Shown here one piece after another: positions 1 through 42,509 of a stretch of 42,509 nt of DNA. Origin of the DNA: Candidatus Desulfatibia profunda (GTDB taxonomy: Bacteria; Desulfobacterota; Desulfobacteria; Desulfobacterales; UBA11574); assembly GCA_014382665.1 (NCBI GenBank), contig JACNJH010000164.1:1-42509 (forward strand), in the 5' to 3' direction. The notes under the pieces were generated by a model. That model saw only the letters and a program-made list of their open reading frames with translations, did not search any database and had not been told where the DNA came from. The first letter of the stretch is position 1. Each line of letters opens with the position of its first letter. The translations under genes were made by a program, and so were the position numbers.

Positions 1-258
1 TCCTGGAACATCCCCCAACCGGTGACCGTTGCCATACGATATCACCACCATCCTTCCCGGTCTAAGGGGAGCAAATTGGCCTACATTGTCCATATGGCCG
101 ATGCCATCGCCATGATGACCGGTCTGGGTCTCGGCATCGACGGTACATTGTATCAGATGGACGCTACGGCCATGGAATTTTTGGATCTTCAAGAAGACGA
201 CGTCAACGACATTATGGGCAGGGTCCTGGACGCTGCTCAAAAGATTTCCGAACAATAA
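1..258 (+). CDS. HDOD domain protein, C-terminal part (5' truncated)
   Basis: This is the last 85 residues of a protein that starts before the window; the frame is open from base 1, so the internal GTG at base 22 is not the start. The sequence has the tail signature of an HDOD domain: a His-His-His-Pro stretch after a Trp-x-x-Pro motif, then an alanine-rich helix (IVHMADAIA) and a Gly-rich turn (GLGLGIDG). HDOD proteins are signal-transduction proteins related to HD phosphohydrolases, often without hydrolase residues. It lies 52 bp before a HEAT-receiver gene on the same strand, which suggests a shared signalling operon. The family is recognised with good confidence; the role is unknown. Confidence 0.8.
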   Translation, partial: SWNIPQPVTVAIRYHHHPSRSKGSKLAYIVHMADAIAMMTGLGLGIDGTLYQMDATAMEFLDLQEDDVNDIMGRVLDAAQKISEQ

Positions 259-310
259 CCTAAAGTTTATACGAGTAAGTGTAGGATTGGTTAGGAAAAA
301 GGGGTCACCG

Positions 311-1960
311 ATGGGTCATATCAAAGAACAGGACTTGCTGGATGAAATCCGGTTCGACATCAAAGTAAAGGATTTGCTCAAAGCCAGGCTCGTGCTTGCT
401 TCCCTGGAGCAGGTGAGCAGAAAGGTTCAGAAACAGGCTTTGTTTGAAGTCAGCCGGGCAGAAAACGATTTTGCAATTCCCCTGTTGGCCGGTGTCATCG
501 CGAACAGCCCGAACGTTCATGAGTCATTTCCACATCTTAAGGAAACCATGTTTTCCAAGATCCTGGAGAACCCGGAGGTTCTTTTGGATTTGCTGTCGAA
601 CGGAAAGGACTTGCGGAGCAGGACGTTTTTAGCAGGGGTTGCAGGGGAAATCCGGCTTGAGAAGGCCGTGCCGATCCTGCTTGATATCCTGACCAAAGAA
701 AAGGACGTGAACCTCATTGAATCCGCCATCATTTCTCTGGGAATGATCGGTGATCCTGCTGCGGTTGCCGCTGTCAGCAAATACCTCTACCCAGGGAATC
801 GGGAGCTGATTATTGCTTCCGTGCGTACCTTAGGCGAGCTGGCCACGCCGGAGGCCATACGGAAACTGGGCGACAAGCTTGGTGAAGATCCCGACCTGGA
901 CCATATGATCCTCAATATAATGGCTAAAGCCCAGATCCCGCAGGCACTCGAAACCCTTAACAAAACCCTTGGGTCGCAGCATGCCCATTTACGGACGGCC
1001 GGCAAGCAAAAACTAGGTGAAATCGGCGTGATGAGCGTTCGAGTTTTGATCAAAAATCTTTTACGAGACAATCCTGATTTGGTCATTCATTCCTTGAACG
1101 TACTCGGCGATATCGGTGACAGCGCGGCCATCCCTCCCATCCGAAAACTTTTGTTCAATCAGCCCAAAGATCCGAACGTCCGCTTTGCCTCTTATGAGGC
1201 CCTGGGAAGACTTCCGCTTGACAAGGGGGTCTATACGCTGACCGCCGGATTGCAGGATCCGGTGGACAATGTCCGAGCGGCAGCGGCCAAAGCCATTGAC
1301 CGGCACTACAACGCCGTGCTGGCCGGCGGCATACGGAACTTAACCCGTTCCGTAGACACCGAAGCCCTTAAGATCATGATAACCATCATCAATTCTCAGT
1401 GCGGCGCGATTTTTTTAGACCTCTTGGAAGAGGATTTTTTTAAAGTTACTGCCGTCAATTATCTGGCCACTAAGGCCCACCCCGACATCCGATTACATTT
1501 TGCAAGCATCCTTGCACAGGCAGGGCATAATGATCTTGCCAAACAGATTACTCCGGGAAAAACAGCGGAAGACCAAGCAAAGCTGAAGGTGTTTGCCGTG
1601 GACGACTCCAAAATGATTCTGAATATTTACAGAAGCGTACTTCACAATCTAGGATGCGAAGCTCAACTGTTCGAGTTTCCTGCCAAGGCCCTTGAACGGA
1701 TCCGGAAAGAAAAACCCGACGTGATCCTGGCTGATTTGAACATGCCTGACATCACCGGTATTGACTTTGCTAAAGCTGTCCGACAATGGTACCGCAAGGT
1801 TGAGCTGCCGATCATCATGGTTACCACCCAGAGCGAGGCTCAGGACCATAAAATAGCCTATGCCGCCGGGATAAACGCCACCCTGCAAAAACCCTTCACT
1901 GAAGAACTGATCAAAAAAGCTTTAGCCGCATTCGCGGGCAAACAGCATCTTAGAAATTAG
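311..1960 (+). CDS. HEAT-repeat protein with C-terminal response-regulator receiver domain
   Basis: The protein has 549 residues. About residues 60-400 are repeated helical units with the HEAT pattern (for example the stretch around LIESAIISLGMIGDPAAVAAV), a scaffold for protein-protein contact. Residues about 425-545 form a CheY-like receiver: an acidic pair in VDDSK, the phospho-accepting Asp at about residue 475 (ADLNMP), a Thr in MVTTQ and the invariant Lys in QKPF. All the phosphorylation residues are present. There is no DNA-binding or enzymatic output domain, so phosphorylation probably changes what the HEAT scaffold binds. The ATG at 311 is chosen because it follows a GGGG Shine-Dalgarno-like stretch; a TTG at 287 would add eight residues. 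The partner kinase is not identifiable. Confidence 0.85.
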   Translation: MGHIKEQDLLDEIRFDIKVKDLLKARLVLASLEQVSRKVQKQALFEVSRAENDFAIPLLAGVIANSPNVHESFPHLKETMFSKILENPEVLLDLLSNGKDLRSRTFLAGVAGEIRLEKAVPILLDILTKEKDVNLIESAIISLGMIGDPAAVAAVSKYLYPGNRELIIASVRTLGELATPEAIRKLGDKLGEDPDLDHMILNIMAKAQIPQALETLNKTLGSQHAHLRTAGKQKLGEIGVMSVRVLIKNLLRDNPDLVIHSLNVLGDIGDSAAIPPIRKLLFNQPKDPNVRFASYEALGRLPLDKGVYTLTAGLQDPVDNVRAAAAKAIDRHYNAVLAGGIRNLTRSVDTEALKIMITIINSQCGAIFLDLLEEDFFKVTAVNYLATKAHPDIRLHFASILAQAGHNDLAKQITPGKTAEDQAKLKVFAVDDSKMILNIYRSVLHNLGCEAQLFEFPAKALERIRKEKPDVILADLNMPDITGIDFAKAVRQWYRKVELPIIMVTTQSEAQDHKIAYAAGINATLQKPFTEELIKKALAAFAGKQHLRN

Positions 1961-2070
1961 AATCTTTACAAACGTCAAATCTTGTGCAATAAAATCGTAT
2001 TGATAAAGACTGGTTAGCCGTCACATTTTTAAAGTCTGTCTGCCGGGTGAACACCTTTGGTATTGCCTTT

Positions 2071-3768
2071 ATGCTGCAAGAACTGTCCATCAAAAATTTC
2101 GCCATCATCGACGATCTCAAGATATCTTTTTCAGACGGACTTACGATTTTAAGCGGGGAAACCGGTGCCGGCAAATCGATAATAATCAATGCCGTCAATC
2201 TGCTGTTGGGCAGCCGTGCCGCCACCGGTCTGATTCGAACCGGCAGTGAAACTGCCGAACTGGAAGCCCTTTTTCAGATCAAACCCGAAAGCAGCGTTGC
2301 CGGCATCATGGAAGAACACGGTTTTGATGCCGCAGAGGGGCTGCTGATCCGCAGAATCATTTCGCGCAGCGACCGGCACAAAATTTATATCAATGGCCGT
2401 CTTGGCACGATCGCAATGCTCACGGGCATCACCGAAAATCTGGCCAGCATCTCCGGCCAGCATGCCCATCAGGGGCTTTTAAAAGAAGATCAGCAATTGC
2501 TGATCCTTGACCAGTTCGGCGGTCTGATACCGTTGCGCGCTGAAGTTTATCAATGCTATCATGAAATCCTGCCGTTGATCCGGGACCTCAAGGCCCTCCA
2601 AACTGCCGATGGCCGACAGGCAGACCATGTTCAACTGCTCGAATTCCAGCAAAAAGAGATTATGGCAGCGTCCATCACTCCCGGAGAAGACGCGGCTCTT
2701 GAACAGGAAAGAATGCTTCTGAAAAACGCGGAAGCACTATACCTGGATGTACATACCAGTATCGAAGAGCTTTACAGCTCAAAGGGGGCTATCGTAGAGC
2801 GCCTGGCAGCGGTAAAAAAGAATCTTAACAGAGCATGCCAGATTGATAATCGCCTATCAGCAAAGGCCGAAAAGCTGGCGGAAACCACATTTCAACTGGA
2901 AGATATTGCTGAAGAGCTTAGAATTTACTTAAAAAACATCCAAATTGACGAAAACCGGCTTGAAGAAGTTGAAGCGCGCCTTGATGCCTTAAACCGGCTG
3001 AAGCGCAAATACGGAGGATCCCTTGAGGCGGTGCTGGCCAAACTTGACACCATCGATCATGAACTGGCGGCCATCGAGAATATTTCCGCCAAGATCGATG
3101 AAACCCGGGGAAAACTTTCCAAACTGCACACCAAACTGGTCAAGCTGGCTGTCGAGCTTTCCACGAAAAGGAAGCACACCGCCGAGACCCTGGCCCGCAA
3201 AGTCATCAAAGAGCTTGACACCCTCGAGATGTCCCAGACAGAATTCCAGGTGTCGTTTCAAACACTCCCGGCCGATGACACTACCGATCCACACCTTGCA
3301 TTTCAGGGAAACGCCCTCACTGAAACCGGAAGCGATCGTTTAGTTTTCCTGATTGCTACCAATATTGGCGAACCGCTCAAACCGCTTGCCAGTATTGTTT
3401 CCGGGGGTGAGCTCTCCAGGGTGGTCCTGGCGTTAAAGGCCATCCTGGCTGAAACCGAATCGGTGGAAACCATTGTGTTTGATGAAGTCGATGCCGGCAT
3501 CGGAGGAAAGGTGGCCGAGGTTGTCGGCAAAAAACTGTCCGCCCTGGCCCGTCATCATCAGATTGTCTGCATCACCCATCTGCCCCAGATTGCAAAATTT
3601 GGCGACCACCATTTCAAGATATCCAAGCATGTTTTTCGCGGCAGAACCAGAACCACCATCGACCGTTTAAGCCAAGAAGATCGCGTCAGGGAGATCGCCA
3701 GGATGCTGGGCGGTGAAAAAATTACGCAAGCCACCCTCGATCATGCCCGCGAAATGTTGAATACATGA
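2071..3768 (+). CDS. recN: DNA repair ATPase RecN
   Basis: The protein has 565 residues, a normal length for RecN, an SMC-like ATPase acting in recombinational repair of double-strand breaks. It opens with the family's typical start (MLQELSIKNFAIIDD), followed by Walker A (GETGAGKS) near residue 30. A long coiled-coil with a central hairpin spans about residues 150-370. The ABC signature (SGGELSRV) precedes Walker B (VFDEVDAGIGG, first Asp about residue 471), and an H-loop follows (ITHLPQIA). A GTG at 2047 is in frame but would add eight unconserved residues, so the ATG at 2071 is preferred. The intergenic DNA after it shows no clear terminator. Confidence 0.95.
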   Translation: MLQELSIKNFAIIDDLKISFSDGLTILSGETGAGKSIIINAVNLLLGSRAATGLIRTGSETAELEALFQIKPESSVAGIMEEHGFDAAEGLLIRRIISRSDRHKIYINGRLGTIAMLTGITENLASISGQHAHQGLLKEDQQLLILDQFGGLIPLRAEVYQCYHEILPLIRDLKALQTADGRQADHVQLLEFQQKEIMAASITPGEDAALEQERMLLKNAEALYLDVHTSIEELYSSKGAIVERLAAVKKNLNRACQIDNRLSAKAEKLAETTFQLEDIAEELRIYLKNIQIDENRLEEVEARLDALNRLKRKYGGSLEAVLAKLDTIDHELAAIENISAKIDETRGKLSKLHTKLVKLAVELSTKRKHTAETLARKVIKELDTLEMSQTEFQVSFQTLPADDTTDPHLAFQGNALTETGSDRLVFLIATNIGEPLKPLASIVSGGELSRVVLALKAILAETESVETIVFDEVDAGIGGKVAEVVGKKLSALARHHQIVCITHLPQIAKFGDHHFKISKHVFRGRTRTTIDRLSQEDRVREIARMLGGEKITQATLDHAREMLNT

Positions 3769-4001
3769 TAGATGATACAGGATATAAGCTGTAGGTTGCT
3801 TGTTGCCGGATGTGGGTTAATGGTTGCTGGTCGGAGCTAAGCAGGAGTCCCGATTCACCGGGGATACTGAATAGGACAATGCCTGACTACCAAAGAGCTG
3901 TGATGATGATATCGAGTTGAAAGCATACAATCGTTGCTTTGACCAATTTATAACGATGAAAAATTCGGGTTAATCGGACTAAAGGAGCGGAGAGAAACAA
4001 G

Positions 4002-4370
4002 ATGGTTGGATACAATGATGAGACCGGACAAAAGGATAGACCCAAACTTGGCCAAATTTTGGTTTCTAAAGGGTACGTTACAGACGCAGATGTTGATCGG
4101 GCCCTCTCGGAACAACGGCTCAGGCTTGGTGAAGTTTTGGTTCAGTCCGACCGTATAACGGCCGAACAATTGCACACGGCCCTGAATCATCAAAAGAAAG
4201 AAGCCATAAAGATTGGAGAAATACTTAAAAACATGGGATATATAAAACCCGAAGACCTTCATTGGGCTTTGGATAGAATGAAGCGAAGACTTGGAGAGAT
4301 CCTGATTGAAATAGGAGTTCTCAAAAATGATGAGCTGCAACAGGCCTTGGATTTGCAATCATTAAAATAA
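4002..4370 (+). CDS. Small stand-alone MshEN/GspE-N-like protein
   Basis: The protein has 122 residues. It consists almost only of repeats of the pattern LGxxLVxxGxITxxxLxxALxxQ, starting at about residues 15, 40 and 69 with a partial fourth at about 90. This is the pattern of the MshEN domain, which in the ATPase MshE and relatives binds cyclic di-GMP through tandem 24-residue motifs separated by a 5-residue spacer. Here the RLGEVLV and KIGEILK motifs are separated by such a spacer. No ATPase domain follows, so this would be a free sensor or adaptor. A strong ribosome site (AAAGGAGCGGAG) precedes the ATG. It is a single gene with a kinase 306 bp downstream. c-di-GMP binding is inferred from the motif only; one motif has Asp in place of the usual Gly (QSDRIT). 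Confidence 0.7.
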   Translation: MVGYNDETGQKDRPKLGQILVSKGYVTDADVDRALSEQRLRLGEVLVQSDRITAEQLHTALNHQKKEAIKIGEILKNMGYIKPEDLHWALDRMKRRLGEILIEIGVLKNDELQQALDLQSLK

Positions 4371-4676
4371 AGCACCTGTCGGCCTATTATTTTTCCCGAA
4401 TATTATCAGCATTGCACAAAGAATTGTGCGGCCATGCATAGTTTTTTGTGCATTTTCTAATCCATCCGTTTCCAACACCCCGCAGTTCTATCTCAAAAAC
4501 CGTCATAACCTATTTGAATTTAATCCCTTTAAAAAATAAATCCGCTTCTGGCACAAAAATTGAACTTCATTGGAAAAATCGCTGAACAGATGTCATCCTC
4601 GGTAAATCGTGATTTCCGTTCCGCTTCAACAAGTATCAATTAACAAGCAACCAGTAACCAGCAACGAGCATTAAAA
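4371..4676. other. Intergenic region before the 4677 kinase gene
   Basis: No gene is visible in these 306 bases. A 6-bp hairpin (GCACAA/TTGTGC) lies near 4416-4431. A -24/-12-like element is at 4549-4563. A stretch at 4641-4672 rich in AACAAGCAACCAG-type words resembles, in inverted orientation, the segment at 3794-3831 after recN. Confidence 0.5.
4549..4563 (+). promoter_or_regulatory. Weak sigma-54-like -24/-12 candidate
   Basis: TGGCAC is followed by AAAAA and TTGA. The GG doublet and the second element are spaced correctly (10 bases between doublets), but the -12 doublet is GA instead of GC, which usually weakens RpoN binding. It lies about 115 bp before the 4677 kinase gene. No palindromic enhancer site is obvious upstream. 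Confidence 0.25.
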
Positions 4677-6899
4677 ATGAATCTATACAGCATCCCGCCG
4701 TTATTGACGTTGTGCGGCTTTGCCGGCCTGGCTGTTTTGACGATTTTTCGCGGCCGCTGGACCAAAAGCAATATCCTTTTTTTGATCATTTGCATCCTCG
4801 GCACATTTCTTTATATCGACATACTTTGCGTCTTTAACGTTACATCGGCGAACACGGCGCTTGCGATCAGTCGTATCGATCATTTTTTTATTGTTTACCT
4901 TTTGCCGGTATACCTTCATTTTTTTCATGCTTATCTGAACATTTCCCGGCGAAAGTGGCTCATCCCGGCGGCCTATGCCTATGCTTTTGTGCTGATGTGC
5001 CTTACACCGACCTCTCTTTATATTGCGTCCATGCAGAAGCACTATTTCGGCTATTTTGCAAAAGGCGGGATGCTCTTTCCGCTTTTCGGCCTCGCCGCCC
5101 TATTTGTTAGCATTTATGTTCTGATACTCATTTTTCAGTCCATTGGCCGAGAAAAAAACAATACCCGCAAAAACAGACTGAAATATATGTTTGTCGGTTT
5201 TGGAATTATGGGGTTTATGAACGGCCTGGACGTTTTTCCGCTGCACGGCGTTGCAATGTACCCGCCGGGGAATTTCAGCTTTTTCCCTCTGATTATTTTT
5301 GCTTACGGAATCTTTAAATACGATCTGCTTGACACCGGCGTCCTGATTAAAAAGGGTCTTGTTTACTCGCTTTTAACGGCATGCTTAACATGCACATACG
5401 CATCTATCATTATTGCAGCGCAAAAGCTGTTCAAGGCGTCCAAGGTTTCAGACTCAATTTTCTTCCCGATTCTCTTTTTTCTCTTGATCGCGTTTGTCTT
5501 CGGCCCGCTGAAATCAAAAATACAAACTATTGTTGACCGTCTCTTTTATAAAGGCAAATATGACTATCAACAGACCATCAAACATGTCAGTCAAATGATC
5601 GTGTCTCTGCTCGACCTCGACGAAATTAACAAGCTGCTGATGGAGACCGTTTCCGACGCATTGAAGGTTGAACACTGTGCCCTGTTCTTACCGGATGCAT
5701 CCAAGGCGCGCTTCATCAAACTTTCAACTCGCGGTAATGAGCGTTTAGCCGGAAACGCCGATTCGATATCCAAAGAATCACAACTGGTCATCTGCATGCA
5801 AATCCATCAAAGGCCGGTACTCAGGAAGGACCTTAACCCGAAAACGGCTTCCGGTGAAACAGGGAGTCTGCTGTCCGAGATGAACGTGCTTTGTGCTGAA
5901 ATTGCCCTGCCTCTGATGTTTAGGGATACGTTAAAAGGGTTCGTTATTTTAGGCGAAAAGCTTTCCGGCGACCTGTTTACACCGGAGGATCTGGATCTTC
6001 TGGAAACCCTGTCCGGCCAGAGCACCCTTGCCATGGAAAACGCCCAGTCGTACAAAAAGGTCCATGACCTGAGCAGGGATCTTGAGAAAAAGGTCAAAGA
6101 AAGGACCCGGGACCTTCAAGCGGTCCTTTTTGAAAAGGAACGAACCCAGGAGCAGTTGATTCGCTCCGAAAGTCTGGCTGCCATCGGCCAGTTGGTCGCA
6201 GGAGTGGCCCATGAACTCAACAATCCCCTGGCAAGCGTCACCAGCCTCATTCAGGCAACCATCGAGGATTTAACGCAATGGGACAAAAACAATCTCCCGG
6301 ATGAAGATTTGATAGATGATCTGAAATTTGCCGATAAGGAACTCGGCCGAGCAAAATCGATCGTGCTCAGCCTCCTGGGTCTTTCCAGGCAGACCCAGAC
6401 CTATTCCGAAGCCGTAAACATGAACACGGTGGTAAAAGATGCTTTGCGGGTGCTTTTCAACCAGTATAAGCGTCACGATCTGGATATCGTCGAAAATTAT
6501 GATCCGGATCTGCCGGATATCCACGGCAACTTTGCCAATTTAGGGCAGGTTGCCCTGAATATTATCCAAAATGCCTTCCAGGCTGCCGGCGAAAAGAAAT
6601 CGAACATTTTCCTTGAAACCCATTTTGACAAAGTTGCCCGCCAGGTCGTTTTTGCATGCCAAGATACCGGTCCCGGAATTCCTGAACCGATTCGGCAGGA
6701 CATTTTCAAACCGTTTTTTACAACCAAGGGAGTTGGAAAGGGAACCGGCCTGGGACTGTATCTGTGTCATGAAATCATCCGCAAACACGGCGGCTCTCTA
6801 ACCCTTGAAAACACTGCCGGAAAGGGAGCCAAATTCGTGGTACGCTTGCCGATTGACGGTGAGGGTGTGCCCGAGAGAGATATTCAACACGTATCATAG
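4677..6899 (+). CDS. Membrane sensor histidine kinase (7TM, GAF, HisKA, HATPase)
   Basis: The protein has 740 residues. Residues about 5-290 contain seven or eight hydrophobic spans, like the N-terminal 7TM region found in some sensor kinases. Residues about 305-460 look like a GAF domain. A coiled segment leads to the phosphorylation site VAHELNNP, with His at about residue 512. The N box ([10 protein letters not shown]), G1 (DTGPGIP), F box (FKPFFTTK) and G2 (GKGTGLGL) are all intact, so the kinase should be active. The ATG at 4677 follows a purine stretch but only a weak ribosome site. No response regulator is adjacent, making it an orphan. The layout resembles PrsK-type kinases, but that assignment is not supported by context. 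Confidence 0.85.
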
Positions 6900-7263
6900 A
6901 AATTAAAGGATTTTACAGCACCTGACCAACATTGCTGCTATCTGCAATCGAGTTCCGTAGTGTTTGTAACTTACGTTTGCTATTCCTCAGTCCTGCCCAA
7001 CATTTTAGGAGTGAGGACTTATAGCCGCTATACGGCACTATTACGAGCCTGAAGACTTGCGATTGGCGAACGTAATCGTGAACTTTTAATAACTGTCACG
7101 AAACAATCGATCAAAGGCAGTTATCAATCACTGAGGGGATAGGGTAAGTGGAGACATTTGATAAATAAGGGTTTGTGGGTCGGATGGTTGCGAATTTGAC
7201 ATATATTTGAAGCGTTATTGAAACGAATTGGGCGGTAAAATAGGATGGATGCGGAACAATAAT
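6900..7263. other. Intergenic region between kinase and accessory island
   Basis: No gene is visible in these 364 bases. A 10-bp inverted repeat with one mismatch (CCTCAGTCCT at 6985-6994 and AGGAGTGAGG at 7007-7016) could end transcription of the kinase gene but lacks a T tract. From about 7130 the DNA becomes AT-rich, marking the left edge of the accessory island. Confidence 0.4.
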
Positions 7264-7614
7264 TTAATCAAAACCTACCAACCTTTTTAACTCATCTTCT
7301 ATTTTCCGCATATAAATATTTTCAAGGCGTCCTATTACATTACCAATACGTTTTTTATCGATGGCACGCAGCTGAAAAACTAAAAGGGCAGATGCTACAG
7401 ATAGTCCATTTTGTGGGGATGGATCGACATGAACAGTATAAGGGAATCGCATAGCTTGAAGATTAGATGTAAAAGGAATTATTATGATTGTCGGTAAGCC
7501 TGAGTCATTAACCTCAGACTGTAAAATAATAGCGGGTCTATAACCAGTTTGTTCATGCCCTTTTTGACCTGAAGGCTTTGGGATGTCAACAGTTATTACA
7601 TCGCCTCGATCCAT
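7264..7614 (-). CDS. MazF/PemK-family endoribonuclease toxin
   Basis: The protein has 116 residues and the typical MazF opening: Met-x-Arg-Gly-Asp-Val (MDRGDVITVDI) followed by GYRPAIIL, the beta-barrel core shared with CcdB. A conserved Thr/Ser-rich strand follows (IIIIPFTSNL), with SVASALLVFQLRAIDKKRI matching the second half of the fold. Family members cut single-stranded RNA at short motifs and slow growth when not bound by antitoxin. The start lies two bases after the stop of the upstream 90-residue gene, so the two are almost certainly translationally coupled, as in toxin-antitoxin pairs. The gene is AT-rich compared with the flanking chromosome, consistent with transfer. The family is clear; activity is inferred. 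Confidence 0.88.
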   Translation of the reverse strand: MDRGDVITVDIPKPSGQKGHEQTGYRPAIILQSEVNDSGLPTIIIIPFTSNLQAMRFPYTVHVDPSPQNGLSVASALLVFQLRAIDKKRIGNVIGRLENIYMRKIEDELKRLVGFD

Positions 7615-7616
7615 TA

Positions 7617-7889
7617 TTAACTTAAATTTTGCTCAAAATTTATTAATGCTTCATCGCTAAGAGAATCCCAAGATTGAAATTCAGTATCAAGTGCAGATTC
7701 AACAGGAAAAGTATTTACTAAAACCCCAAAGCTCGTTTGATTTAATGCTTCACTCAAGTCTTGTTGTTCTAATGGCTTTACAGGCAGATTCAATGTAGAT
7801 ACCAAACTTTCAATATATGCATTTACTTTAATATCTTTATTTGCTTCAAGCCAACTATTAGAGCTAACTGAGTCGGTTAATGGAAACAT
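7617..7889 (-). CDS. Candidate antitoxin of the MazF toxin, unrecognised family
   Basis: The 90-residue acidic protein lies directly upstream of the MazF gene with a two-base gap, the usual antitoxin position. I do not recognise a DNA-binding fold at the N terminus. The C-terminal tail contains Trp and acidic residues (FQSWDSLSDEALINFE), the sort of segment that inserts into MazF dimers in known complexes. It has a very strong ribosome site (GAAGGAGGAATT before ATG), so it should be made in excess over the toxin, as antitoxins are. The Ntn-hydrolase gene ends 19 bp upstream on the same strand, making three genes in line. The antitoxin role is inferred from position. Confidence 0.65.
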   Translation of the reverse strand: MFPLTDSVSSNSWLEANKDIKVNAYIESLVSTLNLPVKPLEQQDLSEALNQTSFGVLVNTFPVESALDTEFQSWDSLSDEALINFEQNLS

Positions 7890-7908
7890 AATTCCTCCTT
7901 CTCGTTAA

Positions 7909-8742
7909 TTATTTTAAATCTTTTTGCCCAATAATTTCTTTCCGTTGCACAGGCTTAAAACCATTAGTTCGAGTAACCGTTGCAACATCTATAGCTCCAC
8001 CTACACCTCGAATCCCAAGCATCCACGTTTGCATCTCTATAGTTGTGCGAATTAAAAAAATTGATAAATTAACACAGTCCTGAAGCGGTAAAAATTGATA
8101 GGGAATCTGTGCAGACAATTTATTTTCAAGGTGTTTTGTAAGCTCTTTTGTTTTAGTCTCGTCTAAGTTCAAAAATTTTTTTATAATTGAAGGTAACTCT
8201 GGATCAAATCCTTTTATTAGCCTATTTGTAGATTCTAACTGCCCTCCCCAAATAACTCCAAACTGGCTGGCATTTCGTTCAACGGGCTCGGGGTTACTTG
8301 GAATTGCTATCATATAAACTTTCCCATAAGCCGCTCCCTCATCAAAACCCCCAACCAAAAAAACCATATCGGGTCCCGAAAAAGTTTTCGGCATATGTTT
8401 TTCCCATTGTTTCATAAAAAACCCACTTAATTCTTTAGAAAATTCTTCAATTGATAGTCTTGTAACTTCCTTTTGATTCAGATGAGCTTCAAGGTGCTCT
8501 TCAAATTCAGGAAGGAAGCTATGAGCAACCCTTGGTTCTTTTTCACCCATAGCTCCAAGGCCATAAGTCACCGTGCCAACATAATTATGCTTTGATATTT
8601 CAAGCATTTTTGTAGCATTATCAAAAGTACTGGCAATTAAGTTTGGTACTCCCCCTATTTGTTTTTGAGTAGTAAGCGTAACCCTACTATCAGCCGCCAA
8701 AACTATTCCCTCTGGTCCCTTAAAAGCTATTCCCAACGACAT
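7909..8742 (-). CDS. Proteasome-superfamily Ntn-hydrolase-like protein
   Basis: The protein has 277 residues. The start resembles the first strands of proteasome beta subunits and HslV: a hydrophobic strand, then GIVLAADSR with Asp18 in the place of Asp17, then ATKMLEI with Lys45 in the place of the catalytic Lys33, and GTVTYGLGAMG for the following glycine strand. The nucleophilic Thr1 is not obvious: the family glycine lies only two residues after Ser2, so the chain starts about two residues late. Ser2 after Met removal could serve, or the enzyme may be inactive. No in-frame upstream start exists. The C-terminal third (about 170-277) is not part of the standard subunit. The ribosome site is AGGATGG. 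It is the first gene of a line with an antitoxin candidate and MazF. It is clearly longer than Anbu or HslV, and its function is unknown. Confidence 0.7.
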   Translation of the reverse strand: MSLGIAFKGPEGIVLAADSRVTLTTQKQIGGVPNLIASTFDNATKMLEISKHNYVGTVTYGLGAMGEKEPRVAHSFLPEFEEHLEAHLNQKEVTRLSIEEFSKELSGFFMKQWEKHMPKTFSGPDMVFLVGGFDEGAAYGKVYMIAIPSNPEPVERNASQFGVIWGGQLESTNRLIKGFDPELPSIIKKFLNLDETKTKELTKHLENKLSAQIPYQFLPLQDCVNLSIFLIRTTIEMQTWMLGIRGVGGAIDVATVTRTNGFKPVQRKEIIGQKDLK

Positions 8743-9708
8743 TATATACCATCCTAATATTATAAATGATTACTGCAATAATTATGCCATTGTTTTCCCA
8801 GATTATAAATCGTGTTATAAAATCATTATCGGCTTGTTAAATCAAGAACTTGAATATTTTTTACACATACGAAGAAAATGTTAAACGTAAAGATTGAGCA
8901 TGAAAAAAGTTTCATAGTTTATAAATGAGTGTGGCAAATTTTGCCGCATGATGAGTGCTATAATGGGAAACCTTTAATATTATATAACAATTTATATTGT
9001 CAATCCTTTCAATTTTCAGCCGCCACATTATGTAAAAAATTACACAGTAACCGCAATATATGGGGTTTTCATTGTTTTTGATTGGTCCAGAAGTTGTGAT
9101 AGGTGTATTTAATGTCGTTTGTTTTAAAGTTTTCCAGAACCGCAAGGAGGATGCTGCCGAGCCAGATCAGGAAAGCATCGTAGATTAACCCTTACCGCTG
9201 AAGATACCTTGCCTTCATCAACTACGGCATACCGTTCAATTTCGTTTGCAATTTCCGTTTCAAATCTTGAACTTTACCGATTTAAGGTTTAATGCATGAG
9301 CCATACTTGCCACAGTGCTGAGTCTGTTCAGGTCGAAAACAGGTGCAGATTGAAATCGATATTCCGCCTTATATGACATAGGGAATCAGACGCAAGATGT
9401 CGGGCTGCTTCAGATCGAGTGCCAGTTTCAGATTTTTTTAAATATCACACGGGAAGCTGGTATTGCAATATGTAATAGTGGTCACAAAAAACCCGTGCGA
9501 AGGCTGCTTTTAAGACCTGTGATAGCATGGCATCAGGTAAAAATATCAGCCGCCTCAAAAAACCTACGATAGGTCTGCCATAGGGGGCCAAGAGGAATAT
9601 CCGCAAATAAGAAGTAAATAACTTTCTATTTTACTGATATAATTATTTTATTTTAGTCTTTTTCGCCTTTTGAGGAATAAGCACTTCTCCAAGCTGTGTT
9701 CGGCATTC
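8743..9708. other. Long gene-poor stretch with a probable decayed gene
   Basis: Apart from the promoter candidate just described, 8743-9120 holds nothing I recognise. Around 9124-9430 the minus strand has two coherent protein-like segments in different frames: one includes FDLNRLSTVASMAHALNL, the next RYAVVDEGKVSSAVRV, separated by a frameshift and ending in a stop at 9124-9126. This looks like a gene remnant of unknown family. The stretch 9430-9708 contains nothing assignable. The pattern suits an accessory island losing genes. Confidence 0.35.
8774..8789 (-). promoter_or_regulatory. Candidate sigma-54 promoter of the Ntn-hydrolase/MazF genes
   Basis: Read on the minus strand the sequence is TGGCATAATTATTGCA. 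The GG and GC doublets are exactly 10 bases apart and TTGCA is perfect; only one base of TGGCAC differs. The predicted start is near 8763, giving a 21-nt leader that contains the AGGATGG ribosome site of the gene starting at 8742. An imperfect inverted repeat (GATTATAA, six bases, TTATAA) lies at 8801-8820. This is a sequence match only; AT-rich DNA raises the chance of a random hit. Confidence 0.5.
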
Positions 9709-9915
9709 CTATACGGCTTGGCGCGACATTTCTTGATATGAGAATTCCCAAAGTCCGGCACTATCTTTTGCATGTTCAATAGTCATGCTCACGATGTTGC
9801 CTTTCCCATCAATGTCAATATAGATATTTTCACTTATCTCTTTAGTCTCAAGGACTTCTTTGTCTGTGAATTCGATGTGAGCAGTATCCGTATCAGAAAA
9901 ATATTTCACTTTCAT
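9709..9915 (-). CDS. DUF2283-family small protein
   Basis: The 68-residue protein has the hallmark of DUF2283: a start of the type MKVKYFSDTDTAHIEF, then a Tyr-Ile-Asp-Ile-Asp segment (IYIDIDGKGNIVSMTIEHA) in a small beta-rich fold. DUF2283 genes commonly sit directly behind a small DUF4258-like gene, as here with a three-base gap, and such pairs are suspected toxin-antitoxin or accessory modules. The ribosome site GAGGAATAAAAC precedes the ATG. The family call is good; the function is unknown. Confidence 0.8.
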   Translation of the reverse strand: MKVKYFSDTDTAHIEFTDKEVLETKEISENIYIDIDGKGNIVSMTIEHAKDSAGLWEFSYQEMSRQAV

Positions 9916-9918
9916 GTT

Positions 9919-10155
9919 TTATTCCTCCTTGTATGATCTATCGAAAAATGCGTTATGAACCGTTTCGCCGTCTTCGAGCAAGATAACCCTCAAGTATTTT
10001 CCTATTTCTGATATTTTGGCCCATTTCCTGATCCTGCCATCGGATTGAATTTCTATCTTCTCAGGTTTTTCGATAACTGATTTTATCCAGTCCTCTTTGA
10101 TCCGGGCACGATCAGGGCGTTTCCTTGTATAGTCAAAATATTGTGTTGTTTTCAT
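9919..10155 (-). CDS. DUF4258-like small protein
   Basis: The 78-residue protein is the first gene of a two-gene line with DUF2283. The pattern around residues 25-75 (VIEKPEKIEIQSDGRIRKWAKI, then KYLRVILLEDGETVHNAFFDR) matches short proteins of the DUF4258/RelE-like type that pair with DUF2283 genes. Charged and aromatic residues typical of these families are present, but I cannot name catalytic residues. The ribosome site is weak (GGAATTT). A toxin-like role is speculation from pairing. Confidence 0.65.
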   Translation of the reverse strand: MKTTQYFDYTRKRPDRARIKEDWIKSVIEKPEKIEIQSDGRIRKWAKISEIGKYLRVILLEDGETVHNAFFDRSYKEE

Positions 10156-10330
10156 TTATCAAATTCCAAAGCCTGAATGTATCCAGAAAGCTGCATAATT
10201 ATAAAAGTGTCAAATAGTTACATTCAACACTAGCTTGCCACTAGACGTAACGAGAATGATGGTTGACCGATAATAGGGATCGAGTCATTATCTGTCTGAT
10301 ATTTCTAAGAAACATGGAAAGGAGGCAGAT

Positions 10331-10918
10331 ATGACGCGAAGCAACCCTCATATTTTTAACCCCAATGATTACTATGGACTTCATCCGTCGACTCTCAAGG
10401 ATCATTACCAGAATCTGGGTCATCAGGATCGGTCTGGCGCACCATTTTCTCTTCTTGTCACAGTGCCGGACGATTTTAAAAGCCCCATTATAGATGCCAG
10501 CGTTTCAGGCGGCCGGCGCCAGTCGGTTCAGCATATCTTTGAGCGGGTGGAGCGAAAGCAGTTTCTGGCAAAGGAGCACTTTCTAAAGTTTCTATATCAA
10601 AAGTATCACCGCAACTGCAAGTTTAAAACCCTTTCCAATTACTGCGCAACGGTCATTGCGTTTCTCTGTTTTGTGGAACAATCCGGCAAACGGCAGATGG
10701 ATCAGCTCACCAAACAGGATCTGGAAGCCTTTATTGAACACGAGCAGGATCGGGGGTTAAAGCCGGCAAGCCTTAGGCTCCGCCTGGTTAGTATCCACAG
10801 TTTTTTGCAATACCTGCTGGATGCCGACAAAGTTTGCCCGCAGGTTCTGAGGCGAAAGATCCGGATCAAACTTCCTCAGGCCCTACCCTACAAACAGCCT
10901 CTTTGCAACTCAGTTTGA
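10331..10918 (+). pseudogene. Tyrosine recombinase/integrase remnant lacking the catalytic domain
   Basis: The 195-residue open frame matches the N-terminal, DNA-binding (SAM-like core-binding) half of tyrosine recombinases: the helical segment around residues 80-180 (for example FLYQKYHRNCKFKTLSNYCATVI and LKPASLRLRLVSIHSFLQYLL). It stops right after the linker to the catalytic domain (RIKLPQALP), where unrelated residues lead to a TGA. The Arg-His-Arg-Tyr domain is missing and is not found in other frames of the next 280 bases. A strong ribosome site (AAAGGAGGCAGAT) is retained, so a short DNA-binding protein may still be made. It is evidence of past mobile-element activity in the island. 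Confidence 0.75.
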
Positions 10919-11200
10919 GTGTTGTCAGGCAATCAAGACCCTTTCCCGATTCTCCCAATCCAAATTAGCAGAAGACCACGGCAGCGAACCCACGGGAAAC
11001 TACTCCCTATCAACTTTACGCTAACTCTCTGGATATTTGAATCCGGTCAGCTTTTTATACTCTCTTTTTTGATGTCTCGGCTGGGAAGCTTCTCCTGTCT
11101 TTTTATTGATCGTATTGTTTTCTATATTTTTCGTCAATCAGCATATCCGGCGCGATCCGGATAACCATGAGCATGCAGCATGTGTCACATAGGATTTTCA
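10919..11200. other. Non-coding stretch after the integrase remnant
   Basis: The catalytic half of the recombinase should be here but is not. The sequence has no recognisable protein in any frame, no terminal repeats I can see and no tRNA. It may be replaced DNA after a deletion. Confidence 0.35.
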
Positions 11201-12307
11201 TTAGAGATTTTCGCTGGAACTGATCCGTTTTAACTCATCAATAACCTGTTTTCCATCAAGCATGCTTTCCAGTCCTAACCATTCAGCAGCTTTTCCTGGT
11301 GTTGCATTATCAATTTGATTCTTAAGAATCTCAACAAAGAGTGGGCTTAGTGCATTTAACCGGGTTATATTTTCGCGTACATCTTCAACATCAAACAAAA
11401 TATTTCCTATGGTCGAGAATTCCTTTTTTAAATTTGTATTCGCACCTCCGACATTAAGATCCAATGCAGGATTTATTTTCTTAATTTCCTTGGCAATTCC
11501 AAACAGTGAATGACCATTTTTCTTGCCAAACTCTTTGAGTCGATTTATCTGAATATCGATCCTCCGACCGGTTATAGTATCGTAAACCAATTGAACATAA
11601 TCTGATGGAAATTGAACATAATTCGCAACCAGGTCGCAAAACTCTTCTTCGACCGGGTCATCAATCGCATTTTGTTCTTCGTCGCGGATGGCATGAATTG
11701 TTTCATGGAGAAGGGGGAAAATAAGATCTAAAACATTAGTATTGTTATCCACAAAAACCACACGATGTCTGTCGATTCTACAGTAGAATGCATAATCTTT
11801 AACGCTGTCTGGAAAATATCTGAAGATGGGTACAATGCTCAATAGAGACAAGAGGTAAAAAGTATGTTTGTAATCCATAGGCATGTGGCCTTCAATGCCG
11901 GATAACTTTCTTAATTCTTTAGCTAAAGCTCTCGCATTTTTATCATCTCTGTGTTTTACTCTTAAGACCGGAACAAGGCCGGGGTCGGGAGCTTCAATAA
12001 ACAGTTTTTCATATTGTTTAGCCAACTGAAACGAATCTTGTTCCGTTTTTTCCGTTACCTTTGCGACCCCCCTTTTCCTGTGCATGGGCACTGAAATCGT
12101 TCTTAGCGTTTCATCTTCATAGAAAAAATATCCGGGATTGATTTCTAAAATCCTGCTTAGTTCGATTAAATGATCACCTTTTGGAACTTTGCCTTTTGTC
12201 CATGCTGTTACCGTTTGCCTTGACACTTCTAAATGTTCGCTTAATTTTGTTAAAGTTATCCCTTTCTCTTTTGCCAGAGCTTTTAAATTGGCTCCTGACC
12301 AGGGCAT
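11201..12307 (-). CDS. XRE-family regulator with ImmA/IrrE metallopeptidase domain
   Basis: The protein has 368 residues. Residues about 5-62 are a Cro/C1-type helix-turn-helix (LTKLSEHLEVSRQTVTAWTKGKVP). Residues about 125-260 are an ImmA/IrrE-like zinc peptidase with His201-Glu-x-x-His205 (LLHETIHAI) and a downstream acidic motif (EEEFCDLVANY) able to supply the third ligand. ImmA-type enzymes cleave repressors in mobile elements; single-chain XRE-ImmA proteins are common in islands and as antitoxins. The ATG at 12307 is chosen for its perfect ribosome site (GAAAGGAGGCAATTT); the upstream in-frame extension lacks one. No partner toxin is adjacent. The target is unknown. Confidence 0.85.
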   Translation of the reverse strand: MPWSGANLKALAKEKGITLTKLSEHLEVSRQTVTAWTKGKVPKGDHLIELSRILEINPGYFFYEDETLRTISVPMHRKRGVAKVTEKTEQDSFQLAKQYEKLFIEAPDPGLVPVLRVKHRDDKNARALAKELRKLSGIEGHMPMDYKHTFYLLSLLSIVPIFRYFPDSVKDYAFYCRIDRHRVVFVDNNTNVLDLIFPLLHETIHAIRDEEQNAIDDPVEEEFCDLVANYVQFPSDYVQLVYDTITGRRIDIQINRLKEFGKKNGHSLFGIAKEIKKINPALDLNVGGANTNLKKEFSTIGNILFDVEDVRENITRLNALSPLFVEILKNQIDNATPGKAAEWLGLESMLDGKQVIDELKRISSSENL

Positions 12308-12373
12308 AAATTGCCTCCTTTCATTATTAAAAAACTGACGATTCTTATTTTTAATCGACAATATGCAAAATAA

Positions 12374-12401
12374 ACTTTACATTTATAGGCATATTTGTCA
12401 A
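12374..12401 (-). promoter_or_regulatory. Sigma-70-type promoter candidate for the XRE-ImmA gene
   Basis: On the minus strand a perfect TTGACA (12401-12396) is followed after 16 bases by TAAAGT (12379-12374), a moderate -10. The leader to the ATG at 12307 would be about 60 nt. Confidence 0.45.
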
Positions 12402-12417
12402 CAAATATCAGAAAAAC

Positions 12418-12443
12418 TGTAAAATTTGAAAAATTATTTTACA
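12418..12443. promoter_or_regulatory. Operator-like inverted repeat upstream of the XRE-ImmA gene
   Basis: TGTAAAAT and ATTTTACA form a perfect 8-bp inverted repeat with a 10-bp spacer, placed directly upstream of the TTGACA box. A further TTTACA half-site lies at 12376-12381, over the -10. The arrangement suits autoregulation by the XRE domain, which is inferred. Confidence 0.4.
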
Positions 12444-12622
12444 TAGGTTTATGGGTGTTTTTGTATCTTTACATTTACGAAGAAATAAAAAATCCGGCAA
12501 AAGCCCTTATCAACGACTCCCGTTATGACAGGATACAGCCGACTTTAAATCTTGTTGTTATACAAGGGATACCAAGAGCTTTTATAGACGTATTGTGTTT
12601 ACAAAAGTTCTCTGATATATGA

Positions 12623-12769
12623 TACAAGCCATCTCAAAAACACATCTAACGCCCAATTACGGCGTTGCGGACCTCCTCAAAATGCTCACATACTCCTGTG
12701 TATGCTGTGCTTTTTCGTCGGTTCGCGCCTTGCCCTAGGACGCGATCTGCACTTTTGAGACGGCTTGTA
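12623..12769. mobile_element. MITE-like element 1, TA-bounded
   Basis: This 147-bp element is bounded by 17-bp inverted repeats with one mismatch (TACAAGCCATCTCAAAA at 12623-12639 and TTTTGAGACGGCTTGTA at 12753-12769). Each end carries the dinucleotide TA, as expected for an element inserted by a Tc1/mariner-type or IS630-type transposase. The interior is richer in GC than its surroundings and contains small palindromes. It encodes no protein. I believe similar repeats are spread through Desulfobacterales genomes, but I cannot verify this here. Confidence 0.55.
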
Positions 12770-12798
12770 ATTTATTCGGCTCATTTACTAATAAAAAT

Positions 12799-12962
12799 GA
12801 GGCTGTTTAAAAATGTTCAATTTTGTTCAAGGCCAAGGAAGGCGATAATTTTAACCACAGACATAAATTAAGTATTTCGAGGATAGAGCTAAAGCTCCAC
12901 TTCGTGCAAAATTTGAGCCTGACACAGGAATTGGACAAAAGGGGACGTTTTTCAACGGCCTC
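12799..12962. mobile_element. MITE-like element 2, next to the FmdB-like gene
   Basis: This 164-bp element is bounded by 17-bp inverted repeats with three mismatches (GAGGCTGTTTAAAAATG at 12799-12815 and CGTTTTTCAACGGCCTC at 12946-12962). It has no coding capacity and no clear target duplication. It ends 13 bp before the FmdB-like start codon, so it supplies most of that gene's upstream region and may carry its promoter. Confidence 0.45.
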
Positions 12963-12975
12963 AGGGAGTATTATT

Positions 12976-13221
12976 ATGCCGATATACGAATTCAAATGCT
13001 TAAAATGTGAACAATTCATCGAGCTGCTCTTAATGAACTCGAATGAAGAAATTGAGCTCAAATGCCCGGAGTGCAGTTCGCGGGAGTTTGAACGGGTTCT
13101 CAGCACCACAAATTACAGTGTGGGCAGCGGGTCCGGCAAAGGCCAGGGGGTGGGCTCCCAGACCAAAACCTGTTCAGGCGGTTCCTGTACGACCTGGAAT
13201 TTGCCAGGACATACCAGATAG
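12976..13221 (+). CDS. FmdB-family zinc-ribbon protein
   Basis: The protein has 81 residues. It starts with the family's typical MPIYEFKC and has two Cys-x-x-Cys pairs (CLKC at about 8-11, CPEC at about 30-33) forming a zinc ribbon. A Gly/Ser-rich tail carries two more cysteines (CSGGSC). FmdB-like proteins are small putative regulators named after a gene linked to formamidase; their biochemical role is uncertain. The ATG at 12976 follows GGGAG; the longer in-frame extension upstream runs through MITE-like element 2 and is not native. A PflX-like gene follows 91 bp downstream on the same strand. Confidence 0.88.
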   Translation: MPIYEFKCLKCEQFIELLLMNSNEEIELKCPECSSREFERVLSTTNYSVGSGSGKGQGVGSQTKTCSGGSCTTWNLPGHTR

Positions 13222-13312
13222 TTTCAAATGTTATTGCCTGCAACCGGGTTAGAAAATCGCAACATATTTGAATTTACAGCTTTGCCAGAGAAACGCTGAA
13301 GGGCCGTAAACC

Positions 13313-14248
13313 ATGTCGTCGTTTGAACCGGCATACATTGCAGCGTTTAACACGGGGATTCTCAAGGAGAGGATCAACAAGGCCCATAAAATGATGCGGT
13401 CCTGCACCCTTTGCCCTAGAAAATGCAAAGTTGACCGCCTTGCCGGGGAAACCGGTGTCTGCAAAACCGGTGAGCAGGCCTATGTTTCCAGCTACAACGC
13501 GCACTTCGGCGAAGAGGCCCCCCTGGTCGGTAGGCATGGGTCCGGCACCATTTTTTTTACACACTGCAATCTGTTATGCCTTTTCTGCCAGAATTATGAT
13601 ATCAGCCACCAGGGTTACGGCGAAGCGGTCTCCGGCGAGCAACTGGCGCGTATCATGCTGTACTTGCAAAATGCAGGATGCCACAACATTAATTTCGTTA
13701 CCCCGTCCCATGTGGTCCCACAGATTCTCTCGGCTGTTGAAATCGCCGCCGGCGCGGGGCTTTCGGTACCCTTGGTATACAATTCGGGCGGTTATGACAG
13801 TGCTCACACCCTTAAACTGCTTGAGGGTGTGATTGATATCTATATGCCGGATTTTAAATTCTGGGATCCTGAGGTTGCCAAAAAGGCTTGTGACGCTGAA
13901 GATTACCCGGAAGTGGCCCGGCAGGCGTTGAAAGAAATGCATCGACAGGTTGGGGATCTTGTGACCGATGAAGCGGGTATTGCCCGGCGGGGGGTTTTGC
14001 TCAGACATCTGGTTCTTCCCCACGGACTGGCAGGAACCCGCCAGGTGATGAGATTTATTGCCAAAGAGATTTCGGCCAACACTTACGTGAATATAATGCC
14101 CCAGTATCGGCCTTGCGGACGGGCCAACGAAATAAAGGAGCTTTCACAGCACCTTTTGCAAAAGGATTTTAACATGGCTTTGGATGAGACCATGGAAGAA
14201 GGCATTGAACGCCTGGATAGTCGCCGGCGCAGGTTTGTGTTATGGTAA
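13313..14248 (+). CDS. PflX-like radical SAM protein (pyruvate formate-lyase activase homolog)
   Basis: The protein has 311 residues. Cys85, Cys89 and Cys92 (CNLLCLFC) form the radical SAM 4Fe-4S motif. Upstream is a second cysteine group (CTLCPRKC and GVC, about residues 30-51) typical of the COG1313/PflX family. Homologs resemble glycyl-radical enzyme activases, but this subgroup has no proven substrate. The C-terminal pattern (LVLPHGLAGTRQVM and NIMPQYRPC) also fits the family. It suggests anaerobic metabolism. An SH3b gene starts 13 bp after its stop, suggesting co-transcription. There is no glycyl-radical enzyme gene nearby. Confidence 0.88.
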   Translation: MSSFEPAYIAAFNTGILKERINKAHKMMRSCTLCPRKCKVDRLAGETGVCKTGEQAYVSSYNAHFGEEAPLVGRHGSGTIFFTHCNLLCLFCQNYDISHQGYGEAVSGEQLARIMLYLQNAGCHNINFVTPSHVVPQILSAVEIAAGAGLSVPLVYNSGGYDSAHTLKLLEGVIDIYMPDFKFWDPEVAKKACDAEDYPEVARQALKEMHRQVGDLVTDEAGIARRGVLLRHLVLPHGLAGTRQVMRFIAKEISANTYVNIMPQYRPCGRANEIKELSQHLLQKDFNMALDETMEEGIERLDSRRRRFVLW

Positions 14249-14261
14249 AATGGAGTTTCGC

Positions 14262-14696
14262 ATGAAACGTTATGCATACATTATTGCAGCGATGTTGGTT
14301 GTCGTATGCAGCAACATGGCCATGGCTGAACGCCTGGTGGTTGCCGTGGATGTGGCCAATATTCGTAGCGGACCCGGGACAACATTCGATATCATTTGGA
14401 AGGTCGGCAAATATCATCCCTTGAATATTACCGACAAATCAGGTCCTTGGTATCATTTTCGTGATTTTGAAGGCGATCAGGGCTGGATACACAAATCTCT
14501 CATCCGGGAAATACCGTCGATCATCACCAACCAGGAAGAATGCAACATCCGATCCGGTCCCGGTACAAGCTTTAAGACGCTGTTCACGGTTGAAAAAGGA
14601 ATTCCATTCAGAGTCTTAAATCAAAAAGGCAACTGGATTCACATCGAGCATTCCGACGGCGATCAGGGGTGGATTCACAAGTCACTGGTTTGGTAA
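14262..14696 (+). CDS. Exported protein with two bacterial SH3 domains
   Basis: The 144-residue protein has a signal peptide (MKRYAYIIAAMLVVVCSNMAMA, cleavage expected after AMA). Two SH3b repeats follow, each with the pattern NIRSGPGT followed by WIH and ending in DQGWIHKSL (about residues 33-82 and 93-142). Such domains often bind cell-wall peptides or mediate periplasmic contacts. The ATG at 14262 is preferred because it gives a clean signal peptide and follows TGGAG; upstream in-frame starts overlap the preceding gene. It lies between the PflX-like and PfkB-type genes on the same strand. Confidence 0.85.
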   Translation: MKRYAYIIAAMLVVVCSNMAMAERLVVAVDVANIRSGPGTTFDIIWKVGKYHPLNITDKSGPWYHFRDFEGDQGWIHKSLIREIPSIITNQEECNIRSGPGTSFKTLFTVEKGIPFRVLNQKGNWIHIEHSDGDQGWIHKSLVW

Positions 14697-14732
14697 ACGG
14701 ATACCAGGTATTAAAGCCAAGATAATGTGGTT

Positions 14733-15725
14733 ATGTCAAAGACTCATAAGGGCCGGAAGCTGGTTGTGGGTGTGGGATCAGCACTTATTGATATCCTGGC
14801 ACACGAAGATGACGACTTTCTGACGAAAACCGGTGCTGTTAAAGGCGGGATGACGCTGGTCGATAACGATTTCATTGAACATGTCCTGTCACTGACAACC
14901 GGCAAGCCTCGAATTGTTCCGGGAGGATCTGCTTGCAACACCGTTGTGGGCATCGGAAATCTAGGTGGGCACGCCCGCTTTGTCGGTAAAAGCGGCCGAG
15001 GTAAAATGGCGGTTTTTTTCGAAACGGATCTAAAGAAAAACAATGTTGAGCCGTTCCTTTTTAATTCGCCTTCACCGACCGGCAGGGTGCTGTCTATTAT
15101 CACGCCTGATGCCCAGCGTTCCATGTTTACGTTTTTGGGCGCATCTTCAGAAACGCGCCCTGAAGAAATCACAAAAGAGTGTTTTGAAAATGCAGCTGTT
15201 GTGCATATCGAAGGGTATCTGCTTTTCAACGAGGAGCTGATACTGGCGGCCTTAGATGCAGCCAAAGCCGCCGGTGCCCGCGTATCCCTCGATCTATCCA
15301 GCTTTACGGTTGTTGAAGAGTCCAAAACGCTCCTTGAAAAGATCGTTAAAGATTATGTAGATATCCTGATTGCCAACGAGGATGAAGCGCGTGCCTTTAC
15401 CGGCTGTTCGGATGAAATCAAGGCGATCAAAGCACTTTCTGAAAATACGCAGATTGCAGCGCTTAAGATCGGCAAGCGGGGGAGCCTGATCGCCCATGCC
15501 GGCAACATTTTAACGATAGAACCCAAGGGCGGCGGGGATGCGGTTGACACAACCGGTGCCGGCGATCTCTGGGCGGCAGGCTTTTTATTCGGCCTAGTCA
15601 ACGGTTACAGCCTTGCAAAATGTGGAAAATTAGGATCAGCCTGCGGCTATGAAGTGTGCCAGGTTATCGGGACAAAAATCCCGGAGGACGGCTGGCATAG
15701 AATCAAAAAATTATTGGAGGAATAA
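14733..15725 (+). CDS. PfkB-family carbohydrate/nucleoside kinase
   Basis: The protein has 330 residues. The N-terminal PfkB signature is visible (PGGSACNTVVGIGNLGG), and the C-terminal signature DTTGAGDLWAAGFLFG contains the anion-hole Gly-Ala-Gly and the catalytic Asp. Proteins of this shape include ribokinase-like and adenosine kinase-like enzymes; the early segment GSALIDILAHEDDDFL with MTLVD resembles the adenosine-kinase-like branch. The exact substrate cannot be set. The ATG at 14733 is taken; a GTG six bases earlier is also possible. Its TAA overlaps the next ATG by one base (TAATG), so the following TPR gene is translationally coupled. Confidence 0.85.
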   Translation: MSKTHKGRKLVVGVGSALIDILAHEDDDFLTKTGAVKGGMTLVDNDFIEHVLSLTTGKPRIVPGGSACNTVVGIGNLGGHARFVGKSGRGKMAVFFETDLKKNNVEPFLFNSPSPTGRVLSIITPDAQRSMFTFLGASSETRPEEITKECFENAAVVHIEGYLLFNEELILAALDAAKAAGARVSLDLSSFTVVEESKTLLEKIVKDYVDILIANEDEARAFTGCSDEIKAIKALSENTQIAALKIGKRGSLIAHAGNILTIEPKGGGDAVDTTGAGDLWAAGFLFGLVNGYSLAKCGKLGSACGYEVCQVIGTKIPEDGWHRIKKLLEE

Positions 15726-16417
15726 TGGCACAGAAAAGGGTGTCACGAGCACGTAAAAGGGACCTGGAACAACCTGACAAGGTTACAACTTTTTTATACA
15801 ATTTGCTTGATTTTGCTGCGCGATATAAAGTTCTTTTGTCCACCGCATTGGGGCTTTTTGTCGTCTTTAGCATAGCCTTGGCAGGCATGCTATACGTTGC
15901 GGACAAAGCTGAAAACAAGGCATTTTTCCTGCTGGCACAGGATCTGAATAAATACCAAAGCATTATCAAGACCAGCAGCCCGGATAGGGCCTATCTCGAT
16001 GTGGCCGACGATTTTAAGCTGATTATGCAACAGTATCCCCGGAAAGTGGGGGGGAAATTCGCCAGATTTATGTTCGCCAATATATGCTACAAGGCAGGCA
16101 ACTATGACAAGGCCATAGAACTATATAATCAAGCACTTTCCGAATTTGGCGATAATCCGTTTTTCAAGAGCCTCGTCTTGAACAGCTTGGGATACGCTTA
16201 TGAAGCCAAAGCGGATTACAAGCAGGCGGCAACGTATTTTGAGATGATAGCTTCAGAACCCGACTACCGTATGAAAGATGAGGCGCTTTTTAATTTGGCG
16301 CAGATTTATGCCGCCAAGGGTAACGATGATGGGCGTTTAAATGCATTTAAAAAGATTGTATCGGACCATAGCGACTCGATATACTTAGAGATCGCCAAAG
16401 AAAAGATCCCCGGCTAA
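15725..16417 (+). CDS. Membrane-anchored TPR protein
   Basis: The protein has 230 residues. A basic N terminus is followed by one membrane span (about residues 36-58, LLSTALGLFVVFSIALAGML) and then an extracytoplasmic region with tetratricopeptide-type helices (about 105-225, including YKAGNYDKAIELYNQAL and YKQAATYFEMIA). It resembles YfgM-type proteins that work beside the Sec translocon or outer-membrane assembly machinery, but sequence alone does not settle this. A strong ribosome site (TTGGAGGAATA) lies within the end of the PfkB gene. Its stop codon touches the terminator of the predicted minus-strand small RNA. Confidence 0.8.
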   Translation: MAQKRVSRARKRDLEQPDKVTTFLYNLLDFAARYKVLLSTALGLFVVFSIALAGMLYVADKAENKAFFLLAQDLNKYQSIIKTSSPDRAYLDVADDFKLIMQQYPRKVGGKFARFMFANICYKAGNYDKAIELYNQALSEFGDNPFFKSLVLNSLGYAYEAKADYKQAATYFEMIASEPDYRMKDEALFNLAQIYAAKGNDDGRLNAFKKIVSDHSDSIYLEIAKEKIPG

Positions 16418-16491
16418 AAAAAATGGCCAACCGCGCCGCTGTCGATTAGCCATTAAGGAGGAAAGCTGATGAAGAAATTTATCAGTTTTCC
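16416..16491 (-). ncRNA. Predicted sigma-54-dependent small RNA, about 76 nt
   Basis: On the minus strand the predicted transcript starts at 16491 or 16490, the correct distance from the -24/-12 element. Its first bases GGAAA-A-CUGAU pair with AUCAG-C-UUUCC to form a 10-bp hairpin with one A-C mismatch and a 10-nt loop. A short unpaired UCCUU follows. The last part is a 12-bp stem with two G-U pairs (16454-16443 with 16433-16422), a 9-nt loop, and eight U residues (16423-16416, two of them in the stem). This is a textbook intrinsic terminator. The segment UUUCCUCCUU is complementary to Shine-Dalgarno sequences. The gene sits downstream of a sigma-54 regulator gene on the same strand. It is untested; the structure was folded by eye. 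Confidence 0.65.
16422..16454 (-). terminator. Intrinsic terminator of the predicted small RNA
   Basis: The stem is AATGGCTAATCG with CGGTTGGCCATT around a 9-nt loop, followed on the minus strand by a T run reaching 16416. There is no T tract on the plus side, so it works for leftward transcription only. Confidence 0.75.
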
Positions 16492-16499
16492 TTTTGTTG

Positions 16500-16517
16500 T
16501 TGCAAGTTTCCTGCCAA
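16500..16517 (-). promoter_or_regulatory. Sigma-54 promoter of the predicted small RNA
   Basis: On the minus strand the sequence reads TTGGCAGGAAACTTGCAA. GG and GC are exactly 10 bases apart, and only one base departs from TGGCACG-N4-TTGC. It points away from the response-regulator gene and toward the terminator at 16454-16416. The three palindromes lie upstream in the usual place for activator sites. Confidence 0.65.
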
Positions 16518-16635
16518 AACATAAAAATACTATAAAATAATTTAAAGTTGTTAATTAACGTTTAATTTATAATACGTTACAAGATAAGACCGTCACGAGG
16601 TTCTTTGCTGCCATGCCACCAACATCCGGCATGGT

Positions 16636-16651
16636 GTTCAAACTTTTGAAC
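16636..16651. promoter_or_regulatory. Palindromic activator site 1
   Basis: GTTCAAACTTTTGAAC is a 16-bp palindrome with one central mismatched pair. Its centre is about 150 bp upstream of the predicted small-RNA start. It has the same half-site (GTTCAAA) as the two others. Confidence 0.6.
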
Positions 16652-16712
16652 CGGTCGAACTGCAAATTCATGCAACCCATTAATTTGGCTATAAAAGCCT
16701 AAAACATCAGGA

Positions 16713-16728
16713 GTTCAAAAATTTGAAC
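16713..16728. promoter_or_regulatory. Palindromic activator site 2
   Basis: GTTCAAAAATTTGAAC is a 16-bp palindrome with one mismatched pair. Its centre is exactly 77 bp from that of site 1 and about 230 bp upstream of the predicted start. Confidence 0.6.
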
Positions 16729-16789
16729 ACATAAAAGGGAATTCCGTGTAACAATCTAAAATATAATAAAATAGTGCCGGTGCCCTCCA

Positions 16790-16805
16790 ATTCAAAATTT
16801 TGAAC
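16790..16805. promoter_or_regulatory. Palindromic activator site 3
   Basis: ATTCAAAATTTTGAAC is perfect over its inner 14 bp. Its centre is exactly 77 bp from that of site 2. It lies just after the response-regulator gene's stop. An extra TTTGAAC half-site occurs at 16862-16868. Confidence 0.6.
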
Positions 16806-16857
16806 TCCAACATCTCCACCCGCTAAAACCTGTATAACCTCCAACTATTGTTAATAA

Positions 16858-18237
16858 TTAATTTGAACCGGTGTCCAATTTGAACTTTTTTATTTTCCAG
16901 TTTAGTCCGCTTTTTCCGATGCCGAGCAATTCGGCTGCCTTGGATTGGACGTTGTCGGTCAACCTCAAAGCCCTTTGGATCATCTTTTTTTCTATCATTG
17001 CCAGGGTGTCATCCAGTTTGGCATCCGCCGGGATCCCTTCAATGTGTAATGTATTGTAAACACTATTTTTAAACTCCTTGGGCAGACCCGTTATCGTTAT
17101 GAGGCTGCCTTGGCACAACACCATGGCGCGCTCGATAACATTTTCCAGTTCGCGCACATTTCCGGGCCAGCTGTAATCGTGAAAAAGACGTTCAACTTCC
17201 GGATCAACACCCGTTATAAGGGTTTTGGATATATGTTCGCCTGTATATTTTTTTATAAAATGGTCGACCAGGGGGCGAATATCTTCCAGATGCTGCCTTA
17301 AAGGCGGCAGGACGATGTGCACCACATTCAGTCGATAGTAAAGGTCATCCCGGAAGCGCCCCTTGTGCATTTCGTCTTTCAAAGTTTTATTTGTTGCCGC
17401 AATAATGCGGATGTCGACAGACAAAGACTTCATTCCGCCGACGCGTTCAAAGCCCTTTTCCTGGAGAACCCTCAGAAGTTTTACCTGAAGGTTGTGAGAG
17501 AGCTCACCGATTTCATCCAAAAACAGAGTCCCGCCGTCAGCCAGCTCAAATCTCCCTTTTTTCGTGGCAATGGCACCGGTAAAGGCACCCTTTTCATGGC
17601 CGAAAAGCTCGCTTTCCAGAAGACTTTCGGCGAGCGCACTGCAGTTCACCGCAATAAAAGGCTTATCACGCCGCGGACTGTTAAAATGAATCGATTTGGC
17701 CACCAGTTCCTTGCCGGTTCCGCTTTCACCTTCGATCAGCACCGTTGCATTAACCGTCGCAACTTTACGAATAGTTGCGAAAACATCCTGCATGACTTTG
17801 CTTTTGCCGATGATATTCCCGAAACGGTAGTGGGATTCGACGGCGTCGCGAAGGTGTCGGTTTTCCTTGACCACCCGAAACATGGCGATGGCCTTGTTTA
17901 CATAAAGAACCAGCCGCTCGTTGTCAAACGGCTTGAGTACATAATTGTAAGCACCTTTCTGCATTGCCTCCACAGCCTTATCCACAGTTCCGTGAGCCGT
18001 CATCATGATGACCGGAAGCTCCGGATCTTCGGTTTTGATATGCTCAAGCAGTTCAATACCGTTCATAGCAGGCATCTTCATGTCTGTCAGTACCAGGTCC
18101 ACATCGGAATGTTTGAGAATATCAAGGGCCTCCTGGCCGCTGTTGGCGGTTAAGGTTTCAAAGCCTTCTTCTTCCAGAACCGCACTTAATATCGGCGGAT
18201 AATTTTTTTCATCGTCTACGATCAGGACCGTTTCCAT
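16858..18237 (-). CDS. NtrC-family sigma-54 response regulator
   Basis: The protein has 459 residues. Residues 1-120 are a receiver with the phospho-accepting Asp52 (TDMKMP), Thr in MMTAHG and Lys in LKPF. The AAA+ domain (about 140-375) has Walker A (GESGTGKE), an intact sigma-54 contact loop GAFTGA, Walker B ([10 protein letters not shown]) and the GNVREL motif. The C terminus is a Fis-type helix-turn-helix ([21 protein letters not shown]). It should therefore activate RpoN promoters. The ATG at 18237 follows GAGAGG and lies two bases after the kinase stop. Three palindromes and a sigma-54 promoter lie directly downstream on the same strand, its likely target. The signal is unknown. Confidence 0.92.
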
Positions 18238-18239
18238 GA

Positions 18240-19667
18240 CTATACCTCTCGTCTTACGGGTATTTCCACCGTAACCTTGGCGCCGCAATCCTGTCTATTG
18301 CTGATGCGGAGCTTCCCTCCATGAGACTCGATAATATTTTTTACGATACCAAGGCCCAATCCGGTTCCCTTTTCCTTGGTTGTAAAAAAAGGACTCCAGA
18401 TCTTTTCCAAAAGGTCTTCAGGAATACCCTGGCCTTCATCTTCAAAATGGATGGATACCATATTACCGTGTGAAGTGATTGAAACATAGATTTTGCCACC
18501 GCCCGGCATGGCCTGCATGGCATTTATTAAAATGTTAAGAAATGCCTGATACAACATGTCGGAATCGGCAAGTACTCGCGGAAGATTATCATCACAATGT
18601 GTTTCGATCACATAGCCTTCTGCTTGGATCTGTGATGCCAGAAACGTGATATTCTTTTCAAGAATCTCTTCAATGCTGCACAGCACCAGGCTCGGGCTCT
18701 TGGGTTTGGCATAATTTAGAAAATCTGTTATGATGTTGTTTAAACGGACAGATTCTTCAATAATGATAGCGGGTATCGAATTTGAAGGATCGGAACTGCC
18801 CATTTTTTTCTTTAAAAGTTCGGCGGAGCTTCTGATAATGCCCAATGGATTCCGGATTTCGTGGGAAACAGCCGCTATCATCTCGCCCAGTGAAGACAAA
18901 CGTTCGGCTCGATTGAGTTGCTCCTGGAGCCGGAGCTTCTCCAATGCTCTTCTTTCGCTGATGCCTTCACCCCTTTTGACCACCAATAGAAGCACTAAAA
19001 AAAGCAGTCCCATGACCACAGTACAGGTAATGATAATGCGTATCTGAAAATCGAAAATTGCTTTGTAATCTTCAGATAAATCCTGCACAATTTCCACAAC
19101 TCCAAGCACCGGGCCGGATATTCTGGAAAGTGGTTGTTCGGCACGCAGCGGCGCAAAGGTAATTAATTTGCTGTCACGGGGCAATCCCAAGAGAATTTCA
19201 ATCCAATTGCCTCTTTGAATCAGCTTTGAAGTCGACTTGCCGGCAATGGCATCCTGATAGGCTTTGCCGCCAAGATCCGTTTTGCCGACCACAGTCGTGT
19301 CAAAGCTGTAAGAAATAGTGTCCTCCATATCGTAGATGTTGACCATGTCGATTTTAAAGCTGTGAAGTGTGCTACGGACGACTTTATCCATGTAATTAAA
19401 CTGATTTTCATCACTGAGCCGAATCCTGCCGAATTTCAAAACCACCGGAATAATAAACTGCAAAAAAACCTGATGGTTCAGGTTCTCGATCAGCAGATGG
19501 GCATAGTCTTCACTCTTTTTTTGCTGCAGGCTCTTGGCCAAGTGCGTGTTGAACAAAGAGAGAATCAGTGTCCCCATAAATATTAAAATCAGACTCGTAA
19601 ATGTAAAGTATTTGACCAGCCTGAAAGGTTTGACTTGTTCTTCTGATGTTTGCAAGTTCGCAGCCAA
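18240..19667 (-). CDS. Sensor histidine kinase paired with the sigma-54 regulator
   Basis: The protein has 475 residues. Two membrane spans (about 22-44 and 208-230) flank a periplasmic sensor region of about 160 residues. The coiled linker leads to VSHEIRNPLG with His269, followed by the N box (NILINAMQAM), G1 (DEGQGIPE), F box (WSPFFTTK) and G2 (GTGLGLGI), all intact. The architecture resembles ZraS/AtoS-like kinases. The start is a TTG at 19667 with AGGA upstream; no earlier start exists before a stop and no ATG lies before the first membrane span. The regulator gene follows two bases later, so the pair is co-translated. It is transcribed away from the pilus operon. Confidence 0.9.
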   Translation of the reverse strand: MAANLQTSEEQVKPFRLVKYFTFTSLILIFMGTLILSLFNTHLAKSLQQKKSEDYAHLLIENLNHQVFLQFIIPVVLKFGRIRLSDENQFNYMDKVVRSTLHSFKIDMVNIYDMEDTISYSFDTTVVGKTDLGGKAYQDAIAGKSTSKLIQRGNWIEILLGLPRDSKLITFAPLRAEQPLSRISGPVLGVVEIVQDLSEDYKAIFDFQIRIIITCTVVMGLLFLVLLLVVKRGEGISERRALEKLRLQEQLNRAERLSSLGEMIAAVSHEIRNPLGIIRSSAELLKKKMGSSDPSNSIPAIIIEESVRLNNIITDFLNYAKPKSPSLVLCSIEEILEKNITFLASQIQAEGYVIETHCDDNLPRVLADSDMLYQAFLNILINAMQAMPGGGKIYVSITSHGNMVSIHFEDEGQGIPEDLLEKIWSPFFTTKEKGTGLGLGIVKNIIESHGGKLRISNRQDCGAKVTVEIPVRREV

Positions 19668-20228
19668 GACTCTATATTCCTAAATATTTCCTGACAGTAG
19701 AATCGGGCAACGACGCCTTTATGTCTTTGTGCGCAAATCGAATGCCGGCATCGTTTCACTTTTTTTATTTAATGGGTTCGTCTGTAATCAACCCTTCAAT
19801 CATATATGGAATCGAAAAGTTAAAGTCAAGGTAAAGCTTTAGTTTCATTGATACTATGAGCGGTCTGCTTTCTGCCTGCAAAACACTTGCTTGGAGGAAA
19901 ACCTTCAGCCTTTAGGACCGAGTATATTTTTTAACTTTCCTTAAAAGAAGCCAAATCAGTATTGCTGATTTTTAAGGTACTTAATCAGGTTTTTTTAGTT
20001 AATCATCTGATCTTACATCTTTTGTCGCATTTTTATCATACTATATCTAGTAATTGAATAAAAAACAACACAATATAATGTAATTACGTATAATTTATAT
20101 ATAATTATGCATAAAAGTGCTTGACAGGCCTAAAATTTTTTCCAATGATGAGATAACTCGATTCAGATCCAAATGAATCTTTCGTTGGCTAAGGTTTTTT
20201 TATTTGATAATAATAGTAAGGTTTTTTT
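19668..20228. other. Divergent intergenic region between the kinase and the HTH-pilM operon
   Basis: These 561 bases hold no gene. A weak 7-bp hairpin (AAATCAG/CTGATTT) lies near 19953-19971. From about 20040 the DNA is very AT-rich. A promoter candidate lies at 20123-20151, and a 14-bp direct repeat (TAAGGTTTTTTTAT) occurs at 20190-20203 and 20217-20230, the second copy covering the start of the HTH gene. Confidence 0.5.
20123..20151 (+). promoter_or_regulatory. Sigma-70-type promoter candidate for HTH-pilMNOPQ
   Basis: A perfect TTGACA near 20123 is followed after 17 bases by AATGAT, a poor -10. No sigma-54 element is seen ahead of this operon. The start would lie about 75 bp before the HTH gene. 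Confidence 0.3.
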
Positions 20229-20426
20229 ATGAGCCGTAATTCCCTAAAAAAAATCAGAGAATCTTTGCTGATGAGCCGAACCGAATTGGCTCGCAAGGCA
20301 GATGTCTCGCCCATGACGATTGCGCGAATAGAAAAAGGTATGCCATGCCGAATGGAGACTCAACGAAAGATTTTGTTAGCTCTGGGCTTTAACCTTTCCG
20401 ACAAAAACAAAATTTTCGGTGATTAG
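20229..20426 (+). CDS. Small XRE-type helix-turn-helix regulator
   Basis: The 65-residue protein is almost entirely a Cro/C1-type helix-turn-helix (residues about 8-60; MSRTELARKADVSPMTIARIEKG). It lies 16 bp ahead of pilM on the same strand, so it probably regulates the pilus operon or itself. The ribosome site is weak (AAGG followed by seven T). The start codon region is part of a 14-bp direct repeat. Confidence 0.85.
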   Translation: MSRNSLKKIRESLLMSRTELARKADVSPMTIARIEKGMPCRMETQRKILLALGFNLSDKNKIFGD

Positions 20427-20442
20427 GCATAAAAGGTATATT

Positions 20443-21498
20443 ATGTTTTTCAAAAAAAAAACCAATATTATCGGTCTGGATATCGGTTCCAGCACAATTA
20501 AGGCCGCTGAAGTTGTAGAGACCAAAAAGGGACAAACCCTGAACAATTTTGGCATGCTTCATATTGCACCAGGGATAATAGAAGAGGGTACGATTAAGGA
20601 CCATGCAGCCGTTTCTGCAGCCATCCGTGAACTCTTTAAAACCAGCAACATAAAGGACAAGAATGTCGCCATATCCATTGGGGGCTACTCGGTTATTGTA
20701 AAAAAGATCAATGTTCAAACGATGACTGAAGATAAGCTCCAGGAGACGATCCATTTTGAAGCTGAACAATACATTCCCTTTGACATCAGTGATGTAAATC
20801 TAGATTTTCAAATACTGGGAGAAAGCGAACACAACCCGAATCAAATGAGCGTGCTCCTTGTCGCGGCCAAAAAGGATATGGTTAACGATTATCTCCATCT
20901 GGTCGAAATGGCCGGACTGAATACGCTTATCATCGATGTTGATGCTTTTTCCTTGCAAAATATCTATGAATTTAATTATACAACCGAGGATGAAAGTGTC
21001 GCCTTAATTGATATCGGAGCCAGCAAAACGTCACTGAATATCCTCAAAGGCTATTCGTCCGTATTCATGCGGGACGTTTCGCTGGGATGCGGCCAGATCA
21101 ATCAACAAATCGTCTCGCTTGCGGATTGTTCGATAGAGGAAGCCGAGGACATTAAACACAGCGAACAGCCGGAACTAATTTCCCTTGACGATTTGAGGAG
21201 TATTGTATCGTCGGTTGTTGCTGATTGGACCACTGAAATAAAACGGGCTCTCGATTTCTTTTATTCTACATACCCTGAAGATCATATTACGAGGATTATT
21301 CTAAGCGGTGGTGGCGCCAACATTAAGGAATTTCGACAACTTCTGGCCGCCGAAACTTCTGCAGAAGTTGAAATTATAAACCCCTTCGTAAACTTTTCTA
21401 TCGACAGTAGTCGTTTTGATGCTTCCTATCTTGAAAAAATAGCGCCACAGGCTGCTATTTGCATGGGGCTGGCAATCAGAAGGGTTGATGACAAATGA
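20443..21498 (+). CDS. pilM: Type IV pilus inner-membrane platform protein PilM
   Basis: The protein has 351 residues. It is an actin-like ATPase of the type IV pilus assembly platform, cytoplasmic, binding the N terminus of PilN. The nucleotide-binding motifs of the actin fold are visible: phosphate-1 (GLDIGSSTIKAAEV) near residue 11, phosphate-2 (VALIDIGASKTSLNIL) and the adenosine motif (IILSGGGANI). The ATG at 20443 is preferred over the upstream in-frame extension because it follows AAAAGG and gives the family's normal start. The stop overlaps the pilN start by four bases (ATGA). Confidence 0.95.
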   Translation: MFFKKKTNIIGLDIGSSTIKAAEVVETKKGQTLNNFGMLHIAPGIIEEGTIKDHAAVSAAIRELFKTSNIKDKNVAISIGGYSVIVKKINVQTMTEDKLQETIHFEAEQYIPFDISDVNLDFQILGESEHNPNQMSVLLVAAKKDMVNDYLHLVEMAGLNTLIIDVDAFSLQNIYEFNYTTEDESVALIDIGASKTSLNILKGYSSVFMRDVSLGCGQINQQIVSLADCSIEEAEDIKHSEQPELISLDDLRSIVSSVVADWTTEIKRALDFFYSTYPEDHITRIILSGGGANIKEFRQLLAAETSAEVEIINPFVNFSIDSSRFDASYLEKIAPQAAICMGLAIRRVDDK

Positions 21499-22118
21499 TA
21501 CGAATTAATTTACTTCCTTATCGGGCGAAAAAAAGAGCAGAGAATATTCAGAGGCAGGTAACTATCTTTTTAATCTGTTTTTTCGTTATTCTTGCGGCCA
21601 TGTTATACTACAACATGACCCTATCAAGTAAGATCGATCAACTGAATGCCAAGGTAGAAGACATAAATGCCGAGATTGCCAAGGTTGAAAGGCAAGCCAA
21701 AAAGGTAGATGAGCTTAAAAAAGAACTCCAAAAACTCAATCAGAAAATAGCCATTATAAAGAATCTTGAAGCGCAGCGTAAAGGGGCTGTCCGTCTACTG
21801 GATGATATGACGCAAATGGTGGCTGAAGACAGGACAAGTTCAGATTCAGGCGCTTTAGAAGGCAAAGAAAGCGAGAAGATTAAACGCTTATGGTTCACCA
21901 GCTTTCAGGCAAATGGAGACGACGTTAAAATCAGGGGGATTGCCTTGGACAACAAAACAGTAGCAGATTTCATGACCCGCCTTGAGGTTTCAAAACTTTT
22001 TATCAACGTAAATTTGCAGAGATTACAACAGCAAAAGATAAAAAACTTGAACCTTAAGAACTTTGAAATCTCCTGCACCAGGGCGCCATCGAAAAATGAC
22101 GAAAAAGATAAAAAATAA
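21495..22118 (+). CDS. pilN: Type IV pilus assembly protein PilN
   Basis: The protein has 207 residues. It starts with the family's conserved motif (MIRINLLPYR), which binds PilM. One membrane span (about 22-42) is followed by a coiled coil (about 45-95) and a periplasmic ferredoxin-like domain (about 125-200). PilN and PilO form the inner-membrane alignment complex that links the motor to PilP and PilQ. It overlaps pilM by four bases and ends 28 bp before pilO. Confidence 0.95.
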   Translation: MIRINLLPYRAKKRAENIQRQVTIFLICFFVILAAMLYYNMTLSSKIDQLNAKVEDINAEIAKVERQAKKVDELKKELQKLNQKIAIIKNLEAQRKGAVRLLDDMTQMVAEDRTSSDSGALEGKESEKIKRLWFTSFQANGDDVKIRGIALDNKTVADFMTRLEVSKLFINVNLQRLQQQKIKNLNLKNFEISCTRAPSKNDEKDKK

Positions 22119-22146
22119 AAAGCTGCATGGTTAAGGCTAAAAGATA

Positions 22147-22761
22147 ATGAAAAAAATCGATATTGCTAAAATCATCGAACCGATCCTCAAAGGAATGGAC
22201 AAGATCGGAAAGCTGTCCAAGCTATATCGGATTCTGATAAGTTTGGGGGTCATCGTTTTATTTGCCGGGCCGCTTATATATTTCTCCTATCTGCCCAAAA
22301 TGCAAAAGATTGATGAATTAAACAAAACAGTTGCGGACCTTGACCAGAAGCTAACGCAGTTAAAGGCAAAGGCTAGACAACTCAAGGCTGTTCAGAAACA
22401 ATTTAAAGCAGCCGAAAATGAATTTAAAGTTGTCATGCAAGCGCTTCCCGAAAAAAAGGAGATTCCGAATTTGCTGGCGAGCATTTCGGGTTCAGGCATG
22501 GATGCCGGTCTGGAATTTATCCTTTTTGAACCAAAGGGGGAAAACAGTAAGGATTTCTATGCTGAAATTCCTATATCTATTAAAGTTTCAGGAAATTACC
22601 ACAATGTTGCCATGTTCTTCGACAAGGTTTCAAGGCTGTCCAGAATTGTCAACATTGACAACATTAGCATAACCGGTCAAAAGGGCGCAAAAGGAGAAGA
22701 CAGTCTAGCGACATCATGTACGGCGATTACTTACCGGTTTGTTGAAAAGAAATCCAAATAA
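22147..22761 (+). CDS. pilO: Type IV pilus assembly protein PilO
   Basis: The protein has 204 residues. A cytoplasmic N-terminal stretch leads to one membrane span (about 28-52), a coiled coil with periodic Lys and Leu (about 58-105) and a periplasmic domain with the family pattern (FYAEIPISIKVSGNYHNVAMFFDKVSRL, about residues 138-165). It forms heterodimers with PilN. The start has a purine-rich upstream region without a strong ribosome site. Confidence 0.94.
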   Translation: MKKIDIAKIIEPILKGMDKIGKLSKLYRILISLGVIVLFAGPLIYFSYLPKMQKIDELNKTVADLDQKLTQLKAKARQLKAVQKQFKAAENEFKVVMQALPEKKEIPNLLASISGSGMDAGLEFILFEPKGENSKDFYAEIPISIKVSGNYHNVAMFFDKVSRLSRIVNIDNISITGQKGAKGEDSLATSCTAITYRFVEKKSK

Positions 22762-22824
22762 GGTAAGTTTTTAAGTTAACAAGGAAAAACACAAGCAAAA
22801 CCAAAACAAAAAGAATCTTAGATT

Positions 22825-23688
22825 ATGTTGAAATATCCTGCTGCCATTCGTGCCATCGTCTGTTTTTTATGTTTTGTTTCCTTTATGTGGGGATGCGACA
22901 AACAGTCTGAAGCACCCCTGGAGCCCAAGGTGATAACCAAGAAAATTGTTGCCAAAAGGGATGTAACAGCTCCTAAGGAGCCCCAGAAGATATCCGCTGA
23001 AAAACCGGAAATGAAAGAACAAGTACCGGCACCCAAAACAGATGTCGCGGCAAAACAAATATCGAAACCGGAAGGGGAAACCGTGGCAAAACAGATGCCA
23101 GGGCCGGAAGGGGAACCCAAGGCAAAGCAGGTGCCGGAAACAAAGGTGGCGATCGCGGCAAAACAGGTGCCGGAAGCAAAGGTAGCGATCGCGGCAAAGC
23201 AGGTGCCGGAAACAAAAGCGGAAACTCTGCCTGATACTGAAAAGATCGAAACTGGTGAACCAGAGACAAAATTAGTGGCCTCATTGGCCCCGGACGTTCT
23301 ATCTAAAACCACCGATGTCTATGATCCGCAAGGGAAGCTTGATCCGTTTGCACCGTTATTTCAAGAAGAACAGGCGGAGCCGGTTGCTGTGTCGCCGCAA
23401 AAAACCGAAAAACCCCGCCGGCTGCTTACACCCCTTGAAAGAGTGGATCTGAGCCAGCTCAAGCTTGTGGCTGTAATCCAAGCCATGAGCGGAGATAAAG
23501 CCATGGTTCAAGACGCTTCGGGGAAAGGGTATATCGTTAAAAATGGTACTTATATCGGAACCAGTTCCGGCAAGATAATAGAGATTTTAGCGGACAGGAT
23601 CATTGTCGAAGAAAAGGTTGAAGATCTTTACGGTAAGGTTTCTGTCCAAAAAAAACCACTTATAATTCAGAAACCTCCTGGAGAATAA
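22825..23688 (+). CDS. pilP: Type IV pilus lipoprotein PilP with expanded repeat linker
   Basis: The protein has 287 residues, longer than most PilP proteins. The N terminus is a lipoprotein signal (FVSFMWGC, lipid on Cys at about residue 30). A Lys/Pro/Glu-rich linker (about 40-150) contains a 12-residue repeat (AKQVPETKVAIA) present about two and a half times, encoded by 36-bp direct repeats around 23125-23215. The C-terminal PilP domain (about 165-287; DPFAPLF, LKLVAVI, GKGYIVKNGTYIG) contacts PilN/PilO and the secretin. The linker repeats may vary in number between strains. Two bases separate its stop from pilQ. Confidence 0.92.
   Translation: MLKYPAAIRAIVCFLCFVSFMWGCDKQSEAPLEPKVITKKIVAKRDVTAPKEPQKISAEKPEMKEQVPAPKTDVAAKQISKPEGETVAKQMPGPEGEPKAKQVPETKVAIAAKQVPEAKVAIAAKQVPETKAETLPDTEKIETGEPETKLVASLAPDVLSKTTDVYDPQGKLDPFAPLFQEEQAEPVAVSPQKTEKPRRLLTPLERVDLSQLKLVAVIQAMSGDKAMVQDASGKGYIVKNGTYIGTSSGKIIEILADRIIVEEKVEDLYGKVSVQKKPLIIQKPPGE
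23125..23215 (+). repeat. 36-bp tandem repeat inside pilP
   Basis: The word GTGCCGGAA recurs at 23131, 23167 and 23203, exactly 36 bp apart, in units that differ at only a few bases. The period is a multiple of three, so the frame is kept. It encodes the flexible linker of PilP. Confidence 0.85.
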
Positions 23689-23689
23689 C

Positions 23690-26410
23690 ATGAAGTGTGA
23701 AATTAATAAATTGTTAAAAATTGGAACCACAGCATTTTTTATACTGATTGTAGTTATCCTCTTTGCTGGATGCGCTTCCAAACAAATGGCGGCCAAGCAG
23801 AGTGATAAAGGTGTTGTCGAGCCTCTCGATCCCAAACTTATTACACAGATAACCACTGCCGAGGATTCTGAATCATTTATTGTATGGGTTAAAGGAAACC
23901 GAATGTTGACCTACACTTCGGTCAAACAACCTTTTCCTTTAGGGGTGCTCATTTATTTTCCGGAGACCGTTCTCGGCAGCATCGATACGACCTACAATCC
24001 GGAAAGTGACGTTGTCGGCCCTATAAATGTTTCTGAACTGACCGACTCAGGGCATACAGCCCGAATTGAAATTTCGTTAAAAAAGGATACATCCTATGAA
24101 GTAACCCGTGAGGACAACGGCCTAAGAATTTCATTTAAAAAGGCTTCTGAGGCGCTAACCCCTGCCGATCAGACCGTTAAAACAGAAGAAAAAAAGCCCG
24201 TTGCTGAATCGGAAAAAGCATCTGCAAAAACAGATACAACTGCAGCCACCCGGCTGGAATCGATTTCTTCAATCGAACTCGAAAACGGCACCAACATTTT
24301 TATTAATGCCGATGGTACCGTGATAGATTACAAATCGTTTACTACGAATAATCCACCTCGGATCGTTTTTGACCTATTTAACGTCACCAGCTCTTTTAAA
24401 ACCGAGCAAACGGTTCCGGTGAACTCTAAATGGGTAAAAAGTGTTCGCCACTACGGTTATCCGGACAGGCTTAGAGTCGTCCTCGATACAACCGACAGAT
24501 ATCTTGCCGCTTTTTCCGCTAAGCCGTCCGAAAACGGACTTGTGATTCAGGTGGGTTCAGAAACCCAGACCGTCGATAAGTCCGAGCCTGTAGAGGAAAG
24601 GGCGGAAATTGCAGCCAAGGAAATGACAACATCCGAAGTTGCTGCAGCGTCCCAAGTCGCTGCAGCACCCGAAGCTCCGAAAATATCCAAAGTGAACAAC
24701 TCAAAACCCGCATGGGTGAACCGGATAGATTTTTCAAGTGAAGAAGCCGGCAAATCGACTATCATTATCGGAACTACAAAACCGATCAAATATAAGCTTA
24801 AAAAGATTCAGGACAACAAACTTTTGCTCGATCTTTATAACACGAATATCCCGGAGTACCGTCAGCGACCTTTAATTACCACACGGTTTGAAAGCGCTGT
24901 TGATCGGATCACTCCCTTCCAGACACCGAAAATGAAGAATAATTCGATGATTGCCATCGAAATGCGGGAAGCTTTACCCTATACGGTTGAGCAAGTGGAT
25001 GATCTTTTGATGCTCCATTTCCAAGCGTCTTCAATATCACCGAAAACCCTTGATGAAGCCAAGCTTCCATCCTGGAAAAAAGTCATTGCGCAAGTGATTG
25101 CCGAGACCGAGACTGCTGAACCGGAAGCGGTCGCAGGTATGGCGGCCGAGCCTACGCCTTCCGGAAAGTATACAGGAGAAAAGATCGCCCTGAACTTTTA
25201 TGAAACCGACATTAAAAACGTGTTTCGCATCTTGATGGATGTCAGCAGAAAGAATTTTGCCGTGGACAAGGATGTATCCGGAAAGGTTACGTTAACATTT
25301 GACAAGCCGGTACCCTGGGATCAGGTTCTCGATCTGGTGCTAAAGATGAACGGGCTGGGCATGGTTTATGAAGGCGATATCGTCCGGATCGCCACCCTCA
25401 CGACTCTCGAACAGGAAGCATCCAGAAGGCAGGCTATGCTCGCATCGGATCAAAAATTAGAGGATCAGAAAAAAGCGCTGCAACCCCTGGTGACCGAATT
25501 TATTCCCGTCAACTATGCCAATGCCAGCGCCGACATAAAGCCGCATATCGATATCATCGTCACCGAAGGACGCGGCAAGGTTTCGGTCGACGCCCGCAAC
25601 AATCAGATCATTATCACGGATACGGCTGAAAAGGTAAAACTGGCCAAAGAGACCGTAAAGCAAATCGACAAAGTAACCTCCCAAGTGCTAATTGAAGCTA
25701 AAATTGTTGATGCCGATAAATCCTTCTCCCGTTATCTCGGCACCCAGTGGCAGCTAACCGGTACGCCGACGTCCGACACTCACAATGCGTGGGCTGGCGG
25801 AGAACTTGGCTTCGATATGTCCGCCACAAACCCGCCCACCTCAACACTGGGAGAACTCGGTCTTTCATTTACCAGGTTGGCGGGTTCCAAAATTTCCATC
25901 GTGAATGCCAAGCTGATGGCTTCGGAATCAGATAGTTTGACTAAAGTCATTTCTTCTCCGAAGATCTTAACCCTTGATAATACAGCAGCAACCATCAAGC
26001 AGGGTATAAAATATCCCTATAACAAACTAGATGCTGACGGAAATACCGTTACGGAGTTTTTTGATGTCGCGCTTGAACTGCAGGTTACACCGCATGTGAC
26101 TTCTGACAGTCGCATTTCAATGAAAATCCAGCTTACAAATAATGATATTGGCAATGTTTATAATAATCAGCAATCTTTTAAAACTAAAGAGGCCAAGACC
26201 GAACTCTTGGTCAATGACGGCGACACGGTTATTATTGGCGGTATTAGATATTCAAAAAAAACGGAGGATGTTGGCGGGGTTCCGGGGCTCAAGGATATCC
26301 CTCTTTTGGGCTGGCTCTTCAAATCAAAAGGCAAAAAAGACGAGTCGACAGAGTTGCTGATATTTATTACCCCCAGGATCATTCAGCTCGAACAGCGCAA
26401 CACGAGCTGA
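23690..26410 (+). CDS. pilQ: Type IV pilus secretin PilQ
   Basis: The protein has 906 residues. A lipoprotein-type signal is present (LFAGC, lipid on Cys near residue 28). AMIN-type domains (about 45-150, 195-290 and 345-440), expected to bind peptidoglycan, come first. An STN/N0 domain follows (about 497-565, IALNFYETDIKNVFRILMD), then a secretin N1 domain (VNYANASADIKPHIDIIV) and the outer-membrane secretin beta-barrel (about 665-900, ending in GVPGLKDIPLLGWLFKS and LLIFITPRI). It forms the ring through which the pilus passes. It is the last gene of the operon; a long hairpin follows. Confidence 0.96.
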   Translation: MKCEINKLLKIGTTAFFILIVVILFAGCASKQMAAKQSDKGVVEPLDPKLITQITTAEDSESFIVWVKGNRMLTYTSVKQPFPLGVLIYFPETVLGSIDTTYNPESDVVGPINVSELTDSGHTARIEISLKKDTSYEVTREDNGLRISFKKASEALTPADQTVKTEEKKPVAESEKASAKTDTTAATRLESISSIELENGTNIFINADGTVIDYKSFTTNNPPRIVFDLFNVTSSFKTEQTVPVNSKWVKSVRHYGYPDRLRVVLDTTDRYLAAFSAKPSENGLVIQVGSETQTVDKSEPVEERAEIAAKEMTTSEVAAASQVAAAPEAPKISKVNNSKPAWVNRIDFSSEEAGKSTIIIGTTKPIKYKLKKIQDNKLLLDLYNTNIPEYRQRPLITTRFESAVDRITPFQTPKMKNNSMIAIEMREALPYTVEQVDDLLMLHFQASSISPKTLDEAKLPSWKKVIAQVIAETETAEPEAVAGMAAEPTPSGKYTGEKIALNFYETDIKNVFRILMDVSRKNFAVDKDVSGKVTLTFDKPVPWDQVLDLVLKMNGLGMVYEGDIVRIATLTTLEQEASRRQAMLASDQKLEDQKKALQPLVTEFIPVNYANASADIKPHIDIIVTEGRGKVSVDARNNQIIITDTAEKVKLAKETVKQIDKVTSQVLIEAKIVDADKSFSRYLGTQWQLTGTPTSDTHNAWAGGELGFDMSATNPPTSTLGELGLSFTRLAGSKISIVNAKLMASESDSLTKVISSPKILTLDNTAATIKQGIKYPYNKLDADGNTVTEFFDVALELQVTPHVTSDSRISMKIQLTNNDIGNVYNNQQSFKTKEAKTELLVNDGDTVIIGGIRYSKKTEDVGGVPGLKDIPLLGWLFKSKGKKDESTELLIFITPRIIQLEQRNTS

Positions 26411-26449
26411 TATCTAAAATATAAACATCCATTGGATCCGTTTGTTTGA

Positions 26450-26486
26450 CAAAGAGGTCCCTCTGAAAATCAGAGGGACCTCTTTG
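26450..26486. terminator. Perfect 16-bp hairpin between convergent genes
   Basis: CAAAGAGGTCCCTCTG (26450-26465) and its exact complement (26471-26486) flank a 5-nt loop between the ends of pilQ and the TPR lipoprotein gene. There is no long T tract, but position and stability suggest a two-way terminator. Confidence 0.7.
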
Positions 26487-26498
26487 ACTTTAAATGTG

Positions 26499-27257
26499 TT
26501 ATCTTCTGAGATTCTGAGCTTCGGTTTGGGCTTCCCGCGCCAGGGCGGTATCCGGGGACAGTTCAATGACCTTTTGATAGGCCTCGAATGCTTTTTTATA
26601 ATCATGTGATAAGGCATAGGCCCTAGCAAGATCGAAATACAGGGGGGCGAAGCGCGGATAATCCTTAATGGCGGGTTCGAGCGTTGTCACGGCCTTTGAA
26701 ATCTTGCCCATGGCGATGTACGTTCGGGCAAGTCCGAGTATGGCATAGATGAACTTGGGCTCTAAATCAAGGGCTTCTTTATAATATTTTTCAGCAGCGT
26801 CATACTCGCCTTTATGATAATACGCCAGTCCAAGATTGGACAGGGGATAATGGGGCGTTGCATAAAGAAGGTTTTGGGAAACCTCCTTGAATTGCTCAAT
26901 CGCCAGGTCCCATTGTTTTTGGGCCAGATAGGCTGTTCCCAGGTTATTCCTGGCGGGAGCATAATCGGGATTTAGTTCCAGCGCTTTTTTGAAATGCTTG
27001 ATCGCCAGCTCCGGTTTGCCCTTGGCCTTATAGGTAAGCCCCAGATCGTCATGAAGAAATGGATCATTCGGATAGAGCTCTTCCGCTTTCAAAAATTCCC
27101 TTAATGCCGACGTGTAGTCGCCTTCCTTTAAATAGGTTTCACCAAGATTTCTGTATGCTTCTTCCTGATTCTTACGAACTTCCAGGTTTGCAGTGCACGC
27201 CCCAAAACAAAATATAAAAAGTGCCAACAATGCCAAACCGAGCCGACGTGTTTTCAT
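26499..27257 (-). CDS. TPR lipoprotein, PilF/PilW-like
   Basis: The protein has 252 residues. A lipoprotein signal (LFIFCFGAC, lipid on Cys near residue 20) is followed by six or more tetratricopeptide repeats (about 32-245; for example AYRNLGETYLKEGDYTSALREF and HFKKALELNPDYAPARNNLG). This is the architecture of PilF/PilW, the pilotin that helps the secretin assemble in the outer membrane. Its position facing pilQ supports that role, but TPR lipoproteins are common, so the assignment is an inference. The ribosome site CGAGGTGAG precedes the ATG. Confidence 0.75.
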   Translation of the reverse strand: MKTRRLGLALLALFIFCFGACTANLEVRKNQEEAYRNLGETYLKEGDYTSALREFLKAEELYPNDPFLHDDLGLTYKAKGKPELAIKHFKKALELNPDYAPARNNLGTAYLAQKQWDLAIEQFKEVSQNLLYATPHYPLSNLGLAYYHKGEYDAAEKYYKEALDLEPKFIYAILGLARTYIAMGKISKAVTTLEPAIKDYPRFAPLYFDLARAYALSHDYKKAFEAYQKVIELSPDTALAREAQTEAQNLRR

Positions 27258-27319
27258 CTTTTCTCACCTCGCGGAGTTTTTCCTCCAATTGAGCGATGAT
27301 GCTCAATTGGAAGTTATTG

Positions 27320-29083
27320 CTATGAATATTTTTCCGGCATCCCGAGCATAATGACCTTTACACCCTGATGCATCAGCAGTTGAATGACTCCGTCATTCAA
27401 AGGGACGTCTGCAAGCAAAACTTTCGGTCCTCCTACTTCGGCAACGAGAAAGCCGGGGATGGTAAGTGCCGTGTTATAGGCAGTCGGCCGGTCAGCCGCC
27501 CAAAACGTCGGGTTGTTGGAATAAGGAAGGCCTAAGGCGTCAAGCAGTTTCCGGATGACGGTATCAAGAGGGTCCTCGTTTTTAACCTGGATGATGTCAA
27601 AGCCGGTTTTTTTGATGGCGGCAACGGCATCACCGTAAAAATCTCCAAAGTCGATCAGCAGCGGGCTGCCGTTGCGCTTGGTGACCAGATTCGATACCGC
27701 CTGGACTTGAATAGCCGCATATGGAAAGGTGATGCTCACATTGGGAGCATAACGGTAACCCATGGCTGTAAGCAGATCATTGACCAGAGTCCTTTGGTCT
27801 GAAGCATCGATGGTAACGACGTTTTCATCGTTGCGGCTGGGGATGCTTGTCGGATTCGGGTTGGTTTCTTTTGGCCCTATGAGCACGTCTTTGACGACGA
27901 TATCATGTTGCTCCAGGTAGCGGGCAATCGAGTCCGGCATGTGTTGGCCCGGATGGTCAATCAACGATATGCAAACCTTGCGACCGGGCTCTCCGGTTGC
28001 AAGCGGTTCAGCGATGATCCACTTTCCACGAGACTCTACTTCAACACCATGATCTGAAAATGACAAAGGGCTTGTTAAAAGCGTAATCCCGAGCGATTCA
28101 AAAACTGCATTAAACACCTGCTCTACAGAAGCATCGGCTGCAAGGCGAACGACTTTTACGTTGTCCAAAGCAGATATTATGATATCAACTTCAGGTTCCC
28201 GGCTGTTGGGATCATTTGGTAAAAGGATCCGGGTTCCGTCTTTAAGTTCCAACAGAGGCATGCGGGCAAGGTCGATCCGGAAATCTTCCCGGCCCGGCCT
28301 GGGAAGGTAGTAAGCGCCTTTATTATACAGTTTTGCATTCAATATCAAAGCAGCTTCCGCCAGCGGTGATCCTGGTTCATCTTTGCCGTTGTCTGAGGCC
28401 GGAAGTTCCGAAGCTTCAATCTCCGGGTGAATCGAACTGTCCAGGCTGCTGTTGTCGGTACTTGCAACCGAACGATCGAACAGGGATGGATACCAGGGCT
28501 GATTGCGAATGGCCGGATCTGGGAGTCGGATCATTTGTCCTACAAGAATCCGATCCAGATCTTCGATATCCGGATTGATAAGCTTGAATAACTTGATGCC
28601 TTCATGGTACGGCTTTGAGCCGTAAGCCCCGAACCTTCTCGAAATCAGTATGGACACGCAATCGCCCTCATGGACCTCATATTCCGCAGAATGCGTCTTA
28701 AGGGTTTCAGGCTTGTTGGAAATGGTTACAAAGGGAATGGTAACAATTCCTGTGGACTGTCCCGGCAGAGTCCCCTGTCTTAACTTCCTTAAAGGGATCA
28801 TGATATACTGCCCGGGGCGAATTGTGTTGATATCGCTGATATGAGGGTTTATCCGTTTAAATATCCTTAAAAATTCCGGGAAATCCTCGTGGGCGATTTC
28901 TCCTTTTTGCTTGAAGAGTTTAAGCACCCAGTCATATTTTTGAACAACATAGGGATCACATAAAATGTCCCATCCCCTGTCATATCGGATGGTGTAACTT
29001 TTATACAAAAAGGCGCCGTTTGTCTTGACGGGTGCAAACAGCAGCGCCAAAAGGATTATGACAAGCAAACAAGATCTAACCAT
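27320..29083 (-). CDS. Exported LysM protein with a triplicated uncharacterised module
   Basis: The protein has 587 residues. A signal peptide (about 1-23) is followed by two LysM-like segments (about 26-95 and 132-190; GDCVSILISRRFG and ILVGQMIRLP), which should bind peptidoglycan. A linker precedes a C-terminal region (about 305-587) that seems built from three copies of one module. Each copy has an acidic residue, then a helix of the type VxxLLxALG with an aromatic or hydrophobic end (FESLGITLLTSP, LTAMGYRYAPN, LDALGLPYSNNP), and later a strand-helix-strand ending in HDIVVKDVL, TGFDIIQVK or QGVKVIML. I do not recognise this module. It lies between a pilotin-like gene and thrC. Confidence 0.7.
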   Translation of the reverse strand: MVRSCLLVIILLALLFAPVKTNGAFLYKSYTIRYDRGWDILCDPYVVQKYDWVLKLFKQKGEIAHEDFPEFLRIFKRINPHISDINTIRPGQYIMIPLRKLRQGTLPGQSTGIVTIPFVTISNKPETLKTHSAEYEVHEGDCVSILISRRFGAYGSKPYHEGIKLFKLINPDIEDLDRILVGQMIRLPDPAIRNQPWYPSLFDRSVASTDNSSLDSSIHPEIEASELPASDNGKDEPGSPLAEAALILNAKLYNKGAYYLPRPGREDFRIDLARMPLLELKDGTRILLPNDPNSREPEVDIIISALDNVKVVRLAADASVEQVFNAVFESLGITLLTSPLSFSDHGVEVESRGKWIIAEPLATGEPGRKVCISLIDHPGQHMPDSIARYLEQHDIVVKDVLIGPKETNPNPTSIPSRNDENVVTIDASDQRTLVNDLLTAMGYRYAPNVSITFPYAAIQVQAVSNLVTKRNGSPLLIDFGDFYGDAVAAIKKTGFDIIQVKNEDPLDTVIRKLLDALGLPYSNNPTFWAADRPTAYNTALTIPGFLVAEVGGPKVLLADVPLNDGVIQLLMHQGVKVIMLGMPEKYS

Positions 29084-29095
29084 GCCTTCTCCGGT

Positions 29096-30607
29096 TCATG
29101 CTTTTTTAACCTTATTAAGATTCAATTCCCTTGCAATCTCTTCGGAGACACGCTTGACAAACTGTTTGAAATCATCTCCCTTTAACGGTTTTCCCGGAGC
29201 CGGGACCTTTTCAAGATCTTTTGGATGGATAAATACCGGGGCATTGATATAATCCGGATTTGGGGAAATGTTAAATTCTGATGGGAAACTATTTTGAAAA
29301 TACATCTCCTGAAAACCGGAAAATTTCAAGGCGTGCGCGGTTGAATCGATGACGGCAATATCATTTTTTTCGACAATCCCTTGAGCCCGGGCGGCAACAA
29401 GGCCGGCCAACGATTCGCCGCCATGGGTACAGGCGATATGTCCGTTGCGGTTGGCCAAAAGTTCCCAATCCATGATGGCCTGCTCCGTCACTTGGGCAAA
29501 AAAGACGTTCTGTTTGCCGGACATGCGGTTATATATATCTACCAGATGGATGACCCTCGGCATTGAAACCGGGTTGCCGATCATGGCGGCCTGAGCCACG
29601 CTGGGCTTGACGATCACCGGAACAAACTTTCTCTTATCCGTATCAGGCTCCAGATAATAGCGATAAACAGGATTGGCATGCTCCGACTGGACACCTAAAA
29701 TTTTCGGTAAAGTTTGAATGACACCTGTTTCATAAAATTTCAAAAATCCACTCATAACGGCGGTAATATTTCCGGCGTTGCCAATGGGGACAACGACCAC
29801 TATGTTTTGCAGGTCATATTCAAACGCTTGAGCAATTTCAAAAGAATAGGACTCCTGTCCCAATATGCGCCAGGCGTTCTTGGAATTCAGAAGGGCAACA
29901 TGGTAGTTTTCCGACAGAGCTTCCACGACCTTCATGCAGTCGTCAAACACGCCGGGAATTTCGAACACAGCCGCACCGCTTCCCAAGGGCTGGGAAAGCT
30001 GTTGGGGTGTAACCTTCTTGTGCGGAAGAAGCACTGCCGATTTAACACGAGGCTGAAGAAAAGAGGCGTATAATGCGGCGGACGCTGACGTGTCCCCTGT
30101 TGAAGCGCAGATAGCCAGGACGTCGGAAACCCGGTGCTCCCTGACCAAAAAGTTCAGATAACTCAAGGCGCTTGCCATCCCCCGGTCTTTAAAAGAAGCA
30201 CTCGGATTTTGGCCGTCATTTTTAAAATAAAATCTGACACCGGCTTTTTCCTGCATAAAAGCATTGGCTTCAACAACCGGGGTATGCCCTTCTCCGAGAT
30301 AGACCACGGCATCAAGCGGTATAACCGGGCCGATGAATTCATGATACAGATAGATGCCCTTCAGGGCAGGGATTGTGAGCATTTTACGATAATCGAAAAT
30401 CTGCTGCCAGATCTTGCCCGGAATCTGCTTCAGACGGTCGAAGTTTAAGTCATAGATAAGAAGCAGCTGCCCGCAATCCGGACAGGTATAGAGCAACTTT
30501 TCAATACCGTAGGTGCGATCACAACCCAGACAACGATACATCAGGGCACTGCTGTGATCTGGAATGATATAAGGCCTTATATTTTCTGGAAAATTTTCAG
30601 GTTTCAC
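29096..30607 (-). CDS. thrC: Threonine synthase
   Basis: The protein has 503 residues. This PLP enzyme makes threonine from O-phosphohomoserine. A zinc-ribbon-like start is present (Cys26, Cys29, Cys42, Cys45; CLGC and CPDC), as in the longer bacterial and archaeal forms. The PLP lysine lies in ASFKDRGM, the substrate loop in [11 protein letters not shown], and a glycine-rich phosphate loop in [14 protein letters not shown]. The GTG at 30607 overlaps the serS stop (GTGA), giving a four-base overlap and a plausible coupled start; upstream in-frame codons lie inside serS. Confidence 0.93.
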
Positions 30608-31878
30608 GGTGTTATTGTTCTCATTCCGCCCATATAGGGCTGTAAGGCGTCCGGTATGGCCACCGAACCGTCGGCCTGCTGGCAATTTTCAAGTATGGCG
30701 GCAACTGTTCGTCCCACAGCGAGTCCGGAGCCGTTCAGGGTGTGGACAAATTCCGTTCCTTTTTTGCCCTTTCTCTTGAACCTGATATTGGCACGCCTGG
30801 ATTGGAAGCTTTCAAAATTGCTGCAAGATGAGATTTCTCTGTAAACACCTTGCGCCGGCAGCCAGACTTCAATATCATAGGTTTTGGCTGCTGCAAAGCC
30901 CAAATCTCCTGTACAAAGAGCGACAACCTGATAGGGAATCTTTAGGCTTTTTAGAATCGCTTCGGCATCGTTTAGAAGTTTTTCGAGTTCAGCATACGAA
31001 GATTCCGGTGTTGTGAATTTGACCAGTTCAACCTTATTAAATTGATGCTGCCGGATCAATCCTCTGGTATCCTTCCCGTATGAACCGGCTTCGCTGCGGA
31101 AGCACGGGGTATAGGCCGTATACAGGATCGGCAGGACCTCTTCAGGCAAGATTTCACCCTTATGGATGTTGGTCAGCGGGACTTCGGCAGTAGGCACCAA
31201 AAAATAATCCCAGCCTTCCAGTTTGAAAAGATCCTGCTCGAATTTCGGCAGTTGGCCGGTACCGGTCATGCTGTCGCGGTTCACAATAAAGGGCGGCAGT
31301 ATTTCTTGATAGCCGTGCACGGCGGTGTGCATATCGAGCATAAAATTGATCAGGGCCCGTTCCAATCTCGCCGCGGCGCCAAAATAGAGCGGAAAGCGCG
31401 CACCGGTAATCTTGGAAGCTTTTTCAAAATCGAGAATCTTAAGTTTCTCGCCTAACTCCCAGTGGGACAGTGGTTTAAAATCAAAATCAGGAAGGGTACC
31501 GACAGTTTTTACAACCGGATTTTCGCTGCTGTCCTTTCCGATCGAAACCGATGAATGGGGTATGTTCGGCAAGACCATGAGGATGTTGTTAATCTTTTCC
31601 TCAAGTGCTGATAAAGATTGCTCAAGCGTCTTTATTTGGGAAGAAACCTCTCGCATCTCGACAACAAAATTGTCTGAATCTTCGCCCTTTTTCATTAAAT
31701 CGGCGATCTTTTCCGAAACAACATTGCGGCGATGTCTTAGTTTTTCGATTTCAGTGAGAACATCCCTGCGTTGGGCATCGCAAGTTATAAATGTCTCAAG
31801 GTCGGCTGGTTCACCACGTGCTGCAAGTGCTTTTTCAACCTGGGCTAAATTTTGTCTGATGAACTTGATTTCCAGCAT
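30604..31878 (-). CDS. serS: Seryl-tRNA synthetase
   Basis: The protein has 424 residues, normal for the family. It charges tRNA-Ser. An N-terminal antiparallel coiled coil (about 28-105) is followed by the class II core: motif 2 ([22 protein letters not shown]) with serine-binding residues, and motif 3 near the end ([17 protein letters not shown]). The ATG at 31878 is chosen because it follows AGGAATAATT and gives the conserved start [10 protein letters not shown]; six extra codons upstream are not conserved. It overlaps thrC by four bases. Confidence 0.97.
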
Positions 31879-32015
31879 AATTATTCCTATAGCCACCTGA
31901 AAATATAATTATTAGTTTACTCCGCCTTTAAATATTTCCAACAGCCGGCAATGGTTACGACATGGTTACGTAATTTTTAGCATGGGCAGGCCATTTAGTC
32001 AATGATTATTGCAAG

Positions 32016-32044
32016 TTGACATTGGTTACCAATTTCTGTATATT
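32016..32044 (+). promoter_or_regulatory. Consensus sigma-70-type promoter
   Basis: TTGACA (32016-32021), a 17-bp spacer and TATATT (32039-32044) form a near-ideal promoter. The start is expected near 32051, about 28 bases before the 5-formyl-THF cyclo-ligase gene. It is one of the best house-keeping promoter matches in the window. Confidence 0.65.
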
Positions 32045-32078
32045 GTCATATAAACAATCTTTGCCCGGGAGAACACCT

Positions 32079-32666
32079 ATGGAGGAAATTCGAGAGACGA
32101 AAGAAGAAATCCGCAATGATATTGCCAAACGGCTGGCCGCGCTTTCAGACAGCGAAGTTAAAGCTAAAACCCGACAAATAGAAAACCGGCTTTTTGAGTT
32201 CGCCAACTTTCTGGAAGCGAATATTGGTTTGCTTTATATCAACACTGCCAGTGAAGTGAACAGTCAGCAGATAATAAAAAGATGTTTTGACTACAATAAA
32301 ATTGTCATTCTGCCCGCTTTTGACACCGATACTTATAAAATGAAACTGATGAAAGTCGACAACCTTGATACAGACTTAAAACTTGGCCCGCGGGGCATCC
32401 TGGAACCTGATGAAAACCGCTGCAACGTTGTGCCGATTGAATGTATCGATATCGCCATAATCCCCGGAGTTGCCTTTGATGAAAAGGGCGGAAGAATAGG
32501 GTCCGGTGAAGGATATTACGACAGGCTTATTCCAAAACTGTCGATTACCACAAGAAAGGTGGCGCTTGCCTTTGAAAACCAGATCATCAGGCAAATTCAA
32601 ATGGAATCCCATGATAAGCATGTAGATATTATCATTACCGAAAAACGGATAATTTACAAAATATAG
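32079..32666 (+). CDS. 5-formyltetrahydrofolate cyclo-ligase family protein
   Basis: The protein has 195 residues. It converts 5-formyl-THF to 5,10-methenyl-THF with ATP. The family's signature is clear: PGVAFDEKGGRIGSGEGYYDR near residues 127-148, containing the Mg-ATP loop. An N-terminal basic helix (KEEIRNDIAKRL) is also typical. The ATG at 32079 follows CGGGAG; upstream in-frame codons lie in the promoter. The pcm gene starts at the base after its stop. Confidence 0.9.
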   Translation: MEEIRETKEEIRNDIAKRLAALSDSEVKAKTRQIENRLFEFANFLEANIGLLYINTASEVNSQQIIKRCFDYNKIVILPAFDTDTYKMKLMKVDNLDTDLKLGPRGILEPDENRCNVVPIECIDIAIIPGVAFDEKGGRIGSGEGYYDRLIPKLSITTRKVALAFENQIIRQIQMESHDKHVDIIITEKRIIYKI

Positions 32667-33326
32667 ATGGAAAAAGAATCCTTTAAATATGAAAAACAGC
32701 GCCAGACAATGGTCAGAACTCAGATTGAAGCCCGCGGTGTTACGGATTCGAAAGTTCTTGCTGCGCTTCGCAAGGTTCCGAGGCATCTTTTTGTGAGCGA
32801 GGCTTTAAGGGATCAGGCCTATGGCGATTTCCCCCTTCCTATTGGCGAACAACAAACCATTTCTCAACCCTATATCGTAGCCGAGATGACTCAGGCCTTG
32901 CAGCCTGGTGAGGAAGATCGAATCCTTGAAATCGGAACAGGATCGGGATATCAGGCCGCTGTTTTAGCGGAAATCGTGTTTCGTGTTTATACTGTCGAGA
33001 GAATTTACGCTCTGTTTGTTCAGACCCGCAAACTATTTGATAAACTTAAGTATCACAATATTGTTACTAAATATTCCGACGGCACCTTGGGATGGGAAGA
33101 AGAAAGTCCTTTTGACGGCATTATCGTTACCGCCGGCGCACCGGAAATTCCTAAACATCTGGTAGGTCAACTTGCCATGGGAGGGCGAATGGTGATTCCC
33201 GTCGGGAATCAATATTCTCAGGAACTGATCAAACTCTACAAAGATGAACGCGGTATTCACAAAACCAATTTGGGCGGTTGCCGATTTGTTAAGCTTGTGG
33301 GTGAATGTGGATGGAGAGAACAGTAA
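32667..33326 (+). CDS. pcm: Protein-L-isoaspartate O-methyltransferase
   Basis: The protein has 219 residues. It repairs isoaspartyl residues in aged proteins using S-adenosylmethionine. The sequence shows the N-terminal family motif (PRHLFV), the QTISQPYIVAEMTQ active-site segment, and the SAM-binding loop ILEIGTGSGYQAAVLAE. The later FDGIIVTAGAPEIP and GGRMVIPVG segments match as well. It abuts the preceding gene without a gap and touches the next gene (33327), so the three genes appear co-transcribed. Confidence 0.96.
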   Translation: MEKESFKYEKQRQTMVRTQIEARGVTDSKVLAALRKVPRHLFVSEALRDQAYGDFPLPIGEQQTISQPYIVAEMTQALQPGEEDRILEIGTGSGYQAAVLAEIVFRVYTVERIYALFVQTRKLFDKLKYHNIVTKYSDGTLGWEEESPFDGIIVTAGAPEIPKHLVGQLAMGGRMVIPVGNQYSQELIKLYKDERGIHKTNLGGCRFVKLVGECGWREQ

Positions 33327-33908
33327 ATGCTTCGTCGCCTTTATGATTGGATACTACGTTGGGCCCAAACACCTTATGGAGCATGGGCATTATTTCTACT
33401 CGCATTTTGTGAATCCTCTTTTTTCCCGATACCCCCTGACGTGCTGCTGATAGCGCTTGCCGTCGCCGTTCCCAGAAAATCACTGAGATATGCACTGGTA
33501 TGTTCGGCGGGTTCCGTTTTGGGAGGATGCTTCGGCTATCTGATCGGATGGCAGTTTATGGCTTCTATCGGCAGCCGTATCGTAGATTTTTATGGTTTGG
33601 GTTCAAAGATTGAATATATCGGAGCCCTGTACAAGACCTACGACGCCTGGGCGGTCGGTATCGCCGGATTTACCCCGATTCCCTACAAAGTTTTTACGAT
33701 TTCGGCCGGCGCATTTAAAATCGATTTTTGGGTATTTGTATTGGCATCCCTGGTTTCTCGTTCGGCACGCTTTTTTCTGGTGGGAGGTCTTATTTACATT
33801 TTCGGTCCGGGGATTCAGGACTTTATCGAAAAACATTTCAATATCCTTGCGATTGCATTTACGGTTCTGCTTATTTTGGGGTTTGTTGTGATCAAACTGG
33901 TATTATAG
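33327..33908 (+). CDS. YqaA/DedA-type VTT-domain membrane protein
   Basis: The protein has 193 residues, with about five hydrophobic spans. The pattern SSFFPIPPDVLLIALAVAVP near residues 30-50 and GFTPIPYKVFTISAGAF near residues 112-130 is characteristic of the YqaA branch of the SNARE-associated/DedA (VTT) superfamily, whose members act in lipid flipping or envelope homeostasis. Conserved prolines and charged residues within the re-entrant loops are present. It starts right after pcm. The exact substrate is unknown. Confidence 0.88.
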   Translation: MLRRLYDWILRWAQTPYGAWALFLLAFCESSFFPIPPDVLLIALAVAVPRKSLRYALVCSAGSVLGGCFGYLIGWQFMASIGSRIVDFYGLGSKIEYIGALYKTYDAWAVGIAGFTPIPYKVFTISAGAFKIDFWVFVLASLVSRSARFFLVGGLIYIFGPGIQDFIEKHFNILAIAFTVLLILGFVVIKLVL

Positions 33909-33924
33909 CGGGGTTGAAGTCGGA

Positions 33925-34413
33925 TTAAGGATTGAAACCGAATTTTTCCTTTAACTTGCGGTTGACCAGGGGCGGCACCATATCTTTGATGTCCCCGCCG
34001 AAACAGGCCGCTTCCTTTATGATTGATGAACTTGTAAAAATCCATCGAAGACCGGTCATCAGGAAAACGGTCTGAACTTCCCGGTTGAGCTTGCGGTTCA
34101 TCAGCGCCAACTGAAATTCATATTCAAAATCAGATACAGCCCGCATTCCTCGCAGTATGGCATGAGATTTGCGTTTGGCGGCATATTCCACGAGAAGCCC
34201 ATTAAACGTATCTATTTCAATGTTTGGACAATTTTTAAAGCTGCCTTCGAGCATCTCTACCCGCTCTTCAACGGTGAATAAACACTTTTTCACCGGATTG
34301 TTCAGGATAGCTATGATAATTTTGTCAAAAATTTTTAGCCCCCGTTCGGCGATGTCAACATGGCCGTTGGTAACAGGGTCAAAGGATCCCGGATATATGG
34401 CGATTTTCTGCAT
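33925..34413 (-). CDS. coaD: Phosphopantetheine adenylyltransferase
   Basis: The protein has 162 residues. It catalyses the fourth step of coenzyme A synthesis. The nucleotidyltransferase motif (YPGSFDPVTNGH) is at residues 7-18, with the TxGH element as NGH. AILRGMRAVSDFEYEFQLALMNR provides the conserved Arg residues, and SSSIIKE the C-terminal nucleotide motif. It converges with the YqaA-like gene. No strong ribosome site is seen. Confidence 0.97.
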   Translation of the reverse strand: MQKIAIYPGSFDPVTNGHVDIAERGLKIFDKIIIAILNNPVKKCLFTVEERVEMLEGSFKNCPNIEIDTFNGLLVEYAAKRKSHAILRGMRAVSDFEYEFQLALMNRKLNREVQTVFLMTGLRWIFTSSSIIKEAACFGGDIKDMVPPLVNRKLKEKFGFNP

Positions 34414-34543
34414 TCGTCTTCGTCTCTGATGGTAGAACCGGCCGGGCCCTCATCATTATGGAGCCTGATTTGCCTTTGGTGCGATATCCTAATAACCTAA
34501 TAAACATTCGACCAGCGAATGTGATCCGTATAAAGGGTACATT

Positions 34544-35104
34544 TCATACCACATAATTTAAAAATGATACAAGGGTTTTTCCATATTTTCTCTGGTCATC
34601 AATTTCGAATTGGCCAAGATCCGCCGGGATCGGCTCGGAAGCGGTGTGCTCGATCACAATGTAGGCCCCTCTTTCCAGCGAATTGCTGCGATAAAGATTA
34701 AACAACGCCGGTTTGATGATATTTTGGCCGTATGGCGGGTCCATAAAAACCAGGTTGAACGCCGGGATGGACGACTTTATACAGTTCAAACTCTTACTGA
34801 TATCCCATTTGATAATTTTCGTCCGTTCACCAAAAGCGCACGACTTGATGTTGAGAGTGATGGCGGATAACGCCTGCTGGTGATTATCTATAAACACAGC
34901 GGATTCAGCCCCCCGGCTGATCGCTTCAATACCAAGAGCCCCGGTTCCGGCAAACAGATCCAGTACAACCGCCTCCTGGACACGAGCGGAAATGATATTA
35001 AAAAGAGATTCTCTCAAGCGGTCGGCAGTCGGCCTTACCATGATACCACGCACCGCATGCAGCTTCTTTCCTCTCAGACTGCCGCCGATAATTCTCAAAC
35101 CCAT
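34544..35104 (-). CDS. rsmD: 16S rRNA (guanine966-N2)-methyltransferase RsmD
   Basis: The protein has 186 residues. The start matches the family (MGLRIIGGSLRGKKL, then RPTADRLRESLFNII). The SAM-binding loop is VLDLFAGTGALGIEAISRG and the catalytic motif for N-methylation of guanine is MDPPYG. It modifies the small-subunit rRNA. rsmD and coaD are neighbours in many bacteria, as here (130 bp apart). Confidence 0.96.
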   Translation of the reverse strand: MGLRIIGGSLRGKKLHAVRGIMVRPTADRLRESLFNIISARVQEAVVLDLFAGTGALGIEAISRGAESAVFIDNHQQALSAITLNIKSCAFGERTKIIKWDISKSLNCIKSSIPAFNLVFMDPPYGQNIIKPALFNLYRSNSLERGAYIVIEHTASEPIPADLGQFEIDDQRKYGKTLVSFLNYVV

Positions 35105-35283
35105 AGATTGTTACCGATTTCAGGACACCTGATTTGTTTGAATATGCTTGATATCAAATTAAGATGATTTTTTAAATATAACCCGATTGTATTTTGTAGT
35201 ATTGGGGTGCTTCCGAAATCGTAGATACTATGACGCTACTTATAAGGGTGGATCAGTATCACGAAACATCCGGACAGGCTGAC

Positions 35284-36633
35284 TCAGGCTTTTATCACCT
35301 GTTGCAGATAACCTTTTTTTACTCCGATGATTTTGGCTGTTTTGGTAATATCGCTATCGTTTTTCAAAAGTTTTCTTTGGATAAATATTTTTTCAAAAGC
35401 CTTTTTGGCTTCTTTTAAGTCTTGAATCAAAAAGAGCTGTGATTCAATTGAGGTCGTTCCTTCCGCGCATTCGGGGTTATATGGGAGTGGGATAGCGGAT
35501 TCGTCAATGGCATCTTTTTCAACCATAATCGCCAGCCGTTCAATCAGATTCTTAAGCTCCCTGACATTTCCCGGCCATGAATAGTTGTTCAACAGATCGA
35601 GTGCTTGCGAAGTTATTGTCTTGCTTTTATCTCGATGCTGGATAGCACATTCTTTCAAAAATGTTTCAACCAAAAGGGGAACATCTTCCAAACGATTCCT
35701 CAGCGGCGGAACTTCAATAGGAATTACATTCAGCCGATAGTAAATATCTTCCCTGAAATTTCCCTTTTCAATCTCCTTTTTAAGATCTTTATTGCTGGAA
35801 GCAATCACCCTGACATCTACGCTCAATACTCGGCTCCCGCCGACTCGCTGAAACTGCTTCTCCTGTAAAACCCGCAGGAGTTTAGACTGAGTTTTCAAGC
35901 TCATATCCCCGATTTCATCCAGGAAAATGGTTCCTTTGTTTGCCAATTCGAATTTCCCGATTTTTTTGGCAGTTGCCCCTGAAAAGGCGCCTTTTTCATG
36001 GCCGAACAGCTCACTTTCTATGAGTTCGTCAGGAATCGCCGCACAATTTACATCAATGAGCGGTTGATCTGCGCGTGGGCTTAACTGATGAATCGTGCGG
36101 GCGACCAGTTCCTTGCCGGTTCCATTCTCTCCGGTGAGTAGTATCCACGCATCGGTCGGCGCTGCAACAGCTATCTGTTTTTTTAGTGCTGTAACCGGCG
36201 GGCTGTTTCCGGTGATGGTATGCTTTTCAAGGGTCTTTTTACGCAGATACCTGTTTTCTTCTTCAAGCCGTCTAAAATTTAAAGCATTATTGATTGCCAC
36301 GATGACCTTTTCGATTGAAAGCGGTTTTTCGATTAAGTCGAAGGCACCGATCTTTGTGGCCTTAACGGCGGTTTCGATGGTCCCGTGACCGGATATAATG
36401 ATGACCTGGATATAAGGGTTGTTTGTCTTTATCTCCTTGAGGGTTTCAATACCGTCAATACCCGGCATCCATATGTCGAGCAGCACGAGATCCGGGGATT
36501 CTGAATCGATGATCTTCAAGGCTTCATATCCATTCGCTGCAGTTTGGACTTCAAAGCCTTCATCGGAAAGAAGACCGCTTAATGATTTCAGTATGGAAGG
36601 TTCGTCGTCTACAATTAAAATAGAAGGGAACAT
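35284..36633 (-). CDS. ntrX: NtrX-like sigma-54 response regulator
   Basis: The protein has 449 residues. The receiver (1-120) has Asp53 (LLDIWMP), a Ser/Gly in IISGHG and Lys in IEKPL. The AAA+ domain has Walker A (GENGTGKE), Walker B (GTIFLDEIGD) and a sigma-54 loop reading GAFSGA, where most activators have GAFTGA. The C-terminal helix-turn-helix is short (ITKTAKIIGVKKGYLQQVIKA), as in NtrX. The ATG at 36633 follows AAGGAA and lies 22 bp after the ntrY stop. The NtrYX pair responds to nitrogen, redox or envelope signals in other bacteria; the signal here is unknown. Confidence 0.88.
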   Translation of the reverse strand: MFPSILIVDDEPSILKSLSGLLSDEGFEVQTAANGYEALKIIDSESPDLVLLDIWMPGIDGIETLKEIKTNNPYIQVIIISGHGTIETAVKATKIGAFDLIEKPLSIEKVIVAINNALNFRRLEEENRYLRKKTLEKHTITGNSPPVTALKKQIAVAAPTDAWILLTGENGTGKELVARTIHQLSPRADQPLIDVNCAAIPDELIESELFGHEKGAFSGATAKKIGKFELANKGTIFLDEIGDMSLKTQSKLLRVLQEKQFQRVGGSRVLSVDVRVIASSNKDLKKEIEKGNFREDIYYRLNVIPIEVPPLRNRLEDVPLLVETFLKECAIQHRDKSKTITSQALDLLNNYSWPGNVRELKNLIERLAIMVEKDAIDESAIPLPYNPECAEGTTSIESQLFLIQDLKEAKKAFEKIFIQRKLLKNDSDITKTAKIIGVKKGYLQQVIKA

Positions 36634-36655
36634 ATGCGGCAATTCCTTTTTTAAT

Positions 36656-38890
36656 TTATATCGGCAGCTCGATAACAAACTTTGCGCCGCGGGGTTGATT
36701 ATCCTGAACGCGAATCATGCCGTTATGATCAGCGACAATTGTGCTTACAATGGTAAGCCCCAAGCCCATGCCGCTCTTTTTTGTCGAAAAATAGGGTTCA
36801 AAGAGACGAGTTTTATCTTCATCAGAGATGCCGTCTCCATCGTCGGCAACTTCTATTCGGGCAATTTTTAAAATAGAATCGTTGGTTATGGTTACAGATA
36901 TACTACCCTGCTCTTTAATGGCGCTGATGGCATTGTCCACAAGATTAATCATCACCCGCTTGATTTGCTGACGATCAAGGTTAAGTTGAGGGATATCATC
37001 TTTGACGCTGAACTCAAAGCTGATATTCGGATGCCCTTCCTTGTAAAGGGCCAAGGTCTCTTCAATAATAGGCGGCAAATCGCAGGGTTTAGGGTTTGCC
37101 GTAGGGAATCTTGCAAATGTTGAGAACTCGTCTACAAGGTTTCGAATCAACTCCACATGGTCCATAATGGTCCGGGTACACTCATCAAACACCGGCTGAT
37201 TGATTTGCTCGGAATATTTTCGTTTCAAACGTTGCGCTGAAAGTGTTATCGGGGTCAATGGATTTTTCACTTCATGGGCAATTCTGCGGGCAACTTCACG
37301 CCAGGCAGCCATGCGCTGGCCCTTTTCCAGTTCCGTCAGATCATCGAACACGATAACGATTCCCATGTGCTGACCGGTGTCATCCTTGAGGGCATTCACA
37401 TGCAATATGAAGCTTAAAGGGCTGCCGCCTATCGTTACTCTTAACGGCAGCTCTACGGCGTCATCCCGGGAGAATGAAAGGTTTTCCATAATATCTTCGG
37501 CAAGCTTCAGGTGCTGACCGTTTAAAAGTTCCGTATAACTTCTATTGATGATTTCCTCTGATCTAAGGTTCAGCATTCTTTCCGCCGACTTGTTCATGGT
37601 GGTAATAATGCCCTCGGCATCAAGGGTGACAACGCCGGCGGAGACATTTTTCAAGACAATTTCCATGTACTGTCGTCTTTCTTCGATTTCAATATTCTGC
37701 TGCCGCAGCATGCGGGCTGAAAGTTCAAGCTGTTCTCTGCCGACCCGCAGGTCTTTGGTCATGGTGTTAAATGAATCTACCAGGCTGCCGATTTCATCAT
37801 CCGCTACCTGTTCGATACGGAAACTCAGGTCACCTTCCGCAACCCGACGAGTTCCATCAGCAAGTTCCATGATCGGGATCGTAATCGTTTTGGCCAGGTA
37901 AAAGCCGAACCATATGGCACAAAAGACAACCAGCAACGCTACAATTGAAAGTGTTATATAATAAGTGATCTGAATCGGTTTTTTAAGAAGTTTTATCTGC
38001 TCGTATTCTTCAAAACCTCTTGAGATGGACGCCATGTTTTCGGAAAGGTCCGGACCAATCAAGATGTTTATCACAACATAGGCCTCGACATTGGTTCGTT
38101 TTGCTCCAAACGGCACCGTTGCGATGGTCCTGATAATCTCGCCGGTAGGGATACTTTCGGTAATTGTCCGGACATCTTTTGATTCCACCTCTTTCTGAAG
38201 ATTATCGGCGGAGACAATCTTAAAGGGTTTATCTTCCAGTTTCGGCGCCAGGGCCAGCGTAAGGCGACGGGCATTGGCTGCATAAACTTCGACCGCATCG
38301 AAATTGAACTCTCTTTGGACAATCTGAATGTAGTGGGAAAGGGCTTTTTCTTTTTTGGGGTCCAGAAGTTTTTTGGTGTTAATCTGATATGAGATTCTTT
38401 CGAGAAAAAATTGATTGTTCTCTTCGGCTTGCAAATATAAACTTCGGCCGACAAGCAGGGAGTTTTCAAGGGCCTGTTCAACCGGGACATTGAACCAAAA
38501 CTCAATGCTGGTGGTGAGAAAATTGATTGAAAAGAAAAAAAGCACAATTGTGGGCACCAAAGAGAGCGCTATAAACGCAACAACAAGTCTTGTGCGGAGC
38601 TTTGCTCCCATTACTTTTCGCCGACGTTCATAAAGCAGTTTGACTAAATTTCTAAAAACAAGAAATATCAATAAGATCAACAGCAGCAGATTGATATTGA
38701 TCAATATGAACATCAATATCGTGTTGGAAATGGGAATGTCGGTCCCAAAATGTATGATCCTGTTTTCAGCGAAAGTTAAAAGAGCTACCACAGCGATAAT
38801 GACGACAATAATGATACCCTCACGCTTCCGTCTGTTGCGCTCTTTTTCTGATAGGTAAGCTGCTGATTTTTGTAGCTTGCTGTTGCTCAT
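36656..38890 (-). CDS. ntrY: NtrY-like sensor histidine kinase
   Basis: The protein has 744 residues. Basic N terminus, then membrane spans near 25-45, 55-85, 105-130 and 310-335, with a periplasmic sensor between the last two. A HAMP domain (about 335-388), a PAS domain (about 405-510) and HisKA/HATPase follow, with the phosphorylated His539 in IAHEVKNPLTP, N box (MINLVDNAISAI), G1 (DDGDGISDED) and G2 (SGMGLGLTI). The start ATG at 38890 is preceded by a GTG that could also serve. It forms a probable operon with DUF4390 (33 bp upstream) and ntrX. Confidence 0.9.
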   Translation of the reverse strand: MSNSKLQKSAAYLSEKERNRRKREGIIIVVIIAVVALLTFAENRIIHFGTDIPISNTILMFILININLLLLILLIFLVFRNLVKLLYERRRKVMGAKLRTRLVVAFIALSLVPTIVLFFFSINFLTTSIEFWFNVPVEQALENSLLVGRSLYLQAEENNQFFLERISYQINTKKLLDPKKEKALSHYIQIVQREFNFDAVEVYAANARRLTLALAPKLEDKPFKIVSADNLQKEVESKDVRTITESIPTGEIIRTIATVPFGAKRTNVEAYVVINILIGPDLSENMASISRGFEEYEQIKLLKKPIQITYYITLSIVALLVVFCAIWFGFYLAKTITIPIMELADGTRRVAEGDLSFRIEQVADDEIGSLVDSFNTMTKDLRVGREQLELSARMLRQQNIEIEERRQYMEIVLKNVSAGVVTLDAEGIITTMNKSAERMLNLRSEEIINRSYTELLNGQHLKLAEDIMENLSFSRDDAVELPLRVTIGGSPLSFILHVNALKDDTGQHMGIVIVFDDLTELEKGQRMAAWREVARRIAHEVKNPLTPITLSAQRLKRKYSEQINQPVFDECTRTIMDHVELIRNLVDEFSTFARFPTANPKPCDLPPIIEETLALYKEGHPNISFEFSVKDDIPQLNLDRQQIKRVMINLVDNAISAIKEQGSISVTITNDSILKIARIEVADDGDGISDEDKTRLFEPYFSTKKSGMGLGLTIVSTIVADHNGMIRVQDNQPRGAKFVIELPI

Positions 38891-38923
38891 CACAATTGTT
38901 AAACTTTTGGTCTTATCAAACGG

Positions 38924-39493
38924 TTAATAGATGAAGTCTATCGTATATAAATCGGTTTCAAAATCCCAGAGAGAAACAAAGAATAAGACATAGTGCAGAT
39001 AAAAAGGAAGGGTTAGTTTGTTAAGCTCCGCCTTTGCCTGTATCTGATAATGCCTGCCTTTTTCCAGCAAGCTTAGCGGAATAATCTTTAAGCTGTCAAT
39101 TTCGGCCATCAACTTCTGGGCTTCGCCAAAAGATTGCGTAATTAAAGGATCACCGTTTTCCCATGACCGTTTTATAATAAATTCCTTCTTAAGGTTATTG
39201 TATTTCAGCGTATGGGTGATTTTTATGTCAGCGATTTTTTTGTCGAACCACAGATTGCGTTCCTGGTATAGGGAGATATAAAACGAAAACGTAGTCGGCA
39301 CACCGCTTAAAACGGCCTTTTTCATTTTTTCTCTGAAAGCGCCTTCCACTGTCAGATAAACCAGCAGGTCGTCACGTGTGTTGGTGACGATGATATCTCT
39401 CAGGGTAGCATCCTGAGCATATGCCAAATTCTGCATCACAAGGAGTATGCCAAGGACTATGGCACAAGTTCTCCGCTTCAGTAAATATTTCAT
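38924..39493 (-). CDS. DUF4390 exported protein
   Basis: The protein has 189 residues, with a signal peptide (about 1-26, ending in AYAQ). The body carries the DUF4390 pattern: DLLVYLTVEGAF, SGVPTTFSFYISLYQERNLWFDKKI, and a Pro-Phe-Tyr segment near the end (LPFYLHYVLFFVSLWDFETDLYTIDF). Genes of this family commonly lie directly before ntrY-like kinases, suggesting a periplasmic partner of the kinase; that link is inferred from the arrangement. Confidence 0.82.
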   Translation of the reverse strand: MKYLLKRRTCAIVLGILLVMQNLAYAQDATLRDIIVTNTRDDLLVYLTVEGAFREKMKKAVLSGVPTTFSFYISLYQERNLWFDKKIADIKITHTLKYNNLKKEFIIKRSWENGDPLITQSFGEAQKLMAEIDSLKIIPLSLLEKGRHYQIQAKAELNKLTLPFYLHYVLFFVSLWDFETDLYTIDFIY

Positions 39494-39581
39494 AAGTACG
39501 CCTTACGGTCCTCAGACGAAAAATGAAATTTTTGCCTGTAGTTCCAAATGGTAATCAACTTAATTATTAGCGGATACCTTA

Positions 39582-40487
39582 CTAAATGGCAAGTGATTTT
39601 GGTTGAAAGGGGGCTAAATCTTGTGCATCTCGAACAGTAACGGTCTCCCAAGACTCCTTTTGGGCAAAAAATTCTTTAAGAAAGGCATGGTTAAAGGCAT
39701 GACCGGATTTTTCCGCCACTATGTGGCCTAAAATCGGCATGCCGAGAAGGGAAAAATCGCCGATACAGTCGAGAATTTTATGCCGCACAAACTCGTTCTG
39801 ATACCGCAATCCCCCCTCATTGACAACCTTATGACGGTCAATGGCAATAACATTTTCAAGGGATACGCCCTTTGCCAGCCCGTATTGTTTCAGATAGTCA
39901 TACTCATGGAGAAAACCGAATGTTCTGGCTTTGCAGATCTCACGTTCAAAAGTGCGGTCCGACAGATTCACCGAATAGGTTTGCCTTTTAATCAGGTCAT
40001 GATCATACTCGATGGTGCAGGTTATTTTAAACGCTGAACAGGGATAGACGCCAACGAATTTCCCGTCTTTTTTTAGCTTGATCGGCTCTTTGATCACAAA
40101 ACAATATCTTGGAGCATCCTGCTCCTTGATACCCGTCGCTTTTATCAATTTTGTAAAAGGACCGGCACTGCCGTCCATGATCGGCATCTCATAGGTATCC
40201 ACCTCAACCAGGGCATTGTCGATGGAAAGCCCCGCAAGACAGGCCATAAGATGCTCTATGGTTGAGACGATAAATCCGTCAATTCCGATAACAGTTGCCA
40301 GACTTGTATCCACGACCATATTAAAATGGGCCGATATGCTCGGGCAATCCGGAAGGTCTGTGCGGATGAATTTGATGCCATAATTGCTCGGTGCAGGCTT
40401 TATGGTTACGTTTACCTTTTTACCCGAATGAATTCCCACACCCGAGCAAGTGACCGGCTTGGCTATCGTTCTTTGTTGATGGTGCAT
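39582..40487 (-). CDS. lpxC: UDP-3-O-acyl-N-acetylglucosamine deacetylase LpxC
   Basis: The protein has 301 residues. It performs the committed step of lipid A synthesis. Zinc ligands are visible: His79 in STIEHLMACL, then the His and Asp in FVRHKILDCIGD, and a catalytic His in KSGHAFNHAF. The conserved Glu near EMPIMDGSAGPF is present. It shows that the organism has an LPS-type outer membrane. It appears to be a single gene with a long upstream region. Confidence 0.97.
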   Translation of the reverse strand: MHHQQRTIAKPVTCSGVGIHSGKKVNVTIKPAPSNYGIKFIRTDLPDCPSISAHFNMVVDTSLATVIGIDGFIVSTIEHLMACLAGLSIDNALVEVDTYEMPIMDGSAGPFTKLIKATGIKEQDAPRYCFVIKEPIKLKKDGKFVGVYPCSAFKITCTIEYDHDLIKRQTYSVNLSDRTFEREICKARTFGFLHEYDYLKQYGLAKGVSLENVIAIDRHKVVNEGGLRYQNEFVRHKILDCIGDFSLLGMPILGHIVAEKSGHAFNHAFLKEFFAQKESWETVTVRDAQDLAPFQPKSLAI

Positions 40488-40587
40488 ATGATATCAGATT
40501 TCCGTTACAGCGGAAAAGAATAGCAACTATAAAATATAGCAGCGATTCGCGTGTAATCGATGCTTTTTTGACGGTTTAAAAACTTCT

Positions 40588-40617
40588 TTTGAACTGCAAC
40601 AGCGAGAGCATTCCCCG
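40588..40617 (+). repeat. Degenerate 30-bp repeat, copy 1
   Basis: The word starts TTTGAACTG and ends GCATTCCCCG. It matches 24 of 30 bases in the same orientation at 40923-40952. It includes one arm of a local inverted repeat. Confidence 0.5.
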
Positions 40618-40922
40618 CAGTTGGCTGCAGAGGGCTTCAAACTGCAGTTCAATAGCCATGTAAAATTTAGTATCTATAACCTATTGAGATTTGTTTTGGC
40701 AACAAAAAAGAAAACTAGCCACCGGTTTTCGTCCTTAAAATATTCCCGTGCATCCGACCATAAAAGGATTGTCCTATTTACAGACATCTGTTATAATTAA
40801 TAAATTTTTAAGCAGCAAATCAAAGTAATTCTATGTTGGTATGTGTTGAAAATGATTTCGAAAAATTTAATTTTTCTTGAATTATCAAACTGTTTCTTTG
40901 ATCTTTCCTTTTTATAGTACAC

Positions 40923-40952
40923 TTTGAACTGTAGCAGCGCTCGCATTCTCCG
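40923..40952 (+). repeat. Degenerate 30-bp repeat, copy 2
   Basis: The second copy of the word at 40588-40617 lies about 70 bp before the comM start. It could be a dispersed repeat or a shared protein-binding site. Confidence 0.5.
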
Positions 40953-41022
40953 TACCGTTTTCAGCGGGGTAAGGATGCCAAGCTTTGCTGATAAAGGTCT
41001 CGGATAAGCAAAAGGAGGAAAT

Positions 41023-41969
41023 GTGCTTGCCAAAGTTTTAAGCAGTGCGGTCATCGGAATTGACGCCTATCTGGTGGAAGTGGAAGTCGATATTACCTCA
41101 GGCCTGCCTGCCTTTACAACGGTCGGGCTGCCGGAAGCGTCCGTAAAGGAAAGCAAGGAACGGGTTAGGTCAGCGATTAATAACTCGGGTTATACATTTC
41201 CGGATGACAGGATCACGGTCAATTTAGCTCCGGCCAGCATAAAGAAAGAAGGAACCGGTTTTGATCTGCCGATCGCCTTAGGAATCCTGACGGCAACCCG
41301 GATCATTCCCCAGGAAATCATTTCCAGATATCTTGTTTTGGGAGAACTTTCACTGGATGGTCGTATCAAACCGGTAAACGGTTCCCTGCCAATGGCCCTG
41401 GCGGCCAAAGATGCCGGTTATCATGGAATCATCGTACCTTACGACAATGGCCGCGAAGCATCGGTCGTTCAGGAAATTTCTGTTTTTCCGGTTAAAACCC
41501 TGTCTCAGCTCGTTGACTTTTTGCGTGGATTCGCCCCGATAAAACCATTGAAAACCGATATTTCCGCCGTCTTTAAGGATGGAGATGACTTTGAGATCGA
41601 TTTTTCCGAAGTCATGGGTCAGGAACATGTCAAGCGTGCCCTGGAAGTCGCTGCGGCCGGGGCGCATAATCTGATTATGATCGGTCCGCCCGGTTCAGGC
41701 AAAACCATGCTTGCCAAACGCCTGCCGACCATCCTTCCGGCACTGACATTTGACGAAGCCATTGAAACCACAAAAATATTCAGTGTTGTCGGCATGCTTT
41801 CAAAGGGCCAGGCCCTGGTTACCAAACGGCCTTTCCGGTCACCCCATCATACCATATCCGACGCAGGTTTGATCGGCGGCGGACATATTCCCAGACCCGG
41901 CGAAGTCAGCATGGCCCATAACGGGGTTTTGTTCTTAGACGAACTTCCGGAATTTAAAAAGCATGTGCT
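41023..41969 (+). pseudogene. comM: ComM/YifB magnesium-chelatase-like ATPase, 3' part lost
   Basis: ComM is an AAA+ helicase of about 500 residues that helps integrate foreign DNA in natural transformation. The first 315 residues are intact: N-terminal ChlI-like fold ([19 protein letters not shown]), Walker A GPPGSGKT at about residue 221, and Walker B ([11 protein letters not shown]) just before the break. Past 41969 the sequence changes into an inverted copy of itself and then tolQ, leaving a nonsense tail to 42057. The start is a GTG with a strong ribosome site (AAAGGAGGAAAT). The gene is probably whole in the real genome. Confidence 0.88.
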
Positions 41970-41997
41970 GGAAGTTCGTCTAAGAACAAAACCCCGT
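41921..41997. repeat. Perfect 28-bp inverted repeat at the comM/tolQ junction
   Basis: Bases 41921-41948 (inside the Walker B region of comM) are the exact reverse complement of 41970-41997, with a 21-bp loop. The second arm ends where tolQ-like coding begins. The first eight bases of the second arm (GGAAGTTC) could also be native comM, giving a microhomology for a fold-back copying event. Confidence 0.9.
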
Positions 41998-41998
41998 A

Positions 41999-42509
41999 CT
42001 TGTTCTGTTTTCTGTCGTTTCATGGGCAATTATCTTTACAAAATGGAGGTTTTTTAGAAATGCAGGGCAAGAAACCTCTTATTTTCTCGATCTCTTCTGG
42101 GATACCAGTGATATGTCAACGATATATAGAGAAAGTGAAGATCTGGTTTTCAGTCCTGTTGCGCAGCTGTTCAGGTCAGGGTATTCTGAATTGATGCGTA
42201 TGAGGAGGATACAGAATCCATCTGCAGACGATAATGGAGAGCAGGGTCTCAATGGTCTGTCCGAGTATGTAGAGAGATCACTTAAAAAAACGACTATCCA
42301 TGAGACTGCCCGACTGGAAAAAGCTCTCTCTTTTTTAGCTACTACAGGAAATACGGCCCCTTTTATAGGTCTTTTCGGTACTGTTTGGGGGATAATGGAA
42401 TCCTTCAGGGGAATAGGACTTAAGGGTTCTGCCAGCCTGGCTGTAGTGGCGCCGGGAATCTCAGAAGCTTTGATTGCAACAGCAGTGGGACTGGCAGCTG
42501 CCATACCAG
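41999..42509 (+). CDS. tolQ: TolQ/ExbB-type proton channel, internal fragment
   Basis: The 170-residue reading lacks both ends. It starts inside the first membrane span ([19 protein letters not shown]) and continues with the family's [14 protein letters not shown] segment, cytoplasmic loop, and the second span with [19 protein letters not shown] and a final [13 protein letters not shown]. This is the TolQ branch, part of the Tol-Pal envelope system. The in-frame codons before 41996 run into a stop in the inverted copy of comM (TAA at 41981-41983), so no natural start exists here. Codon use (frequent AGG, ATA) seems unlike nearby genes. It is probably joined by error or rearrangement. Confidence 0.85.

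Follow-up and report, generated by a model that had tools for sequence, protein, structure and literature searches.

The window analysed here (42,509 nt, contig JACNJH010000164.1 of Candidatus Desulfatibia profunda) carries on its minus strand a gene for a sensor histidine kinase, followed by one for a sigma-54-dependent response regulator. Behind these lie a -24/-12 promoter, a predicted small RNA (sRNA) and an intrinsic terminator, the end of which meets a convergent TPR-repeat gene (Table 1). The regulator is of the NtrC type, with a receiver domain, an AAA+ domain containing GAFTGA, and a Fis-type helix-turn-helix with the recognition helix SGLNWK. The gene upstream of the predicted RNA had been read in the first-pass annotation as a complete sigma-54 activator with an intact GAFTGA loop, part of a two-component system, and the Pfam assignments agree.

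Table 1. Features of the two-component system and sRNA locus in the window
Feature	Position	Strand	Basis or remark
Sensor histidine kinase: N-terminal membrane region, HisKA, HATPase_c	18240..19667	minus	Pfam HisKA 1e-13, HATPase_c 1.9e-25
Sigma-54-dependent response regulator	16858..18240	minus	Pfam; likely sRNA activator
Candidate enhancer (UAS) palindrome 1, GTTCAAAATTTTGAAT	16790..16805		Sequence
Candidate enhancer palindrome 2, GTTCAAATTTTTGAAC	16713..16728		Kept at a constant distance in relatives
Candidate enhancer palindrome 3, GTTCAAAAGTTTGAAC	16636..16651		Sequence; relatives
-24/-12 promoter, TTGGCAGGAAACTTGCA	16501..16517	minus	Pattern match; TGGCA and TTGCA (nearly) invariant in relatives
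Predicted sRNA, ~76 nt	16416..16491	minus	Covariance-model match, 97.8 bits; start inferred from promoter
5' hairpin, GGAAAACUGAU/AUCAGCUUUCC	16460..16491	minus	Fold; lineage-specific
Anti-RBS segment around UUUCUUCAUCAGCUUUCCUCCUUAAU	16452..16482	minus	Relatives' equivalent complementary to SD and AUG AAG AAA of porin-type mRNAs
Intrinsic terminator hairpin and U8	16416..16454	minus	Fold; stem covariation
Convergent TPR-repeat gene	15725..16417	plus	Stop codon overlaps sRNA terminator end by 2 nt

The promoter and terminator block and its conservation

Both the near-consensus promoter and the terminator hairpin with a U tract that were first noted at this locus were recovered. The promoter has 1 mismatch to TGGCACGN4TTGCW and is the only sequence in the window with no more than one. 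The terminator consists of a hairpin (16454-16422) and a U8 tract (16423-16416), although it was not listed by a simple terminator scanner run on the window. The fold of 16491-16412 has an energy of -24.8 kcal/mol (z = -3.3), which was equalled by 1 of 200 shuffled sequences. The hairpin proposed for the first bases of the RNA is present in the window, but it is not a family feature; it is confined to the window's genus and, in part, the sister genus g4. Elsewhere, the 5' stretch reads ACCUAAUAAUUUCUUCAUC and has no consensus hairpin. No match to Rfam 15 was found in the window at the gathering cut-off.

When the block was used as a BLAST query against 24 genomes of the family, matches were found in eight of the nine genera, and in every family member with readable DNA at that position the block follows the ortholog of the regulator (77-86 % identity). 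An ortholog of the TPR gene occupies the equivalent position in relatives. In the alignment, the TGGCA and TTGCA boxes are invariant and the middle of the RNA is nearly so. Compensatory changes were seen in 8 of the 13 pairs of the terminator stem and pairing holds in 98.6 % of cells, values that slid versions of the alignment fall far short of. The first-pass annotation had called for a search of relatives and a covariance analysis, and had named loss of the promoter or hairpins in relatives retaining the regulator as contrary evidence; instead, promoter, RNA and terminator persist downstream of the regulator orthologs and the stem covaries.

A covariance model identified the RNA in 190 of 291 Desulfobacterales genomes, representing 96 of 138 genera, and some genomes of the order carry two to four copies. 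The named matches belong to the Desulfobacterales; elsewhere in the phylum, the model matched in 9 of about 378 genomes. As the block is conserved behind an orthologous regulator, its stem covaries and the RNA recurs across the order, it goes beyond chance and is confirmed as real. Matches to Rfam using the relatives' sequences were at chance level with both gathering and relaxed thresholds.

Weaker, divergent sRNA-like matches occur in other orders of the phylum (L168, L170 and matches in families f82, f106, f121 and f137). At least two of the divergent matches from other orders sit behind regulator homologs (56-57 % identity), and this group suggests an older origin of the sRNA. At L090 (G202), L094 (G033) and L245 (G136) the sRNA occurs as a tandem of two or three copies spread over about 300-1100 bp, every copy with a promoter of its own, an arrangement resembling the multiple Qrr copies. 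No second copy was found in the window's genome, where the best partial match, L002, was dismissed as a chance match.

Enhancer sites and the predicted activator

Three palindromes (TTCAAAA-TTTGAA; GTTCAAAA-TTTGAAC) lie upstream of the promoter at a spacing of exactly 77 bp. In relatives, the corresponding palindromes are at about -145, -222 and -300, in adjacent and remote sRNA copies alike; those in the window are 11 bp nearer the promoter, about one helical turn. In some relatives, GTTTCCATTTGGAAAC replaces the TTCAAA-type palindrome, and the two types (TTCAAAATTTTGAA versus GTTTCCAAATGGAAAC) are paired with recognition helices carrying, at one position, W or Q and K, respectively. W or Q accompanied the TTCAAA type at 19 of 19 loci and K the GTTTCC type at 11 of 11, i.e. 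30 of 30 in total (Fisher 1.8e-8 on an assumption of independence that related sequences violate).

The sRNA and the regulator are apart in many families, yet the TTCAAA-type sites are kept. An ortholog of the regulator (E<1e-200) is present in 21 of 22 genomes with a remote sRNA versus 3 of 16 with no detected sRNA, and weaker sRNA-like matches exist behind divergent regulators. Because the palindrome type tracks the recognition-helix residue throughout, the neighbouring regulator probably activates the sRNA, remote copies included. The idea that kinase, regulator and RNA form one compact unit holds for the window and for relatives in which the three adjoin, but this is only one of two layouts, the RNA being remote in many families. 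One genome, G006, has two copies of the regulator (L041 and L061) with different recognition helices, and the DNA behind one of them is masked (N).

Complementarity to outer-membrane protein mRNAs

In the first search of the family, most of the additional short matches fell on the translation starts of genes for porin-like proteins (CATTAAGGAGGAAAACAGATGAAGAAA), which are antisense to the middle of the RNA. An unbiased search used only the 38-nt core as BLAST query against 30 genomes, with gene-start matches recorded at E<=0.03. Of 23 such matches, 19 were to outer-membrane (OM) beta-barrels, namely 18 porin-like outer-membrane proteins (OMPs) and one TonB receptor; the remaining four were MlaC, an OmpA-domain lipoprotein, one unknown exported protein and glutamine synthetase. 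The OMPs form related groups with signal peptides and C-terminal aromatic residues, and several match Porin_4 or Alginate_exp over the cut-off; some were assigned from signal peptide, C-terminal aromatic residue and homology, with no Pfam match over the cut-off. Sequence searches of the PDB with the porins returned nothing useful. The same BLAST also returned the sRNAs themselves and a few non-coding copies of the core. Non-coding copies of CATCTGTTCTCCTCCTTAACG, followed by other hairpins and lacking an evident -24/-12 promoter, were seen at L114, L119, L120, L121, L192 and L193 (G190) and L116/L235 (G050), and are perhaps a sibling sRNA family that shares the anti-SD core.

For duplex prediction, porins were picked by protein profile, independently of their ribosome-binding sites (RBS). 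Duplexes with the cognate sRNA had energies between -26 and -51 kcal/mol, ten of the 13 being -33.9 or lower, against control means of -17 to -22. By complementarity, then, the conserved core is antisense to the Shine-Dalgarno (SD) sequence and start codon of OM beta-barrel genes; in relatives, this complementarity extends over several OMP mRNAs, as in antisense sRNAs that repress OMPs. The proposal of a sigma-54-controlled sRNA made in the first-pass annotation is largely right; the porin target class was absent from it.

A further region of complementarity lies in the porin leaders. In most lineages the 5' end of the sRNA reads CCUAAUAAUUU and is complementary to AAAUUAUUAGG, a motif that lies ~35-70 nt ahead of the start and is often repeated. 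Exact matches of 8-13 nt were present in 17 of 26 leaders, each with shuffle p<=0.015, though such small p-values are inflated by the relatedness of the sequences. In G093, G065 and G230 the leaders match the genome's own sRNA, though short of p<0.05 against shuffled leaders, and leader sites are absent from the porins of G147. Duplex energy alone did not separate cognate from non-cognate pairs among closely similar seeds, so the comparison relied instead on the length of the longest exact match and on covariation at single bases.

Changes in the sRNA 5' end are accompanied by changes in the leaders. In seven families CCUAAUAAU in the sRNA corresponds to AUUAUUAGG in the leader, and in three (G031, G037 and G045) CCUGAUAAU corresponds to AUUAUCAGG, the leaders there reading AUUAUCAGG or UCAGG. 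The sRNA of G230 has CCAAAUAUU and its leader carries AATATTTGG. In G065, the sRNA has AAACCUACUCC and the leader is a TAGGTTT array; at L187, upstream of 1588, an OMP leader of this genome contains about 17 tandem TTTAGG units complementary to its own sRNA 5' end, an array that is possibly length-variable. Covariation is also seen at another position, 5' of the SD, where sRNA CUUAAU faces mRNA AUUAAGG in three families (U-A) and CUUAAC faces GUUAAGG-type mRNA in eight (C-G), with G045 and G230 as exceptions. Compensation expected for the U/C difference within CUGUU(U/C)UCC was not seen, the porins of C-type genomes still having mostly GGAGGAAA. Overall, unless pairing is under selection, intermolecular covariation of this kind is difficult to account for.

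Most of the 26 OMP leaders also contain an extended SD-like sequence, GGGAAAGGAGGTGA, ~75-120 nt upstream of the start and with no properly spaced start codon of its own (including L122, L124-L127, L129, L118 and L185). A second sRNA site and a ribosome standby site are candidate roles for it.

The sRNA in the window is divergent. Its 5' sequence is GGAAAACUGAUAAAUUU, the common seed CCUAAUAAUUU is lost, and part of the anti-RBS segment is held inside a hairpin. Searches of the genome that the window comes from, a fragmented and incomplete assembly, with a porin profile, with Porin_4, with SD-MKK patterns and by a duplex scan turned up no convincing porin target. The scan covered 656 kb of its contigs (17 % of the assembly, read directly) and gave, for 1,428 starts against the genome's own sRNA, a mean of -16.2 and a best value of -33.5 kcal/mol. 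One porin-like gene runs off the end of a contig. As the common seed is lost, the targets of this sRNA may have shifted. The divergent copy may nevertheless act on porins too, and the porin leaders of this species are predicted to hold complements of GGAAAACUGAUAAAUUU.

Proposed function and relation to known systems

The reading we favour, and hold to be probable, is that the RNA is a trans-acting, base-pairing sRNA under sigma-54 and two-component control that represses porin translation. The kinase would phosphorylate the regulator, which would bind the tandem TTCAAAA-TTTGAA palindromes and, by looping, activate sigma-54 RNA polymerase at the -24/-12 promoter, giving an RNA of ~75 nt with its end at the intrinsic terminator. 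The conserved middle of this RNA, UUUCUUCAUCUGUUUUCCUCCUUAA, would pair with the SD and start codon (UUAAGGAGGAAAANNNAUGAAGAAA) of OM beta-barrel mRNAs and its 5' end with one or more of the leader sites, blocking ribosome entry and lowering porin levels. The sequence supports the promoter, the terminator, conservation of the family, the match of regulator to UAS and the covariation of RNA with mRNA; we infer transcription, the repressive direction, the need for Hfq and the signal sensed. A more ambitious extension, which we advance only tentatively, is order-wide porin silencing in which a single sigma-54 two-component system would drive one or several sRNA copies that act at two mRNA sites (SD/start and repeated UUAGG(U/C)), with several sRNAs per mRNA and with repeat number setting the strength of silencing.

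Other explanations were weighed. The least probable is that the plus strand encodes a micro-protein, with AAGGAGG and ATG AAG AAA as its translation start (MKK...). Most relatives have a perfect SD-ATG arrangement on that strand, but the supposed ATG is ATA in G019, G021 and G023, the frame is not conserved, its length varying from 6 to 33 codons, and it would run backwards through the sigma-54 promoter, both promoter and terminator having minus-strand polarity. Nearly as improbable is that the hairpin merely terminates the kinase-regulator operon or the convergent TPR gene and that the -24/-12 match is fortuitous. The hairpin does share the regulator's strand and lies on its 3' side, about 440 nt past the regulator's stop codon. 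However, promoter, anti-RBS core and UAS are conserved jointly, the plus strand has no U tract, and the idea is largely refuted by the many copies far from the regulator that retain promoter, UAS and terminator. An sRNA that, like CrcZ or RsmZ, sequesters a protein (Hfq/Crc or CsrA), with the porin complementarity a side effect of generic SD/MKK pairing, is also very unlikely. It would fit a gene layout like that of cbrB-crcZ (PMC8871633), but matches across genomes are mostly to OMP genes rather than to random MKK genes, cognate covariation with the leaders is seen, and the core has neither repeated A-rich motifs of the CrcZ type nor an Rfam match. All three of these readings were rejected.

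Somewhat less improbable, though still unlikely, is that the RNA activates or stabilizes porin mRNAs, for example by covering a nuclease site, or that in the window's genus, where the seed has diverged, it acts mainly on other targets. Binding at leader sites 35-70 nt upstream of the start need not block ribosomes, and a target in the window's own genome was not found; against this, the most conserved part of the RNA directly covers the SD and AUG. Repression of porin translation remains the preferred reading.

The first-pass annotation knew of no sigma-54-controlled sRNA in a setting of this kind, but cbrB-crcZ provides a precedent, as crcZ immediately follows cbrB and depends on both sigma-54 and CbrB (PMC8871633, PMC6292655). 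The likeness to CbrAB-CrcZ/CrcY of the Pseudomonadaceae extends to an sRNA directly behind an NtrC-type regulator, a sigma-54 promoter, (here predicted) activation through several sites, and extra remote paralogous copies, there CrcY and CrcX (PMC8871633, PMC6292655). CrcZ sequesters Hfq/Crc, whereas the Desulfobacterales RNA has an antisense core and covaries with mRNAs. Membership of the CrcZ/CrcY family found no support, with no Rfam match and, by inspection, no repeated A-rich Hfq/Crc motifs in the conserved core. CrcZ is also much longer than the Desulfobacterales sRNA.

Other sigma-54 sRNAs under response regulators of the NtrC family are Qrr (LuxO), NrsZ (NtrC) and GlmY (GlrR), and the Qrr RNAs occur in several copies and base-pair with mRNAs. 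The present RNA shares with sigma-54/EBP-dependent sRNAs a -24/-12 promoter just upstream and, in silico, enhancer sites for the cognate activator, but differs from Qrr, NrsZ and GlmY in organism, sequence and targets and has no Rfam match, the Qrr family included.

Among sRNAs that repress OMPs are MicF, OmrA/B, RybB and VrrA. In Burkholderia, NcS25 pairs with porin mRNA from -14 to +16 and represses it (PMC10117139). The predicted pairing over the SD/start region of porin mRNAs is common to all of these, but they have other promoters (e.g. sigma-E or OmpR) whereas a neighbouring sigma-54 two-component system is the predicted driver here. We know of no report of repeated leader seed sites for any of them. 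A literature search found nothing on such an RNA in Desulfobacterales, and within the literature searched neither this combination, nor the family spanning the order, nor repeated seeds in the leaders had been described.

To our knowledge, post-transcriptional regulation has hardly been described in the Desulfobacterales, a major group of anaerobes. If the proposed reading is correct, the order would have a widespread sRNA family whose activator, enhancer code and targets are all predicted and testable. The logic known from enterobacteria, in which an envelope signal leads via an sRNA to fewer porins, would recur under another sigma factor, with a two-component system as its trigger, and the covariation between RNA and leaders constitutes a natural compensatory-mutation data set for sRNA-mRNA pairing.
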